A DNA stretch of 64,000 bases from Rhizobium acidisoli (GTDB lineage: Bacteria > Pseudomonadota > Alphaproteobacteria > Rhizobiales > Rhizobiaceae): positions 2,666,001 to 2,730,000 of the forward strand of contig NZ_CP034998.1 in the NCBI RefSeq assembly GCF_002531755.2. The letters are read 5' to 3'. The position numbers and the translations under genes were made by a program. A model generated the notes under the pieces. It made no database searches and was not told the origin of the DNA. It was given only the letters and a program-made list of their open reading frames with translations. Numbering within the stretch: position 1 is the stretch's first letter; each line of letters begins with the position of its first letter. Shown here piece after piece: positions 1-64,000 of this stretch.

Positions 1-299
1 ACGGGAACCTCGGATTTCAGCATCGGCAATTCCTTGGCATGCACCAGCGACGTCGATTGCGTCGGCTGCAGCTGCAACTCGTCATCATAGGCCTTGACCA
101 GCCGCTCCAGCCGGTTCGGCTGTGATTGAAGCGCCCAGTCGGCCTTGAGAAGGTCGATCGTGTCCTCCTCGAGCTTGATCTCGGCTTCGAGGCGATGAAC
201 CTCTTCGAGCTTCAATTCGGCGCGATGCTTGATCGTGTAGGTGACGGCGGCGGTGGCCGTCATGACGCCGATGAGCACGAGATCGAACGTTTTCAGCAT
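1..299 (-). CDS. ftsL: Cell division protein FtsL, 3' end cut by window edge
   Basis: FtsL is a small bitopic protein of the divisome that works with FtsB/FtsQ. Reading leftwards from an ATG at 299, the product opens MLKTFDLVLIGVMTATAAVTY, a short cytoplasmic end followed by one membrane segment. Next comes a charged heptad-rich stretch (HRAELKLEEVHRLEAEIKLEEDT...) typical of the FtsL coiled coil. The ATG lies one base after the rsmH stop, and GGAGGT overlapping that stop is its ribosome binding site. The order mraZ-rsmH-ftsL is the standard dcw layout and supports the call more than sequence identity, which is low in this family. About 99 residues are visible and the C-terminus is outside the window. 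Confidence 0.9.
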   Translation of the reverse strand, partial: MLKTFDLVLIGVMTATAAVTYTIKHRAELKLEEVHRLEAEIKLEEDTIDLLKADWALQSQPNRLERLVKAYDDELQLQPTQSTSLVHAKELPMLKSEVP

Positions 300-300
300 A

Positions 301-1326
301 TCAACCTCCAAGCTTTCCGAGACTGGCGAGATTGGGAAACCCGAAGAGCGACATATCCGCGGCTTCAGCGGCGGCCTCCGTCCTCAGGCCGGCGCGCAGT
401 TTGGCGGAACGGGCGCGCGGATTGATCTCCGCCTCCGCCTCACTTGCCGAAACCATCGGCTTGCCGATCGCCGCGAAAGTTGCCGCCCGCTCATGCGCGA
501 CAGGCAGATGCCGCGACCCCGACGCCTTGCCGGCGCGGTCGGAGAAGAATTTCTTGACGATGCGGTCTTCGAGCGAATGAAAGGTGACGACGACGAGCCG
601 GCCGCCCGGCTTCAGCGCCGCTTCCGCCGCAAACAGCGCCTGTGCGAGTTCGCCGAGCTCGTCATTGACGAAGATGCGCAAGGCCTGGAAGACGCGCGTT
701 GCCGGATGGATCTTGTCCTTCATCTTGCGGGGCGTGACCAGCTCGATGAGACCGGCAAGATCGCGTGTCGTCTCGAACGGCTTTTCCTCGCGACGCTTCT
801 CGATCGCATGCGCGATGCGCGGCGCCTGGCTTTCCTCACCGAGGAAATGGAAGATGCGGATGAGATCGGCGACCTTGGCGCGATTGACGACATCGGCGGC
901 CGAAACGCCTGCGGCCGACATACGCATGTCGAGCGGCCCGTTCTTCTGGAAAGAGAAACCGCGCTCGGCCTCATCGATCTGCATCGAGGAAACGCCGATA
1001 TCGAGGACGACACCGTCGAGCCCGCCTTGCGGCGCATGATCGGCAAGATGTGAGAATTGCGAATGAACGAGCTTGAGACGGCCACCATGGGCGGCAACCA
1101 TTGCCTGGCCGGAGGCAATCGCCGTCGGATCGCGGTCGAGCGCGATCACCTCGGCGCCGGCCGCAAGAATGGCTGAGCTGTAACCGCCAGCACCGAAGGT
1201 ACCATCAAGGATGAGCTTGCCGGGCGCGGGCGCCAGCGCCGAAAGCACTTCATCAAGAAGGACAGGAATGTGACGAACCGGTCCGCCACCGGCATCAGTT
1301 GAACCTCCGCCAGGATTCGCCACCAT
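301..1326 (-). CDS. rsmH: 16S rRNA (cytosine(1402)-N4)-methyltransferase RsmH (MraW)
   Basis: RsmH methylates N4 of C1402 in the 16S rRNA P site using SAM. The 341-residue product starts MVANPGG and runs into [14 protein letters not shown]. The SAM-binding motif [13 protein letters not shown] follows near residue 40, then [17 protein letters not shown] and [16 protein letters not shown], all hallmarks of the MraW family. The same frame stays open upstream through mraZ, but that extension has no homology and contradicts the mraZ frame, so the start at 1326 is chosen. It begins 17 bases after the mraZ stop and ends one base before ftsL, so it is co-transcribed with both. Confidence 0.96.
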
Positions 1327-1343
1327 TCCGTTCCCTCGTTCTT

Positions 1344-1781
1344 TCAGGAACGCTTGCCCGCCAGCTTGCGCTCCCCTCGTGCCTGCGCCTGCGCAGCCAC
1401 AAAAGCCTGCGGCTGCCAAAGCTGAAAATGATCCGCCCGACCGACGAAGGTCACTTCGTCCGAGATGCCGGTAAAGCCGCGAATGAAATCCGTGACCATC
1501 AGCCGCCCCTCGGCGTCGAGCTTCATGAAGACCCCGCCTCCATGAATGAGAAGCGACATCTCGTTCGCATCCGGCAAAAACGGATCCTCCGCAGCAATCT
1601 GCCGTTCGAATCTTTCGAGAAGATCCGGACCGCCGACGCTGATCGCCGGAAACACAAAGTCCTGGAAGCAATAGAGCTCCTGAACATTGCGCTGCACCAG
1701 CACGGAACGAAATGCCGAAGGCACGGAAACCCTGCCCTTGGCATCGATCCTGTTGGTCGCATTCGAAAGGAAGCGGCTCAT
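1344..1781 (-). CDS. mraZ: Transcriptional regulator MraZ
   Basis: MraZ is a ring-forming AbrB-fold DNA-binding protein that represses its own dcw operon. From the ATG at 1781 the product is 145 residues, a normal length. It opens [21 protein letters not shown], with the DAKGRVSVP signature, and has the second repeat [16 protein letters not shown] near residue 85. An in-frame ATG at 1793 would add MFRV; I prefer MSRFLSN because homologues begin at this phrase. The open frame extends further upstream to 1973, but that stretch covers the promoter and is not coding. The gene heads mraZ-rsmH-ftsL, and its probable operator lies about 175-210 bases upstream. Confidence 0.95.
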
Positions 1782-1954
1782 CACACGAAACATCCGTTCC
1801 CGCAGGGATCCGGACCAAAAGACGCCCGAAACTCCCAATATCAGGCACAGCTTCGCAAGCCGGATGAGCAAAAACCCCTCCGACGCTTCCGGAGAGGAAG
1901 ACGCCTTTGCTTTGCGATGAATGGGCAGGTGATTGCCCTGGTGCAGTGCGCATT

Positions 1955-1990
1955 TGGGATAGCATGGGACCATATGGGCGTCAATGGGAT
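1955..1990. promoter_or_regulatory. mraZ operator: Four TGGG repeats at 10-bp spacing, probable MraZ box
   Basis: On the plus strand TGGG begins at 1955, 1965, 1975 and 1985, exactly one helical turn apart (TGGGAT, TGGGAC, TGGGCG, TGGGAT). MraZ is known to bind TGGG-type direct repeats with about 10-bp periodicity upstream of mraZ. The array sits on top of the predicted -35/-10 elements of the mraZ promoter, as expected for autorepression. The repeats read in the orientation opposite to mraZ transcription. Binding is inferred. Confidence 0.85.
1956..1984 (-). promoter_or_regulatory. Sigma-70 type promoter of the mraZ-rsmH-ftsL operon
   Basis: On the minus strand TTGACG (complement of 1979-1984) is followed after 17 bases by TATCCC (complement of 1956-1961), close to the rhizobial CTTGAC-N17-CTATAT pattern. 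Transcription would start near 1949, giving mraZ a leader of about 165 bases. All four MraZ repeats overlap this promoter. Confidence 0.65.
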
Positions 1991-2209
1991 ACGCCCATTT
2001 TGCAACAGACGCATGATCAAAAATTTATAAGCTGTTAAGTTTAACAAAGAGTTAGGATCGCCCTGTTGCGATGGTCGCGCAGCGGTGCTTTTGCAAAAAG
2101 AATTTTCAACGGGCGGATTGCATGAGCATCCACTTGAAAACCTTCGATTTCAGCGGCTTACGGGGAAGTGATTCCTAAAATCAGGGCTTGATCGCGCCAC
2201 AAAAGTTAA

Positions 2210-2612
2210 TCGCCAGTTGGCCTGTAAGCCGGGTTCTGTATGGCTCCGGCGTGAACCGGAACGTGGCAGCCATTCCTCTGGGACAGCGTTCGCACGCTGC
2301 CTCGCGCAACCCACCCGGATGACTGGCCTGGAAACCGGCCGGAAGGCCTTTCGGCCTGCCGCGTCATCCCTATTCGGTCTTGCTCCCGGTGGGGTTTACC
2401 GTGCCATTTCCGTTGCCGGAGATGCGGTGGGCTCTTACCCCACCCTTTCACCCTTACCTGTCATGACAGGCGGTTTGCTTTCTGTGGCACTTTCCCTGAG
2501 GTCGCCCTCGCCGGACGTTATCCGGCACCGTGTTTCCGTGGAGCCCGGACTTTCCTCACCCTACCGCCTTTCGGCATTGGTAAAGCGCGGCTGCCCAGCC
2601 AACTGGCAGGGC
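2210..2612 (-). ncRNA. rnpB: RNase P RNA, bacterial class A
   Basis: This is the catalytic RNA that matures tRNA 5' ends. Read on the minus strand, it holds the universal P4-region phrase gaggaaagtccgggctccac (near 2560-2540). It ends with the signature gaacccggcttacaggcc (near 2235-2218). The terminal P1 helix is visible: GCCAGTTGG (complement of 2599-2607) pairs with CCAACTGGC (complement of 2212-2220). The length of about 400 nt fits alphaproteobacterial type A RNAs. The exact 5' and 3' ends are estimated to within a few bases. Open frames on either strand here are spurious. Confidence 0.97.
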
Positions 2613-2659
2613 TCCCATAAACGAGAGAGACGGCAATTGCCACCTAAATCAAAATTTAT

Positions 2660-3835
2660 TTAGCGAAATTGCGGTGTGAAATCCGTGGAGTAGCCCTGTT
2701 CGCTGATTCTGCCTGATAAAAGCAGCTCGGCCCCAAGCCGGCCGATTTCGTCCGAGCTCTTGGCAGAGGTGCCGGCGCAGCCCGTCAGCACCGCGATTTC
2801 CGGCGATGAGGTATAGCCGATCATCGGATGGCCGCTTTCCGTCTGCGACACGACGCAGGCCGCCGTCGAAATCGACAGCGGCGCCATGTCGGGCACGAGC
2901 CCTTCGACGATACGTTTGAGATAGGCGCGCACGGTCTCGCGCCCCTCGGTTTTGAACCACGCGCGCATCGCTGCCTCGTCGCCGAGCGCCAGATCGTCGG
3001 GGTCGCCGCCGATCTTCAGGTAGAATTTGCCGTCGGGATAACGGATCGGCGGCAGCAGGTAGATATGGATGCCGGGCACATCGAGAATGAGCGACGGCAT
3101 GGTCGCAAGACGCTCCGCCTCGATCTCGCTCACCTCGAAAAGTGTGACCGTCCGGCCATAAACCGTCATAGCAACCGGACGCGGCAACAGATTCTCCGCA
3201 ATGGAAAATCCGCCCGCTGCCAGCAGCACCTTCTCGCCGCGATAGCTCCGGCCGCCGGCAGTCTCGACGACAGCCGATCCGCCCACGCTGCGGATCGAGA
3301 CGGCATGGTCGCGAATGACGGCGGCACCGGCCTTTTCCGCCAGCAGCGACTGTGCCTTGACCAGCTTGCGCGGACTGATATGCCCGGCCCCTCTCGCCTC
3401 GAAGACCCCGGCGGCGCCATCGGGAAAGGCGAAGAAAGGAAAGGCGGCCTTCAGCCCGGCCTCACCGAGAAGGCTGGTCTCGACGCCAAGCGAGACGGCC
3501 GCCTGCCGGGTCCTCTGGAGATAATCGCTTCCATCAGGCGCGACGACGACGCAGCCGACCTCGCGATAGAAGTCGATGCCGCTGTCGCGGGAAATCTCGC
3601 GGTAACGGCCGATCGCGCGGTTGGCGAGCAGCGCCCAGTTGCGGTCGGGGTCGATGGTGCGGGTAATGCGCCCCTCGTCGTAATGGCTGGCGAAGACGCC
3701 CTGATGCGCCTTGCGATCATCAGGCTCGTCCGGGCCGATCACCGCCACACCATCCACTTGTCGCGCCAGATGCCGCGCCGCCGCAGCCCCCATCAGCCCG
3801 CGGCCGACGACGATATATTTGAAATCGACTGCCAT
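2660..3835 (-). CDS. FAD-dependent amine/amino-acid oxidase, sarcosine-oxidase-like (paralogue A)
   Basis: A 391-residue flavoprotein of the DAO/monomeric sarcosine oxidase type. It starts MAVDFKYIVVGRGLMGAAAARHL, with the dinucleotide-binding GxGxxG at residues 11-16. The motif HYDEGRITR near residue 55 resembles the substrate-side H-x-R-I-x-R of monomeric sarcosine and N-methyltryptophan oxidases. ACVVSQTESG in the C-terminal third places a cysteine about where those enzymes bind FAD covalently. Substrate unknown. The start at 3835 follows AAGGGAG; the frame is open further upstream, but that part lies in the neighbouring gene. The neighbour upstream, 11 bases away, is a close paralogue, so the two look like a tandem duplication in one operon. 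Confidence 0.85.
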   Translation of the reverse strand: MAVDFKYIVVGRGLMGAAAARHLARQVDGVAVIGPDEPDDRKAHQGVFASHYDEGRITRTIDPDRNWALLANRAIGRYREISRDSGIDFYREVGCVVVAPDGSDYLQRTRQAAVSLGVETSLLGEAGLKAAFPFFAFPDGAAGVFEARGAGHISPRKLVKAQSLLAEKAGAAVIRDHAVSIRSVGGSAVVETAGGRSYRGEKVLLAAGGFSIAENLLPRPVAMTVYGRTVTLFEVSEIEAERLATMPSLILDVPGIHIYLLPPIRYPDGKFYLKIGGDPDDLALGDEAAMRAWFKTEGRETVRAYLKRIVEGLVPDMAPLSISTAACVVSQTESGHPMIGYTSSPEIAVLTGCAGTSAKSSDEIGRLGAELLLSGRISEQGYSTDFTPQFR

Positions 3836-3846
3836 GATGCTCCCTT

Positions 3847-5034
3847 TCAGGCAAAGACCGGCGTCAGCTCGCCGCCGAAATCCTTGTCGCCGAGCGCCCC
3901 TTCGGCCAGAAGCACGGCGCCCAATCGCCCGAGTTCGTCGGAAGATTTGGCCGCGACGAAATTGCCGCCGGTAAGCACCGCGATGCGCGGCGACTGGGTA
4001 AATCCGGCGTAGGGATAACCGGTCGGCGTGAAATTTGCCACGCAAGGCCCCGAGGTGACCGGGCAGCCGGCAAGCGCTGGCATCAACTTGAGGGCGACGC
4101 GCGCGAGATGCTCGCGCTCGGCCACGCAGCCATCGGAACGGAACCACGCGCCGACATCCTCCAGCGCTCTGAAAGACAGCATCTCGGTGTCGCCGCCGAG
4201 TTTCAGATAGGTCTTGCCGTCGGGATAACGCACCGGCGGCAGGATATAGATGTGATCCTCCTCCCGGTCGCCGAGCACGATCGTCGACGGCATATCGCCG
4301 AAGATCGCCATCTCGCGCGCGCCGATCTCGTAGAAGACGACCGTGCGCGCCATCACCCTGGTATCGACGGGACGCGGCAGCAGGGCATTGAAATTGCTGA
4401 AACCGCCGGCAGCGACCAGCACGCGCTCGGCACTGTAGCTTCTGCCACCGGCCGTCACTTCGACATGGGAACCGGCGTCGCGCACGGATGTGGCGACTGC
4501 TTCGATCAGCGAGACGCCACCCTGTTCGGCAAGCCTCGCCTGCGCCCGCACCAGCGCCCGCGGGTTGATGTGCCCGGCGCGCTTGCGCTCGAAATATCCG
4601 GTGAAATCTGGATCGGCGGCAAGATAGGGAAAACGTTGGCCAAGGTCCGACGGCGCGATGGTCTCGATATTGCTGCAGAGCGTCCGGCTGACGGTTAGCG
4701 CCCGGTTGATATAGTCCTGCTCATCCCTTGGCGTCGGACCGGCAAACAGGCAGCCGACCTCCGAATAGAAGGAAATGCCGCTCCTTGCCTCGATTTCGCG
4801 GTAGCGGTCGAGCGCACGGGCGGCGAAACTTCCCCAGGCCAGATTGCCGTCGAAAGTGCGGGTGATGCGCGCCTCGTCGTAATGGCTGGCGAATATCCCG
4901 TGATGGGCCTTGCGTTGCTCCGGCTCGCGCGGGCCGATCAGCGCGATGCCGTCGGCCATCGAGGCGAGATGCCGTGCAGCAGCTGCCCCCATCATGCCGC
5001 GCCCGATGATGATGAACCTGAAATCGATTGCCAT
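3847..5034 (-). CDS. FAD-dependent amine/amino-acid oxidase, sarcosine-oxidase-like (paralogue B)
   Basis: A 395-residue paralogue of the downstream gene. It begins MAIDFRFIIIGRGMMGAAAARHL, with the FAD-binding GxGxxG, then KAHHGIFASHYDEARITRTF. RSYSAERVLVAAGGFSNFN lies mid-protein, and PCVANFTPTGYPYAG near the C-terminus has a cysteine aligned with the covalent-FAD position of monomeric sarcosine oxidases. The ATG at 5034 is preceded by GAGG. Sixteen further in-frame codons exist upstream but lie inside the tandem dyad repeats, so the shorter form is chosen. Likely oxidises an N-methyl or other secondary amine; this is inferred from family only. Confidence 0.85.
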   Translation of the reverse strand: MAIDFRFIIIGRGMMGAAAARHLASMADGIALIGPREPEQRKAHHGIFASHYDEARITRTFDGNLAWGSFAARALDRYREIEARSGISFYSEVGCLFAGPTPRDEQDYINRALTVSRTLCSNIETIAPSDLGQRFPYLAADPDFTGYFERKRAGHINPRALVRAQARLAEQGGVSLIEAVATSVRDAGSHVEVTAGGRSYSAERVLVAAGGFSNFNALLPRPVDTRVMARTVVFYEIGAREMAIFGDMPSTIVLGDREEDHIYILPPVRYPDGKTYLKLGGDTEMLSFRALEDVGAWFRSDGCVAEREHLARVALKLMPALAGCPVTSGPCVANFTPTGYPYAGFTQSPRIAVLTGGNFVAAKSSDELGRLGAVLLAEGALGDKDFGGELTPVFA

Positions 5035-5035
5035 A

Positions 5036-5097
5036 CCTAACCTCGCATCGAGGTGGCCTAACCTCGTCTCGAGGTGGCTCACCTCGATTCAGGTGGG
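5036..5097. repeat. Three tandem 20-21-bp units, each an ACCTCG-N3-CGAGGT dyad
   Basis: Units at 5036-5056, 5057-5077 and 5078-5097. The first two are 21 bp and nearly identical; each contains a perfect 6-bp inverted repeat around a 3-bp centre (ACCTCG cat CGAGGT; ACCTCG tct CGAGGT). The third has one base missing in the right arm. They lie immediately upstream of the flavoprotein start, and unit 1 includes its ribosome binding site. Two-turn spacing suggests a cooperative operator array; RNA hairpins that mask translation are the alternative. Confidence 0.75.
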
Positions 5098-5171
5098 GAT
5101 ATCACGGCAAGCGTCCTGATTCATATCGCAAAAATGCCGGGAGAATTTTCGCCCGACGCGTCTGGCGAAGC

Positions 5172-5699
5172 TCAGTCGAGCATCGCCAGGACCTTGCCGC
5201 AATAGGTCTTCGACACCGGGTTCATGCGCGTGGCGGCATGGCCGGCATTGTATTTCAGGATGGTGTTGCAGGTCTGCCCGCCGCCGAGCTGATGGGCGGC
5301 TGCCAGATATTTCATCCCGTATTTGATGTTGGTTTCCGGATCGAACAGGCCCTTCTTCGTGCCGGAATACCCCATCATCCGCGCCGTCGCGGGCTTGATC
5401 TGCATCAGGCCGATTTCGCCGGCACTGCCGCGTGCCTTCGGATTGAAATTGCTCTCGACACGCACGACGGCCTGAGCGAGCGCCACCGGTACGTCGTATT
5501 CGGCAGCATATTTATTGATCAGCGCGGCATAGGGAACGCTGGCGGAAAAATCGGGCATGGCATAGCCGCTCTGGCGATCGACGGTTTTCAGCGGGATGGT
5601 TTCGGCCCTGGCACCCCAGTCATCACCAGCCAAGGCAAAACTATTTCCCGCCAGCAGCATACCAACGCATGCCGCAGCACCAACAATCATATTCTTCAT
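5172..5699 (-). CDS. Secreted lytic transglycosylase (SLT domain)
   Basis: Cleaves the glycan strands of murein. The 175-residue protein has an N-terminal signal peptide (MKNMIVGAAACVGMLLAGN..., likely cut after FALA). A single SLT/GH23 domain follows from about residue 60. The catalytic glutamate is in VRVESNFNPKARG. GEIGLMQIKPATARMMGY and LFDPETNIKYGMKYLA are the standard following motifs. The short length is that of a bare catalytic domain without targeting modules. It is a single gene on the minus strand, 72 bases from the repeat array. A second SLT protein at 9904 shares the LFDxETNIKY motif, but the two differ in anchoring. Confidence 0.9.
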   Translation of the reverse strand: MKNMIVGAAACVGMLLAGNSFALAGDDWGARAETIPLKTVDRQSGYAMPDFSASVPYAALINKYAAEYDVPVALAQAVVRVESNFNPKARGSAGEIGLMQIKPATARMMGYSGTKKGLFDPETNIKYGMKYLAAAHQLGGGQTCNTILKYNAGHAATRMNPVSKTYCGKVLAMLD

Positions 5700-5907
5700 G
5701 TAGTCTAATCACTCCGACCCATAGAATTGCAGGACTGCGCGCCTCGCCGTCATCCGGTCATACGCGATCAAGAACTGATCGCGTTCCGCAGCAATTCTTA
5801 TCGTTTCATTTGGCGCCCGTGGTTACACTTTAAAAAGCCGTGAGCGCTGTTCAGCGGGCGTTCTTAGACCATCGCAATGAGGAGATAATAGGGAAATGAT
5901 GTGGCGA

Positions 5908-5940
5908 GGTAGTTTTCTCGACGGCCGCGAGAAAACTACC
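5908..5940. terminator. 13-bp perfect inverted repeat, probable terminator of the amidase operon
   Basis: ggtagttttctcg (5908-5920) and cgagaaaactacc (5928-5940) are perfect complements around a 7-base loop. The hairpin lies just beyond the amidase stop at 5961 on the minus strand. No long T-run follows, so efficiency is uncertain. The rest of 5700-5960 shows no gene. Confidence 0.55.
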
Positions 5941-5960
5941 TGATGTCGGGGCTCTTCCGC

Positions 5961-6722
5961 TCAGGAATAACGCGGCAGCGCCGATAGAAGCCGGTGCAGC
6001 GTGTCGATCGTCGAGAAATCGGCGATGCCGTCCACCCGTTCGGGCCGGAAATGACGCTGGAAAGCCTCCACGTCACCTGCCGTCTTTTCGGAAAATTGCC
6101 CTGTGATTTCAGTGCCGTAACCATAGAGAGACAGCATCGACTGCAGTGCCTCGACAGGCTGGCCGGCATCACCCCGCTGGAAGAAGCGCCCGCCGGTGAT
6201 CGTTGCCGGCTCGACCCAGTGCCCGATGCCCGCCCTGTAGAGTTCGGCCCAGGGGAATTTCTCACCCGGATCGACCTTGCGAATCGGAGCGACATCGGAG
6301 TGCCCAAGGACCCGCTCCGGCGTGATCGACCAACGTTTGACACAGTCGCGACACAATTCGATCACCGCGGCGATCTGCTCTTTTGGGTAATCGGGAAGCC
6401 CGCCGGGATGGCCGGCATTGGCGATCTCGATGCCGATCGACAGCGAATTGATATCCGTCTCGCCGTGCCAGCTGCTCTTTCCCGCGTGCCAGGCCCGCCG
6501 CACCTCCGGCACCAGCTGCACCACCTCGCCGTTCTCATGCACGAAATAATGGCTGGAAACCTGGCTCTCGGCGCGACAGAGCCAGTCGAGCGCGCCATCC
6601 GCCGTCGGCATGCCGGTATAGTGCAGCAGGATCATGTCAGGACGGCGCCCGCCCGCGCGCTCGCCATGGTTCGGCGAAGGCTGCACGCGGGCGCTCCCGC
6701 AGTCGGCCTCGAAAGAGGTCAT
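5961..6722 (-). CDS. N-acetylmuramoyl-L-alanine amidase, AmpD/AmiD type with PG-binding domain
   Basis: A zinc amidase that cuts the lactyl-amide bond between muramic acid and the stem peptide. The 253-residue protein carries an Amidase_2 domain: MILLHYTGM near residue 30 (zinc His), SIGIEIANAG, and LGHSDVAPIRKVDPG (zinc His and Asp). A peptidoglycan-binding repeat (VEALQSMLSLYGYG...) fills the last 80 residues. No clear signal peptide is visible, so it may act on recycled muropeptides in the cytoplasm; AmiD relatives are exported. Its ATG overlaps the stop of the upstream TerB/J-domain gene by 4 bases, so the two are translationally coupled. Confidence 0.92.
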   Translation of the reverse strand: MTSFEADCGSARVQPSPNHGERAGGRRPDMILLHYTGMPTADGALDWLCRAESQVSSHYFVHENGEVVQLVPEVRRAWHAGKSSWHGETDINSLSIGIEIANAGHPGGLPDYPKEQIAAVIELCRDCVKRWSITPERVLGHSDVAPIRKVDPGEKFPWAELYRAGIGHWVEPATITGGRFFQRGDAGQPVEALQSMLSLYGYGTEITGQFSEKTAGDVEAFQRHFRPERVDGIADFSTIDTLHRLLSALPRYS

Positions 6723-7426
6723 GCGGCGCGGCGTTCCTTCTCGATCGCCGCATAGGCCGCGTTCAGCGCCGCCATGCGCTCATTGGCGATGACGTGGAAC
6801 TCCTTCGGCACGCCGCGCGAGATCAGCCGGTCGGGGTGATGTTCGCTGACGAGGCCGTGATAGCGGCGGCGGATGGTCGGGAAATCGTCCGAGGGCAACA
6901 CACCGAGCACCTTGTAGGGATCGCCGCCTGTGGAGACGTGACGGGCGGCGATCTGCTCGAAGCGCGTCTCGCTCATCTGGAAGATCTCGCCGATATGGCT
7001 GAGGAAATTCAGTTCTTTCTCGTGGATCAGCCCATCGGCCTTGGCGATATGGAAGAGACCGTCGAGCACGTCTTCCAGCACCGTGCAATTGGCCGCACAG
7101 GTCACGCAGAGCGTCGAAAGCCTTTCGGCATAGGCTTCGTAGCCGGCCACGTCCTGACGTGCGAGGTTGTAAAGCCTGGCGACGTTCTTCGCCTGATCCT
7201 GCGGAAATTCGAAGATTTCGCGGAAGGCATCGACCTCCTTCTCGCTGACGATGCCGTCGGCCTTGGCCATCTTGGCCGACAGCGCGATGATCGCCACGGA
7301 GAAAGCCACCTTGCGCCGGGTCTCGGGATCGCCTTCGAAAACCGTTCGGATAGCCTCGACCACCGCAGACAGCGCATTGCCCGCGGTATTGCCAATGGCA
7401 TTCAACAGTTTTTCCCAGAAGGACAT
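6719..7426 (-). CDS. DjlA-like protein: TerB domain plus C-terminal J domain
   Basis: A 235-residue co-chaperone-like protein. Residues 40-160 form an acidic helical TerB domain (SAKMAKADGIVSEKEVDAF and its repeat HIAKADGLIHEKELNF). The last 65 residues are a J domain (DPYKVLGVLPSDDF...) with the diagnostic HPD in SEHHPDRL, which stimulates DnaK-type ATPases. Unlike E. coli DjlA, the N-terminus lacks a clear membrane anchor; it is only mildly amphipathic. The start at 7426 follows GAGAG and gives MSFWEKLLNAIG; a longer frame to 7474 has no support. It overlaps the amidase by 4 bases. Confidence 0.88.
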   Translation of the reverse strand: MSFWEKLLNAIGNTAGNALSAVVEAIRTVFEGDPETRRKVAFSVAIIALSAKMAKADGIVSEKEVDAFREIFEFPQDQAKNVARLYNLARQDVAGYEAYAERLSTLCVTCAANCTVLEDVLDGLFHIAKADGLIHEKELNFLSHIGEIFQMSETRFEQIAARHVSTGGDPYKVLGVLPSDDFPTIRRRYHGLVSEHHPDRLISRGVPKEFHVIANERMAALNAAYAAIEKERRAA

Positions 7427-7883
7427 CGAAATCTCTCGCACGCTTGTCAACTTATATACAAACAGCTTGACCAAAGAATCGTAGCCTTTGCAAGGCGACT
7501 ATTGGTCGTAGGGCCGAACACAGTTTTCACGATTTGGTAATTGTCGCACCGCAGCAAAGCGTCCTCCTGCGCCGGGCACCTGCGCTTCGGAGCGCGCTCG
7601 CCGGTAATTTCCACAAGAGTTCTCGACAGCCAGAACGGGCTTGAAACGATTATATCAGCTCTTCTGGTCGCCACGCCGCAGAAAGGCGCGTTTTCATAAA
7701 TTCTTTACTTTACAGGCTCCTTTCCCTGCCGCATCCATGCGCTCATGCATGTCGCCTGGAAATGTGCAGCGGGTCCGGGATGACGACATGCATGAAAACA
7801 ATGAGGTAAGCGCGTCGCTTGAATCGAATTCAGTGCAACGCCGATAGCTGACGCCGCCGCACCGAAACGCCATAGGAGGGATC
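7427..7883. other. Intergenic region between divergent djlA-like and pfp genes
   Basis: No convincing gene is seen here. It should hold the promoters of both divergent genes, but no strong -35/-10 pair or operator stands out. A short frame of about 20 codons at 7790 lacks a ribosome binding site. The pfp ribosome binding site (AGGAGGGAT) lies at its right end. Confidence 0.5.
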
Positions 7884-9095
7884 ATGGCCAAGCAGAAAGT
7901 CGCAATGCTGACCGCCGGAGGCCTGGCCCCCTGTCTTTCCTCCGCCGTCGGCGGCCTCATCGAACGCTACAGCGACATTGCTCCCGACATCGATATCGTC
8001 GCCTACAAGTCCGGCTATCAGGGCGTATTGCTCGGCGACAGCATCGAGATCACCCGCGAGATGCGCGAAAAGGCGCCGCTGCTGCATCGTTATGGCGGCT
8101 CGCCGATCGGCAACAGCCGCGTCAAGCTCACCAATGCCGCCGATTGCGTCAAGCGCGGCCTGGTTAAGGAAGGCGATAACCCGCTGCGGGTGGCCGCCGA
8201 ACGTCTCGCCAATGACGGTATCACCATTCTCCACACGATCGGCGGCGACGACACCAACACCACGGCCGCCGATCTTGCCGCCTATCTCGCCGCCAACGGT
8301 TACAATCTGACCGTCGTCGGCCTGCCGAAGACTGTTGACAACGACGTGGTGCCGATCCGCCAGTCGCTCGGCGCCTGGACGGCGGCCGAAGTCGGCGCGC
8401 ATTTCTTCGACAATGTCGGCAACGAACAGACGGCCGCCCCCCGCACCCTCGTCATCCACGAGGTCATGGGCCGCCATTGCGGCTGGCTGACGGCCGCCAC
8501 CGCCCGCGCCTATCTCCAGCGCACCAGCCGCAACCAGTATGTCGACGGCCTGATGATGGACGCGCATCTGAAGAGCATCGACGCCGTCTATCTGCCTGAG
8601 ATGGCTTTCGACCTCGACGCCGAGGCCGCCCGCCTGAAGGAAAGCATGGACCGCAACGGCCACGCCACGGTCTTCGTCTCCGAAGGCGCCTGCCTCGACG
8701 CCATCGTCGCGGAGCGCGAAGCCGCCGGAGAGACGGTCAAGCGCGACGCCTTCGGCCATGTGAAGATCGACACGATCAATGTCGGCGCCTGGTTCCAGAA
8801 GCAGTTCGCCAGCCTGTTGAACGCCGAACGTTCGCTCGTGCAGAAATCGGGCTACTTCGCCCGCTCGGCGCCGGCCAACGGCGACGACCTCCGGCTGATC
8901 CAGAGCATGGTCGATCTCGCCGTCGAAAGCGCGCTCAACAAAGTCTCCGGCGTCACCGGCCACGATGAAGCGCAAAACGGTAAATTGCGCACTATAGAAT
9001 TCCCGCGCATCAAGGGCGGCAAGGCTTTTGACCTGTCGACGGCATGGTTTGCCGAAGTCATGGACAATATAGGCCAGAAATACAAAGAAGCGTGA
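7884..9095 (+). CDS. pfp: Pyrophosphate--fructose-6-phosphate 1-phosphotransferase
   Basis: A reversible phosphofructokinase that uses PPi instead of ATP, acting between fructose 6-phosphate and fructose 1,6-bisphosphate. The 403-residue product has the PFK fold. GGDDT at 120-124 has Asp where ATP enzymes have Gly, which marks PPi use. PKTVDND at 148-154 carries the catalytic Asp, and MGRHCGWL lies near 195. A strong AGGAGG precedes the ATG. Many rhizobia lack a classical ATP-PFK and use Entner-Doudoroff flux, where such an enzyme may serve gluconeogenesis or the pentose pathway; that role here is inference. Confidence 0.95.
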   Translation: MAKQKVAMLTAGGLAPCLSSAVGGLIERYSDIAPDIDIVAYKSGYQGVLLGDSIEITREMREKAPLLHRYGGSPIGNSRVKLTNAADCVKRGLVKEGDNPLRVAAERLANDGITILHTIGGDDTNTTAADLAAYLAANGYNLTVVGLPKTVDNDVVPIRQSLGAWTAAEVGAHFFDNVGNEQTAAPRTLVIHEVMGRHCGWLTAATARAYLQRTSRNQYVDGLMMDAHLKSIDAVYLPEMAFDLDAEAARLKESMDRNGHATVFVSEGACLDAIVAEREAAGETVKRDAFGHVKIDTINVGAWFQKQFASLLNAERSLVQKSGYFARSAPANGDDLRLIQSMVDLAVESALNKVSGVTGHDEAQNGKLRTIEFPRIKGGKAFDLSTAWFAEVMDNIGQKYKEA

Positions 9096-9152
9096 TTGAC
9101 GGATGGTTAATATGATGTCTTTGCTTGTTCCTGAGGAATAGGAGGAGACACC

Positions 9153-9788
9153 ATGTCATTCGAAGCTTGGCTCGCTTTTGCGGCCGCATCCGCCATCATG
9201 CTGGCCATACCGGGACCGACGATACTGCTCGTTGTCTCCTATGCGCTCGGTCATGGACGCAGGACTGCGTTTGCGACGGTGAGCGGCGTGGCGCTTGGTG
9301 ACTTCACCGCGATGACGGCGTCCCTCTTTGGTCTCGGCGCCGTCCTCGCCGCCTCCGCCACCCTCTTCACGGTCCTGAAGTGGATCGGCGGCGCCTACCT
9401 GATCTGGCTGGGAATCAAGCTCTGGCGGGCTCCCGTCATCGGCGAACCGGTCGCCGACAACGACAATCTGCCGGAGGAGAAATCGCTCAAGATCTTCCTC
9501 CATGCCTATGTCGTCACCGCCCTCAATCCGAAGAGCATCATCTTCTTCGTCGCCTTCGTGCCGCAGTTCCTCAATCCGGCCCTGCCCTTCGTCGGTCAGA
9601 TGGCGATCATGGAAGCGACCTTCCTCGTACTGGCGATCCTCAACGCCTCCACTTACGCATTTCTCGCCCATACCGCACGCGGACTGATTCGCAAGGCGAG
9701 CGTCCAGCGCGCTGTAAACCGCACCGGCGGCACCCTATTGATCGCCGCAGGCGCCGTAACCGCGGGGTATCGCCGTATTGCAGCTTAG
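9153..9788 (+). CDS. LysE/RhtB family amino-acid exporter
   Basis: A 211-residue integral membrane protein of the LysE/RhtB efflux family. The N-terminal AIPGPTILLVVSYALGHGRR is the family signature. About six hydrophobic segments follow, including KWIGGAYLIWLGIKLWR and VTALNPKSIIFFVAFVPQF. Substrates of the family are amino acids and analogues such as homoserine, threonine or lysine; the substrate here is not predictable. The ATG at 9153 has GGAGGAG 5-6 bases upstream. It stands alone, 57 bases after pfp. Confidence 0.9.
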   Translation: MSFEAWLAFAAASAIMLAIPGPTILLVVSYALGHGRRTAFATVSGVALGDFTAMTASLFGLGAVLAASATLFTVLKWIGGAYLIWLGIKLWRAPVIGEPVADNDNLPEEKSLKIFLHAYVVTALNPKSIIFFVAFVPQFLNPALPFVGQMAIMEATFLVLAILNASTYAFLAHTARGLIRKASVQRAVNRTGGTLLIAAGAVTAGYRRIAA

Positions 9789-9903
9789 AAATATTCCGTG
9801 GTTGCCGGAATGTCACGAATAGGTTAATGGGGTCATCGGATTTAAGCTTTTTAGTAACTTTTATAACGCTGCCGGGGCGGCGCGATTTCACGAAAGTGAC
9901 GGA

Positions 9904-10836
9904 ATGGTAGCGATCGGATTGTCCGGGCTGAAACGCAGTCTTGTCGTTTCTACGGTGCTCTGCTGCGGCGTGATGACCGGGTGCGCGAGCGTCGAATACA
10001 CCTCTCAGGCCGAACTGACAGCTGCGCAGACCGTGGTGCCGATGCCGAAACCCGGTGAAGACGCCACGCTTGCCGCAATCCCGACAGCCGAAGGCACAGC
10101 CGGTCAGGCGGTCGCCGGCGCCACCCTTCCCCAGGCATCCCCGGCCCTGACCGCGACGGCAATGCCTACCGTGACAACCTCTCAGCCTGCCGATCTTACC
10201 ATGCAGCCGGCGGCCTATGCGCAAATCCCGCTGACACCCGAGATGACGGCGATCCAGTCCGTGGTGCCGACGCCGCGTCCGGGAGCCCCGGCACAGCCGG
10301 CGACCCAGCTTGCCTTTGCCGCGACACCGCAGAACGGCGCGCTTGCGGCACTTGCCGCAGTCGATACGACGCCGCGTGCCAGCATGGACTACGGCTTCGA
10401 TGAATCCGGGCCGATCGATCCGCCCACGGCGCCGCCGATGTTCAGCGACGACGACAAGGACGATGCGCCGACCGTCGAAAAAAGCTTCGTCACCAAGCTC
10501 ATTCAGAAATATTCGAAGCTCTACGAAATTCCCGAGACGCTGCTCCACCGCATCGTCCATCGCGAAAGCCGCTACAACGCCAAGGCCTACAACAAGCGCG
10601 GCTATTTCGGCCTCATGCAGATCAAGTACAACACCGCCAAATCCATGGGGTATGACGGCGCCCCGGGCGGTCTCTTCGATGCCGAGACCAATATCAAATA
10701 TGCCGCGAAATATCTGCGCGGCGCCTGGCTCGTTTCCGACAGCAAGGAAGACGATGCCGTGCGCCTCTATGCGCGCGGCTATTATTACGACGCCAAGCGC
10801 AAGGGCATGACCGACATCGCCCAGGGCAATTACTGA
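9904..10836 (+). CDS. Lipoprotein lytic transglycosylase with Pro/Ala-rich linker and C-terminal SLT domain
   Basis: A 310-residue envelope protein. The signal sequence ends in a lipobox VMTGC with the acylated cysteine at residue 27, so it is probably outer-membrane anchored. Residues 30-190 are a low-complexity Ala/Pro/Thr linker containing two copies of a Q-(T/S)-VVP-x-P-(K/R)-PG motif (near 39 and 117). The SLT domain occupies about 195-300, with the catalytic Glu in HRESRYNAKAYN, then GYFGLMQIKYNTAKSMGY. The linker may span the periplasm. The gene converges on the serine hydrolase that follows. Confidence 0.9.
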   Translation: MVAIGLSGLKRSLVVSTVLCCGVMTGCASVEYTSQAELTAAQTVVPMPKPGEDATLAAIPTAEGTAGQAVAGATLPQASPALTATAMPTVTTSQPADLTMQPAAYAQIPLTPEMTAIQSVVPTPRPGAPAQPATQLAFAATPQNGALAALAAVDTTPRASMDYGFDESGPIDPPTAPPMFSDDDKDDAPTVEKSFVTKLIQKYSKLYEIPETLLHRIVHRESRYNAKAYNKRGYFGLMQIKYNTAKSMGYDGAPGGLFDAETNIKYAAKYLRGAWLVSDSKEDDAVRLYARGYYYDAKRKGMTDIAQGNY

Positions 10837-10875
10837 TACGACCAAGACCGATAATGGACGAACGGCATCACGAGC

Positions 10876-12300
10876 CTATGGCTGCGGCTGGCTCTGCCGT
10901 GGCGACCCGGCCTGCTGTTGCGGCGATCCCGCTTGTGGCAAGGCCGCCAGGACCGCCTTGAGAAGCGTCTGCGGCTGATAGCCGAGCCAGCTCGGCGTCA
11001 GGCCGAGCCGGATTACGACCAGATCGGCGGACGGTACGATCGCCATGCTCTGCCCGTCATGCCCCGTCAGCCAGAACGTATCCTCCGGCAGCCCGAATTT
11101 TGCATTTGAACCGCCGGGCGCAAGCCAGGCCTGGCCCTGCGTATAGCGGCCGTTCGACGCCGTCGTCGGGGTGCGCATGGCGCCGACGAAACCCTCCGGC
11201 AGCAGCCGCTGGCCGTTCCAGACGCCGTCCTGCAGCAGGAACTGCCCGAAGCGCGCCCAGTCATGCGCCGTCGCATAGAGATAGGAGCTTCCGGCAAACG
11301 TGCCGCGCGCGTCGAGCTCGAAGACGGCGCTCGTCATGCCGAGCGGCGAAAACAGCGCGTCGTCAGGATAGGAAAAGGCCGTCTGGGCATTGCCGACCCT
11401 GTCCATCCAGATGCGTGACAAGAGCACCGCCGTGCCGCTCGAATAGCGGAACCGTTTGCCCGGCTCCGCCTCCATCGGCGCGTTGGCCGGCAGCGATACC
11501 ATATCGGGATCGAGATAGAGCATGCGCGTCACATCGGCGACAGCGCCATAATCCTCGTTGAAGGCAAGGCCGCTCTCCATGCCGAGCAGGTCGGAAACCT
11601 TGATCCTGGCGCGCCCGTCATTCTTCCACTGCGCCAGCAGATTGTCATCGTCGAAGGAGATTTTACCGTCGAGCATCAGCCGGCCGACAATCGCGGCATT
11701 CACCGTCTTCGTCATCGACCAGCCGATCAGCGGTGTCTTCGCCGAGAAGCCGGGGCCATAGGCTTCGCTGACGATGCGGCCGTTGCGCACCACGACGATC
11801 GCCCGCATGGCCGGGCCGGCGACTCTCTCATCGGCCAGTAGCGCAGCGATCTTCCCGTCCGGCCGATCGCCGGCGCTCTCACCCTCCGGCCACAGAGCCT
11901 CGTTCACCTCCGCCCTGGCCGGCGCATCGAAAGGCACCGCCTTCGCCGCCGCCTCGAAATTGCCGTCCGGCACGCTCGTGCAGCCGAAAGCGCCGCGATA
12001 GAGCGCATAACTCGGCGCAAACAGTCCCATGAAGCGGGCCGTCACACGGTCGCTGTCGCGGTCGACGCTGACGCGCACCAGCCGGAGCAGCGGATTTCCA
12101 GGCGCCTGGACATCGTCATGGAGCACCTCCTCGGCCTCACGGCCTGATATGAAGACGTTGGAGCAGACGATCTTGGCGGCATAGCCGTCGCCGACACGCA
12201 GCAGTTCCGGCGGCTGGACGAAGAGCCAGCCGGCGACGACGATGACGACGAGCACGACAAGGAGAGCAAGCGCCTTCAGGATACGCATGACAAATCGCAT
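10876..12300 (-). CDS. Membrane-anchored serine hydrolase of the beta-lactamase (class C/PBP-like) family
   Basis: A 474-residue protein with an N-terminal transmembrane helix (ALALLVVLVVIVVAGWLFV) and a periplasmic beta-lactamase-like domain. The active-site serine is in SMTK at 195-198. YSSG at 286-289 stands for the usual YxN, and HDG near 435 for KTG. This combination is typical of the esterase/EstB/peptidase branch rather than of antibiotic-hydrolysing enzymes. The C-terminus carries a short Q/P-rich repeat. The start at 12300 follows a strong GGAGG; the frame extends upstream without support. Substrate unknown. Confidence 0.85.
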   Translation of the reverse strand: MRFVMRILKALALLVVLVVIVVAGWLFVQPPELLRVGDGYAAKIVCSNVFISGREAEEVLHDDVQAPGNPLLRLVRVSVDRDSDRVTARFMGLFAPSYALYRGAFGCTSVPDGNFEAAAKAVPFDAPARAEVNEALWPEGESAGDRPDGKIAALLADERVAGPAMRAIVVVRNGRIVSEAYGPGFSAKTPLIGWSMTKTVNAAIVGRLMLDGKISFDDDNLLAQWKNDGRARIKVSDLLGMESGLAFNEDYGAVADVTRMLYLDPDMVSLPANAPMEAEPGKRFRYSSGTAVLLSRIWMDRVGNAQTAFSYPDDALFSPLGMTSAVFELDARGTFAGSSYLYATAHDWARFGQFLLQDGVWNGQRLLPEGFVGAMRTPTTASNGRYTQGQAWLAPGGSNAKFGLPEDTFWLTGHDGQSMAIVPSADLVVIRLGLTPSWLGYQPQTLLKAVLAALPQAGSPQQQAGSPRQSQPQP

Positions 12301-12429
12301 GGCATTCCTCCATGCCGGGAGAGAAGCAGGAATCGCACGCGCCGGAAAGAGGCCGCAGCGAAGAAGAGCCGCCCTCGCGATCACTTTACCAGGAGGGCGA
12401 TCCTCCCCGCGAACGATGCCCCACAGCCC

Positions 12430-12447
12430 ACGTCATCAAACTGTAGC
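12430..12447 (+). promoter_or_regulatory. Possible Pho box upstream of btaAB
   Basis: acgtcat-caaa-ctgtagc matches the CTGTCAT-N4-CTGTCAT PhoB consensus at 5 of 7 and 4 of 7 positions with correct spacing, 45 bases before the btaA start. In Sinorhizobium meliloti betaine-lipid synthesis is induced by phosphate limitation through PhoB, which makes a site here plausible. The match is imperfect. Confidence 0.45.
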
Positions 12448-12491
12448 AGTGGCGCGCTACACGCCCTGAACGCTAAAAAGGTGACAGACTC

Positions 12492-13736
12492 ATGTCAGAA
12501 TTTGCACCGGATGCCGGCTTCCGCAAGAACCGGAAACTCAAGGACGCCCTTCTCCGCCACAAGGCTTTTTCGAAGGATGGTTTTTCCGAGCGTCTCTTCG
12601 GCCTTCTCTTCTCCGGTCTCGTCTATCCGCAGATCTGGGAGGATCCGGATCTCGACATGCAGGCGATGGAGCTGAAGCCGAACCACCGCATCATCACCAT
12701 CGGCTCCGGCGGCTGCAACATGCTCGCCTATCTCTCCAAGGCGCCGGCCTCGATCGACGTCGTCGATCTCAACCCGCACCATATCGCGCTGAACCGCCTG
12801 AAGCTTGCGGCCTTCAAGCATCTGCCGGATCATGCCGATCTCATCCGCTTCCTGGCCATGCCGAACGAAAAGTCGAACAGCCGCACCTACGACCGGCATC
12901 TCGCCGCCAAGCTCGACGAGGCGACGCACAGCTATTGGAACGGCCGCAAGTTCGGCCGTCGCCGCGTCACCGTCTTCGACCGCAACATCTACGAAACCGG
13001 TCTGCTCGGCCGCTTCATCGGCGCGGCCCATCTTCTTGCACGCCTGCATGGCGTCAAGCTGCGCGAGATGACCAAGACCCGCTCGATCCGCGAGCAGCGC
13101 CAGTTCTTCGAAGAGCAGATCGCGCCGCTGTTCGAAAAGCCGGTGGTGCGCTGGATCACTGGCCGCAAGAGCTCGCTCTTCGGCCTCGGCATTCCGCCGC
13201 AGCAATATGACGAGCTCGCGAGCCTTGCAGCCGATCATTCGATCGCACCGGTGCTGAAGCACCGCCTGGAAAAGCTCGCCTGTCATTTCCCGATGCGCGA
13301 CAATTATTTCGCCTGGCAGGCCTTCGGCCGCCGCTACGGCACTGAAGAGGAAGGCCCACTGCCGACCTATCTGAAGTCGGAGCACTACGAGGTGATCCGC
13401 GCCAATGTCGACCGCGTCAACGTCCACCATGCAAGCTTCACCGAGCTTCTGGCCCGCGAGCCGGCCGCCTCGCGCGACCGCTACATCCTGCTCGACGCGC
13501 AGGACTGGATGACGGATGAGCAACTGAACGACGTCTGGCGGGAAATCACCCGCACGGCGCGCGAAGGCGCCCGGGTGATCTTCCGCACCGCGGCCGAAAA
13601 GAGCATCATCGAAGGCCGTCTGTCTCCCTCGATCCGCGACCAGTGGGATTACTTCGGGGAGAAGTCGCGCGAGCTGACGGCGCTTGATCGCTCGGCGATC
13701 TACGGCGGCTTCCACATTTACGGGAAGAAGGCGTGA
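12492..13736 (+). CDS. btaA: S-adenosylmethionine:diacylglycerol 3-amino-3-carboxypropyl transferase
   Basis: First enzyme of diacylglyceryl-trimethylhomoserine (DGTS) synthesis. It moves the aminocarboxypropyl group of SAM to diacylglycerol. The 414-residue protein shows the BtaA landmarks GLVYPQIWEDPDLDMQAM near residue 40, the SAM-binding HRIITIGSGGCNMLAYL near 63 and VVDLNPHHIALNRLK. The ATG at 12492 follows AGGTGA. The stop overlaps the GTG of the next gene by 4 bases, so btaA and btaB are translationally coupled. DGTS replaces phospholipids under phosphate limitation in rhizobia, and a possible Pho box lies upstream. Confidence 0.94.
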   Translation: MSEFAPDAGFRKNRKLKDALLRHKAFSKDGFSERLFGLLFSGLVYPQIWEDPDLDMQAMELKPNHRIITIGSGGCNMLAYLSKAPASIDVVDLNPHHIALNRLKLAAFKHLPDHADLIRFLAMPNEKSNSRTYDRHLAAKLDEATHSYWNGRKFGRRRVTVFDRNIYETGLLGRFIGAAHLLARLHGVKLREMTKTRSIREQRQFFEEQIAPLFEKPVVRWITGRKSSLFGLGIPPQQYDELASLAADHSIAPVLKHRLEKLACHFPMRDNYFAWQAFGRRYGTEEEGPLPTYLKSEHYEVIRANVDRVNVHHASFTELLAREPAASRDRYILLDAQDWMTDEQLNDVWREITRTAREGARVIFRTAAEKSIIEGRLSPSIRDQWDYFGEKSRELTALDRSAIYGGFHIYGKKA

Positions 13737-14407
13737 GCAAGGTCGGCACCGAGACGGCAGGAAAGAGCGGCGAACATGCCAGCCTGATGGATGGCATGTA
13801 CCGTTACCAGCGCCATATCTACGATCTGACGCGCAAATATTACCTTCTCGGCCGCGACAGCACGATCCGCAATCTCGACGTGCCCGAGGGCGGCACCTTG
13901 CTCGAAGTCGGCTGCGGCACCGGCCGCAACATGGCCTTTGCCCATCGGCATTTCCCGACGGCCAAGCTGTTCGGCCTCGACATTTCCCAGGAAATGCTGA
14001 TTTCGGCGCGCAGGACCTTCGCCACCAAGGCGACGATCCCGGAATTCCGCGTCGCCGACGCCACCGCCTTCACGCCGCGCGAATTCGGCGTCAGCGGCTT
14101 CGACCGTATCCTGATCTCCTATGCCCTGTCGATGATCCCGGACTGGGAGCGCGCCGTCGATGCGTCGATCGCCGCACTCAACCCCGGCGGCCAACTGCAC
14201 ATCGTCGATTTCGGCCAGCAGGAAGGCCTGCCGGGCTGGTTCCGCCGCATGCTGCAGTCATGGCTCGCAAAATTCCACGTCACTCCGCGCTCCGATCTGC
14301 GCGAGGTCCTGGAAGCGCAAGCCCATGAAAACAACGCGAGATTGTTATTCGATACCGTCGGCGGCGGTTATGCCTGGCGGGCGGCCATTATCAGCAAGCG
14401 CTCATAA
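13733..14407 (+). CDS. btaB: Diacylglyceryl-homoserine N-methyltransferase
   Basis: Second step of DGTS synthesis: three SAM-dependent N-methylations of diacylglycerylhomoserine. The 224-residue class I methyltransferase has motif I LLEVGCGTGRNMAFA near residue 54, LFGLDISQEML near 80, and FDRILISYALSMIPDW near 123. The GTG start overlaps the btaA stop as GTGA. The length agrees with other BtaB proteins. The call rests on the btaA context as much as on sequence, since small methyltransferases look alike. Confidence 0.92.
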   Translation: MSKVGTETAGKSGEHASLMDGMYRYQRHIYDLTRKYYLLGRDSTIRNLDVPEGGTLLEVGCGTGRNMAFAHRHFPTAKLFGLDISQEMLISARRTFATKATIPEFRVADATAFTPREFGVSGFDRILISYALSMIPDWERAVDASIAALNPGGQLHIVDFGQQEGLPGWFRRMLQSWLAKFHVTPRSDLREVLEAQAHENNARLLFDTVGGGYAWRAAIISKRS

Positions 14408-14532
14408 TTCGCTTGAAACTAACCGATTTTTTACGTTGATATGGTGAAAAGAGGGTTATCCTCTGCCGACTCGTCTTTTTCGAAGGTCAGGCTGTGGGGC
14501 AAAAAGATCATTCGGTTCACGACGGGATACCC

Positions 14533-15330
14533 ATGCGCCGGCTTTTGTTTTGCGTTCTGCCTCTGGCCATTCTCCTGGCAGGCTGCTCCTCTTCGGGCCA
14601 CGACTATCTCGAAACGGCATCGATCAAGCCGAAGACGCGCTTCAAGGACACCGATCCGCAGGATTTCGGCCCGAAGCATCCGCAGCAGAACGCGGTCCAC
14701 GGCATCGATATCTCCAAATGGCAGGGCGATATCGACTGGGCAACGGTGAAAAATTCCGGCGTCGCCTTCGCCTTCATTAAGGCGACGGAAGGCAAGGACA
14801 GGGTCGATCCGCGCTTCGACGAATACTGGCGCGAGGCCCGCGCCGCCGGCATCCCGCACGCGCCCTACCATTTCTATTATTTCTGCTCCTCGGCCGATCA
14901 GCAGGCCGACTGGTTCATCCGCAACGTGCCGAAGGAGGCCATGCGCCTCCCGCCGGTGCTCGACGTCGAATGGAACGCCGAATCGAAGACGTGCCGCTAC
15001 CGTCCCGACCCGGAAACGGTGCGCGCCGAAATGCAACGTTTCATGGACCGGCTGGAGGCCTATTACGGTAAGCGTCCGATCATCTACACTTCGGTCGATT
15101 TCCACCGCGACAATCTCGCCGGTTACTTCCAGGATTATCATTTCTGGGTGCGTTCTGTGGCAAAACACCCCGAAGTGACCTATTCCGACCGCCGCTGGGC
15201 CTTCTGGCAATATACCTCGACCGGCGTCATTCCCGGCATCAGCGGTCCAACCGATATCAATGTCTTTGCCGGCAGTGCAAAGAACTGGAACAATTGGGTT
15301 GCCGCCGTTTCCAAGGATAGAAATTCTTAG
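14533..15330 (+). CDS. GH25 lysozyme-type muramidase, lipoprotein
   Basis: A 265-residue lipoprotein starting MRRLLFCVLPLAILLAGC, with the lipobox cysteine at 18. The GH25 domain opens with VHGIDISKWQGDIDW. It contains FAFIKATEGKD and the catalytic acidic pair in PPVLDVEWN, and ends WAFWQYTSTGVIPGISG. Such enzymes cut the MurNAc-GlcNAc bond with inversion. An upstream in-frame ATG at 14494 would put 13 polar residues before the signal peptide, so 14533 is preferred. It is followed 81 bases on by another murein hydrolase gene. Confidence 0.9.
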   Translation: MRRLLFCVLPLAILLAGCSSSGHDYLETASIKPKTRFKDTDPQDFGPKHPQQNAVHGIDISKWQGDIDWATVKNSGVAFAFIKATEGKDRVDPRFDEYWREARAAGIPHAPYHFYYFCSSADQQADWFIRNVPKEAMRLPPVLDVEWNAESKTCRYRPDPETVRAEMQRFMDRLEAYYGKRPIIYTSVDFHRDNLAGYFQDYHFWVRSVAKHPEVTYSDRRWAFWQYTSTGVIPGISGPTDINVFAGSAKNWNNWVAAVSKDRNS

Positions 15331-15411
15331 TAACGTCTTATGATGTTTCTTGCTTCCGTCACATTCCTCTGTGAAAGCGACGGCAATCTGTTTGATATAA
15401 GGACCGCATCC

Positions 15412-16629
15412 ATGCACCGCTCGCTCGCAAGCCGCTCTGCACTCGCCCTTCTGTTTGCCCTCGCGCTTGCCGGCGGCGCAGCCGCCCAGCAGGCGCCGGA
15501 CGCAGCCCCGGCCGCGCCCTGCGGCGGCGATCTGTCCGCCTTCCTTGAAGGCGTCAAGAAGGATGCAATTGCCGCCGGCGCCAGTGCGGCAGCCGCCGAC
15601 GCAGCCCTTGCCGGCGCCGAGATCGACCCCAAGGTTCTGAGCCGGGACCGAGCCCAGGGCGTCTTCAAACAGACCTTCCTCGAATTCTCCCAGCGCACCG
15701 TCAGCCAGGCCCGCCTCGACATCGGCCGCCAGAAGATGAAGCAATATGCCGACGTCTTTGCCCGCGCCGAGCAGGAATTCGGCGTTCCCGCAGGCGTTAT
15801 CACCGCCTTCTGGGCGATGGAAACCGATTTCGGCGCCGTCCAGGGCGATTTCAACACCCGCAACGCCCTGGTGACGCTGTCGCATGACTGCCGCCGCCCG
15901 GAGCTCTTCCGCCCGCAACTGATCGCCCTCATCGAGATGGTCCAGCACGGCGATCTCGACCCCGCCACCAATACCGGCGCCTGGGCCGGCGAGATCGGCC
16001 AGGTTCAGATGCTGCCGCGCGACATCATCGCCTATGGCATGGACGGCGACGGCGACGGCCATATCCGCCTGAAGCAGAGCGGCCCGGACGCCATCCTGAC
16101 GGCGGCGAAATTCATCCAGCATCTCGGCTTCGAGCGCGGCCAGCCCTGGCTGCAGGAGGTCACCCTGGCCGATAACTTGCCCTGGGAGAAATCCGGCCTC
16201 GGCGGCACGATGACGGCAGGCGAATGGTTCACGCTCGGCGTCAAGCCGCGCGACGGCAACACCGCTTTCGGCAACCTGGAAGGCGATCTGGTGCTGCCGC
16301 AGGGCCGCATGGGACCGGCCTTCATCGCCTACCCGAATTTCAAGATTTATCTCGAATGGAACAAGTCGTTCATCTACACGACCTCGGCCGCCTATTTCGG
16401 GACCCGGCTTTCCGGCGCTCCGACTTATCTCAAGGGCGTGCCGGAACAGGGGCTCGCCAACGACCAGATGAAGACGCTGCAGACCAAGCTGCAGTCGCTC
16501 GGTCATGATGTCGGCGAGATCGACGGTATTCTCGGCTCCGGCACGCGTGTCGCGATCCAGAAAGAGCAGCAGCGCCTCGGCATGCCGGCCGACGGCTGGG
16601 CAACGCCTGCCCTCCTCAACGCTCTCTGA
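15412..16629 (+). CDS. Lytic murein transglycosylase, MltB type, with C-terminal peptidoglycan-binding domain
   Basis: A 405-residue exported protein: signal peptide to about residue 27 (LALAGGAAAQ), then an SLT_2/GH103 catalytic domain. The glutamate is in TAFWAMETDFGA, and WAGEIGQVQMLPRDIIAYGMDGDGDG follows. A PG_binding_1 module makes up the last 60 residues (LQTKLQSLGHDVGEIDGILGSGTR). The start at 15412 is preceded by AAGGA; a start at 15340 would place charged and unlikely residues before the signal. It produces 1,6-anhydromuropeptides in the periplasm. Confidence 0.92.
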   Translation: MHRSLASRSALALLFALALAGGAAAQQAPDAAPAAPCGGDLSAFLEGVKKDAIAAGASAAAADAALAGAEIDPKVLSRDRAQGVFKQTFLEFSQRTVSQARLDIGRQKMKQYADVFARAEQEFGVPAGVITAFWAMETDFGAVQGDFNTRNALVTLSHDCRRPELFRPQLIALIEMVQHGDLDPATNTGAWAGEIGQVQMLPRDIIAYGMDGDGDGHIRLKQSGPDAILTAAKFIQHLGFERGQPWLQEVTLADNLPWEKSGLGGTMTAGEWFTLGVKPRDGNTAFGNLEGDLVLPQGRMGPAFIAYPNFKIYLEWNKSFIYTTSAAYFGTRLSGAPTYLKGVPEQGLANDQMKTLQTKLQSLGHDVGEIDGILGSGTRVAIQKEQQRLGMPADGWATPALLNAL

Positions 16630-16647
16630 TCGCCGCCGACACCTCAC

Positions 16648-16677
16648 CGCCACCTGTTTCGCAAGAAACGGGTGGCG
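16648..16677. terminator. 13-bp hairpin after the MltB-type gene
   Basis: cgccacctgtttc (16648-16660) pairs with gaaacgggtggcg (16665-16677), with one wobble, around a GCAA tetraloop. It lies 18 bases after the stop at 16629. No T-run follows, so it may be a weak terminator or an RNA-stabilising hairpin. Confidence 0.5.
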
Positions 16678-16759
16678 CGGTCAGCCGTATGGCCTAAGCA
16701 TCAGTCCCGGAAACCGCTCCCGGTTTTCGGTAAACGCGGCTTGCGGCGGAGGAACTAGC

Positions 16760-17665
16760 GTGGACAGCAGAATGAATGCCTGGACCTGGAGCCTGCTGGT
16801 CCTGCTCGGCCTGATCTGGGGCGCCTCCTTCTTTTTTGCCCGCATCGCCGTCCAGCATGTGCCGCCGCTGACCCTGGTCTTTCTCAGGCTGCTGATCGCA
16901 GCGCTGGCGCTGCATATCTATATCGCCGGCCGTTTCGATATCTATTCGATCCTCAAGGCCCGCTGGCGCGAATTCCTGATCCTCGGGCTCATCAACAATG
17001 CCCTGCCGCATGCGCTGATCTTCTTTGGCCAGACCCGTATCGGCGCCGGCCTCGCGGCGATCCTGAACGCGACGACACCGATCTGGACAGTGCTCATTGC
17101 CAATTACTTCACATCAGACGAAAAGCTGTCATCGGCAAAAATCGCCGGCTGCCTCGTCGGTCTCGCCGGAACGATCGTGCTGATCGGTCCCGGCATCTCG
17201 GCCGGCGGCGAGGCGCCGCTCTGGGCGCTGCTGCTGCCCGTGCTTGCCGCCATCTCTTATGGTTTCGCCGCCACCTACGGCAAACGTTTCAAGAATATTC
17301 CCGCCCCGGTCACTGCTGCCGGCCAGTTGACCGCCTCTTCGCTGATCGCGCTGCCGCTGTCGCTGCTCTGGGATCGTCCCTGGACACTGGCCGCGCCGCC
17401 GCTCGATGCGCTGCTTGCCATCCTGGCGCTGGCCCTGCTCTCGACCGCGTTCGGCTATATCCTCTATTTCCGGATCATGGCGGCAGCCGGGGCCACCAAC
17501 ACCTCGCTCGTCACCCTGCTGGTGCCGCCGAGCGCCATCCTTCTCGGCGTGCTTTTCCTTGGCGAAAGGCTCACATCCGGCGAATTCGCCGGCATGGCGC
17601 TGATCGGTTTCGGCCTCGTCATTCTCGACGGCCGCGCCTATCGCCTGCTGGCGAAGACCACCTGA
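16760..17665 (+). CDS. EamA/DMT-superfamily transporter
   Basis: A 301-residue inner-membrane protein with about ten hydrophobic helices in two homologous EamA halves. The first starts at LLVLLGLIWGASFFFARIAV and the second near PLWALLLPVLAAISYGFAATY. NATTPIWTVLIA and LLVPPSAILLGVLFLGE are the conserved ends of the halves. The GTG at 16760 lies 5 bases after GGAGGAA, giving VDSRMNAW; the ATG at 16772 is the alternative. Substrate unknown; the family exports metabolites or amino acids. Confidence 0.88.
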   Translation: MDSRMNAWTWSLLVLLGLIWGASFFFARIAVQHVPPLTLVFLRLLIAALALHIYIAGRFDIYSILKARWREFLILGLINNALPHALIFFGQTRIGAGLAAILNATTPIWTVLIANYFTSDEKLSSAKIAGCLVGLAGTIVLIGPGISAGGEAPLWALLLPVLAAISYGFAATYGKRFKNIPAPVTAAGQLTASSLIALPLSLLWDRPWTLAAPPLDALLAILALALLSTAFGYILYFRIMAAAGATNTSLVTLLVPPSAILLGVLFLGERLTSGEFAGMALIGFGLVILDGRAYRLLAKTT

Positions 17666-17928
17666 TATTGGTTGTGAATTCCACGTGTTTTCAACCAGTT
17701 GGCCATTCGCCATGTTTTCGGCGCATAGGTAAACCGGCCATCGCCGAATTTAACCGCACGTTAAAATCTGTGAACAAAAAAATATCGAATATAATCGATT
17801 AGTTTCAACAGCTTGCCGACAGGCTCTTCGACTTGTCCACCGCGCCCTTCGGCAGCGCAGCATAGAATCCGCTTCCCAACCGACATATTTCCGACATATT
17901 ATCGTCCGGTTAACGCGAGGAGACAGAC

Positions 17929-18006
17929 ATGGGACTCACGCAATCCTTGAATGTTCTGTTGGTCAGTGCAGCGTTTGCTTTCGTCTTGTCCATGCTCTTC
18001 ATCTGA
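17929..18006 (+). CDS. 25-residue single-pass membrane peptide
   Basis: An ATG at 17929 preceded by GAGGAGA (6-base gap) opens a 26-codon frame with product MGLTQSLNVLLVSAAFAFVL followed by SMLFI. Nearly all of it is one hydrophobic helix after a short polar start, typical of bacterial small membrane proteins. Upstream at 17880-17901 is an 11-bp direct repeat (CCGACATATTT, CCGACATATTA), and downstream a strong terminator-like hairpin. So the unit has its own likely control region, ribosome binding site and terminator. It is too short for usual gene finders. Function unknown. The 260 bases before it (from 17666) show no other gene. Confidence 0.65.
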   Translation: MGLTQSLNVLLVSAAFAFVLSMLFI

Positions 18007-18066
18007 GCTGGCTGGGGAAAGCGGAATGACTGGTAGTACCTGAACTCCCCTGATCAATCCGCCAAT

Positions 18067-18102
18067 GAAAAAGCGCATGTCCCGCCCGACATGCGCTTTT
18101 TC
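18067..18102. terminator. Strong bidirectional terminator, 15-bp perfect stem
   Basis: gaaaaagcgcatgtc (18067-18081) and gacatgcgctttttc (18088-18102) pair perfectly around CCGCCC. The A/T ends supply a U-tract in both directions. It serves the small membrane gene on the plus strand and metF on the minus strand. Confidence 0.9.
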
Positions 18103-18121
18103 ACCTTTTCAGCCGTATAGA

Positions 18122-19024
18122 TCAGGCGGCCGCGCCCGCACTTTTTGCCGCCCGGCGGGAAAAGCCGAGATTGTCGAGCACGGCGGAAACCAGCGGCGCG
18201 CGGTTCATCGTGTAGAGATGGAACTCATTGATGCCGCGCCGGACGAGATCCTCGATCTGTTCGGCGGCGACATCGGCTGCGACCTTCGCCCGCTCCTCGG
18301 GCTTGTCGTCGAAGCCGGCGAAGCGCTCATCGAGAAAGGCCGGGATGATCGTGCCGCAGGCGCCGGCGAAACGCTTCAGCTGCGTCAGGTTCTGGATCGG
18401 CATAATACCGGGCACAACGGGGATCGAGACCCCGGCAGCGCGCACCTTCTCCAGGTAGCGCTCGAAATTGTCGTTGTCGAAGAAGAACTGTGTCAGCGCC
18501 CGGTCGGCGCCGTTATCGGCCTTGCGCTTCAGCATGTCGATATCGGCGGCCGTGTCACGGCTTTCCGGGTGCTTTTCCGGATAGGCGGAAACCGAAATCT
18601 CGAAATCACCGACCGCCTTGAGGCCGGCCACCAGCTCGGCCGCATTGGCATAACCGCCGGGATGCGGCTGGTAGGGCGCGCCGGCGCCGCCGGGCGCATC
18701 GCCGCGCAGCGCTACGAAATGCGTGACGCCGACTTTGCGGAACGTCTCGATCATCTGGTGCGTCTCTTCCTTCGTCGCGCCGACGCAGGTCAGGTGCGAA
18801 GCGGTGGCGAGCGGCGTCTGCGACAGGAAACGTGTGACGGCAGTCAGCGTCGGCGCCTTGGTGGTGCCGCCGGCGCCATAGGTCACCGAGACGAAATCCG
18901 GGTCCCAGTCCTGCAGCTTGCTGACCGTATCCCAGAGTTGACCTTCCATCTCCTCCGATTTCGGCGGGAAGAATTCGAAGGAGATCCCGATGTTGCGGCC
19001 GCGTGCCTCGTTATTCAAAGCCAT
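18122..19024 (-). CDS. metF: 5,10-methylenetetrahydrofolate reductase
   Basis: Reduces 5,10-methylene-THF to 5-methyl-THF, the methyl donor for methionine synthase. The 300-residue FAD-dependent TIM-barrel protein begins MALNNEARGRNIGISFEFFPPKSE; the Glu of FEFFPPK is the catalytic acid. VSVTYGAGG, HLTCVGATKEE and FVALRGDAPGG follow as in the family. Its ATG sits one base after the stop of sahR, so the two form an operon with sahR first. Regulation by SahR through the palindrome at 20068 is inferred. metH, the next enzyme, lies at 57.7-61.5 kb with the same operator. Confidence 0.96.
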   Translation of the reverse strand: MALNNEARGRNIGISFEFFPPKSEEMEGQLWDTVSKLQDWDPDFVSVTYGAGGTTKAPTLTAVTRFLSQTPLATASHLTCVGATKEETHQMIETFRKVGVTHFVALRGDAPGGAGAPYQPHPGGYANAAELVAGLKAVGDFEISVSAYPEKHPESRDTAADIDMLKRKADNGADRALTQFFFDNDNFERYLEKVRAAGVSIPVVPGIMPIQNLTQLKRFAGACGTIIPAFLDERFAGFDDKPEERAKVAADVAAEQIEDLVRRGINEFHLYTMNRAPLVSAVLDNLGFSRRAAKSAGAAA

Positions 19025-19025
19025 G

Positions 19026-20051
19026 TCATACTCTCCCGGCAAATGTAGGTTCGGCGCCTTCGCTTAGTTGCGAAGCCATCAGGCGCCTCGGATCGCGCGC
19101 GAGCCAGACGGTGACCGTCAACCCCTGCCCGCTTTGCTGACCCGGATGAAGATCGACGACCTGCTCGACGTCGAGCCCGGCCCTGTGCAGCCAGTCGGAT
19201 ATCGCCTGGTGCGAAAAGCCGAGACGGACATGCGCATGCTCGTCGCGAAGATATTCGAGCGTGTGCGGCGCAAGGTCGATGACCACGAGCCGGCCGCCCG
19301 GCCGCAGCATGCGCGCCGCTTCCGCGATCGCAATCTCCGGCTGGTCGAAGAAATGCAGCACCTGATGGATCGTCACCAGGTCGAAATCCTGGCCCTCGAA
19401 CGGCAGGTTCAGGATATCGGCGTGGCGCACGGTGGCCTTGGTGATGCGGGACTTGTCGAGATTAGCGCGCGCCACGCTCAGCATGTCGCGGCTGGCATCG
19501 ACGCCGATCGCCCGGCGATAGAGCCCCGACAGCAGTTCGAGGATGCGGCCGGTGCCGGTGCCGAGATCGAGCAGCGAATCGATCGGCTGGCTGCCGAGCA
19601 GCCGGATGACGGCGGCGTCGACCTCTTCATCGGCGGCATGCAGGCGGCGAAGCTCGTCCCACTCAGCCGCGTTGCGGCTGAAATAGGCCTGCGCCCGCTC
19701 GGCGCGCTGGCGCTTGACCTGCGACAGCCTTTCGCCGTCGCGAAGCACGGTCGGATCGTTCTCGGAGACATGCTTCAGCAATGCCCGCACCAGCAGGGCC
19801 GCCTTGCCCTCCTGCTTGAGGCGGAAATAGGCCCAGGCGCCTTCCTGGTAGCGTTCGATCAGTTCGGCCTCGCCGAGCAGCTTCAGATGGCGGGAGATGC
19901 GAGGCTGGGATTGGCCGAGAATTTCGGTAAGATCGGTCACCGTCAGGTCGCCGCCGTCGAGAAGCGCCAGAAGACGCAGGCGCGTGGGCTCGCCGGCCGC
20001 CTTCATGACGTCCACCAGCGCATCCAGTCCAAGCTTCAAGGGTTCACTCAT
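19026..20051 (-). CDS. sahR: SahR-type regulator: ArsR winged helix fused to a SAM-methyltransferase-like domain
   Basis: A 341-residue repressor. Residues 10-90 form an ArsR winged helix (GEPTRLRLLALLDGGDLTVTDL, recognition helix QSQPRISRHLKLL). From about 150 there is a Rossmann methyltransferase fold with LLDLGTGTGRILELL and LRPGGRLVVIDLAPH. This fusion matches SahR, a known regulator of the S-adenosylmethionine cycle in Proteobacteria that leaves its operator when S-adenosylhomocysteine binds. It shares an operon with metF, and its upstream palindrome recurs at metH, which fits. The ATG at 20051 is chosen; a TTG at 20066 is possible. Confidence 0.9.
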   Translation of the reverse strand: MSEPLKLGLDALVDVMKAAGEPTRLRLLALLDGGDLTVTDLTEILGQSQPRISRHLKLLGEAELIERYQEGAWAYFRLKQEGKAALLVRALLKHVSENDPTVLRDGERLSQVKRQRAERAQAYFSRNAAEWDELRRLHAADEEVDAAVIRLLGSQPIDSLLDLGTGTGRILELLSGLYRRAIGVDASRDMLSVARANLDKSRITKATVRHADILNLPFEGQDFDLVTIHQVLHFFDQPEIAIAEAARMLRPGGRLVVIDLAPHTLEYLRDEHAHVRLGFSHQAISDWLHRAGLDVEQVVDLHPGQQSGQGLTVTVWLARDPRRLMASQLSEGAEPTFAGRV

Positions 20052-20067
20052 CTTCGATCCGATCAAG

Positions 20068-20087
20068 ATATAAAGATATCTTTATGT
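20068..20087. promoter_or_regulatory. SahR operator in front of sahR-metF
   Basis: ATATAAAGATATCTTTATGT, with a perfect 16-bp palindromic core ATAAAGATATCTTTAT at 20070-20085. It begins 17 bases upstream of the sahR ATG, so bound protein would block its own promoter. On the minus strand TTGTCA lies 17 bases before TAAAGA and may be the promoter. The same 20-mer, with one change, occurs before metH. Confidence 0.85.
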
Positions 20088-20163
20088 GATTTGAACGATG
20101 GTGACAAGCGGCAATTCGCACTTGAGCGAAATTGCCTGCTCAAATTGCGACAGGCCAGGCGTG

Positions 20164-20190
20164 AAAAAGCCCCGGTCGAAACCGGGGCTT
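20164..20190 (-). terminator. Rho-independent terminator of ettA
   Basis: On the minus strand AAGCCCCGGT - TTCG - ACCGGGGCTT is followed by a T-run. The stem is 10 bp, GC-rich and perfect, 24 bases beyond the ettA stop at 20214. Confidence 0.9.
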
Positions 20191-20213
20191 CGTGACTGCA
20201 AAAATGGCTGCGA

Positions 20214-21863
<1,650 letters not shown>

Positions 21864-21961
21864 GCTGCGCTGCTCCGGGCGGGAAACTTCGATTGTGCCG
21901 CTATGTAGGCGAAACAGCGCCTGCGGGCAACGCCGAAACCCGGTTTACGCAGGATTTCCGG

Positions 21962-22702
21962 TCAGAAGCCCGCAGCGTCGACAACGCCCTCGTCGCATCC
22001 GAACGTCGTTTTTCCCGCGCCCTGGATCAGATCGCCAAGCCCGGTGCTCTTCGCCGACGCCGCCCCGGCGGCTTCCGAAAGCCCGATGGTCAACCCGCTG
22101 ATCATCTTGACCTTGCCGGCCCGCCGGCAGCTCATCTTGACGCGGTCGCCGGCACCCGGCCCGAAGCTCTTGTCGAAAGCTTCCTTGATCGCCTCGGCCT
22201 TGACCGGCTTGCCGATATTGGCGGCGAAGAGATCACGCACGGCCGAGCTATTGAGCGCGCCGACGAGATGCACGCCGACGCCGAAATAATCGTCGGCGCT
22301 CATTTTCGTGCAGGTGCCGTGCTTTACCCATTCATGCCGTTCCAGGCCGGATTGCGTGCCGGGCATCGCCTTTGCCAGCGCGGCTTGCGTCTCGGCCGAC
22401 AGCGTGACCGCCGGCAATGTGTCCCACTTGCCGTCCTTGTCGGCAGCCTTCTGCTCGGCACTGACATCGCAATAGTTCTGACGCATCGGCCAGAGCCCGT
22501 GCAGCGAAAAATTCGTCGCATCGGCGCGCTCGCCGGTCTGGCTTGCGCATTCGGCCTTCTTCTGGTTCGTCTGGCAAAAGGCCGGCTGCCAGCTCGCCGA
22601 AAGAATAAAACGGGTGCGCCCGCCAGCCTCCTGCGCCACGGCGGCGCCTGCAAGAACCATCGATACGGCGAACGTCAAGGTACGCAACTGCATGCTGCTC
22701 AT
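21962..22702 (-). CDS. Secreted RNase T2 family ribonuclease
   Basis: A 246-residue exported endoribonuclease. The signal peptide is MSSMQLRTLTFAVSMVLAGAAVA. The two T2 catalytic blocks are present: CAS1 in NFSLHGLWPM near residue 65 and CAS2 HEWVKHGTCTK near 125, each with its catalytic histidine. Several cysteines (QPAFCQ, AECAS, NYCDV, GTCTK) suggest disulfides in the periplasm. Such enzymes scavenge RNA for phosphate and nucleosides. The ATG at 22702 is preceded by a G-rich stretch; a TTG at 22723 is possible. It is divergent from the hydrolase operon. Confidence 0.9.
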   Translation of the reverse strand: MSSMQLRTLTFAVSMVLAGAAVAQEAGGRTRFILSASWQPAFCQTNQKKAECASQTGERADATNFSLHGLWPMRQNYCDVSAEQKAADKDGKWDTLPAVTLSAETQAALAKAMPGTQSGLERHEWVKHGTCTKMSADDYFGVGVHLVGALNSSAVRDLFAANIGKPVKAEAIKEAFDKSFGPGAGDRVKMSCRRAGKVKMISGLTIGLSEAAGAASAKSTGLGDLIQGAGKTTFGCDEGVVDAAGF

Positions 22703-22859
22703 TTCAACCCCCAAAAAGAACAATACAGGAACAAATAAGCACGAAGATCGAAAGCCCGCAACCCTGAATCGCAGCGGACAAGCAATTTGTTATCGGATAA
22801 ACCCGGAACCGATGTTGCTTTTGGGCGGTGATCTGGTCTGTTACGTCAGGGAGGACCAG

Positions 22860-23804
22860 ATGTTTTCAGAAACGCAAAGGCTCGCTTCGACGGGGGCGTC
22901 GCTCGCCTATCACCATGCCGAGGCCCTAGGCCCCGCACGCGGCATCCTGTTGATATCGCACGGTCTCGCCGAACATTCGAAACGTTATCGCGTTTTCGCC
23001 GAGGCGATGGCGGCACGCGGCTATCACGTCTATGCCCATGATCATCGCGGCCACGGCGAGACGACGGCGCCCGACGCGCCGATCGGCCGCTTCGCCCGCC
23101 GCGGCGGCGTCGACAGGGTGATCGGCGACGTCCGTGCCATGCGCGCTTACGCGGCCATGCGCCATCCCGGCCTGCCGGTAATCCTCTTCGGCCATTCGAT
23201 GGGGGGCCTGATCGCCCTCAATGCCGCCGTCACGGCGCCGGCCGATTTCGACGCTGTTGCCGTCTGGAATTCGAATTTCGCCGTCGGCCTTGCCGGCCGC
23301 GCCGCCCAGGCGATCCTGCTTGCCGAACGCATGCTGAAGGGCTCCGACGTGCCGAGCGGCCTGTTGCCGAAACTCACCTTCGCAGCCTGGGGGAAATCGA
23401 TCGCCGCCCACCGCACCGAGTTCGACTGGCTGTCGCGCCGTCCCGATGAAGTCGACAAATATATCGCCGATCCGCTCTGCGGCTTCGACGCCTCGGTCTC
23501 GCTCTGGCTCGATCTCTTCGAACTGACGTTTCGCGCCCCGCAGAAGCTTCATCTGGATCGGCTGCCCCGCGACCTGCCGATCCACCTCGTCGGCGGCGGA
23601 GAAGACCCGGCGACGGAGCGCGGAAAAGCCGTGCTTTGGCTGTCAAACCATTTGAAAGCCCGCGGCTTCTCTCGCATCAGCACTGAGATATATCAGGACA
23701 TGCGGCATGAAACGCTGAACGAGATCGGCGCGGATGCTGCAACCGCCGCCTTCGCGGACTGGTGCGACGAGGCCGTCGCCAGATTCCAAACGGCAAAATC
23801 CTGA
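22860..23804 (+). CDS. Alpha/beta hydrolase, monoacylglycerol-lipase-like (Hydrolase_4)
   Basis: A 314-residue serine hydrolase. RGILLISHGLAEHSKRY and YAHDHRGHGET are typical of lysophospholipase/monoglyceride lipases. The nucleophile is in the elbow FGHSMGG near residue 120, the acid in VGGGEDPATERG, and the histidine in DMRHETLNE. The ATG at 22860 is preceded by GGGAGG; the open frame upstream overlaps the RNase T2 signal region and is not coding. It heads a tight plus-strand run of four genes with gaps of 13-17 bases: hydrolase, EamA permease, CoA-transferase, TPP enzyme. Confidence 0.88.
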   Translation: MFSETQRLASTGASLAYHHAEALGPARGILLISHGLAEHSKRYRVFAEAMAARGYHVYAHDHRGHGETTAPDAPIGRFARRGGVDRVIGDVRAMRAYAAMRHPGLPVILFGHSMGGLIALNAAVTAPADFDAVAVWNSNFAVGLAGRAAQAILLAERMLKGSDVPSGLLPKLTFAAWGKSIAAHRTEFDWLSRRPDEVDKYIADPLCGFDASVSLWLDLFELTFRAPQKLHLDRLPRDLPIHLVGGGEDPATERGKAVLWLSNHLKARGFSRISTEIYQDMRHETLNEIGADAATAAFADWCDEAVARFQTAKS

Positions 23805-23821
23805 ACCAGAGAGATTCCGTC

Positions 23822-24778
23822 ATGAGCAGCACCTCCGCCCGCCCCGTTTCCTCAGCCTCCGAGGTAACGACGGGGCTCGCGCTGATGTTTCTTTCGGTGA
23901 TGTTTTCGCCGCTCATCGATATTTTCGCCAAGCTTGCCGTCGTCACCATCCCCTCCGCCGAGGTCACCGCCGGCCGCTTCGTCGTGCAGGCGCTGTGCAT
24001 GCTGCCGGTCGTCATATGGCGGCGCAGCTTTGCCGATTTCTCCTGGCGCCAGAGCCTGTTCCACGCCATCCGCGGGTTAATCATCACCGTCTCGATGATC
24101 TCTTTCGTCACCACGCTGAAATACATGGCGGTTGCCGACGCGATTGCGATCTTCTTCGTCGAGCCGATCATGGTGACGATCCTCGGCGGCATTTTCCTGA
24201 AGGAGACGATCGGCTGGCGGCGTTATACCGCCTGCGGCGTCGGCTTCTTCGGGGCGATGCTGATCATCCAGCCGAGTTTCCAGGAAGTCGGCTATATCGC
24301 CCTCCTGCCCGTCCTCAGCGCGCTTTGCATCGCGATCTTCGTGCTGATGACCCGCGTCCTCTCGCACCGGGAAGATCCCTGGGCGATGCAGTTCCAGATG
24401 GGCATCTGGGGCCTGATCTTCTGCGCCATCCTGCTTTTTATCGGCAATGGAAGCGGCTCCGATCTCTTCGATCCCGTCATGCCCGAAGGCAGTGCCTGGT
24501 TCTACGTCGCCGGCGTCGGCGCCATGGCCGCAATTGCGGGCATCTTCGGCGTCTATGCCTTTCGCGCCGCACCGGCCTCGACGCTGGCGCCGCTGCAATA
24601 TTTCGAAATCGTCTCGGCGACGATCTTCGCCTGGCTGGTTTTCGGCGACTTCCCGAATGCGGTCAAATGGCTCGGCATCGCCATCATCATGGCATCGGGC
24701 TTGTACATTCTCTGGCGCGAGCGCCGCTTTGCTTCAAAGCCCGTATCCGATACATCTGAGGCGACGCTGGCGCCGTAA
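23822..24778 (+). CDS. EamA/DMT-superfamily transporter
   Basis: A 318-residue ten-helix EamA protein, second in the operon and 17 bases after the lipase-like gene. First half: GLALMFLSVMFSPLIDIFAKLAV to MVTILGGIFLKETIGWRRY. Second half: PVLSALCIAIFVLMTRVL to IASGLYILWRERRF. The pattern YMAVADAIAIFFVEPIMVTILGG resembles the RarD/S-adenosylmethionine-uptake branch, but substrate cannot be assigned. It differs from the EamA gene at 16760 in both halves, so the two are not a recent duplication. Confidence 0.88.
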   Translation: MSSTSARPVSSASEVTTGLALMFLSVMFSPLIDIFAKLAVVTIPSAEVTAGRFVVQALCMLPVVIWRRSFADFSWRQSLFHAIRGLIITVSMISFVTTLKYMAVADAIAIFFVEPIMVTILGGIFLKETIGWRRYTACGVGFFGAMLIIQPSFQEVGYIALLPVLSALCIAIFVLMTRVLSHREDPWAMQFQMGIWGLIFCAILLFIGNGSGSDLFDPVMPEGSAWFYVAGVGAMAAIAGIFGVYAFRAAPASTLAPLQYFEIVSATIFAWLVFGDFPNAVKWLGIAIIMASGLYILWRERRFASKPVSDTSEATLAP

Positions 24779-24794
24779 AGACCGACGAGGGAAT

Positions 24795-25994
24795 ATGACG
24801 CAGACCACGAAAAAGCCGCCGCTTGCCGGCATCCGGGTGATCGAGCTGGCCCGCGTGCTGGCCGGCCCCTGGGCTGGACAGATGCTCGCCGATCTCGGCG
24901 CCGATGTCATCAAGGTCGAAAATCCCGACGGCGGCGACGATACCCGCCAATGGGGGCCGCCCTTCGTCGAAGGTGCCGATGGCGAAAATCTCTCGGCCGC
25001 CTATTACCACGCCGCCAATCGCGGCAAACGCTCCGTCACCGCCGATCTGAAGAGCCCGGAAGGCCAGGATCTCGTCCGCCGCCTGGTTGCGTCAGCCGAT
25101 GTGGTGATCGAAAATTTCAAGCTCGGCGGTCTCGTCAAATACGGTCTCGATTACGACAGCCTGCGCAAGGTGAACCCCAAGCTCGTCTATTGCTCGATCA
25201 CCGGCTTCGGCCAGACCGGTCCCTATGCCAGCCTCGCCGGCTATGATTACATCGTCCAGGGCATGTCCGGCTTCATGTCGATCACCGGCGAGCCGGACGG
25301 CCAGCCGATGAAGGCGGGCGTTGCCATCGCCGATATCTTCACCGGCATCTATGCCGTCTCGGCAATCGAAGCCGCCCTGATCCACGCACTCAAATCAGGC
25401 GAAGGCCAGCTTGTCGACATGGCCCTGCTCGACGTGCAATCGGCCGTGCTCGCCAATCAGAATATGAATTATCTCGTCTCCGGCGCCGCACCCACCCGCC
25501 TCGGCAACGCCCACCCCAATATCTCGCCCTATGAGGTCGTGCCGGCGGCGGACGGTTATCTCATCCTCGCGGTCGGCAATGACGGCCAATTCCGCCGCCT
25601 CTGCACCATCCTCGGCCTGGAGACGATTGCCGGCGACGAGCGTTTCGCCACCAACAAGGCCCGCGTCGCCAACCGCGGCGAGGTACGCCGTCTCATCTCC
25701 ACCGAGACGCTGAAATGGCAGAAGGCGGATCTGTTGAAGGCCTGCGAGGCGAACGGGGTTCCCGCCGGCCCGATCAACACGATCGAGGAAATGTTCGCCG
25801 ATCCACAGGTAGAAGCCCGCGGCCTGCGCATTGATCTGGCCGATGCCGCCGGTACAGTCATCCCGGGGGTCAGGACGCCGGTGGTGCTGTCGGAAACGCC
25901 GTTGTCTTACAGCAGGCCGAGCCCGCGTCTCGGCGAACACACCGAAGAAATTCTGGCGGAACTCGCCGAGCGCGAGAGGAAGGCATCGTCATGA
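24795..25994 (+). CDS. Class III CoA-transferase (CaiB/BaiF/Frc family)
   Basis: A 399-residue family III acyl-CoA transferase, which passes CoA between carboxylic acids through an enzyme-aspartyl intermediate. It opens LAGIRVIELARVLAGPWAGQMLADLGADVIKVE, the diagnostic N-terminal block. GFGQTGPYASLAGYDYIVQGMSGFMSITG and the catalytic region GVAIADIFTGIYA (Asp near residue 180) follow. It most resembles the succinyl-CoA:dicarboxylate transferase branch, but substrates are not predictable. It is third in an operon and is followed after 13 bases by a TPP enzyme. The pair superficially recalls formyl-CoA transferase/oxalyl-CoA decarboxylase, but the partner is not of the Oxc type. Confidence 0.92.
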   Translation: MTQTTKKPPLAGIRVIELARVLAGPWAGQMLADLGADVIKVENPDGGDDTRQWGPPFVEGADGENLSAAYYHAANRGKRSVTADLKSPEGQDLVRRLVASADVVIENFKLGGLVKYGLDYDSLRKVNPKLVYCSITGFGQTGPYASLAGYDYIVQGMSGFMSITGEPDGQPMKAGVAIADIFTGIYAVSAIEAALIHALKSGEGQLVDMALLDVQSAVLANQNMNYLVSGAAPTRLGNAHPNISPYEVVPAADGYLILAVGNDGQFRRLCTILGLETIAGDERFATNKARVANRGEVRRLISTETLKWQKADLLKACEANGVPAGPINTIEEMFADPQVEARGLRIDLADAAGTVIPGVRTPVVLSETPLSYSRPSPRLGEHTEEILAELAERERKASS

Positions 25995-26007
25995 AGAAGG
26001 TATTGTC

Positions 26008-27666
26008 ATGAAAAGAACGGGCGGGCAACTCATCGTCGAGGCGCTGAAGGCGAACGGCGTCAAGCGTCTCTCCTGCGTGCCCGGCGAGAGTTTCCTCGCC
26101 GTCCTCGACGCGCTGCGCGACAGCGATATCGATGTGATCGTCTGCCGCCAGGAGGGCGGCGCGGCGATGATGGCGGATTGCTGGGGCCGGCTGACCGGCG
26201 AACCCGGCATCTGCATGGTCACCCGCGGCCCCGGCGCCACCAACGCCTCTGCCGGTCTGCATATATCAAAGCAGGATTCGATCCCGATGATCCTCTTCAT
26301 CGGCCAGGTGCAGCGCGAAGCACGCGAACGCGAGGCCTTCCAGGAGGTCGAATTCCGCCGCGCCTTCACCGAATTCGCCAAATGGGTGGGCGAGATCGAC
26401 GATGCCGCCCGCATTCCCGAGTTCGTCACCCGCGCCTTTGCCATCGCAACCTCCGGCCGTCCCGGCCCCGTGGTGCTGACGCTGCCGGAGGATATGCTGC
26501 GCGACGAGGTCGAGGCGCCCCGCGCCAAGCATTACGTCAGCGTCGAGGCGCATCCCGGCCGCCGGCAGATCGACGATTTCTATATACGATTGCTCAAAGC
26601 CGAGCGGCCGATGGTGATCCTCGGCGGCACGCGCTGGGATGCCGATGCCGTCGCCGATTTTGCAATCTTCGCCGAGCGTTTCCAACTGCCAGTCGGCTGC
26701 TCCTTCCGCCGGCAGATGCTGTTCGATCATCTCCATCCCTCTTATGCCGGCGATGTCGGCATCGGCATCAATCCGGCGCTGGCAAAGGAGATCAAGGAGA
26801 GTGATCTGCTGATCCTGCTCGGCGCCCGCATGTCGGAAATGCCGTCTTCGTCCTATACGCTGATCGATATCCCCTACCCTCAGCAATCGCTGGTGCACGT
26901 CTATCCCGATGCGTCGGAACTCGGGCGTATCTACCGCCCGGATCTCGCCATCTGCGCCGCGCCTGCCGATTTCGTCGCTGCACTTGTCGATCTGGAAGCG
27001 CCGGCCGAGCCGCATTGGGCGGAGCGCACTGAGCGCATGCATCAGTCCTATCTCGCCTGGTCGAAACCGCCGGCAACAGGTCCGGGCGCCGTCCATATGG
27101 GGCCGATCATGGAGTGGCTGGAAGCCAATACCGGGCCGGAGACGATCTTCACCAACGGCGCCGGCAACTACGCCACCTGGCTGCACCGCTTCCATCGTTT
27201 CCGCCGCTTCAACACCCAGGCCGCCCCCACCTCCGGCTCGATGGGTTACGGCCTGCCTGCCGCCGTCGCCGCCAAGCGGCTCTTTCCCGAGCGCGAGGTC
27301 ATCTGCTTTGCCGGCGACGGCTGTTTCCTGATGCACGGCCAGGAATTCGCCACCGCCATCCGCTACGGCCTGCCGATCATATCGGTCGTCGTCAACAACG
27401 GCATCTACGGCACGATCCGCATGCATCAGGAGCGCGAATATCCCGGCCGCGTCAGCAGCACCGATCTCACCAATCCCGACTTCGCAGCCCTTGCCCGCGC
27501 CTATGGCGGCCATGGCGAGACGGCGGAAAGCACGGAAGAATTCGCCCCCGCCTTCGAGCGGGCCCGTGCAAGCGGCAAGCCGGCAATCATCGAAGTCAAA
27601 CTCGATCCCGAGGCGATCACGCCGACCCGCACGCTCTCGGAAATCGCGCAAACAAAAAGCCGGTAA
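26008..27666 (+). CDS. Thiamine-pyrophosphate-dependent enzyme, acetolactate-synthase-like
   Basis: A 552-residue enzyme with the three domains of the ALS/POX group. The N-terminal domain has the activating glutamate in VCRQEGGAAMMAD (E49). There is a central Rossmann-type domain, and a C-terminal TPP domain with CFAGDGCFLMHGQEF and its NNGIYG metal-binding motif. No regulatory subunit gene (ilvN type) is adjacent, so ordinary branched-chain synthesis is unlikely. It may act on a 2-oxo acid made or consumed with the CoA-transferase before it. The start at 26008 is one of two near-identical phrases (atcgtcatgaagaagg, attgtcatgaaaagaa); the first is closed after six codons. A terminator overlaps its stop. 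Confidence 0.88.
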   Translation: MKRTGGQLIVEALKANGVKRLSCVPGESFLAVLDALRDSDIDVIVCRQEGGAAMMADCWGRLTGEPGICMVTRGPGATNASAGLHISKQDSIPMILFIGQVQREAREREAFQEVEFRRAFTEFAKWVGEIDDAARIPEFVTRAFAIATSGRPGPVVLTLPEDMLRDEVEAPRAKHYVSVEAHPGRRQIDDFYIRLLKAERPMVILGGTRWDADAVADFAIFAERFQLPVGCSFRRQMLFDHLHPSYAGDVGIGINPALAKEIKESDLLILLGARMSEMPSSSYTLIDIPYPQQSLVHVYPDASELGRIYRPDLAICAAPADFVAALVDLEAPAEPHWAERTERMHQSYLAWSKPPATGPGAVHMGPIMEWLEANTGPETIFTNGAGNYATWLHRFHRFRRFNTQAAPTSGSMGYGLPAAVAAKRLFPEREVICFAGDGCFLMHGQEFATAIRYGLPIISVVVNNGIYGTIRMHQEREYPGRVSSTDLTNPDFAALARAYGGHGETAESTEEFAPAFERARASGKPAIIEVKLDPEAITPTRTLSEIAQTKSR

Positions 27667-27695
27667 GTCCGTGAGTTCGCGGATTTACCGGCTTT
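27656..27695. terminator. Bidirectional terminator between TPP enzyme and RidA genes
   Basis: aaagccggtaagtccg (27656-27671) and cggatttaccggcttt (27680-27695) pair over 16 bases, with one G-T wobble, around an 8-base loop. It includes the stop codon of the TPP gene and serves both converging units. Confidence 0.85.
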
Positions 27696-27716
27696 GATGC
27701 AATGCTGCGGCGACGA

Positions 27717-28061
27717 TCAGTCGATCGCGGCCGTGACGATGAACTCGACCTTGTATTTCGGCGCTGCGAGCTTGGCTTCGCTGGTGGCGCGGGCCGGCGG
27801 ATTGGCCGGATCGATCCAGGCTTCCCAGGCGGCGTTCATCTCGGCGAAATAGGCAATGTCGGAGAGATAGACGATCGTCTGCAGGATCTTCGACTTGTTG
27901 CTGCCGGATGCAGCCAGCAGGCGGTCGACTTCGGCAAGCGAGGACTTGCACTGATCGGTAACGCTTTCGCCCTCGCCGACCTGGCCTGCGAGATAAACCG
28001 TGTTGCCGTGAATGACGGCGCCGCTCATGCGTGCGCCGACGTCGATACGCTTAATGCTCAT
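27717..28061 (-). CDS. RidA (YjgF/YER057c/UK114) family enamine/imine deaminase
   Basis: A 114-residue RidA-fold protein. The family hydrolyses reactive enamines and imines such as 2-aminoacrylate. TVYLAGQVG near residue 22 and the C-terminal block PPARATSEAKLAAPKYKVEFIVTAA are diagnostic, with the substrate-binding arginine in PPARAT. Two consecutive ATGs occur (28064 and 28061); the second sits 6 bases after GGAG and is chosen. It ends a minus-strand run DUF4432 - DUF442 - RidA, spaced by about 70 bases, each with a good ribosome binding site. Confidence 0.9.
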   Translation of the reverse strand: MSIKRIDVGARMSGAVIHGNTVYLAGQVGEGESVTDQCKSSLAEVDRLLAASGSNKSKILQTIVYLSDIAYFAEMNAAWEAWIDPANPPARATSEAKLAAPKYKVEFIVTAAID

Positions 28062-28134
28062 CATAGTCTCCTGAGTGAATGGAAGGCAGCGGCGCTGCGA
28101 TGCAGCGCCGGAAAATCGGCAGCCGGAACGGGGT

Positions 28135-28473
28135 CTAGCTGCGGATATGGTGGGTCTTCTGGTAGATCGCCGTCGAGCGGGCGCCGGAGCGGCAATAGCC
28201 GAGCATCGGCCTCGGGAATTCGTCGAGCGCGTCGACCATGCCCTGCACGGCTTCCTCGGTCACGCCCATCGGCCCGACAGGCACATGGGAGATCTCGATA
28301 CCGAGTTCCCTAGCGCGCGCTTCGATAACGGAGAACGACGTCTGGTCGGGGCTCTCATGGTCGGGGCGGTGGCAGACGATCGATTTGAACCCCAGCGCCT
28401 TGATCTCGTCGAGGTCCTCGGGCGTGATCTGACCCGAAACCGAATATTCATCGTCGATCTGGCGAATATCCAT
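28135..28473 (-). CDS. TIGR01244/DUF442 family protein (beta-lactamase-hydrolase-like phosphatase fold)
   Basis: A 112-residue single-domain protein. The sequence SVSGQITPEDLDEIKALGFKSIVCHRPDHE and the active-site-like loop YCRSGARS near residue 95 match the DUF442 family. That family is related to dual-specificity phosphatases and is often fused to rhodanese or metallo-beta-lactamase domains in sulfide-response operons (BLH/BigR). Here it is stand-alone, and no BigR-like regulator is nearby. A GAGGAGA precedes the ATG at 28473. Activity (phosphatase or sulfurtransferase) is not established from sequence. Confidence 0.8.
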   Translation of the reverse strand: MDIRQIDDEYSVSGQITPEDLDEIKALGFKSIVCHRPDHESPDQTSFSVIEARARELGIEISHVPVGPMGVTEEAVQGMVDALDEFPRPMLGYCRSGARSTAIYQKTHHIRS

Positions 28474-28544
28474 CGTCCTGTCTCCTCAAAAATGGTGGGC
28501 TGAAGGTCTACGACGCAGCTTGGCAAGCGTCAACAACACTTCGC

Positions 28545-29384
28545 TCACAGGAAGGCAAAGCTCAGCCCATAGCTGCGGCTCTCGCCTGATGCCAGCATGT
28601 TGAATTCGCCGGCAGCCTGAAGCTCGTCACGCGTGACCCAGCGATGCGAGACCGGCTCGATGCCGATAATATGGGCCGGCGCCTTCTGGTTCCGCCAGAC
28701 CTGCAGATAAGGCAGCGTGTCGGCGCGGAAGCGCGCGCGGAGCGTCCTGCCGCCGATCGCGGCGATGGGCCCGAGCCGAATTTCGGCAAAGCCCTGCTCC
28801 GTTGCCGGCGCCGGCACGCAGAAGATGCCGCCCGGCTCCTCGCCGAATGCCCAGGGGAAACCGCCATTCTCCAGCATCCGGCCCTCGAGCCGCGTGCCCT
28901 CGTCCAGCCATTTGCCGCCGGCGTTCATGTGATACATCAGGAAGGTCGGCACCGTCTGATCGCTGGTATTGACGACCCGGTCCTCGAGCAACACCTCGCC
29001 GGTCTCCCCGTCGATCCGCCACAGCCGCTCGATGCGCTGCGGCAGACCCTCGACAGTCACGATATCGATATCGGCGCGGCATTCGGCATTGCCGTTCTCG
29101 AACTTCGTCCACAGCACCTTGGCTGCATGGCCGGAGGCCGATCCGTGCAGCGGATAAACCTTGCCCTCGGCGCTACCGGCGATCGGCTGGCGGTGGCGGA
29201 TATGATCCGGTCCGCAGGTGAACAGGAAGCCTTCGAGCGAGTGATCGATTCGCGGATCGCCATCGTCGGGAATGGCGCGCTTCGGCGCGATATCGACGCC
29301 TTCGACGATGCAGCCGCCGATATCCAGCACCGATGTTTCATCGAGCATCAGGCGCGGCCCGCTTGCAGCGGCAAATTCGATCAT
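28545..29384 (-). CDS. DUF4432 family protein, aldose-1-epimerase-like fold
   Basis: A 279-residue protein with galactose-mutarotase-like beta-sandwich features: KVYPLHGSASGHAAKVLW near residue 75, ERLWRIDGETGEVLLEDRVVNTS, TFLMYHMNAGG and the C-terminal IIGIEPVSH. These match the DUF4432 group of putative sugar epimerases, whose substrates are mostly unknown. It lacks a signal peptide, so it is cytoplasmic. The ATG at 29384 follows GAGGAG. It is the first gene of a probable three-gene run with DUF442 and RidA. Confidence 0.8.
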   Translation of the reverse strand: MIEFAAASGPRLMLDETSVLDIGGCIVEGVDIAPKRAIPDDGDPRIDHSLEGFLFTCGPDHIRHRQPIAGSAEGKVYPLHGSASGHAAKVLWTKFENGNAECRADIDIVTVEGLPQRIERLWRIDGETGEVLLEDRVVNTSDQTVPTFLMYHMNAGGKWLDEGTRLEGRMLENGGFPWAFGEEPGGIFCVPAPATEQGFAEIRLGPIAAIGGRTLRARFRADTLPYLQVWRNQKAPAHIIGIEPVSHRWVTRDELQAAGEFNMLASGESRSYGLSFAFL

Positions 29385-29639
29385 CGCAGTCTCCTCAGGG
29401 GCTTATCGGCCGAGTAGCGTTAGATTTTGCGCCGTCTTTCGTCAATCGAACCCTGTTCCTCTCTTGCGCTTTTGCCCCAACCATGGATTTTGCGGAACTG
29501 ACACGGAGACGCAAACGTTTATGAGTAAAAGGAAATCTTAGTGATTTTCATATTTTGTTCAGCACGGTTTCATAAATTCCACACTAGCGTCAAAATTCGC
29601 AGGTGTGTGTCGGCCTAGTCACTGTTCGAGGTGTGAGAC

Positions 29640-31031
29640 GTGAATCGTTTTTTAAAGTCGGCATTTTCGCTTGCGGCCGTGCTGGCAGCCATTGCGGCTG
29701 CAGCACCGGAGGCCGGCGCGCAGCAGTTCCGTGACCGCCGCCAGAGTGATGTCGTGCTCGTCACCCCGAGCGGTGAAATCCTCGACTATGTCCCGCGCGG
29801 CTATATTTACGCCCGCGACCGCAGCGGCAACCGCGTGCTGATTGACGACTACGGCAATGTCGTCGCCACCGAGATGCGCGCCCGCGGCTACTATCCGCCG
29901 CGGCCCGGCCCGCGCGAGGTCTATGCCGACCAGAACGGCAACGATCCCTATTACGCCGACGATGGCGACACGCGATACTCCGAGCGCGGTGCGGTCACCG
30001 GCGGCATCCCGCGCGACGCGGCGATCGAACGCCAGCCGCTCGGCGAGCAGCCCTATCCCCAGGATAACAGCATCGGCAATCCGCAGTCCGGCGACGATTA
30101 TGCCTCGATCGATCCCGACCAGCAGATTCCGCCCGCCGACGCGCCAAAGGCCGCGCCGGACGAACCCGTCATCACGCTGAAGAACAAGTCAAAGCCGGAG
30201 ATCGTCGCGCTGCAGGTCTTCCTCGACCGCGCCGGCATCTCGCCCGGCGTCATCGACGGCCATATGGGCTCGAACGTCACCAAATCGGTCTATGCCTATG
30301 ACCAGATGACCGGCTCCAAACTCGACCCGAACGACACCGACGCCATTCTGGAAGAGCTGCGCATGAACGGCGGCCTGCCGGTCGTCAGCTACACGATCAC
30401 GCCGGCCGATGCCGCCGGCCCTTACGTTGCAGAGATCCCGGAAGACTATTCGCACAAGGCGCTGCTGCCGTCGCTCGCCTATACATCCACCACCGAAATG
30501 CTGGCCGAGCGCTTCCACATGGACGAAGCCTTCCTCAAGGAAATGAACCCCGGCGCCGATTTCAGCGTTGCCGGCACCGTCATCAAGGTCGTCAATCCGG
30601 GTGAGCCGAAGAGCGGCGAAGTTGCCCGCATCATCGCCGACAAGGGCCGCAAGCAGGTCTTTGCCTATGATAGCGCCGGCAATCTCATTGCCGCCTATCC
30701 GGCATCGATCGGCTCCACCGACACCCCCTCCCCGTCGGGCATCGTGACCGTCGAGCGCGTCGCCTTCAATCCCGGTTACACCTATAATCCGAAGATCAAT
30801 TTCCAGCAGGGCGCCAACGACAAGATCCTCAACATTCCGCCCGGCCCGAACGGCCCGGTCGGCACCGTCTGGATGGCCTTGTCGAAGCCGACCTACGGCA
30901 TCCACGGCACGCCCGAGCCCTCCAAGATCGGCCGCACCCAGAGCCACGGCTGCATCCGCCTGACCAATTGGGACGCAACCGAGCTTGCCAAGATGGTCAA
31001 GCCGGGAGTGACGGTCGAATTCGTCGATTGA
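29640..31031 (+). CDS. L,D-transpeptidase (ErfK/YbiS/YcfS/YnhG family), exported
   Basis: A 463-residue periplasmic enzyme that forms 3-3 murein cross-links or attaches proteins to murein. The signal peptide ends near PEAGAQ. Residues 30-180 are a Tyr/Pro/Asp-rich, low-complexity region. Residues 180-240 form a peptidoglycan-binding-like module (LQVFLDRAGISPGVIDGHMG). The YkuD domain ends with YGIHGTPEPSKIGRTQSHGCIRL, holding the catalytic His and Cys. The GTG at 29640 follows GAGGTG. Single gene; the roughly 250 bases before it (29385-29639) hold no other gene. Rhizobial walls are rich in L,D cross-links. Confidence 0.92.
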   Translation: MNRFLKSAFSLAAVLAAIAAAAPEAGAQQFRDRRQSDVVLVTPSGEILDYVPRGYIYARDRSGNRVLIDDYGNVVATEMRARGYYPPRPGPREVYADQNGNDPYYADDGDTRYSERGAVTGGIPRDAAIERQPLGEQPYPQDNSIGNPQSGDDYASIDPDQQIPPADAPKAAPDEPVITLKNKSKPEIVALQVFLDRAGISPGVIDGHMGSNVTKSVYAYDQMTGSKLDPNDTDAILEELRMNGGLPVVSYTITPADAAGPYVAEIPEDYSHKALLPSLAYTSTTEMLAERFHMDEAFLKEMNPGADFSVAGTVIKVVNPGEPKSGEVARIIADKGRKQVFAYDSAGNLIAAYPASIGSTDTPSPSGIVTVERVAFNPGYTYNPKINFQQGANDKILNIPPGPNGPVGTVWMALSKPTYGIHGTPEPSKIGRTQSHGCIRLTNWDATELAKMVKPGVTVEFVD

Positions 31032-31227
31032 CCGCGGAACAGGATTGCGGGGCGCTGTTGATTGACCGAGATGCGGCCGGACTATTCCGTCCGCTTTTTG
31101 ACACAACAATCTAGCGGCAGCCGCGGCGGCAGTTCAAATTTGCTCTCCCGCTTCAAAGTTTGGAACCTGAAAGCGCGCCAAAAGCTATTAAATCTGTAGA
31201 TTTCATCTCCTGACATTAGGAGGTCGT

Positions 31228-32196
31228 ATGAAATCGTTTCTTCGCTTGGCTTTGAGCGTCTTCGCGGGTGTGGTTGCAATCGGCACGGCGCGGGCTGCCG
31301 ATGTCTCGGAAATTCGCGTGGACTGGGCGACCTACAATCCGGTCAGCCTCATCCTGAAGGATGAAGGCATCCTGGAAAAGGAATTCGAAAAGGACGGGAT
31401 CAAGATAACCTGGGTCCAGTCCGCAGGCTCCAACAAAGCCCTCGAATTCCTGAATGCAGGCTCCCTCGACTTCGGCTCGACCGCGGGTGCGGCGGCTTTA
31501 ATCGGTCGCATCAACGGCAATCCGATCAAGTCCGTCTATGTGTATTCGCGTCCGGAATGGACAGCGCTCGTAACGCGGAAGGATACCGGCATTGCCAAGG
31601 TTGAGGACCTCAAAGGCAAGTCCATCGCCGTAACACGCGGCACCGATCCGCACATTTTCCTGGTACGCGCGCTCGCCGATGCTGGTCTCACCGAAAAGGA
31701 TGTTTCGCTTGTTCTGCTCCAGCACGCGGACGGTCGCCTTGCGCTGAAGCGCGGTGACGTCGATGCCTGGGCGGGCCTCGATCCGATCATGGCGTCGGCC
31801 GAGATCGAAGATGGCGACGTGCTGTTTTATCGCAAGCCGGAAAACAACAGCTGGGGCGTTCTCAACGTGCGCGAGGAGTTTGCCGCCGCGCACCCCGACA
31901 TCGTTAAACGCGTCCTCGCATCCTACGAGAAGGCCCGCACCGAGGCTCTGAAAGATCCGACCAGGCTGAAAGCCGCCCTCGTTACCGCCACCAAGCTGCC
32001 CGATACCGTGATTGAGCGCCAGCTGGAGCGTACGAACCTCGGCTATACCGTGATCGGCGACGCCCAGCGCGAGACGATCGAAGCCGCGGGTCTTGCTCTG
32101 CAAAAAGCCGATGTCATCAATGCGGATGTCGATGTCAAACAAGCGGTCTCAGCGCTGATCGATCCCAGCTATGCCTCGGCCGCTCTCGGCCAATGA
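31228..32196 (+). CDS. ABC transporter substrate-binding protein, sulfonate/taurine type
   Basis: A 322-residue periplasmic binding protein with signal peptide MKSFLRLALSVFAGVVAIGTARA. IRVDWATYNPVSLILKDEGILEKEF and ALEFLNAGSLDFGSTAGAAALIG are the NMT1/SsuA-type motifs, as in aliphatic sulfonate and taurine binding proteins. The genes for permease and ATPase follow (gap 34 bases, then 1 base). No monooxygenase (SsuD/TauD) gene is adjacent, so the sulfur substrate is unproven. The ATG follows a strong GGAGG. A 16-base sequence 60 bases upstream recurs before the antitoxin gene at 56.9 kb. Confidence 0.88.
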   Translation: MKSFLRLALSVFAGVVAIGTARAADVSEIRVDWATYNPVSLILKDEGILEKEFEKDGIKITWVQSAGSNKALEFLNAGSLDFGSTAGAAALIGRINGNPIKSVYVYSRPEWTALVTRKDTGIAKVEDLKGKSIAVTRGTDPHIFLVRALADAGLTEKDVSLVLLQHADGRLALKRGDVDAWAGLDPIMASAEIEDGDVLFYRKPENNSWGVLNVREEFAAAHPDIVKRVLASYEKARTEALKDPTRLKAALVTATKLPDTVIERQLERTNLGYTVIGDAQRETIEAAGLALQKADVINADVDVKQAVSALIDPSYASAALGQ

Positions 32197-32230
32197 AGCG
32201 GCGGGAAGTGAGCGATAGAAAGGCGTTCCC

Positions 32231-33070
32231 ATGTCTTTGGTGAACATCGCACTGTCATGGCACAATACCGAAACAGGAGCGGAGGCCCGGCAGCGTCGGG
32301 CCTCCCCTTTTGATCACCCGATTGTCGGGCTCGTGTTTCCAGTTGTTTTGTTTGCCGCCTGGGAGATCCTCGTCCGCGCTGGGATAGTCGGGGGCCGTCT
32401 GATGCCCCCGCCCTCGAGGATTCTTTATACGGTCTATACGCTGGCAGCATCGGGAGATCTGACAACGCATGTCAGTGCGACGCTGCGCAGAGTGGCGATC
32501 GGTTTTACCTTCGGGTCCCTGATCGGGACCGTGCTCGGAGCGCTGACCGGCTCCTCCAAATCGCTCGCGCGCCTGCTCGACCCGACCCTCCAGGCACTCA
32601 GAGCGATTCCGTCGATTGCCTGGGTGCCGCTTTTCATCCTGTGGTTCGGCATTTTCGAAGCCTCCAAAGTCGCATTGATTGCCGTCGGCGTCTTCTTTCC
32701 CGTCTATCTCGGGGTCTATGGCGCCGTCGTCGGCGTCGACAGGCGCATCGTCGAAGTCGGCCGCGTCTTCAGGCTTTCCGGGTTCGAGCTTATTCGTCTG
32801 ATCCTGCTGCCAGCAGTTCTAGCCGACTATATCCTTGCCCTGCGCGCTGGCCTTGGTCTCGGTTGGATGTTCGTCGTCGCGGCGGAATTCATGGGCGCGT
32901 CGGAGGGCCTCGGATATCTCCTGGTGGACGGCCAACAGCTCGGAAAGCCGGATCAGATCCTTGCCGCCATCCTGATCTTTGCCATTGTCGGCAAGGCGAC
33001 CGACACCCTGCTTCTCATTGCGACCGCGCCGTTTCTGCGCTGGCGTGACAATCATGCGAGCGGGATCTGA
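32231..33070 (+). CDS. ABC transporter permease, SsuC/TauC type
   Basis: A 279-residue inner-membrane permease with about six helices. The EAA-type ATPase-contact loop is near GVFFPVYLGVYGAVVGVDRRIVEVGRVFRLSGFELIRLILLP. The helix PTLQALRAIPSIAWVPLFILWFG is highly characteristic of sulfonate/nitrate/taurine permeases (BPD_transp_1). It pairs with the binding protein before it and the ATPase after it, which starts one base beyond its stop. Confidence 0.9.
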   Translation: MSLVNIALSWHNTETGAEARQRRASPFDHPIVGLVFPVVLFAAWEILVRAGIVGGRLMPPPSRILYTVYTLAASGDLTTHVSATLRRVAIGFTFGSLIGTVLGALTGSSKSLARLLDPTLQALRAIPSIAWVPLFILWFGIFEASKVALIAVGVFFPVYLGVYGAVVGVDRRIVEVGRVFRLSGFELIRLILLPAVLADYILALRAGLGLGWMFVVAAEFMGASEGLGYLLVDGQQLGKPDQILAAILIFAIVGKATDTLLLIATAPFLRWRDNHASGI

Positions 33071-33071
33071 C

Positions 33072-33827
33072 ATGCTCGATATCCGCTCTCTATCCAAGAT
33101 CTATCCCAACGGAACGCATGCGCTACAGGACTTTTCCCTGCGCGTCGACAAGGGGGAACTGATCGCAGTCATCGGAGGATCGGGCTGCGGCAAGAGCACG
33201 CTTCTGAGGCTGCTGTCGGGCCTGGAAGTCCCCACGCAGGGCGAAATCAGCCTGGAGGGACGGCGGCTGAAGGAGCCGGACGCGCTCGTCAACCTCGTCT
33301 TCCAGGAGCCGCGACTCTTTCCCTGGCTGACAGTTGCCGACAATATCGGATTCGGCCTGCGTCATCTGGCAACCGGCGAACGCGAGAGCCAGATATCGGC
33401 GGCCCTGGAGAAGATCGGGCTTGCCGGCTACGAGAGACGCTGGATCAAAGAGCTTTCCGGCGGGCAGGCTCAGCGTGTGGCTTTGGCGCGTGCCCTGGTG
33501 ACGAAGCCGACCGTGCTTTTACTGGACGAGCCCTTCTCAGCGCTCGATGCGATGACACGTGTCGAGCTTCAGGATCATCTGATTGATCTATGGCGCGTGA
33601 ATGCCACGACGATGCTGCTGGTCACGCACGACATTGAAGAGGCAGCGTTTCTGGCGGATCGGGTGGTCGTGATGCGCCCCTGGCCGGGACGCATTCTCGA
33701 AGTGGTCGATGTAGGCTTGCCCCGGCAACGCAATCGCATGTCGGACGAATTGGCTGGCGTGAAAAGGCGTCTCTCCGACCTTCTGGCTCACTCTCTTAAT
33801 GACGGAAGCCGCACAGCTAGCGCCTAA
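33072..33827 (+). CDS. ABC transporter ATP-binding protein, SsuB/TauB type
   Basis: A 251-residue ATPase starting MLDIRSLSKIYPNGTHAL. Walker A is GGSGCGKST, the Q-loop is FQEPRLFPWLTV (the FQExRLxPW form typical of nitrate/sulfonate/taurine importers), the signature is LSGGQAQRVAL, and Walker B is LLLDEPFSALD. The H-loop is in LLVTHDIEEA. An earlier in-frame ATG at 33054 overlaps the permease and is less likely. It energises the two proteins encoded upstream. Confidence 0.92.
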   Translation: MLDIRSLSKIYPNGTHALQDFSLRVDKGELIAVIGGSGCGKSTLLRLLSGLEVPTQGEISLEGRRLKEPDALVNLVFQEPRLFPWLTVADNIGFGLRHLATGERESQISAALEKIGLAGYERRWIKELSGGQAQRVALARALVTKPTVLLLDEPFSALDAMTRVELQDHLIDLWRVNATTMLLVTHDIEEAAFLADRVVVMRPWPGRILEVVDVGLPRQRNRMSDELAGVKRRLSDLLAHSLNDGSRTASA

Positions 33828-33829
33828 AG

Positions 33830-33863
33830 CGAAATGCGTCGCGGAAAATCCGGACGCATTTCG
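33830..33863. terminator. Hairpin between convergent sulfonate-ABC and ParA-like genes
   Basis: cgaaatgcgtc (33830-33840) pairs with gacgcatttcg (33853-33863), extended by CGG/CCG beyond a one-base bulge with loop AAAAT. It lies between the stops at 33827 (plus) and 33883 (minus), so it probably terminates both. Confidence 0.65.
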
Positions 33864-33882
33864 TCTGCGATGCGGGAAGTAT

Positions 33883-34581
33883 TCAGGCCGCCGTTGCCAT
33901 ACGGGGCGACGCCGTCAGCCGGGCGGGCAGCTTGCTCATTATCTCCTCGGCAAAACAGGTGGCGTTTTCACGCGCCTTGTCGAGATTGCTGACGCGGGCG
34001 GGATCGAGCGTGTGCAACGTACCGCCACAGTCGAAGATGTCGCGGAAGGCGGAGCGTTCGATGATCGCCGTGTCCAGCACCGGCACATGCCGTTCGCTGA
34101 GCAGTGATTTGACGAGTTGCAGCGCCCGGGTCGTGACCATCGAGTTGACGCGGGTCAGCACCACAGAATGACCGATCTTGATACCCGCCTTTTCGTCCAG
34201 ATACTGCAGCAGTTCGAGCACCTGCGCGCCGCCGCGGGCATCCATTGCACAGCCCTGGATCGGGATCAGCACGTGGTCGGAAAGGCCGACAGCGGTGGCA
34301 AGCAGCGGATTGCGTGCACCCGGCAGGTCGACGATGAAATAGTCGGTATTGTGCTTGTTCTCGCTGATATGCAGCGGCAGCGAGGCGGTGGTGACGAAAT
34401 CGATCACCGAGATATTGGGCACATGACCAGATATCTCGTGCCAGCGCGAAATCCAGTGCTGCGGATCGGCGTCGAGAATGGTGACGCGGTAACCCTTGCG
34501 GGCAAGCTCGGTGGCGAGCAGGAGAACAGCGGTGGTCTTGCCGGCGCCGCCCTTGGTATTTGCGAATGTGATGACAGGCAT
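33883..34581 (-). CDS. ParA/MinD-family P-loop ATPase, orphan (no ParB partner)
   Basis: A 232-residue deviant-Walker ATPase. MPVITFANTKGGAGKTTAVL holds the KGGxGKT loop with the signature lysine at residue 10. ILDADPQHWISRW is Walker A' and FIVDLPGARNPLLATAVGLSDHVLIP is Walker B. The length and the absence of an N-terminal helix-turn-helix place it with short ParA types such as VirC1/ParF relatives. No ParB-like gene or centromere repeats are seen nearby. The start follows GAGGA. It could position a cellular cargo or be a chromosomal relic; role unknown. Confidence 0.88.
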   Translation of the reverse strand: MPVITFANTKGGAGKTTAVLLLATELARKGYRVTILDADPQHWISRWHEISGHVPNISVIDFVTTASLPLHISENKHNTDYFIVDLPGARNPLLATAVGLSDHVLIPIQGCAMDARGGAQVLELLQYLDEKAGIKIGHSVVLTRVNSMVTTRALQLVKSLLSERHVPVLDTAIIERSAFRDIFDCGGTLHTLDPARVSNLDKARENATCFAEEIMSKLPARLTASPRMATAA

Positions 34582-34744
34582 GTTCAATCCTCGGAAGGAA
34601 ATGGTGCGAGCCGGAATCGCTCTTTTACGCACCATCGGAGCATCGTGCGGTTAATCCATCCTTTCTAATCATGGTTAACAAATTCCAAACACGCGCGCCG
34701 AAATTGCAGCCGGTATTTTTCACATCCCTAAAATTGGGGATGCG

Positions 34745-34783
34745 CTAAAATAAAGGAAGCCCGGAAAGCAAGGCTTTCCGGGC
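34745..34783 (-). terminator. Rho-independent terminator of the ALDH-ADH unit
   Basis: On the minus strand an 11-bp perfect stem GCCCGGAAAGC/GCTTTCCGGGC (34783-34759) with a 3-base loop is followed by TTCCTTTATTTTAG. It lies 26 bases after the alcohol dehydrogenase stop. Confidence 0.88.
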
Positions 34784-34809
34784 CGCTCTGCAGGTCCACC
34801 CCCAAATAC

Positions 34810-35961
34810 TCAGAAGCAATCCCTGAACAGGGCTTTGGTGTTTTCGAGCGTCATCGCAACCGGGTTGCCGCCCGCACTCGGATCTTCGATCGCCATGGCC
34901 GACAATTCGTCGATACGGTCGGCAGCGATTCCCATCGCCGTCAGCGTCTCCGGCACGCCGAGGTCGGAGCGAAGCTTCAGCACATAGTCGTAGAAGCCGT
35001 CGAAACCGCCCGAAATGCCGAGATAGGCGGCCGCCCGGCCGATCTTCTCTTCGATCACTTTGCGGTTGAAGCGCAGCACCGCCGGCATGACAACCGCGTT
35101 GGTCATGCCATGATGGGTGTTGTAGACGGCGCCGATCGGGTGCGACAGCGCGTGAATGGCGCCGAGCCCCTTCTGGAAGGCAACAGCACCCATGGCGGCA
35201 GCGGACATCATGTTGGCGCGGGCTTCGAGATCGGTGCCTTCCCGATAGGCGCGCGGCAGGAATTCCTTGACGAGCCGCATGCCTTCGAGCGCGATGCCGG
35301 CCGACATCGGGTGATAGAAGGGCGAGGAATAGGCCTCCAGGCAATGGGCAAAGGCATCCATGCCGGTGCCGGCCGTGATGATCTTCGGCATGCCGACGGT
35401 CAGTTCCGGGTCGGAGATGACGACACCAGGCAGGAACTTCGGATGGAAGATGATCTTCTTCACATGCGTGACAGAATTGGTGATGACGCTGGCGCGGCCG
35501 ACTTCCGAGCCGGTACCCGCCGTCGTCGGCACGGCGACGATTGGGGCAATGCCCTCAAGGCTTGCGCGCGTCCACCAGTTGCCGATATCCTCGAAATCCC
35601 AGACAGGCCGGGTCTGACCGGCCATGAAGGCGACGCACTTGCCGAGATCGAGGCCCGAGCCGCCGCCGAAAGCGACGACGCCGTCATGACCGCCATCCTT
35701 GAAAGCCTTGACGCCGGCCTCGAGGTTCTTCTCGTTCGGGTTCGGATCGACATCGGCAAAGATCGCCCGGCCAAGGCCGGCATCTTCGAGGATGTCGAGC
35801 GCGTTCTTGGTGATCGCCATCGAGGCGAGACCGCGGTCGGTGACCAGCAGCGGCTTATTGATGCCGAGGCTCTTGCAGGCATCGGCCAGTTCCTTGATCC
35901 GGCCCCGGCCGAGCTTGACCGATGTCGGATAGCTCCAGTTTGCGGTGATGTTGCTGCTCAT
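34810..35961 (-). CDS. Iron-containing (group III) alcohol dehydrogenase
   Basis: A 383-residue NAD(P)-dependent dehydrogenase. FGGGSGLDLGKCVA near residue 98 is the nucleotide-binding motif, then AVPTTAGTGSEV. The metal ligands are in GMDAFAHCLEAYSSPF and HALSHPIGAVYNTHHG. Its ATG overlaps the stop of the aldehyde dehydrogenase gene by 4 bases, so the two are coupled. Together they could interconvert an amine-derived alcohol, aldehyde and acid, in line with the ligase and permease genes upstream. Substrate inferred from context only. Confidence 0.92.
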   Translation of the reverse strand: MSSNITANWSYPTSVKLGRGRIKELADACKSLGINKPLLVTDRGLASMAITKNALDILEDAGLGRAIFADVDPNPNEKNLEAGVKAFKDGGHDGVVAFGGGSGLDLGKCVAFMAGQTRPVWDFEDIGNWWTRASLEGIAPIVAVPTTAGTGSEVGRASVITNSVTHVKKIIFHPKFLPGVVISDPELTVGMPKIITAGTGMDAFAHCLEAYSSPFYHPMSAGIALEGMRLVKEFLPRAYREGTDLEARANMMSAAAMGAVAFQKGLGAIHALSHPIGAVYNTHHGMTNAVVMPAVLRFNRKVIEEKIGRAAAYLGISGGFDGFYDYVLKLRSDLGVPETLTAMGIAADRIDELSAMAIEDPSAGGNPVAMTLENTKALFRDCF

Positions 35962-37343
35962 GCTGTGACTTTCTTCAGGTGGAAGGATTTCGGGCGCGTC
36001 AGATTCTGGAAGCCGATGATCGATAGCGAGCCGCCGCGGCCCGTCTCCTTGACACCGGTCCAGCAGAGCGCCGGGTCGAGATAATCGGCGCGGTTCATGA
36101 AAACGGTGCCGGTTTCGATCTCGCGGCCGAGACGCGCAGCCCGCTCGGCATCCTTGGTCCAGAGCGAAGCCGTCAGCCCGTACTGGCTGTCATTCATCAA
36201 GGCGAGTGCCTCCTCGTCGCTCTTCACCTTCATGATGCCAACCGCCGGACCGAAGGTCTCCTCGCGCATGAAGGCCATGGAATGGTCGACATCGACGAGA
36301 ACCTGCGGTGCGAGATAGGCGCCGCCGTCGTCCTGCGGGAAAAGTTTCGGGTCGACAAGCGCCTTGGCGCCCTTGGAAACCGCATCGGCAATCTGCTCGC
36401 GCACCACCTTGGCGAAGCGCTTGTTCGCCATCGGCCCGAGCGAAGTCTCGGGATCGAGCGGATTGCCGAGCTTGTAATTCGACACCCAGGCGACCGACTT
36501 TTCGACGAAGGCGTCGTAGAGGGATTCGTGCACATAGATGCGCTCGATGCCGCAGCAGCACTGGCCGGAATTGTAGGTGGCGCCGTCCATCAGCGTATCG
36601 ACGGCCGCCTCGAGATCGGCGTCTTCCATGACGTAACCCGGATCCTTGCCGCCGAGTTCGAGGCCGAGGCCGGTGAAGGTACCGGCGGCGGCCCGCTCCA
36701 TCGAGCGTCCGCCTTCGACCGATCCGGTGAAGTTGACGAAATTGAAGCTGCCGGCGGCAATCAGCGCCGAGGTCGTCTGATGATCGAGGAAGACATTCTG
36801 GAACACGTCCTCGGGCACACCGGCCTCGATGAAGGCCTGTACCAGCCGCTCGCCGACCAGCAGCGTCTGCGAGGCATGTTTCAGCACCACCGTATTGCCG
36901 GCCATCAGCGCCGGCGCGATCGTGTTGATCGCCGTCATATAGGGATAGTTCCACGGTGCCACGACGAAGACGACGCCATGCGCCTCGCGCTCGATGCGGC
37001 GTTCGAAACGATCACTCTCCTCGACGACAACAGGCGCCAGCGCATCCGCCGCGATCGAGGCGACATAGTTGGAGCGCTCGTTGAAACCCTTATATTCGCC
37101 GCCATACTTGATCGGCCGGCCCATCTGCCAGGCAAGTTCCGGCACGACCACGTCGGACATTTCGTTCAGCCGCGCAGCACCCTTCAGCACCAACTGCACG
37201 CGCTCTTCGAGCGGCCGTTTCGCCCAGGCTTTCTGCGCCTTGCGGGCCCGCGCCACCACATCCTTGGCGGCATCGAAAGAAAGTGCGGCGCGCTCGGCAT
37301 AGACCGACCCGTCAACCGGTGAAATGCATTGGATCATTGCCAT
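35958..37343 (-). CDS. NAD(P)-dependent aldehyde dehydrogenase
   Basis: A 461-residue ALDH-superfamily enzyme. VVAPWNYPYMTAINTIAPALMAGNTVVLKHA binds the cofactor, LGLELGGKDPGYVM holds the general-base Glu, and NSGQCCCGIERIYVH the catalytic Cys. EETFGPAVGIMKV closes the fold. In a gamma-glutamylation pathway such an enzyme oxidises gamma-glutamyl-aminoaldehyde; that role is inferred from the adjacent glutamine-synthetase-like gene. The two are separated by a palindromic repeat element. It overlaps the downstream alcohol dehydrogenase gene by 4 bases. Confidence 0.92.
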   Translation of the reverse strand: MAMIQCISPVDGSVYAERAALSFDAAKDVVARARKAQKAWAKRPLEERVQLVLKGAARLNEMSDVVVPELAWQMGRPIKYGGEYKGFNERSNYVASIAADALAPVVVEESDRFERRIEREAHGVVFVVAPWNYPYMTAINTIAPALMAGNTVVLKHASQTLLVGERLVQAFIEAGVPEDVFQNVFLDHQTTSALIAAGSFNFVNFTGSVEGGRSMERAAAGTFTGLGLELGGKDPGYVMEDADLEAAVDTLMDGATYNSGQCCCGIERIYVHESLYDAFVEKSVAWVSNYKLGNPLDPETSLGPMANKRFAKVVREQIADAVSKGAKALVDPKLFPQDDGGAYLAPQVLVDVDHSMAFMREETFGPAVGIMKVKSDEEALALMNDSQYGLTASLWTKDAERAARLGREIETGTVFMNRADYLDPALCWTGVKETGRGGSLSIIGFQNLTRPKSFHLKKVTA

Positions 37344-37390
37344 GATCGATTTCCGTCCTCGTATTGATCAAAAATTTCGTCGAGGGCATG

Positions 37391-37563
37391 AGCCCCTCAT
37401 CCGCCTGCCGGCACCTTCTCCCCGTAAACGGGGCGAAGGAGGGATGGCCGCAGCCTCTCCGTCCCATCTACCTCTCGTATGGCAAGTCCCCTCTCCCCGT
37501 TTTACGGGGGTCCGAAGGACGGGTCGAGACCAGCGGCTCGACCCCGGTTGGGTTAGGGTGAGG
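37391..37563. repeat. RIME-like palindromic intergenic element, copy 1
   Basis: A block of nested palindromes opening cccctcatccgcctgccggc. It contains CCTTC-t-CCCCG-taaa-CGGGG-c-GAAGG, CCCCTCTCCCCG-tttta-CGGGGG and GTCGAG...CTCGAC. It resembles the Rhizobium-specific intergenic mosaic elements. A second copy in the opposite orientation is at 53292-53423. It lies between the ALDH and glutamine-synthetase-like genes, where RNA hairpins may affect mRNA stability. Confidence 0.75.
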
Positions 37564-37583
37564 TGCAAGCCCGCGAAATGCTA

Positions 37584-38948
37584 TTAAGCTCTTTCGAACC
37601 CACGCGCCACTTCCCAATCGGTGATGCGGCGGTCGTATTCTTCCTGCTCCCATTCGGCAGCACGGGTATAATGGTCGATCACATCATCGCCGAACGCTTT
37701 GCGCAGCATTGCCGATTCCGTCATTGCGGTCGTCGCTGCACGCAGCGTGCGCGGAATTTCGCGAATATCCTTGCCGCCATAGGCGTCGCCGACGAAGGGA
37801 GCTTCGAGCTCGAGCTTGTTCTCGATCCCGTCAATGCCGGCGGCGAGAAGCGCAGCGAAGGCGAGATAGGGATTGAGGTCGGAGCCGCCGACACGGCACT
37901 CGATGCGGATGCCCTTGGTTTCCTCGCCGCAGAGGCGGTAGCCGGCGGTGCGGTTGTCCTTGCTCCAGATCGCCTTGGTCGGCGCGAAAGTGCCGGCCAT
38001 GAAGCGCTTGTAGGAATTGATGTAGGGCGCCAGGAAATAGGTGATCTCGCTCGCATGGGCGAGAAGTCCGGCAACATAATTATGCATCAGCGGCGACATG
38101 CCGTATTTGCCGGTATGGTCGAAGAACAGCGGCTTTTCCTCCAGGCTCCACAGCGACTGGTGGATATGCGAGGAGCTGCCGGCGGCATTGTAATTCCACT
38201 TGGCGAGGAAGGTGATGGCCTTGCCTTTCGACCAGGCGATCTCCTTGCAGCCGTTCTTGATAATCGCGTGACGGTCGGCCATGGCGAGCGCATCGGCATA
38301 ACGCACGTTGATCTCCTCCTGGCCGGCGGATGCTTCGCCCTTGGAGTTTTCGACCGGAATGCCGGCGCCCTGCAGCCCGGTGCGGATCGCCCGCATCACC
38401 TCCTCCTCCTTGGTGGTCTGGAAGATGTGATAGTCCTCGTTATAGGCGCTGACGAGCTTGAGGTTTCGGTAGCCGGACGCCTGCGCCGTCTCGTAGCTCT
38501 GGTCGAACAGGAAGAATTCGAGCTCGGAGGCCATATAGGCCTTCATGCCCATGTCTTCGAGCCGCTTCACCTGCTTCTTCAGGATCGCACGCGGCGAATG
38601 GGCGACCTCCTCATGGGTGTGATGGTCGAGCATGTCGCAGAGCACCAGCGCGGTGCCCTCGAGCCAGGGAATGCGGCGCAGCGTCGCCAGATCCGGCTTC
38701 ATCGTATAGTCGCCGTAGCCCTTTTCCCAGCTCGTCGCTTTGTAGCCGGAAACCGTCTCCATCTCCATGTCGGTGGCGATCAGATAGTTGCAGCTATGCG
38801 TTTCCTTCCAGGCGCTCTCGACAAAATATTCCGCCTGAAAACGCTTGCCCATCAGCCGGCCCTGCATGTCCACCTGGCAGGCCAGAACCGTATCGATGCG
38901 CCCTTCGGCAACATCCTTCTTGAGATCGTCGAACGTGTAGCTGCTCAT
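37584..38948 (-). CDS. Glutamine-synthetase-family gamma-glutamyl ligase (PuuA-like)
   Basis: A 454-residue GS-fold ATP-dependent ligase starting MSSYTFDDLKKDVAEGRIDTV. Metal and nucleotide motifs include YMASELEFFLFDQ, GQEEINVRYADALAMAD, NAAGSSSHIHQSLWS and NSYKRFMAGTFAPTKAIW. It lacks the adenylylation-loop tyrosine region of GlnA. With APC permease, aldehyde and alcohol dehydrogenase genes alongside, it probably glutamylates an amine such as putrescine or ethanolamine rather than ammonia. The upstream open frame beyond 38948 has no homology. Substrate uncertain. Confidence 0.88.
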   Translation of the reverse strand: MSSYTFDDLKKDVAEGRIDTVLACQVDMQGRLMGKRFQAEYFVESAWKETHSCNYLIATDMEMETVSGYKATSWEKGYGDYTMKPDLATLRRIPWLEGTALVLCDMLDHHTHEEVAHSPRAILKKQVKRLEDMGMKAYMASELEFFLFDQSYETAQASGYRNLKLVSAYNEDYHIFQTTKEEEVMRAIRTGLQGAGIPVENSKGEASAGQEEINVRYADALAMADRHAIIKNGCKEIAWSKGKAITFLAKWNYNAAGSSSHIHQSLWSLEEKPLFFDHTGKYGMSPLMHNYVAGLLAHASEITYFLAPYINSYKRFMAGTFAPTKAIWSKDNRTAGYRLCGEETKGIRIECRVGGSDLNPYLAFAALLAAGIDGIENKLELEAPFVGDAYGGKDIREIPRTLRAATTAMTESAMLRKAFGDDVIDHYTRAAEWEQEEYDRRITDWEVARGFERA

Positions 38949-39094
38949 GGTTGATCCGCCTGACATTGGAATTGAGAAGATCGGGGCAACGAAATCGCAT
39001 GCGCTCGGCCAGATAGTGGGCCTGATGCCTTTTCGTTGAACCGGTGATGGGGCCGCAGGAGCGGCCCCGCCATTTGAGAGGGAAGCCTCGATGC

Positions 39095-40651
39095 TTACTT
39101 TTCGCCGCTTTCGCCAACCGCCGCTTCGGCTGCCGCGATTTCGGCCTGGCGCTTTGCCACTTCGGCGCCGATCGGCGGTCCCTTGAAGCGCCGGCTTTCG
39201 AAACCGAACCAGACGATCGCGGTGACGAGGAGGAAGCCGACGGTGATGTAGAGCGCCCATTCATTCGGCGGCTGGATGCCGAGAACGAAGATCAGGATCA
39301 TCGCGATGACAGTCAGCACGGCAAAGAGCTTGAAGACGCCTTCACCGAGATTCCACGGACCCATCTTGTCCCACTTCGACGTGCCCCAAGCGAAGAGGCC
39401 GAGCGTGATCGGGATCGCGAAGGAGAAGAACAGGAAGATGACCGTGCACGCGACGACGATCGTATAAACAGGCGTGTCGCCGATCGAAACCAGCGAGGAA
39501 CCCCAGACGAACAGCACCGACAGGATCGAGCCGGTCCAGATCGCTGCCACCGGCGTGCGATACTGCGGGCTGACCTTCGAAAGCGCCTTCGAAGCCGGCA
39601 GGCCGCCGTCACGCGAGAAGGCGAAGATCATGCGCGAGACCGAAGTGACCGTCGCAAGGCCGCACAGCCACTGGCTGACCAAGATGGCGAGATAGAGAAT
39701 ATCCTTGACGATCGGGTTGACCTGGCTGTCCATCGCCCAGAAGAACACGTTCCAGCCCTGTTTTGCAGCATCATCCATATTCGGCAGCATCAGGACGAAG
39801 GCGCACAGCATGATGTAGCCGAAAAGCGCCGACCAAAGCACCGAGGCGACCATGCCGCGCGGCACCGATTCGGCGGCCTTGACCGTCTCTTCCGACGTAT
39901 GCGCCGAAGCGTCGTAGCCGGTAATCGTATAGATCGGTAGCAGCAGACCGAGGAGGAAGACCCAGGCGCCGGAAGTGGCCGGCCAGACATTACCGCCGGC
40001 TTCGCCGGAATAATTGGCGAAGGTAAAGAGCCGGCCGATCTCATAGGAGGGTGCCGCCGCGAGGCAGACGACCGCCAGCGCGATCGAACTCGCGAAGATC
40101 AGATAACCCGAAAAGTCGGTCAGCTTCGCGGTCAATCCGATGCCCATGTGGTTCACGAGCGCCTGCGCGCCGGTGATGATCACGAGGAAGATGATGCGCA
40201 CCGTCGTCGTGTCCGTCAGCCCGAGATAGGTGGTGCCGAAAGAACCCATGAAGAAATAATAGGTACCGACGTTGATGGCGCCGAGCACGGTGACGAGCCC
40301 GAGCAGGTTGAACCAGGCGGTCAGCCAGCCGGTGAAGCGGTTGCCGAGGATCGAGCCCCAGTGATAGAGCCCACCGGCCGTCGGATAGGCCGAACTGATC
40401 TGCGCCATGGCGATGGCGAAGACGAGCGAAACGAAGCATCCCACAGGCCAACCGATGCCGATCGCCGCGCCGCCGGCACCGGAGGTCGCTTGCGCCAGCG
40501 AATTGATGCCGCCGGAGAGGATGCAGATGATGGAAAATGAGACGGCGAAGTTCGAGAACGAACTCATGCGTCGTTCGAGTTCCTGGGCATAACCCATGGA
40601 ATGCAGGATGTGCACATCCTGCTTCTTATCCAGTTCGGAATAATCCGACAT
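39095..40651 (-). CDS. APC-family amino acid/amine permease
   Basis: A 518-residue transporter with about twelve membrane helices. The long polar N-terminus (MSDYSELDKKQDVHILHSMGY) is followed by SFSIICILSGGINSLAQATSGAGG. Family landmarks are AYPTAGGLYHWGS and ITGYDASAHTSEET. The type resembles GABA/choline/polyamine permeases (AAT/ACT branch, yeast Uga4-like). A charged tail (AKRQAEIAAAEAAVGESGEK) ends it. It lies between the N-formylglutamate-amidohydrolase-like and ligase genes on the same strand. Confidence 0.9.
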   Translation of the reverse strand: MSDYSELDKKQDVHILHSMGYAQELERRMSSFSNFAVSFSIICILSGGINSLAQATSGAGGAAIGIGWPVGCFVSLVFAIAMAQISSAYPTAGGLYHWGSILGNRFTGWLTAWFNLLGLVTVLGAINVGTYYFFMGSFGTTYLGLTDTTTVRIIFLVIITGAQALVNHMGIGLTAKLTDFSGYLIFASSIALAVVCLAAAPSYEIGRLFTFANYSGEAGGNVWPATSGAWVFLLGLLLPIYTITGYDASAHTSEETVKAAESVPRGMVASVLWSALFGYIMLCAFVLMLPNMDDAAKQGWNVFFWAMDSQVNPIVKDILYLAILVSQWLCGLATVTSVSRMIFAFSRDGGLPASKALSKVSPQYRTPVAAIWTGSILSVLFVWGSSLVSIGDTPVYTIVVACTVIFLFFSFAIPITLGLFAWGTSKWDKMGPWNLGEGVFKLFAVLTVIAMILIFVLGIQPPNEWALYITVGFLLVTAIVWFGFESRRFKGPPIGAEVAKRQAEIAAAEAAVGESGEK

Positions 40652-40770
40652 GACTTCCCCCTGTTCACGATCGGCCGCGGGATTGCGGGCCGGTTCAGTG
40701 CCAAATTGCCCGCGGCATTTGCGCCGTGCGGACGTTCGCAGTTAGACTGCTCCCTCGGGTCTTCTTTTTA

Positions 40771-41550
40771 TCAGGCGTCCAGGCTTTGCTGGAGCAGCCC
40801 TTTTAGATAGTCGGCCATGACCCCTTGGCCGACATCGTCTGCGACGAGGTCGTTGCGGACCTCGATCATCACATTGCGCAAGCCGTTCGAAAGCCCGTGC
40901 AGGATCAGCGTGTGGGTCACGCCGTCCTCGGGCCCGTAAGGCTGGTTGCGTTCCGTCCTGTAAAGCGGCGCCTCGGCCGCAGCCTCCAGCATGCGGTCGG
41001 CGAGCCGGCTGTCCTCATCGTGCAATATGCCAAGTTCGACGGCGCGTTCGCGGCCGTGATAGACCGGCGTGAAGCTGTGGATCGTCACGATGATGCTGTC
41101 TTGGCCCCTCGCCCGGCGATCGCGGATCAGTCCGCGGATGGCGTCGTGGAAAGGCACATAGAGCGCGTCGGTGCGCGCAAGCCGTTCTTCGGCGGTCAAA
41201 TCCGTGTTGCCGGGAATGGCATAGATCTCGCTTGCTTCAGGCATGGCGCCGGGTGAACTCGGCGGCCGGTTGCAGTCGTAGATCAGCCGGGAGAAGCGCT
41301 GATAGACGAGCGTCGCATCGAGCCCTTCCGATATGCCGCGGGCGACCGAAAGAGCCCCCGGGTCCCAGGCAATGTGGCTTAAGAGCGCTTCGCTGGGCAG
41401 GCCAAGATCACCGAAATGAGCGGGAAGCACATTCGAAGCGTGCTCGCAGACGAGCAGCACCGGGCTTCGACCGCCGACGCGCTCGATCCCGACGCAATCG
41501 CCGTCCGCTTCGCTGAGGATTTTCGGCCCGGCCAGCACCAATGGCGCCAC
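40771..41550 (-). CDS. N-formylglutamate amidohydrolase family protein
   Basis: A 259-residue protein of the FGase family. VLLVCEHASNVLP near residue 32 holds the first metal ligands. DPGALSVARGI, LIYDCNRPP, TIHSFTPVYHGRERAVELGI and NVMIEVRNDLV are conserved. Histidine-degradation genes are absent, so the substrate is more likely a glutamyl-amide or another N-acyl amino acid from the gamma-glutamyl route. The GTG at 41550 has AGGGA five bases upstream. It is the first gene of a minus-strand group of five, divergent from the RpiR regulator. Confidence 0.85.
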   Translation of the reverse strand: MAPLVLAGPKILSEADGDCVGIERVGGRSPVLLVCEHASNVLPAHFGDLGLPSEALLSHIAWDPGALSVARGISEGLDATLVYQRFSRLIYDCNRPPSSPGAMPEASEIYAIPGNTDLTAEERLARTDALYVPFHDAIRGLIRDRRARGQDSIIVTIHSFTPVYHGRERAVELGILHDEDSRLADRMLEAAAEAPLYRTERNQPYGPEDGVTHTLILHGLSNGLRNVMIEVRNDLVADDVGQGVMADYLKGLLQQSLDA

Positions 41551-41618
41551 TCCTATCCCTTAATAAAATCTTTACAAGAAAAGAATTCTTCAGGTTTCGG
41601 TCACTGTCAAGCGTCGAC

Positions 41619-41634
41619 TGAAAATTTCTTTTCA
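41619..41634. promoter_or_regulatory. TGAAAA-N4-TTTTCA dyad, candidate RpiR operator
   Basis: TGAAAATTTCTTTTCA is an inverted repeat with 6-bp arms in the 168-bp region between the divergent amidohydrolase and rpiR genes. AT-rich dyads of this kind are common targets of RpiR/MurR regulators. It lies 10 bases upstream of the predicted rpiR promoter. Confidence 0.5.
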
Positions 41635-41643
41635 TGACAGTAG

Positions 41644-41673
41644 TTGACATGGATTATGACAGCGTTGTTAACT
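41644..41673 (+). promoter_or_regulatory. Possible sigma-70 promoter of the rpiR gene
   Basis: TTGACA (41644-41649), an 18-base spacer and TTAACT (41668-41673), about 45 bases before the GTG start. The -35 is perfect; the -10 is weak. Confidence 0.5.
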
Positions 41674-41718
41674 TTGAGTGGGAAAGTGGCGCCAGACCAT
41701 CCCGGGGAGCATCGTTAA

Positions 41719-42591
41719 GTGACAGTTGCGTCGAAGACGGTTTCGGACGTCATACACTCGCATTTCGGGGTGCTGACGCGCGCCGAGAAGCAACTGGCCG
41801 AAAGCCTTCTCGACAATTATCCGGTATCCGGTCTTGGCAGCATCACCACGATCGCCGAGAATGCCGGCGTTTCGACGCCGACCGTCGTGCGCATGGTGCA
41901 AAAGCTCGGTTTCAAGGGCTATCCGGACTTTCAGGCGCATCTGCATCTGGAGGTCGAGGCGACGATCTCCAACCCGATCGCCAAGCACGACCGCTGGGCC
42001 CAGAACGCACCCGGCACGCATATCCTCAACCGCTTCGCCGATGCCATCATGAGCAATCTGCGCCAGACGCTGACCGATCTCGACACCGCGACTTTCGACA
42101 GCGTTGCCTCGCTGCTGTCGGACCGCAAGCGCGGCCTCTATTTCGTCGGCGGCCGCATCACCGGCGCGCTTGCCGAATATTTCTTCACCCACATGCAGGT
42201 GATTCGGCCGGCGACGACGCTGCTGTCTTCGAACTCCAGCAGCTGGCCGCAATATGCTCTCAACATGAATGCCGGTGACATTCTGATCATCTTCGACATC
42301 CGCCGCTACGAGCAGGAGATGGTGAGCCTTGCCACTGCCGCTCGCAAACGCGGCGCAGAAATCGTCGTCTTCACCGACCAGTGGAGCTCGCCCGCCGCCA
42401 AGCTCGCCCGGCATGCCTTCCGCGTTCGGATCGAGGCGCCGTCGGCTTGGGACTCCTCCGTCGTCACCCTCTTCATCGTCGAAGCGCTCATCGAGGCCGT
42501 TCAGAATTCCACCTGGGACGAGACGAAGGAGCGCATGAAGACGCTTGAGGGCTTGTTCGAGCAGACCAAGCTTTTCCGCAAACCGGGTTAG
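41719..42591 (+). CDS. RpiR/MurR-family transcriptional regulator
   Basis: A 290-residue regulator. The N-terminal HTH_6 domain includes LTRAEKQLAESLLDNYPVSGLGSIT and the recognition region AGVSTPTVVRMVQKLGFKGYPDFQ. The C-terminal SIS sugar-phosphate-type domain spans about 130-260 (RGLYFVGGRITGALAEYF, GDILIIFDIRRYEQEMV). The GTG at 41719 follows GGGAG. It is divergent from the amidohydrolase-to-ADH genes and is followed by the transporter operon, so it may control both. RpiR members near amine catabolism genes do not always bind sugar phosphates; the effector is unknown. Confidence 0.9.
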   Translation: MTVASKTVSDVIHSHFGVLTRAEKQLAESLLDNYPVSGLGSITTIAENAGVSTPTVVRMVQKLGFKGYPDFQAHLHLEVEATISNPIAKHDRWAQNAPGTHILNRFADAIMSNLRQTLTDLDTATFDSVASLLSDRKRGLYFVGGRITGALAEYFFTHMQVIRPATTLLSSNSSSWPQYALNMNAGDILIIFDIRRYEQEMVSLATAARKRGAEIVVFTDQWSSPAAKLARHAFRVRIEAPSAWDSSVVTLFIVEALIEAVQNSTWDETKERMKTLEGLFEQTKLFRKPG

Positions 42592-42782
42592 GAGGGACAA
42601 GAAAAACAAAGAGGAGAACAAGGACGGACTTTCGCGGAAACAGGTCGTGTCGTCGCAAATAAAACACGTGTCGCAAACGCCTGCTATTCATAGCAAAGTT
42701 AACGTCATCCACCCGTCACACAAGCTTCATGTAAGCTGATTAACAGCATCGCCAGACACTGAAAACCCGAAGGAGAACAACA

Positions 42783-43886
42783 GTGATCTCTAACATTTCT
42801 CGACTTCTGTCGCTCTCTACTGCGATGATCGTGGCTTCGACCGCGATTGCCGCCGCCGAGCCGAGCGCTGAATTGATCGCCGCCGCCAAGAAGGAAGGCA
42901 CCCTGACCACGATCGCTCTTCCGCACGACTGGTGCGGCTACGGCGACGTCATTGCCGGCTTCAAGGCCAAGTATGGCCTCGAAGTCAACGAACTGAACCC
43001 GGACGCCGGTTCGGGCGACGAAGTCGAAGCCATCAAGGCCAACAAGGGCAACACCGGCCCGCAGGCTCCTGACGTCATCGACGTCGGCCTCTCCTTCGGT
43101 CCGTCCGCCAAGAAGGACGGCCTGATCCAGCCTTACAAGGTTTCCACCTGGGATTCTATCCCGGACACGGCCAAGGATGCCGAAGGCTTCTGGTACGGCG
43201 ACTATTACGGCGTTCTCTCGTTCCTCGTGAACAAGGACCTCGTCAAGGAATCGCCGGCCGACTGGACCGACCTGAAGAAGAGCGACTACGCAAACACCGT
43301 CGCGCTTGCAGGCGATCCGCGCACGGCCAACCAGGCCGTCCAGGGCGTCTATGCTGCTGGTCTTTCCGCATCAGGCGGTGACGCGGCCAAGGCAGGCGAA
43401 GAAGGCTTGAAGTTCTTTGCTGAACTCAACAAGGCTGGCAACTTCGTGCCCGTCGTCGGCAAGGCTGCTCCCTTCGCGCAGGGCTCGACGCCGATCATCG
43501 TCGCCTGGGACTACAACGCCCTGTCCTGGGGCCAGAGCCTCAAGGGCAATCCTCCGTTCGAGGTTGTCGTTCCGAAGACGGGCGTCGTTGCCGGTGTCTA
43601 CGTCCAGGCGATTTCGGCCTTCGCTCCGCACCCGAACGCTGCCAAGCTCTGGATGGAATACCTCTATTCCGACGAAGGTCAGCTCGGCTGGCTGAAGGGC
43701 TATTGCCACCCGATCCGCTTCAACGATCTTGCCAAGAACAACAAGATCCCGAAGGACCTGCTCGACAAGCTGCCGCCGGCAGCAGCCTATGAAAAGGCTG
43801 TTTTCCCGACGCTCGAAGAGCAGGCCGCCGGCAAGGAAACCATCACCAAGAACTGGGATTCCGTGGTTGGCGCCAGCGTCAAGTAA
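42783..43886 (+). CDS. ABC transporter substrate-binding protein, spermidine/putrescine type
   Basis: A 367-residue periplasmic binding protein (SBP_bac family). The signal peptide is MISNISRLLSLSTAMIVASTAIAA. The mature part has EGTLTTIALPHDWCGYGDVIAGFKAKYG, DVIDVGLSFGPSAKKDGLIQPYK and LWMEYLYSDEGQLGWLKGYCHP, similar to PotD/PotF and iron/putrescine binders. The GTG is preceded by AAGGAG. Codon choice is strongly biased, as in highly expressed genes. A hairpin after its stop separates it from the permease genes. The substrate is probably an amine or polyamine, judging by the adjacent catabolic genes. Confidence 0.88.
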   Translation: MISNISRLLSLSTAMIVASTAIAAAEPSAELIAAAKKEGTLTTIALPHDWCGYGDVIAGFKAKYGLEVNELNPDAGSGDEVEAIKANKGNTGPQAPDVIDVGLSFGPSAKKDGLIQPYKVSTWDSIPDTAKDAEGFWYGDYYGVLSFLVNKDLVKESPADWTDLKKSDYANTVALAGDPRTANQAVQGVYAAGLSASGGDAAKAGEEGLKFFAELNKAGNFVPVVGKAAPFAQGSTPIIVAWDYNALSWGQSLKGNPPFEVVVPKTGVVAGVYVQAISAFAPHPNAAKLWMEYLYSDEGQLGWLKGYCHPIRFNDLAKNNKIPKDLLDKLPPAAAYEKAVFPTLEEQAAGKETITKNWDSVVGASVK

Positions 43887-43898
43887 CCTCTGATCCTG

Positions 43899-43927
43899 CC
43901 TCCCCGCCGCAATGGCGGGGAGGTTTT
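43899..43927 (+). terminator. Intra-operon terminator/processing hairpin after the binding-protein gene
   Basis: CCTCCCCGCC (43899-43908), loop GCAAT, GGCGGGGAGG (43914-43923), then TTTT. The stem is a perfect 10 bp. Placed between the binding-protein gene and the permease genes, it would leave the binding protein in excess, a common arrangement in ABC operons. Confidence 0.85.
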
Positions 43928-43946
43928 CTCACTCCGACGCCCCAGG

Positions 43947-44852
43947 ATGAGCTTTTCCATGAGCACCGTCTCAACGCCTATGGTCAGCAGCGCCCCCTTG
44001 ATCAACAGAGATCGCGTGATCGACTGGCTGGGCATTGCACCCTTCATTATCTTCTCGCTGCTGTTTCTGATCATCCCGACGCTTTATCTCGTGGCCGGCG
44101 CATTCCTGACACCTGAGGGCAGTTTTACGCTGAAGAATATCGGCGATCTCTTTACGCCGTCGATCATGAGCGCTTATTGGATCAGTATCCGCGTCTCGGT
44201 CGCCTCGGCTCTGGGCGGCGCATTGATCGGCTTTTTCCTGGCCTGGGCCGTCGTGCTCGGCGGCCTGCCGAACTCGGTGCGCTCGACGCTTCTGACCTTC
44301 TCCGGCGTCGCCTCCAATTTCGCCGGCGTGCCGCTCGCCTTCGCCTTTCTGGCAACGCTCGGCCGCACCGGCCTCGTGACGGTCTTCCTGCGGGAATGGT
44401 TCGACTTCAACCTTTACAGCACCGGCTTCAACCTGCTGTCCTTCCTCGGCCTCACCATCACCTACATGTATTTCCAGATCCCGCTGATGGTGCTGATCCT
44501 GACTCCTGCGCTCGACGGCATGAAGAAGGAATGGCGCGAAGCCTCGCAGATCCTGGGCGCCACCAACCGCCAGTACTGGACGATGGTCGCGCTGCCGATC
44601 CTCTGGCCGAGCCTGCTCGGCACGACCCTGCTGCTCTTCGCCAACGCCTTCGGCGCCATCGCCACCGCCTTCGCGCTGACCGGCAGTTCGCTGAACATCG
44701 TGCCGATCCTACTCTACGCGCAGATCCGCGGCGACGTTCTGCACAATGCCAACCTCGGTTACGCCATCGCGCTCGGAATGATCGTGATCACCGGCGTCTC
44801 CAATGTCCTTTACCTCATGCTGCGCATGCGCGCCGAACGGTGGCAGAAATGA
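43947..44852 (+). CDS. ABC transporter permease, PotB type
   Basis: A 301-residue membrane protein with about six helices (WLGIAPFIIFSLLFLIIPTLYLVAGAFL onward). The EAA loop is LDGMKKEWREASQILGATNRQYWTMVALP. The first ATG (43947) overlaps its own AGGA, so translation may really start at the ATG at 43959, 11 bases downstream of AGGA. The stop overlaps the next permease start as ATGA. It forms the channel with the PotC-type partner. Confidence 0.9.
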   Translation: MSFSMSTVSTPMVSSAPLINRDRVIDWLGIAPFIIFSLLFLIIPTLYLVAGAFLTPEGSFTLKNIGDLFTPSIMSAYWISIRVSVASALGGALIGFFLAWAVVLGGLPNSVRSTLLTFSGVASNFAGVPLAFAFLATLGRTGLVTVFLREWFDFNLYSTGFNLLSFLGLTITYMYFQIPLMVLILTPALDGMKKEWREASQILGATNRQYWTMVALPILWPSLLGTTLLLFANAFGAIATAFALTGSSLNIVPILLYAQIRGDVLHNANLGYAIALGMIVITGVSNVLYLMLRMRAERWQK

Positions 44853-45637
44853 AAGCGCAACGTCTCGGAGCCTGGATCGCCATCATCCTGGGCGCGTCCT
44901 ATTTCATCATTCCGCTAATCGGCACCATTGAATTTTCGCTGCGCATGCGCCGCGGTGAATACAGTCTCGATGCCTATCAGTCGGTCTTCTCGGACGCCCA
45001 GTTCCGCGAGACCTTCGGCTACTCCATGATGATGGCGCTTCTGACCATTGTCTTCGGCATGCTGCTCGTCGTGCCGACGGCCTACTGGGTGCGGCTGCGG
45101 CTGCCGCAGATGCGCCCGGTCGTCGAATTCATCACGCTGCTGCCGCTCGTCATTCCGGCAATCGTCATCGTCTTCGGTTATCTCAGGATGTACAACTCGT
45201 CGTCCTATCTGCCGCTGACGGGTTCGACGACCGGTACCAACGTTCTGCTGGTCTTCTCCTACATCACGCTGTCGCTGCCCTACATGTACCGCGCCGTCGA
45301 CACCGCCATGCGCGCCATCGACGTCCGCACCCTCACGGAAGCGGCCGAGAGCCTCGGCGCCCGCTGGACGACCATCATGTTCAGGTGCATTTTCCCCAAC
45401 GTCATGAGTGGCGTGCTGTCGGGTGCCTTCATCACGCTCGCGATCGTCATGGGCGAATTCACCTTCGCCGCCCTGCTCAACCGTCCTGCCTTCGGCCCCT
45501 ACCTGCAGCTCGTCGGTGCCAACAAGGCTTACGAGCCTTCGGCGCTTGCCGTCATCGCCTTCTCGATCACCTGGCTCAGCATGGGCCTGCTCAACCTCGT
45601 TTCCCGCTTCGGCAAAGCCCGCCCGGCAAAGGCTTAA
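44849..45637 (+). CDS. ABC transporter permease, PotC type
   Basis: A 262-residue permease with about six helices. It begins MKAQRLGAWIAIILGASYFIIPLIG and has the EAA loop VRTLTEAAESLGARWTTIMFRCIFP. Its ATG overlaps the stop of the previous permease, so the pair are coupled. The ATPase gene follows after 12 bases. Confidence 0.9.
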   Translation: MKAQRLGAWIAIILGASYFIIPLIGTIEFSLRMRRGEYSLDAYQSVFSDAQFRETFGYSMMMALLTIVFGMLLVVPTAYWVRLRLPQMRPVVEFITLLPLVIPAIVIVFGYLRMYNSSSYLPLTGSTTGTNVLLVFSYITLSLPYMYRAVDTAMRAIDVRTLTEAAESLGARWTTIMFRCIFPNVMSGVLSGAFITLAIVMGEFTFAALLNRPAFGPYLQLVGANKAYEPSALAVIAFSITWLSMGLLNLVSRFGKARPAKA

Positions 45638-45649
45638 GGTATTCGGCTC

Positions 45650-46711
45650 ATGTCCTTTCTCACATTGAACAATATTCAGAAATCCTTCGGCCCGGTCCAG
45701 GTCGTCAAGAACTTCAACATGAACATCGAGAAGGGCGAATTCGTCTCCTTCCTCGGACCGTCGGGCTGCGGCAAGACAACCGTTCTGCGCATGATCGCCG
45801 GCTTCGAAACGCCGACCGGCGGCACGCTGACCATCAACGGCAAGGACCAGAGCGCACTGAAGCCGAACCAGCGCAATATCGGCATGGTCTTCCAGGCCTA
45901 CGCGCTGTTTCCGAACATGACGGTGCACGACAATGTCGCCTTCGGCCTGAAGGTCGCCGGCGCCCCCAAGCCCGAAATTGACGCCCGCGTCAAGGAAATG
46001 CTCGGCTTGATCAAACTCGATCACCTGGCCGACCGCTTCCCCTACCAATTGTCGGGTGGCCAGCAGCAGCGTGTAGCCCTTGCTCGAGCGCTTGCCGTCA
46101 AGCCGCAGGTGCTGCTGCTCGACGAGCCGCTCTCCGCACTCGACGCCAAGATCCGCGTCTCGCTGCGCGAGGAAATCCGCCAGATCCAGCAGCAGCTCGG
46201 CATCACCACGGTTTTCGTCACCCACGACCAGGAAGAGGCGCTGTCGATCTCCGACCGCATCGTTGTCATGAATGCCGGCAAGGCCGACCAGATCGGTTCG
46301 CCCTTCGAGATCTACAACACGCCGGCAACACGCTTCGTCGCCTCCTTCGTCGGCACGCTGAACCTGATCGAGGCCAAGGTCGTCGATCCCGACGCCAACC
46401 GCATCCAGATCGGCGATCAGGCCATCACGCTGAAGCAGTCGGTCGCAGCCCACAAGGCCGGCGAGACCATCTCGCTGGCGCTGCGCCCGGAAGCAGGCTC
46501 GCTCTCCGACAGCGTCAGAAGCGATACTGCGCTCACCGGTCAGGTCGTCTCGGCCCACTTCCTGGGGTCGGTCATCCGCACCCGCATGAATGTCGGCGGC
46601 AACGTCATTTCCTTTGACATGTTCAACAGCCCCGGCGTCACCCCGCCGCAGGCCGGCGAAACGGTGACGCTGCGTTTCATGGCGGCCGATCTGCTGGTTA
46701 TCCGCGACTGA
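45650..46711 (+). CDS. ABC transporter ATP-binding protein, PotA/FbpC type
   Basis: A 353-residue ATPase: Walker A GPSGCGKTT near residue 37, Q-loop FQAYALFPNMTV, signature LSGGQQQRVAL, Walker B LLLDEPLSALD and H-loop [10 protein letters not shown]-terminal TOBE-like regulatory domain follows from about 240 ([16 protein letters not shown]...). The part from the H-loop to the stop, and the following terminator, recur about 2 kb downstream as a decayed copy (48290-48832). A good terminator follows. Confidence 0.93.
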   Translation: MSFLTLNNIQKSFGPVQVVKNFNMNIEKGEFVSFLGPSGCGKTTVLRMIAGFETPTGGTLTINGKDQSALKPNQRNIGMVFQAYALFPNMTVHDNVAFGLKVAGAPKPEIDARVKEMLGLIKLDHLADRFPYQLSGGQQQRVALARALAVKPQVLLLDEPLSALDAKIRVSLREEIRQIQQQLGITTVFVTHDQEEALSISDRIVVMNAGKADQIGSPFEIYNTPATRFVASFVGTLNLIEAKVVDPDANRIQIGDQAITLKQSVAAHKAGETISLALRPEAGSLSDSVRSDTALTGQVVSAHFLGSVIRTRMNVGGNVISFDMFNSPGVTPPQAGETVTLRFMAADLLVIRD

Positions 46712-46761
46712 GCTTGACGAACCACCCATGCAAAAGGCGCCGCAAAAAACGGCGCCTTTTT
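46217..46761 (+). repeat. Direct repeat, intact copy: 3' part of the ATPase gene plus terminator
   Basis: From GTCACCCACGA at 46217 through the terminator at 46761, this segment aligns with 48290-48832 by eye over nearly its full length. Most differences are at third codon positions, plus a one-base deletion in the other copy. The two copies bracket the proline-racemase-family gene. Confidence 0.9.
46732..46761 (+). terminator. Rho-independent terminator of the putrescine-type ABC operon
   Basis: AAAAGGCGCCG (46732-46742), loop CAAAAAA, CGGCGCCTTTT (46750-46760) and one more T. The stem is a perfect 11 bp. Because it is symmetrical it may also serve the converging racemase-family gene, whose stop is at 46788. 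Confidence 0.9.
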
Positions 46762-46787
46762 CGTTGCTTAGCGGTATAGTCGCCTCT

Positions 46788-47816
46788 TTAAAGGTCCATC
46801 GGCCAGGTGTCGGAGAGGCGGTAGCCGGCCTGGAACGGATCGGCCGGATCGACCATGAGCTGCTTCGTGCCGATGACCCATGCGCGACCCGAGATAATCG
46901 GGATGATGCCGGGCTTGCCGTTGATGTCGACTTCGCTATCGATGCTGCAGTGAAATTCCGTGTCCAGCAGCGAGGTGCCGACGAACTTTTCGCCTGCCTT
47001 CATCTGGCCCTTGGCGTGGAGCACGGCCATGCGAGCCGAACATCCCGTGCCACAGGGAGAACGGTCTATCTTGCCCGGACGGATGGCGACCGCGTTCTTA
47101 CCCCAGAACACGCCATCCCTCATCTCGACCGGATCGGTGATCTGGCAGAAGGAGATATGGCCCCAATCATTGGCGGGGTGCTTGAAGCCGAGCTGCTCGT
47201 TTGCGGCTTCGGTGATCTTGACGCCCATGCGAGCGATATCGCGGGCGTGGTCCGGTCGAAGGCTGAACCCGATGGACGCCGCATCGACGATGACGAAACT
47301 GTCCCCACCGTAGGCCGTATCGACCGTGACCGTACCAATACCTTCGACCTCAATCCTGGCATCGAGCTTGTCGGCAAAGGAAGGGACGTTACGGACGCGG
47401 ATGCGTTCTGCCTTGCCGTTGCGGCACTCGGCCTCGACCTCGATCAGGCCGCCCGGCGGCTCGAGGATCATGCGGGTGATTGGCTCCTGCATCGGGATGA
47501 TCCCGGTATCGAGCAGCACGGTCGACACGCACATGGAGTTTGAACCCGACATCGGAGGGGTGTCGGCCGGCTCCATGATGATCCAGCCCATCTGCGCCTT
47601 GGGGTTCTTCGGCGGGACAAGCAGGTTGACATGGCGGAACACGCCGCCGCGGGGTTCGTTCAGCACGAAATTTCGAAGCGTCTCATCCTCGGCAATCCAC
47701 CGCGACTGCTCCCACACCGTTGCGCCCGGAGGCGGGGCAACGCCGCCAACGATGACGTCGCCGACCTCACCTTCCGCATGGCAGCTGACGATATGCACGA
47801 TCTTGGAGGTACGCAT
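46788..47816 (-). CDS. Proline racemase superfamily protein, probable hydroxyproline dehydratase/epimerase
   Basis: A 342-residue cofactor-independent enzyme of the proline racemase fold. The second catalytic site [15 protein letters not shown] keeps its cysteine. The first site reads [11 protein letters not shown], with serine in place of the usual Cys of MCGH. Ser/Cys pairs are reported for trans-3-hydroxy-L-proline dehydratases and some 4-hydroxyproline epimerases, so a true proline racemase is unlikely. The start at 47816 follows GGGGAA. A GntR-type dyad lies about 120 bases upstream. The gene sits between two direct copies of the neighbouring ATPase gene end, suggesting it arrived by recombination. 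Confidence 0.88.
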
Positions 47817-47937
47817 TTGATGTTCCCCGCATCTGTTCTTCGAAGTTGGAGCCGTCCGACAAAACCGTACAGCAATCTCGCGGCCGAAATTGCAGGAAAG
47901 CTAATCCGTGGAGGCCACACCCTTCAACTTGAAATAA

Positions 47938-47952
47938 CGTATACGATATACG
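47938..47952. promoter_or_regulatory. CGTATA-CGA-TATACG dyad, candidate GntR operator
   Basis: A perfect 6-3-6 inverted repeat about 120 bases upstream of the racemase-family gene on the minus strand. ATAC/GTAT dyads of this size are typical targets of FadR/VanR-type GntR regulators, which often control hydroxyproline genes in rhizobia. No regulator gene is next to it. Confidence 0.55.
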
Positions 47953-48289
47953 ATAAGAAAGTCAAGTGAGAGCGACCTCAGGGCGACGGCAGAACGCGAG
48001 CAGAAAGGAGATTGCGCTGCGGTAAGCAGCGACGACGATATTCCGGCGCCAGCGAAGGTATGATCCTGACCACGATCCGCTTCGCCGACGACAGGGTTTC
48101 ACCTGTCTCCAGGCCGCGGACGACGAGCATCGCGCGATCTTGGGGATGCGGGAAGCGCGATGGGAACACTCAGACAATGATGAGATCTGCGTCTTCCATC
48201 TCAGGCAATGTGCCCCGGCAAGTTCGCGACGTGCGCTGTCGACGCTCGTGACGCCCGGGAGCAGACGCTGCCGCTGGTCTTCGTTGCTT
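47953..48289. other. Unassigned segment between the operator and the ATPase relic
   Basis: Open frames exist on both strands (for example 47962-48294 minus), but none has a good ribosome binding site or recognisable family. A minus-strand stretch reading [15 protein letters not shown] could be a gene remnant. The abrupt junction with the ATPase copy at about 48290 suggests a recombination scar. Confidence 0.4.
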
Positions 48290-48783
48290 GTCACCCACGA
48301 TCAGGAAGAGGCGCTGTCGATCTCCGACCGCATCGTCGTGATGAATGCCGGCAAAGCCGACCAGATTGGCTCGCCTTTCGAGATCTACAATACGCCGGCA
48401 ACGCGTTTTGTCGCCTCTTTCGTCGGCACGCTGAACTTCATTAAAGCCAAGGTCGTCGACCCCGACGCCAACCGCATCCAGATCGGCGATAAGAACATCA
48501 TGCTGAAGCAGTCGGCGCAGCCCACAAGGCCGGCGAAACCATCTCGCTGGCGCTACGCCCGGAAGCAGGCTCGCTCTCCGACACCGCCAGAAGCGATATC
48601 GCGCTCACCGGCCAAGTCGTTTCAGCCCACCTCCTGGGGTCGGCCATCCGCACCCGCACGAATGTCGGCGGCAACGTCATCTCCTTCGACATGTTCAATA
48701 GCCCGGGCGTCACCCCGCCGCAGGCCGGCGAAACCGTCACGCTGCGCTTCATGGCGGCCGATCTGCTGGTCATCCGCGACTGA
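48290..48783 (+). pseudogene. Truncated, frameshifted copy of the putrescine-type ABC ATPase gene
   Basis: The sequence restarts within the ATPase at [22 protein letters not shown]. It follows the intact gene through [22 protein letters not shown] into LKQS. There a single base is missing (cagtcggcgcag instead of cagtcggtcgcag, at about 48515), which throws the rest out of frame. The reading of the old frame resumes as [11 protein letters not shown] and the stop at 48783. Walker A, signature and Walker B are absent, so no ATPase can be made. The longer open frame from 48140 is an accidental fusion and not a gene. Confidence 0.9.
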
Positions 48784-48832
48784 GTTTGACAATACCGCTC
48801 ACGCAAAAGGCACCGCGAAACGGCGCCCTTTT
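48290..48832 (+). repeat. Direct repeat, decayed copy, including a degraded terminator
   Basis: Counterpart of 46217-46761. The terminator part reads AAAAGGCACCG-cgaaa-CGGCGCCCTTTT, with changes that weaken the stem. Substitutions in the coding part are mostly synonymous, so the copy diverged largely while still functional before being truncated. Confidence 0.88.
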
Positions 48833-48959
48833 CATTTCAGGCCGACCGACCTATCACCAATCGTGATGCAGCCATCACGGCAAAGCACTTGAACTCTCTG
48901 AACTCGGTGCCAGAAGGTGAGCATTGCGACCGTCCGCCTGGTATTTTACACGATGAGAT

Positions 48960-49271
48960 ATGTCAATGATTACCTGCCACCTGCGTTATGTGATCGATCC
49001 CTACAAGCTTGCCGAATTCGAGGAATATGCCCGGCTCTGGATTCCGATCGTCAACAGGATGGGCGGCACCCATCACGGTTATTTCCTGCCATCCGAAGGC
49101 GCCAACAACGTTGCCATTGCGCTGTTTTCATTCCCGAGCCTTGCCGCCTACGAGGACTATCGCACGCGCATGGCAAGCGATCCGGAATGTCAGGCCGCTT
49201 TCGAACTCGACAAACGCAACCGCAGCATCATCAGCTATGAGCGCAGCTTCATGCGGCCGGTTCTCGGCTGA
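48960..49271 (+). CDS. NIPSNAP family protein
   Basis: A 103-residue ferredoxin-like-fold (dimeric alpha/beta barrel) protein. MITCHLRYVIDPYKLAEFEEYARLWIPIVNRMGGTHHGYFLPSEG and the closing RSIISYERSFMRPV match the NIPSNAP family, whose biochemical role in bacteria is unknown. ATGs at 48960 and 48966 are both possible. It follows the ATPase relic by about 180 bases and shares no operon with it. Confidence 0.85.
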   Translation: MSMITCHLRYVIDPYKLAEFEEYARLWIPIVNRMGGTHHGYFLPSEGANNVAIALFSFPSLAAYEDYRTRMASDPECQAAFELDKRNRSIISYERSFMRPVLG

Positions 49272-49296
49272 TCGAACTGGCGCAACAGGCTGAAAT

Positions 49297-49354
49297 AAAA
49301 GCCCCGCACTGTAAACTGTCCGACTTTATAGGGTCAGTTCACCGGCGGGCTTTT
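49297..49354. terminator. Terminator between convergent NIPSNAP and CUT1 ATPase genes
   Basis: aaaagccccgc (49297-49307) pairs with gcgggctttt (49345-49354), one base bulged. The intervening 37 bases include a smaller AACTG/CAGTT pairing. T-tracts exist in both directions. Confidence 0.6.
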
Positions 49355-49369
49355 CTTTCTGTGATACGC

Positions 49370-50371
49370 TCAGCGGATCGCCTGGTCGTCCACATCGAAC
49401 CGGTGCACACGGGCCTGATCCGGTGTCGCATAAACGATCTCATCAGGTTCATATTGGTGTTCACCGAACAGACGCGCCGTCAGCAAGCCGCACTGATCGG
49501 ATTCCAGATAGATGATCGTGTCGGCGCCGAGATGCTCGACATGCACGACCTTCGCCGCCCAGCTCCCCTGCTCGCGCGACAGCGTCATGTGTTCGGGACG
49601 CACGCCGATCGTCTTGGCGCTGTGATCGCCGACCTTTTCGGCCGCGATGAAATTCATCTGCGGCGAGCCGATGAAGCCGGCGACGAAGACATTAGCCGGG
49701 CGATTGTAAAGTTCCATCGGCGAGCCGATCTGTTCGATCGCGCCGGCATTCAGCACGACGATCTTGTCAGCAAGCGTCATCGCCTCGACCTGGTCGTGGG
49801 TGACATAGATCATCGTTGCCTTCAGGCTGCGGTGCAGCCGGGCGATCTCGAGGCGGGTCTGCACACGCAGCGCCGCATCGAGGTTCGACAGCGGCTCGTC
49901 GAACAGGAAGAGTTCCGGTTCGCGCACGATGGCGCGGCCGATCGCAACGCGCTGGCGCTGGCCGCCTGATAGTTCGGCCGGCCGCCGCGCCAGATAGGGG
50001 GCAAGCGACAGCATGCCGGATGCCTTGCTGACACGGCTGTCGATTTCGTCCTTGGGCGTGCCGGCCTGCTTGAGACCAAGCCCCATATTATCCTTGACCG
50101 TCAGGTGCGGATAGAGCGCATAGGACTGGAACACCATGGCGATGCCGCGTTTGGCCGGCGGCGTCAGCGTCTCGTCGCGGCCATTGATGACGACGGCGCC
50201 CGACGTGACGTCCTCGAGGCCGGCAATGCTGCGCAACAGCGTCGACTTCCCGCAGCCCGATGGCCCGACAAAGATGACGAATTCGCCATCCCTCACCTCG
50301 AGGTCGATGCCCTTCAGCACCTCATGCGTGCCATAGGTCTTGCGGATGGATTTGAGTTGAAGTGATCCCAC
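49370..50371 (-). CDS. Sugar ABC transporter ATP-binding protein, UgpC/MsmX type (CUT1)
   Basis: A 333-residue ATPase: Walker [11 protein letters not shown]-loop [12 protein letters not shown], signature [19 protein letters not shown], Walker [15 protein letters not shown] and H-loop [15 protein letters not shown] domain starts around 240 ([11 protein letters not shown]...RPEHMTLS). The GTG at 50371 ([13 protein letters not shown]) is preceded by AAGGA; longer frames run into the dehydrogenase gene. It is last of a minus-strand operon: binding protein, two permeases, dehydrogenase, ATPase. Confidence 0.92.
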
Positions 50372-50381
50372 TGATTTTTCC

Positions 50382-51443
50382 TTATAATCTGACCGGCTGG
50401 CCGGTGCGCACGCTCTCGTCGGCGGCAAGGCAGATGCGCAGCGACGCCACGGCATCCGCCATATGGCGATTGAGGTCGAGATCCTCGCGGATCGCCCTCA
50501 GCATGAAGGCCTGTTCCAGGTCGCAGAGCGCCTGATGACCGGGCTCGCCCGTCATCCGCATGTCCTGGTCGGGCCGGATGAACTTGCCGTCCGGGCCGGT
50601 TTCGGCCGTATGCAGACGGATCACCGAGGTCTTGGTGTGCGTGTCGATATCGTCTGACTTAGCGTTCGGATCCATGACGATCGACACCGCGCCCTTCGGC
50701 GACATCACATCCTTCACGAAGAAGGCGGTCTCGGAGATCATCGGCCCCCAGCCCGCCTCGTACCAGCCGACCGAACCGTCCTCGAAGAGCACTTGCAACT
50801 GGCCGTAATTATACATGTCGGCGGCGATCTCGTCAGAGAGCCGCAGCCCCATGCCGCGCACCTCGACCGCCCTGGCGTCGGTGATCTGGCACATGACGTC
50901 GACATAATGCACGCCGCAATCGACGATCGGCGAGGTGGTTTGCATCAGCGACTTGTGCGTCGCCCAGGTCGGGCCGCTGGACTGCTGATTGAGGTTCATG
51001 CGGAAGACGTAAGGCGGACCGAGCTTGCGTGCTTCTTCGATCAGCTTCGTCCATGACGGGTGATGGCGAAGGATATAGCCGATCACCAGCTTGCGGCCTG
51101 CCTTCTTCGCCGCAGCGACGACCCGTTCGGCGTCGGCGACGGTTGTCGCCAGCGGCTTTTCGACGAAGACGTCGCAGCCGGCCTCGAAGGCGGCGACGGC
51201 GTAATCGGCATGGCTGTCGGAATAGGTGTTGATCGAGCAGAGGTCCGGCTTCAGCTCGGCGAGTGCCGTCAGGAAATCGGGATGGATCGTATAGGCCTGC
51301 AGCTCGGGCTCCAGCTTCGGCGTCGAGCGGTTGACGAGACCGACGATCTCGAAGCCTGGATTGTCGTGATAGGCGAGCGCATGGCTGCGGCCCATGTTGC
51401 CGAGGCCGGCAACGAGGACGCGGATGGGTTTCTCGGGGCTCAC
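50382..51443 (-). CDS. Gfo/Idh/MocA-family NAD(P)-dependent dehydrogenase
   Basis: A 353-residue oxidoreductase with an N-terminal Rossmann fold ([20 protein letters not shown]) and the [15 protein letters not shown] motif, whose lysine is catalytic. [10 protein letters not shown] and [13 protein letters not shown] follow in the substrate domain. The family oxidises sugars, sugar alcohols or their derivatives. It lies inside the sugar-transporter operon: its GTG overlaps the permease stop as GTGA, so it is made together with the transporter. Specific substrate unknown. Confidence 0.9.
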
Positions 51444-52279
51444 TTGACGGCTCCTGACGTAATGCCGCGGATCAGCTGCCGCGAGAAGATGACGTAGAGG
51501 ACGAGGATCGGCAGGATCGCCAGCGACAGCGCCGCCAGCACCGCGTTCCAGTTGGTGACGAACTGGCCGATGAAGATCTGCGAGCCGAGCGTCACGGTCT
51601 TCGTGGCCTCGGAGGGCGCCAGGATCAGCGGGAACCAGAGATCGTTCCAGATCGGGATCATCGTGAAGACGGCGACCGTCGCCATGGCGGGGCGCACCAG
51701 CGGCAGCACCAGGCGGAAGAAGATCGCATATTCGGAAAGCCCGTCGATGCGCCCGGCATTCTTCAGATCGTCCGAAACCGTGCGCATGAATTCCGACAGG
51801 ATGAAGATTGCCAGCGGTATGCCCTGCGCGGTGTAGACGAGGACCAGCGCCGTCAGCGTATTGACGAGGCCTGCCGCCACCATGCCCTGCAGGATTGCCA
51901 CCGTACCGAGACGGATCGGGATCATGATGCCGATCGCCATATAGAGCCCGAGCAGCGTGTTGCCGCGGAAACGGTATTCCGAGAGCGCAAAAGCCGCCAT
52001 GGCGCCGAAGAGCAGCACCAGCAGGATCGAGACGATCGTCACGATGAAGCTGTTCTGGAAATAGGTGGCGAAATCCCCCTGCCCCAGCACCGTCTGATAG
52101 CCGACCAGACTGAAGGTCGACGGCGTCGGCACCATCAGCGGCTCACGGAAGATCGAGGCGCGATCCTTGAACGAGTTGACGACGGTCAGGAAAACCGGAA
52201 ACAGCGCGACCAGCGTATAGGCGCCAAGCGCCAGATGTACGAGGCCGGTGCGGATCGGAGATGTGCGTGCCTTGGACAT
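51440..52279 (-). CDS. CUT1 sugar ABC transporter permease, MalG/UgpE type
   Basis: A 279-residue permease with six helices. VNSFKDRASIFREPLMVPTPSTFSLVGYQTVL is typical of the MalG side. The EAA loop is SDDLKNAGRIDGLSEYAIFFRLVLPLVRPAMATVAVF. The start ATG at 52279 lies 9 bases after the stop of the partner permease. Its stop overlaps the next gene. Confidence 0.92.
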   Translation of the reverse strand: MSKARTSPIRTGLVHLALGAYTLVALFPVFLTVVNSFKDRASIFREPLMVPTPSTFSLVGYQTVLGQGDFATYFQNSFIVTIVSILLVLLFGAMAAFALSEYRFRGNTLLGLYMAIGIMIPIRLGTVAILQGMVAAGLVNTLTALVLVYTAQGIPLAIFILSEFMRTVSDDLKNAGRIDGLSEYAIFFRLVLPLVRPAMATVAVFTMIPIWNDLWFPLILAPSEATKTVTLGSQIFIGQFVTNWNAVLAALSLAILPILVLYVIFSRQLIRGITSGAVK

Positions 52280-52288
52280 GCGCGCTCC

Positions 52289-53236
52289 TCAGAACTGGTA
52301 GCGACGCATGCGCCGCTGGATGACGAAAAGATAAAGCGAGACGCCGGCCAGAATGATGAGGAACATCACCGTTGCGATCGTCGCGCCCATCGAGCGGTCG
52401 CCGAGCTGAAGCTGGAAACCGAAGAAGGTGCGGTAGAGCAGCGTGCCGAGAATATCGGTCGACATGTCGGGTCCGGCGAGCGCGCCCTGAACCGTGTAGA
52501 TCAGGTCGAAGGCATTGAAATTGCCGACGAATGTCAGGATCGAGATGATGCCGATCGCCGGCAGGATGAGCGGCAGCTTGATCTTCCAGAACTGGGCCCA
52601 GCCGGTGATGCCGTCGCATTCGGCCGCCTCGATCACCTCTTCGGGGATGCTGAGCAAGGCGGCATAGATCAGCATCATCGGAATGCCGATATATTGCCAG
52701 TTGGAGATCAGCGACACGGCGATCAGCGCCGAGCCGGGCTTGCCGAGCCAGGGCGCGAACAGGAATTTCAAGCCGATGAGATCGAGCATCCAGGGCGCCA
52801 CGCCCCAGATCGGCGAAAGGATCAGCTTCCAGATAAAGCCGACGATGACGAAGGAGAGCAGCGTCGGCAGGAAGATCGCCGCGCGGTAGAAGGCGACACC
52901 GCGCAGCTTCGGTACCGAAAGCAGGGCGGCAAGCGCGACGCCGATCGGGTTCTGCACGCACATGTGGATGGCGAAGAAGATCAGGTTGTTGACGAGCGCA
53001 TTCCAGAAATCATGCGCCCAGCGCGGATCGCCGAACAGCACCTGGAAATTCGCAAGTCCGACGAAGGCCGGCTGACCGTCGACGATATTGTAGAGCGAAA
53101 GCCGAAGCGTTTCGATGAGCGGCAGCACCATGACGGCGGAATAGACGATCACCGCGGGCAGCATGAAGACGAAAATGTGCCAGCGCACCGGGCGCTTGAT
53201 CGGGACGATATCGATCGCGTTGTCGGTTTCGCTCAT
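52289..53236 (-). CDS. CUT1 sugar ABC transporter permease, MalF/UgpA type
   Basis: A 315-residue permease beginning MSETDNAIDIVPIKRPVRW, with about six to seven helices. The EAA-type loop is IPEEVIEAAECDGITGWAQFWKIKLPLILPAIGIIS. The frame runs upstream past 53236 into the RIME-like element without support. The ribosome binding site is weak. It is separated from the binding-protein gene by that element, which may attenuate transcription between them. Confidence 0.9.
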   Translation of the reverse strand: MSETDNAIDIVPIKRPVRWHIFVFMLPAVIVYSAVMVLPLIETLRLSLYNIVDGQPAFVGLANFQVLFGDPRWAHDFWNALVNNLIFFAIHMCVQNPIGVALAALLSVPKLRGVAFYRAAIFLPTLLSFVIVGFIWKLILSPIWGVAPWMLDLIGLKFLFAPWLGKPGSALIAVSLISNWQYIGIPMMLIYAALLSIPEEVIEAAECDGITGWAQFWKIKLPLILPAIGIISILTFVGNFNAFDLIYTVQGALAGPDMSTDILGTLLYRTFFGFQLQLGDRSMGATIATVMFLIILAGVSLYLFVIQRRMRRYQF

Positions 53237-53291
53237 GGCTTTTGCCTGTTCTTGTCGACTGGCTGCGAGGCGCAGCGCAGATGGAAAACAT

Positions 53292-53423
53292 GCTCCCACC
53301 CTGACCCTCTACCCACCTGGGAAGAGAGGGAACGCGCCCTGATCAGATCGGGCTGGGAGGTCGCTGCGAGTCTCCTTCTCCCCGCTCGCGGGGAGAAGGT
53401 GGCCGGCAGGCCGGATGAGGGGC
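53292..53423. repeat. RIME-like palindromic intergenic element, copy 2 (inverted)
   Basis: Contains CCTTCTCCCCG-ctcg-CGGGGAGAAGG and ends GGCCGGCAGGCCGGATGAGG, the reverse complement of the start of the element at 37391. It lies between the sugar-binding-protein and permease genes of one operon. Confidence 0.75.
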
Positions 53424-53446
53424 CGCAAACGCAGCCCCCGATCACA

Positions 53447-54706
53447 TCACTTGGCCGGCTTGTACCAGCTGTCGAGGCCCTTCTGGAGCTTTTCGGCAGC
53501 GACCTTCGGCGTATCGGTGCCGTTGATCACGTTGGCCGACTCGACCCAGGTCTCGTTTTCAAGGTTCGGCGTGCCACGCGACAGGATCTGGTAGGTCGAG
53601 CGCACGGTCGACTTGTACGGGCCGCGCCAGGAAACGAATTCCTGAGCAAGCGGATCGGACATCTTGACCGGGTTGGAGTTCAGGCTGAAGAAGCCCGGCA
53701 GGGAGTTGGCGTAAATGTCGGCGAACTCGGGCGAAGCGACCCAGCTGAGGAACTTCTTGGCTTCCTCGGCATGCTTGCTCTTGGCATTCAGGGCGACGCC
53801 GATATCCGGATGGTCGGAGATGTAGCCCTGGTCGCCGGACTTCGGAACCGGCGGCGGGAAGGCGCCCATCTTGAACTGCGCCTGCGTGTTGAAGAGCGCG
53901 ATTTCCCAGGAACCGGCCGGATAGATGGCGGCGCGTCCGAGGGTGAAGAGGTTCTGACTGTCCGAATAGGTCTGGGCTTCGAAACCGTCGCCGAGATAGG
54001 GCTTCCACTTGGCAAGCTCTTCATAGGGCTTGACCCAGTCGGCATCGGTCAGCTTCTGCTTGCCGGCGATCAGGGCGTCGCGGCCGTCCTCGCCCTTCCA
54101 GTAATTCGGGCCGATGTTCTGGTAGCCCATGGTTGCGGCTTCCCAGAGGTCCTTCGTGCCCATGGCGAGCGGGATATAGGTGCCGTCGGCCTTGATCTTG
54201 TCGAGCGCCGCGTAGAATTCGTCCTGCGTCTTCGGCACTGATATACCGAGCTTGTCGAAGGCATCCTTGTTGTAGATGAAACCGTGGATGACCGAAGCCA
54301 TCGGCACGCAGAAGGTCGACTTGCCGTCGTCGGTCGACCAGGCGGCCTTGGCGACCGGCGAGAAGTTCTCCATACCGGGCAGGCTGGTGATGTCGACGAG
54401 TTGCTTCTTGTTGAAGAGTTCGAGCGAGGCGTCGAACGGACGGCAGGTGATGATATCGCCCGCGGAGCCGGCATCGAGCTTGGCGTTCAGCGACGCGTTG
54501 TATTCGGTCGGCGCGGTCGGCGAGAAGACGATCTTGATGCCCGGGTTCTTGGCTTCGAAAGCCGGGATGATCTTCTCCTGCCAGATCTGCAGGTCGTCGT
54601 TACGCCAGCTTTCCACAGTCAGCGTGACGTCGGCGGCATGGACGAGACCAGCCGATGTCAGCAGGCTGGAGGCAAGCAGGAAGCTTTTCAGAGCAGTGTT
54701 TTTCAT
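53447..54706 (-). CDS. Sugar ABC transporter substrate-binding protein (CUT1)
   Basis: A 419-residue periplasmic protein. The signal peptide is MKNTALKSFLLASSLLTSAGLVHA. The mature part has VTLTVESWRNDDLQIWQEKIIPAFEAKNPGIKIVF, GYQNIGPNYW, GRAAIYPAGSWEIALFN and ASPEFADIYANSLPGFFS, as in family 1 extracellular sugar binders. A strong GGAGAGGG precedes the ATG. It is first of the operon and is divergent from a sugar kinase and a GntR regulator. Amino-sugar or disaccharide uptake is plausible from the kinase partner. Confidence 0.9.
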   Translation of the reverse strand: MKNTALKSFLLASSLLTSAGLVHAADVTLTVESWRNDDLQIWQEKIIPAFEAKNPGIKIVFSPTAPTEYNASLNAKLDAGSAGDIITCRPFDASLELFNKKQLVDITSLPGMENFSPVAKAAWSTDDGKSTFCVPMASVIHGFIYNKDAFDKLGISVPKTQDEFYAALDKIKADGTYIPLAMGTKDLWEAATMGYQNIGPNYWKGEDGRDALIAGKQKLTDADWVKPYEELAKWKPYLGDGFEAQTYSDSQNLFTLGRAAIYPAGSWEIALFNTQAQFKMGAFPPPVPKSGDQGYISDHPDIGVALNAKSKHAEEAKKFLSWVASPEFADIYANSLPGFFSLNSNPVKMSDPLAQEFVSWRGPYKSTVRSTYQILSRGTPNLENETWVESANVINGTDTPKVAAEKLQKGLDSWYKPAK

Positions 54707-55048
54707 TTCCCTCTCCTGTTTTCAGGCGCCGAAAGGCGCCGTTTTCGATCTGAAACAAGCGGTTGGCGTGCTTGAGGAAACACCCAACGCCCCTTGAGGG
54801 CCGCCAGCGACTGCCGGCCCCGAAAGCTCGACGGACACGAAGGCGGATCGCCTGCGGCCGGACTGCGCCTTGCCCATGACCTGCATCGAGCACGGCAAAA
54901 ATTTGACGGGAAAAGCCGATGGATGCTGAGCTTCACCGCCAGCCTAACAGGCGGCGGGTCGTTCTCTCGATCATCCTCGAAGCAGTTCCGGCTTGGCTTT
55001 GCTGCCGGTTTTCGTGGGCTTCGATGTGCTGTTCCCTTTTGCCAAATT

Positions 55049-55069
55049 AATGCCAAAAAAATACCAATT
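55049..55069 (-). promoter_or_regulatory. Candidate GntR operator A
   Basis: On the minus strand AATTGGTATTTTTTTGGCA plus TT. It differs from operator B at two of 21 positions and is in the opposite orientation. TTGG recurs at 11-base spacing within it. It is distal to the kinase and proximal to the transporter side. Confidence 0.6.
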
Positions 55070-55175
55070 GTCCAGCCGAATTTAACTTTTCGGTCGCCAA
55101 AAATTCGTTAAAAAATTTTAATCAATGAAATCAACAAGATAAAAAGATCGATTTTCTCCATCATTCCCACTTGGT

Positions 55176-55196
55176 AAATGGTATTTTTTTGGTATT
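55176..55196 (+). promoter_or_regulatory. Candidate GntR operator B
   Basis: AAATGGTATTTTTTTGGTA plus TT, ending 39 bases before the kinase ATG. It probably binds the HutC-type GntR protein encoded by the second gene of this unit, giving autoregulation and control of the divergent transporter. Confidence 0.6.
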
Positions 55197-55235
55197 GTAT
55201 TTAAAAACATAGGGAACGGCGTATTCGGAGGCCCG

Positions 55236-56120
55236 ATGACGGAGTTTGCAATCGGCATAGACGGCGGTGGAACGAGCTGCCGAGCCGCGGTCGCGGACAG
55301 ACACGGCAATGTCATCGGCCGTGGCAAAGCAGGTCCGGCCAATATCCTGTCCGATCTGGAAAACTCTCTTCTCAACATCGTCGAATCTGCCCGGCAGGCG
55401 CTGATCGATGCAGGGCTTGCCGCTGAAACCATCGCCTCCGCTGCGTCAGTGGTCGGCGTTGCCGGCGCCAATGTCACGGACTACGGCCAGCGCATCGAAA
55501 AGGCCCTGCCCTTTGCCGAAGGCCGCGTCGTCACCGACGCGCTGATTGCCCTGCAGGGCGCGCTCGGCGATGGCGACGGCATCGTCGGCGCCTTCGGCAC
55601 CGGCTCGGTCTATAACGCCCGCAGGAACGGCCGGCTGAACGGCATTGGCGGCTGGGGCTTTATCGTCGGCGACCAGGCAAGCGGCGCCCGGCTTGGCCGC
55701 GACCTGATGGAGCGATCGCTGCTTGCCCATGACGGCGTGCGCCCGACGTCCCCCGTGACCGAAGCGATCATGGCCGAATACGGCAACGATCCTGAGCGCG
55801 TCGTCGAATTCGCACATTCGGCAAGACCGACGGATTTTGCCCGTTATGCGCCCGTCGTCTTCGAACATGCAGCCAAGGGCGATGCCGTCGCGGTCGGCAT
55901 CGTCACGGACGCGGCAACGGCAATCGGTGAAAGCCTCGAAGCGCTGCTCTGGCCTGAATGCCCGTCGATCTGCCTGCTCGGCGGCCTTGCAGGAGCCTAT
56001 GAGCCGTGGCTTTCCGAACGCTACAGATCACGGCTTGCCAGGCCGAAGGGCGATGCCCTGCAGGGTGCGGTGGAACTTGCCGTCAAGCTCCTGCACGACG
56101 GACAGAGAGGTGCGGCATGA
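55236..56120 (+). CDS. BadF/BadG/BcrA/BcrD-type sugar kinase, N-acetylglucosamine-kinase-like
   Basis: A 294-residue ASKHA-fold kinase. FAIGIDGGGTSCRAAVAD is the phosphate-1 loop, VVTDALIALQGALGDGDGIVGAFGTGSV the phosphate-2 region, and GGWGFIVGDQASGARLGRDLM the signature of GlcNAc/glucosamine kinases. It would phosphorylate the sugar brought in by the divergent ABC transporter. No deacetylase (nagA) or deaminase (nagB) gene lies in this window. GGAGG precedes the ATG. The stop overlaps the regulator start. Confidence 0.88.
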   Translation: MTEFAIGIDGGGTSCRAAVADRHGNVIGRGKAGPANILSDLENSLLNIVESARQALIDAGLAAETIASAASVVGVAGANVTDYGQRIEKALPFAEGRVVTDALIALQGALGDGDGIVGAFGTGSVYNARRNGRLNGIGGWGFIVGDQASGARLGRDLMERSLLAHDGVRPTSPVTEAIMAEYGNDPERVVEFAHSARPTDFARYAPVVFEHAAKGDAVAVGIVTDAATAIGESLEALLWPECPSICLLGGLAGAYEPWLSERYRSRLARPKGDALQGAVELAVKLLHDGQRGAA

Positions 56121-56881
56121 CCGACGATCTCGCCACCCTTCTGTCCCTGGAGCGTCTGCAGGCAGCCGGCACCGGCCCGCTCTACGTCAAGCTGCGCCGC
56201 ACGCTCGAAGAGGCCGTGCGCACCGGCACGCTCGGCCATGGCGATGCGCTGCCGCCGGAACGCGATATCGCCGAATTCGCCGCCGTCAGCCGCGTTACCG
56301 TCCGCAAGGCGATCGACGAACTCGTCGCCGACGGCCTGCTGGTACGCCGTCACGGTTCGGGCACCTTCGTCGCCAAACCGGTCTCCAGGGTCGAGCAGCG
56401 CCTGTCGCAGCTTACCTCCTTCACCGAGGACATGGCGCGCCGCGGCATGTCCTCCCGCTCCGAATGGCTGCACAAGGGCATCCACACCCCCTCGCCCGAC
56501 GAAATGATGATTCTCGGCCTCGGCACCGACGTGAAGGTTTCCCGCCTCTCCCGCCTGCGCATCGCCGACGACCAGCCGCTGGCAATCGAAAATGCCAGCG
56601 TCTCCGGCGAGTTTCTCCCCGATCCCTCGGCCGTGACCAATTCGCTCTATGCCGAACTCGAACGCCTCCAGGTCCGCCCGGTGCGCGCCGTGCAGCGCAT
56701 CTCGGCGACCAACATGAAGGAAGCCGACGCCCAGCTTCTCGGCGTCTCCGTCGGCGCCGCCGGCCTGTCGATCGAACGTATCTCCTATCTCGGCTCCGGC
56801 CGCGCCGTGGAATTCACCCGCTCGCTCTATCGCGGCGACGCCTATGATTTCGTCGCCGAGCTGACGATCGGGGTAACCTGA
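56117..56881 (+). CDS. GntR-family transcriptional regulator, HutC subfamily (UTRA)
   Basis: A 254-residue regulator. The N-terminal winged helix has PLYVKLRRTLEEAVRTGTLGHGDALPPERDIAEF and VSRVTVRKAIDELVADGLLVRRHGSGTFV. The C-terminal UTRA effector domain covers about 100-245. NagR/DasR-like members respond to amino-sugar phosphates, which fits the kinase gene it overlaps (ATGA). The longer frame from 56006 overlaps the kinase and is not used. Confidence 0.92.
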   Translation: MTDDLATLLSLERLQAAGTGPLYVKLRRTLEEAVRTGTLGHGDALPPERDIAEFAAVSRVTVRKAIDELVADGLLVRRHGSGTFVAKPVSRVEQRLSQLTSFTEDMARRGMSSRSEWLHKGIHTPSPDEMMILGLGTDVKVSRLSRLRIADDQPLAIENASVSGEFLPDPSAVTNSLYAELERLQVRPVRAVQRISATNMKEADAQLLGVSVGAAGLSIERISYLGSGRAVEFTRSLYRGDAYDFVAELTIGVT

Positions 56882-56885
56882 TGCC

Positions 56886-56913
56886 TTGAGCTTATCCAGA
56901 TTATACGTATAAT
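56886..56913 (+). promoter_or_regulatory. Promoter of the toxin-antitoxin operon
   Basis: TTGAGC (56886-56891), a 16-base spacer and a perfect TATAAT (56908-56913), 28 bases before the antitoxin ATG. The -10 lies inside the operator palindrome. Confidence 0.7.
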
Positions 56914-56920
56914 CTGGATA
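56893..56920. promoter_or_regulatory. 28-bp perfect palindrome, toxin-antitoxin operator
   Basis: The left half TATCCAGATTATAC at 56893-56906 is mirrored exactly by GTATAATCTGGATA at 56907-56920. It covers the -10 element, as expected for conditional autorepression by the antitoxin and toxin-antitoxin complex. Confidence 0.85.
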
Positions 56921-56940
56921 TCAAAGTTTGGAACCTTATC

Positions 56941-57195
56941 ATGGCCCGGACCACGGCTCTGGAATTTCAGCGAAAATTCGGCGCGTTTCAGCATCAGGCG
57001 CAGCGCGAGCCCGTCGAGATCACCCGGCATGGCCGCCGCGAATTCGTGCTGATGTCGGCCGAGCATTATGATTGGCTGAGGGCTGCCGCGCAACGCACGC
57101 ACTTGACGGCCGATGCCTTGTCCGTCGTCATCGATGCCGTCGAGAGAGCGGAGATGGATGCTGCCCACACCTCTCTCGATGAGTTGCTGAAATAA
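56941..57195 (+). CDS. Phd/YefM-type antitoxin
   Basis: An 84-residue protein. The N-terminal Phd/YefM-like DNA-binding part includes LEFQRKFGAFQHQAQREPVEITRHGRREFVLMSAEHYDWL. A C-terminal helical, acidic tail (VERAEMDAAHTSLDELLK) would wrap the toxin. The gene precedes the toxin by 6 bases and has its own operator palindrome upstream. Recognition of the fold is by the 'PVEITRHGRREFVLMS' pattern common to Phd antitoxins. Confidence 0.85.
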   Translation: MARTTALEFQRKFGAFQHQAQREPVEITRHGRREFVLMSAEHYDWLRAAAQRTHLTADALSVVIDAVERAEMDAAHTSLDELLK

Positions 57196-57201
57196 CGCGT
57201 C

Positions 57202-57630
57202 ATGGCCTCAATCCCCGAGCCGAAGCCCGGCCTTGTCGTGCGCTATGATTACCTGTGGTCGCGCGAAGCCTTGGCGGGTCGCGACCAGGGTAAGGATAGG
57301 CCCGCCTGTCTTGTTGCGGCGAGCGACAGCCTAGCCAGTCCCCGCTATGTCGTTCTGCTGCCGATCACGCATACGCCGCCGTCCGGCGAAATCGTGGGAA
57401 TAGAGATCCCACCGAAGGTGAAGCAGGCGATCGGTCTGGACGACGCCCCGAGTTGGGTCATCGTCTCCGAACACAATATTGATGAATGGCCGAATGGCGG
57501 GCTTTCACCCGTGCCGGGCAGCGAGGGAATGTTCGCCTACGGCTTCATTCCGCCTGGACTTTTCGCAACGATCAAGGCGAATTTTCTCGATCTTGCCAAG
57601 GCAAGGAAAAGCGACTCCGTCCGCCGCTGA
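57202..57630 (+). CDS. PemK/MazF-like toxin
   Basis: A 142-residue protein with SH3-like features: GLVVRYDYLWSREALAGRDQGKDRPACLVAASD, then YVVLLPITHTPPSGEIVGIEIP. The 'KDRPACLV' and 'LLPITHTP' patterns match PemK/MazF-type mRNA interferases and their 'growth inhibitor' relatives, though it is longer than classical MazF (about 110). It follows a Phd-type antitoxin with no overlap. RNase activity is inferred, not shown. Confidence 0.8.
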   Translation: MASIPEPKPGLVVRYDYLWSREALAGRDQGKDRPACLVAASDSLASPRYVVLLPITHTPPSGEIVGIEIPPKVKQAIGLDDAPSWVIVSEHNIDEWPNGGLSPVPGSEGMFAYGFIPPGLFATIKANFLDLAKARKSDSVRR

Positions 57631-57735
57631 TGCCTATTGCCCGAAAGCGACCGGGGCTGCGGCGCAAGTTCACTCTCCATCCGTTGAATCGATCTCTCAG
57701 CACGCCGCCTTAAGCGACCGAGAAGACTCGGCAAA

Positions 57736-61509
<3,774 letters not shown>

Positions 61510-61550
61510 GGGAGGGCTCCTTGACGTCGTAAGACCAGACAGTTCAAATC

Positions 61551-61570
61551 ACATAAAGATATCTTTATGT
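61551..61570. promoter_or_regulatory. SahR operator in front of metH
   Basis: ACATAAAGATATCTTTATGT is a perfect 20-bp palindrome. On the minus strand a TTGACA overlaps its left end, so binding would block metH transcription. The flanking GTTCAAATC is also found beside the operator at 20068. The divergent AGE-family gene begins 110 bases to the right and might share it. Confidence 0.9.
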
Positions 61571-61679
61571 CAATATATGCCTGTCGATTTCGTGCTTTGC
61601 AAGCCTGGCCCCATGACAGACTCGAATGGCCTCTATATAGGCATTTCAAAAGCATCGCGCACGAAATCGGAGGATTATC

Positions 61680-62924
61680 ATGGCACCCCTGCTTGGAAAC
61701 TGGACGAGCCGCGTCTATCACCGCGACTGGCTGCTTGCCCAGGCGAATGGCCTCTTCGATTTCTTCCAGCACAATTCGGTCAATCCCAAGGGCGGCTTCT
61801 ATGATCTCGACGATAGCGGCAAGCCGCTTGACGCCGAAGGCCAGGTCCGCAGCATTCATATCGCCGCGCGCGCCGTGCATTGCTTCGCAATCGGCGCGCT
61901 GGTCGGCCGCCCGGGTGCCAGCGACCTCGTCGACCACGGCATGGACTATCTCTGGAACCATCATCGCGACCGCAAAAACGGCGGCTATTTCTGGTCGCTC
62001 GACAATAACGGTCCGGTCGATAGCAACAAGCAGGGTTATGGCCATGCTTTCGTGCTGCTCGCCGCCTCATCGGCTAAGACGATCGGCCATCCGCTCGCCG
62101 ACGGCATGCTTGCCGACATCACCGAGGTCCTGAACAGCAAGTTCTGGGAGCCGCGCCACGGCGCCATCGCCGAGGAATTCACCGCCGACTGGCAGCCGCT
62201 CGACGGCGGCGCCTATCGCGGCCAGAATTCCAACATGCACCTGACCGAAGCGCTGATGGCCGCCTTCGAAGCGACCGGCGACAGGGACTACCTGACCAAG
62301 GCCGAAAGCATCGCCGATCTCGTCATCCGGCGCGCGGCGGGTTCGGTCGACTGGCGCGTCGCAGAACATTTCGACGCCGAATGGAAGCTCGACAAGACCT
62401 ACTATCATCCGAACGAAATGTTCCGCCCGGCCGGCACGACGCCCGGCCATTGGCTGGAATGGACCCGTCTCATCTTGCAGCTCTGGTCACTCGGCGGCAA
62501 ACGTATCGAGTGGATGCCGGACGCGGCCAAGGCGCTCTTCGAGCAATCCATGGCGCTCGGCTGGGACAGCGACAAGGGCGGTTTTTTCTATACGCTCGAT
62601 TGGGACGACAAGCCCGCCAAGCGCAATAAACTTTGGTGGCCTGCCTGCGAGGGTGCCGCCGCCGCCCACTTCCTCAACGAGCACCTGCCGAGCGACTATC
62701 ACGAGCAATGTTATCGCAAGATCTGGAACGTGATCGAACGCGCCTTCATCGACCACCGGAACGGCGGCTGGCATGAGGAACTGACGGAGGATCTCGTTCC
62801 CGCCCATTCGCTCTTCCCCGGCAAGGGCGACATCTACCACGCCCTGCAAGCCTGCCTGATCCCGCTCTTCCCGGCAACCGGCAGCCTGACCAAGGGCATT
62901 ACCGAGGCCGGCGGCAGGCTCTGA
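61680..62924 (+). CDS. AGE-family epimerase/isomerase, mannose- or sulfoquinovose-isomerase-like
   Basis: A 414-residue alpha/alpha-barrel enzyme of the N-acylglucosamine 2-epimerase superfamily. KGGFYDLDDSGKPL, GQNSNMHLTEALMAAFEATGDRDYL, TTPGHWLEWTRLILQL and YHALQACLIPLFP are conserved. The closest family types are YihS-like aldose-ketose isomerases (mannose/fructose or sulfoquinovose/sulfofructose). The presence of catalytic His in GHAFVLLAASSA and in the C-terminal KGDIYHALQA agrees. GGAGG precedes the ATG. It is divergent from metH. Confidence 0.88.
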   Translation: MAPLLGNWTSRVYHRDWLLAQANGLFDFFQHNSVNPKGGFYDLDDSGKPLDAEGQVRSIHIAARAVHCFAIGALVGRPGASDLVDHGMDYLWNHHRDRKNGGYFWSLDNNGPVDSNKQGYGHAFVLLAASSAKTIGHPLADGMLADITEVLNSKFWEPRHGAIAEEFTADWQPLDGGAYRGQNSNMHLTEALMAAFEATGDRDYLTKAESIADLVIRRAAGSVDWRVAEHFDAEWKLDKTYYHPNEMFRPAGTTPGHWLEWTRLILQLWSLGGKRIEWMPDAAKALFEQSMALGWDSDKGGFFYTLDWDDKPAKRNKLWWPACEGAAAAHFLNEHLPSDYHEQCYRKIWNVIERAFIDHRNGGWHEELTEDLVPAHSLFPGKGDIYHALQACLIPLFPATGSLTKGITEAGGRL

Positions 62925-62965
62925 GGTTCAGTACCCCGCGCCCGCCGGCTCAGCAAACGGCCCGC

Positions 62966-63463
62966 TCAGAGCGGCGGGTCGAGCCGCAGCGTATCCAGAT
63001 CCTTTGCCAGCATCAGCGCCAAGGCCTCGACCGCGAGATTGTGGTCGTCGCGCTGCGGCAGGCCGGAGACGGTGACCGCGCCGATGCAGCCGGTGCCCTT
63101 GACGTTGATCGGGAAGCTGCCGCCATGCGGCGCATAATCGGCGCCGGAAAGCCCGTTATCCTCGACGGTCTTGCCATCTTTGCTGAGCTTCAGGCCGGAG
63201 GCATAGCTGCTGCGGAAATAACGCAGCACCATGTTGCGCTTGCGGCGGACCCAGTTGACGTTATCGGGCGTCACGCCAGGCAGTGCGGCATAGAAGACCG
63301 GCATCGAATGCAGGGTCACATCGATCGCGATGCCGAGGCCGCGCTCGGTGGCAAGTTCCTGCAGGAGTTTGCCGAGCTGCCATGCCGTCGTCAGGTCGAA
63401 GGCGTCGAAGCTCAGGGCCTTCTCCTGCTCTGCGATCCGGCTGAGATCCTGTTCGATTGTCAT
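62966..63463 (-). CDS. UPF0303 family protein (heme-degrading HbpS/GlcG-like fold)
   Basis: A 165-residue protein. The N-terminus MTIEQDLSRIAEQEKALSF and the central HSMPVFYAALPGVTPDNVNWVRRKRNMVLRYFRSSY match UPF0303, followed by GGSFPINVKGTGCIGAVTVSGLPQRDDHNLAVEAL. Relatives adopt the GlcG/HbpS fold, but no function is proven. The ATG at 63463 is chosen because GAGGAG lies nine bases upstream; a TTG two codons earlier is the alternative. Confidence 0.85.
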   Translation of the reverse strand: MTIEQDLSRIAEQEKALSFDAFDLTTAWQLGKLLQELATERGLGIAIDVTLHSMPVFYAALPGVTPDNVNWVRRKRNMVLRYFRSSYASGLKLSKDGKTVEDNGLSGADYAPHGGSFPINVKGTGCIGAVTVSGLPQRDDHNLAVEALALMLAKDLDTLRLDPPL

Positions 63464-63552
63464 GGCCAAGCACTCCTCTGCCGTGATGATCCGCTGCGAC
63501 CATTCTTGCGGGGAGCAAAAAAGTAAAGCAAAAACTTGGAGCTACCAAAGCC

Positions 63553-64000
63553 TCAGAGCTTCGGCGTCAGCATCTCGAAGCGGTCGCGGATGGTGGCGCA
63601 AGTATCGCCGCCGAGCCGGGCAATGGCATCGACGGCGGCCGGATCGACATGCAGCCGTTCCGGATCGACGACGCCGTCCTGATAATGCGCATAGACGATC
63701 TCGCCCATGACGATCTGCCGCGAGCGCCCCAGCTCCAGCGTCACATGCCGCCGGCATTCGAACGCGGCCGGCGCTTCGGCGATCCAGGGCGAGGCCACCT
63801 TCGCGCCCGGCATTGCCGTCAATCCCGCTTCTTTCAACTCGTCGACCCCTCGGGGATAACGGGCGCCGCAGACATGCATGGCCTCGGCGATGGCGAAGGA
63901 GACGATGTTGACCGTGAAGACCTCGGTCATGCGGATATTGTGGCCGGTATCCTTGAACGACATGTCGGCATTGTTTTCGACCCCGATCGCCAGATTGGGG
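63553..64000 (-). CDS. Flavin-reductase-like (DIM6/NTAB type) protein, 5' end outside window
   Basis: The visible C-terminal part, about 149 residues, includes PNLAIGVENNADMSFKDTGHN continuing into MTEVFTVNIVSFAIAEAMHVCGARYPRGVDEL and GEIVYAHYQDGVVDPERL. These are typical of flavin reductase-like proteins that bind FMN. The start codon lies beyond position 64000; an internal ATG at 63963 is not the start, because homology continues upstream of it. Role unknown without the rest. Confidence 0.8.
   Translation of the reverse strand, partial: PNLAIGVENNADMSFKDTGHNIRMTEVFTVNIVSFAIAEAMHVCGARYPRGVDELKEAGLTAMPGAKVASPWIAEAPAAFECRRHVTLELGRSRQIVMGEIVYAHYQDGVVDPERLHVDPAAVDAIARLGGDTCATIRDRFEMLTPKL

Follow-up and report, generated by a model that had tools for sequence, protein, structure and literature searches.

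The locus described here lies in a 64-kb stretch of Rhizobium acidisoli DNA, which we refer to as the window, and centers on an intact open reading frame (ORF) of 25 codons that starts with ATG and encodes the peptide MGLTQSLNVLLVSAAFAFVLSMLFI. A promoter-like hexamer pair, a predicted transcript, and a hairpin surround the frame, followed by two genes on the opposite strand (Table 1). Positions 17880-18130 of the plus strand have the look of a compact transcription unit. The ribosome binding site that a first-pass annotation of this DNA had pointed out is readily recognized as GAGGAG. With a best 18-residue Kyte-Doolittle mean of 2.38, the peptide has the profile of a lone hydrophobic helix some 18 residues long, a call that derives from hydropathy and not from a dedicated helix predictor. 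Among the 197 ATG-initiated ORFs of 22 to 30 aa in the window it ranks first in hydrophobicity, in agreement with the single hydrophobic helix proposed earlier, and in all likelihood the product is a membrane protein. The second most hydrophobic of these short ORFs, MFLIILAGVSLYLFVIQRRMRRYQF, is on the minus strand at 52366.

Table 1. Coordinates of the features at the peptide locus (positions within the window)
Feature	Position	Strand	Remark
TTAA-N7-TTAA, candidate CtrA box of full-site form	17750..17764	+	motif form after the accessible part of PMC4287350
Promoter-like pair TTCCCA / TATTAT, spacer 18	17873..17902	+	5 nt separate the second hexamer from the predicted RNA start
Tandem 11-bp repeat CCGACATATTT/CCGACATATTA	17880..17901	+	copies agree at 10 of 11 positions; the second one is the conserved -10 region
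Transcript, 21-nt leader	17908..18099	+	predicted from the Rfam RF02503 Atu_C9 match, model 1-192 of 192
Shine-Dalgarno GAGGAG	17917..17922	+	6 nt before the ATG; aligned in relatives
ORF for 25-aa predicted single-span membrane peptide MGLTQSLNVLLVSAAFAFVLSMLFI	17929..18006	+	intact frame in relatives
CTCCCC in the 3' untranslated part	18045..18050	+	CTCC[TC] motif in relatives
16-bp hairpin, probable bidirectional terminator common to convergent metF	18066..18103	.	arms covary among relatives
metF (methylenetetrahydrofolate reductase), convergent neighbor	18122..19042	-	Pfam; stop at 18122
ArsR-type HTH + methyltransferase protein	19026..20066	-	upstream of metF, on the strand of metF

The predicted transcript coincides with a match to the Rfam family RF02503, "Rhizobiales sRNA Atu_C9," which scores 222.5 bits against a gathering cut-off of 40. 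The earlier description of the gene as unannotated therefore needs qualification: no feature lies over the ORF in two public records that annotate metF, but its transcript is already catalogued as an "sRNA." Read as codons, the RF02503 consensus itself yields MGLTQSLNALLVSAAFAFVLSMLFI followed by a stop, one residue off the window peptide. The only other match above Rfam cut-offs in the 64-kb window is an RNase P RNA of class A (RF00010, 2209-2606 on the minus strand, 315.8 bits).

The frame was compared across a set of named loci. A peptide pattern spanning residues 7-16 served to pick them, and they are the best 80 of 264 relatives found. Start codon, 25 codons, and stop are kept in all 80, which comprise 14 peptide variants, and neither a frameshift nor an internal stop codon interrupts any of them. 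In the 47 distinct coding sequences from these best 80 of 264, variable sites fall on the three codon positions as 10/4/23, and any two of their translations differ on average by 2.88 amino acids, compared with 7.61 (minimum 5.66) in 300 column shuffles. The dN/dS ratio over the 80 loci is about 0.11. The conserved start, the conserved length, and the codon-wise synonymous variation by which the first-pass annotation had suggested judging the peptide are thus all found in relatives.

Because these loci had been picked by a peptide pattern, we repeated the selection test outside the pattern residues and on loci found by DNA match. Outside the pattern residues, dN/dS in the best 80 of 264 is 0.09. 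Among the DNA-only loci (the best 30 from 97 genomes that matched at the DNA level, some of these 97 matches spanning the terminator alone), 30 of 30 are intact and 29 carry the identical peptide; dN/dS here, with 13 distinct sequences and both strands read, is 0.014, a value that applies to close relatives. The 3' part of the transcript is less conserved than the ORF. By these comparisons the frame is under protein-level purifying selection, and we regard the ORF as almost certainly coding. The observation itself is real, and its conservation sets it above chance.

These results bear directly on the status of Atu_C9. While the RF02503 model matches over its full length, the family is filed as non-coding, whereas selection at this locus acts on the protein; the dN/dS of the frame, the codon pattern, and the presence of an ORF in the family consensus are all at odds with that filing. 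The RNA filed as Atu_C9 is thus very probably the mRNA of a 25-aa membrane peptide, as judged from sequence comparison. A purely non-coding sRNA with an incidental ORF, as the cataloguing implies, is contradicted by the codon-position pattern and dN/dS, and also by the conservation of the peptide in genomes in which the RNA model scores far below its cut-off; we consider this reading extremely improbable, even though the accessible part of PMC5471319, citing Wilms et al. 2012, credits Atu_C9 with "reported roles in growth." In that text the growth label is attached to Atu_C9 in Shewanella and looks like a best-hit label. In our control search with Rfam, a match below the cut-off appears in Bacillus subtilis too. 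A literature search covering Atu_C9, the locus, and small proteins of the Hyphomicrobiales returned no paper that calls Atu_C9 coding, with a single candidate, SEP6 (see below), and the peptide is not described in the accessible parts of PMC3738593, PMC5471319, PMC5913331, PMC5082802, PMC3927594, PMC10469942, and PMC3616915. Coding ORFs inside sRNAs, S. meliloti included, are described as enriched in transmembrane helices in the portion of PMC5521070 available to us.

The peptide is nearly universal in the genus, occurring in 99 of 100 genomes (the window's own included) and in 95 of 95 good ones; the sole miss is an 82%-complete draft. A single match is present in 98 of these 99 genomes, the other one holding an extra partial match at E 0.003. 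Across the order, which for Rhizobium is Hyphomicrobiales in the record taxonomy, 174 of 397 genomes have a profile match at E <= 0.01, and 67 of 141 genera are represented among them. Some of the counted matches span part of the profile only; a narrower earlier profile had found 134 of the 397 at E <= 0.05. As 223 of the 397 genomes give no match at E <= 0.01, the peptide is either not universal in the order or has divergent members that the profile misses. Within the family of the window, 19 sampled genomes carry it, and the two listed without it are 1.5-1.6 Mb in size. The Atu_C9 RNA model exceeds its cut-off in only 9 of the 397 order genomes (the search filters lose weak matches), fewer than the peptide, so the peptide is recognizable further out than the RNA.

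In a class-level sample, 3 of 385 genomes match, namely the window's own and two others, one of which spans profile positions 13-27 only; at least four genomes of the order inside this sample gave no match. The remaining one (G687) is a 1.5-Mb genome outside the order with a close peptide, SSSLNALLVGAAFAFIAAMLFI (locus L248, G687:C2:719700-735700), for which our rule found no start codon and whose stretch lacks metF, metH, and the amidase gene discussed below.

Members of the family are 25-30 aa long and share the signature [RKQ]-[SP]-L-N-x(5)-A-A-F-x-F-[VI]-x-[AST]. In an alignment of 24 members, columns 15, 16, and 18 (A, F, and F) are invariant, and M1 and A14 are nearly so. A larger set of 74 peptides keeps A15 in 70, F18 in 71, A14 in 62, A21 in 57, and N8 in 56; this set was anchored on F16, whose invariance there is by construction, and 2 of the 74 are anchored on the wrong F. 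Position 5 is R or K in 54 of the 74, while the window's own peptide has Q. When tested, conservation was not significantly concentrated on one face of the helix (p ~0.35).

About 60 nt of 3' sequence separate the stop codon from the hairpin, whose arms (18066-18081 and 18088-18103) pair perfectly over 16 bp around a loop of 6; the terminator-like stem reported earlier is thereby borne out, although its length had been given as 15 bp. An A-tract and a T-tract are both present, so the hairpin could end the RNA of the peptide as well as that of metF; a simple terminator scan lists only a minus-strand site. The arms co-change among relatives (for example, GCGCATG/CATGCGC to GCGCATC/GATGCGC). Of the named loci (best 80 of 264), 58 have a terminator-like hairpin no more than 220 nt past the stop, against 0.6 in shuffled sequence, and by our rule a terminator is present in only 16 of 51 order representatives, again against 0.6 in shuffles. 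In the same 51 representatives, five to six of the six Shine-Dalgarno positions match in 33, compared with 10 when shuffled, counts that lean upward because start codons were partly chosen by their Shine-Dalgarno match.

Between stop codon and hairpin lies a short pyrimidine motif that raises the question of a second function of the RNA. Among the 55 nt that follow the stop, CTCC[TC] occurs in 68 of the best 80 of 264 loci (6.2 in shuffles), 47 of them reading CTCCT, the complement of AGGAG, and 21 CTCCC. The CTCCCC of the window could possibly act as an anti-Shine-Dalgarno or seed motif. On this basis the transcript could be a dual-function RNA that encodes the peptide and uses its CU-rich 3' part to pair either with further mRNAs or with the Shine-Dalgarno sequence of its ORF, which would also suit its filing as an sRNA and its fold z-score of -2.4. 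Yet the motif is absent from the three Neorhizobium copies, the Ferirhizobium copy, and those of S. meliloti and Shinella, in all of which the peptide stays. The greater conservation of the ORF and the few genomes that pass the Rfam cut-off likewise point away from an RNA function, and the motif counts are not phylogenetically independent. We therefore hold a dual function to be rather unlikely, and favor an mRNA that serves to encode the peptide.

On the upstream side, the tandem 11-bp repeat that the first-pass annotation had counted among the control elements is real, but it does not behave as a conserved operator: its two copies are at most one mismatch apart in 2 of the 80 named relatives and at most two apart in 22 (best 80 of 264; in two of the 80, L085 and L113, the comparison took the wrong copy as its anchor). 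What is conserved is the GACATA of the second copy. Since this copy holds the conserved -10 region, the repeat is the weak part of the proposed set of control elements, and we dropped it as an operator, the first copy not being kept as a repeat in most relatives.

Further upstream, between the EamA gene and the peptide and about 145 nt ahead of the predicted RNA start, the candidate CtrA box is the single occurrence of TTAA-N7-TTAA in the 64-kb window. Full CtrA sites in Caulobacter take this form, according to the accessible part of PMC4287350. Within 300 nt upstream of the ORF the motif is present in 51 of 80 relatives (best 80 of 264), as compared with 0.4% of shuffles, and it is absent upstream of the S. 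meliloti and Shinella copies.

We then consider the genomic neighborhood, as seen in stretches that measure 16 kb, or 8.2-15.9 kb in six cases, from 52 genomes chosen among the positives to span genera, 51 of which are inside the order, L248 being the one outside. Using query proteins assigned by Pfam to MTHFR, B12-dependent methionine synthase, and amidase, we find metF or metH within 8 kb of the peptide in 30 of the 52 genomes, and in 29 of these 30 the gene lies downstream on the opposite strand, though not always as the next gene. By our arithmetic, the chance of finding either of two genes within 8 kb in a genome of 4-5 Mb is about 1% or less. A place convergent to metF or metH is thus a recurrent one for the peptide gene in the sampled stretches. 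Neither gene is within 8 kb in 22 of the 52; an amidase-family gene is upstream on the same strand in 11 (L200, L201, L204, L235, and others), and all three genes are absent in 16. The named Rhizobiaceae loci share the order EamA transporter (where found), peptide, convergent metF, and ArsR-methyltransferase gene, the exception being the stretch of named locus L139, from which the EamA, metF, and ArsR-methyltransferase genes are all absent. In six matching records of a plasmid collection, none has a feature over the peptide (the gene tables of this collection are incomplete), and metF is seen annotated in only two of the six. In S. meliloti, metF is presumably the gene with locus tag SMc01843.

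Given a short ORF that closely follows a promoter and precedes a hairpin, one could also think of a leader peptide, or of an upstream ORF that regulates a downstream gene. Either would call for a gene on the same strand, and there is none behind the hairpin, where metF lies in convergent orientation. As, moreover, the peptide sequence itself is conserved, we see next to no likelihood in a leader function.

Comparison with known families returned no credible relative of the peptide in Pfam (of 24 members scanned, a single one gave E 0.07 and another E 0.36) or in the PDB, and no match in PADLOC (24 members scanned) or NCBIfam (3 members scanned). By its general properties, the peptide can nevertheless be set beside two groups of small membrane proteins. 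KdpF, CydX, AcrZ, and MgtS are single-span inner-membrane accessory peptides; they resemble the window peptide in length, in their single hydrophobic helix, and in being encoded by small genes missed by annotation, but no sequence relation to it was found in Pfam, NCBIfam, or the PDB. TisB, Ibs, and ShoB are toxin peptides of type I toxin-antitoxin systems, and MGLTQSLNVLLVSAAFAFVLSMLFI is like such membrane toxins in its size, its hydrophobicity, and its sRNA-like transcript.

For these three features, the accessible part of PMC5521070 offers comparable cases. Unlike these toxins, the window peptide is mostly single copy, spread across the order, near-universal in its genus, and found in a recurrent chromosomal place, which disfavors a toxin. 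Nor is an antisense partner recognized: the minus strand at the locus has no Rfam match except a palindromic echo of the terminator, although promoter-like matches exist on it at 17747-17808. A toxin of this type is, in our estimate, improbable.

A closer counterpart may exist in Sinorhizobium meliloti 2011, for which the accessible part of PMC10117765 describes SEP6 (sORF6), a peptide of fewer than 30 aa with one predicted helix and conservation in Hyphomicrobiales. According to the same text, SEP6 is translated, with support from Ribo-seq and Western blotting, and turns up in the P100 fraction. In S. meliloti the orthologue of the window peptide, MGLTHSLNVLMISAAFAFVAVMLFV, has 25 aa and a hydropathy of 2.44, and our peptide agrees with SEP6 in size, single helix, and conservation in Hyphomicrobiales, as far as these are given in that part of PMC10117765. 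We are slightly inclined to equate SEP6 with MGLTHSLNVLMISAAFAFVAVMLFV, the two being likened by description and not by sequence or coordinates. If they are orthologous, the translation of SEP6 and its presence in the P100 fraction would speak for a membrane peptide here too.

Together, these comparisons show a conserved frame, start, length, Shine-Dalgarno sequence, and terminator, together with a wide spread and a mostly single copy. The proposal of a 25-residue membrane peptide gene with its own transcription unit is accordingly upheld by the intact ORF, the conserved frame, the promoter-like pair, and the hairpin. We propose that the locus probably holds a monocistronic gene whose product is an inner-membrane microprotein of 25 aa with a single span, and that the RNA known as Atu_C9 is its mRNA. 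The peptide would be translated in the strain of the window and would insert with its N-terminus in the cytoplasm, a topology suggested by the R or K common at position 5, where its own sequence has Q. Its helix may then pack onto a multi-pass membrane protein through the A-A-F-x-F center and small residues; given the non-significant helix-face test, this packing model draws on the A-A-F-x-F center only. Rather than a toxin, the peptide would be an accessory or regulator that is permanently in place, a role to which we assign about even chances from the sequence. Against this reading stands that MetF and MetH, the recurrent neighbors, are soluble enzymes. In a broader and doubtful picture, an old order-wide microprotein family would sit in a "non-coding" Rfam entry, with a dual-function mRNA under cell-cycle control by a CtrA site in Rhizobium, and its place near metF or metH would tie the methionine/SAM cycle to a membrane complex.

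The order, to which plant symbionts belong, has the gene in 67 of its 141 sampled genera. Neither Pfam nor NCBIfam has a match for it, and it goes without an annotated feature in two public records that do annotate metF. It is too small for the size limit of gene finders, and the RNA has been filed as non-coding. Recognizing it would correct the Rfam entry RF02503 and would provide a testable small-protein family with a strict A-A-F-x-F core. A screen for codon-wise selection is suggested for other alphaproteobacterial "sRNA" families.
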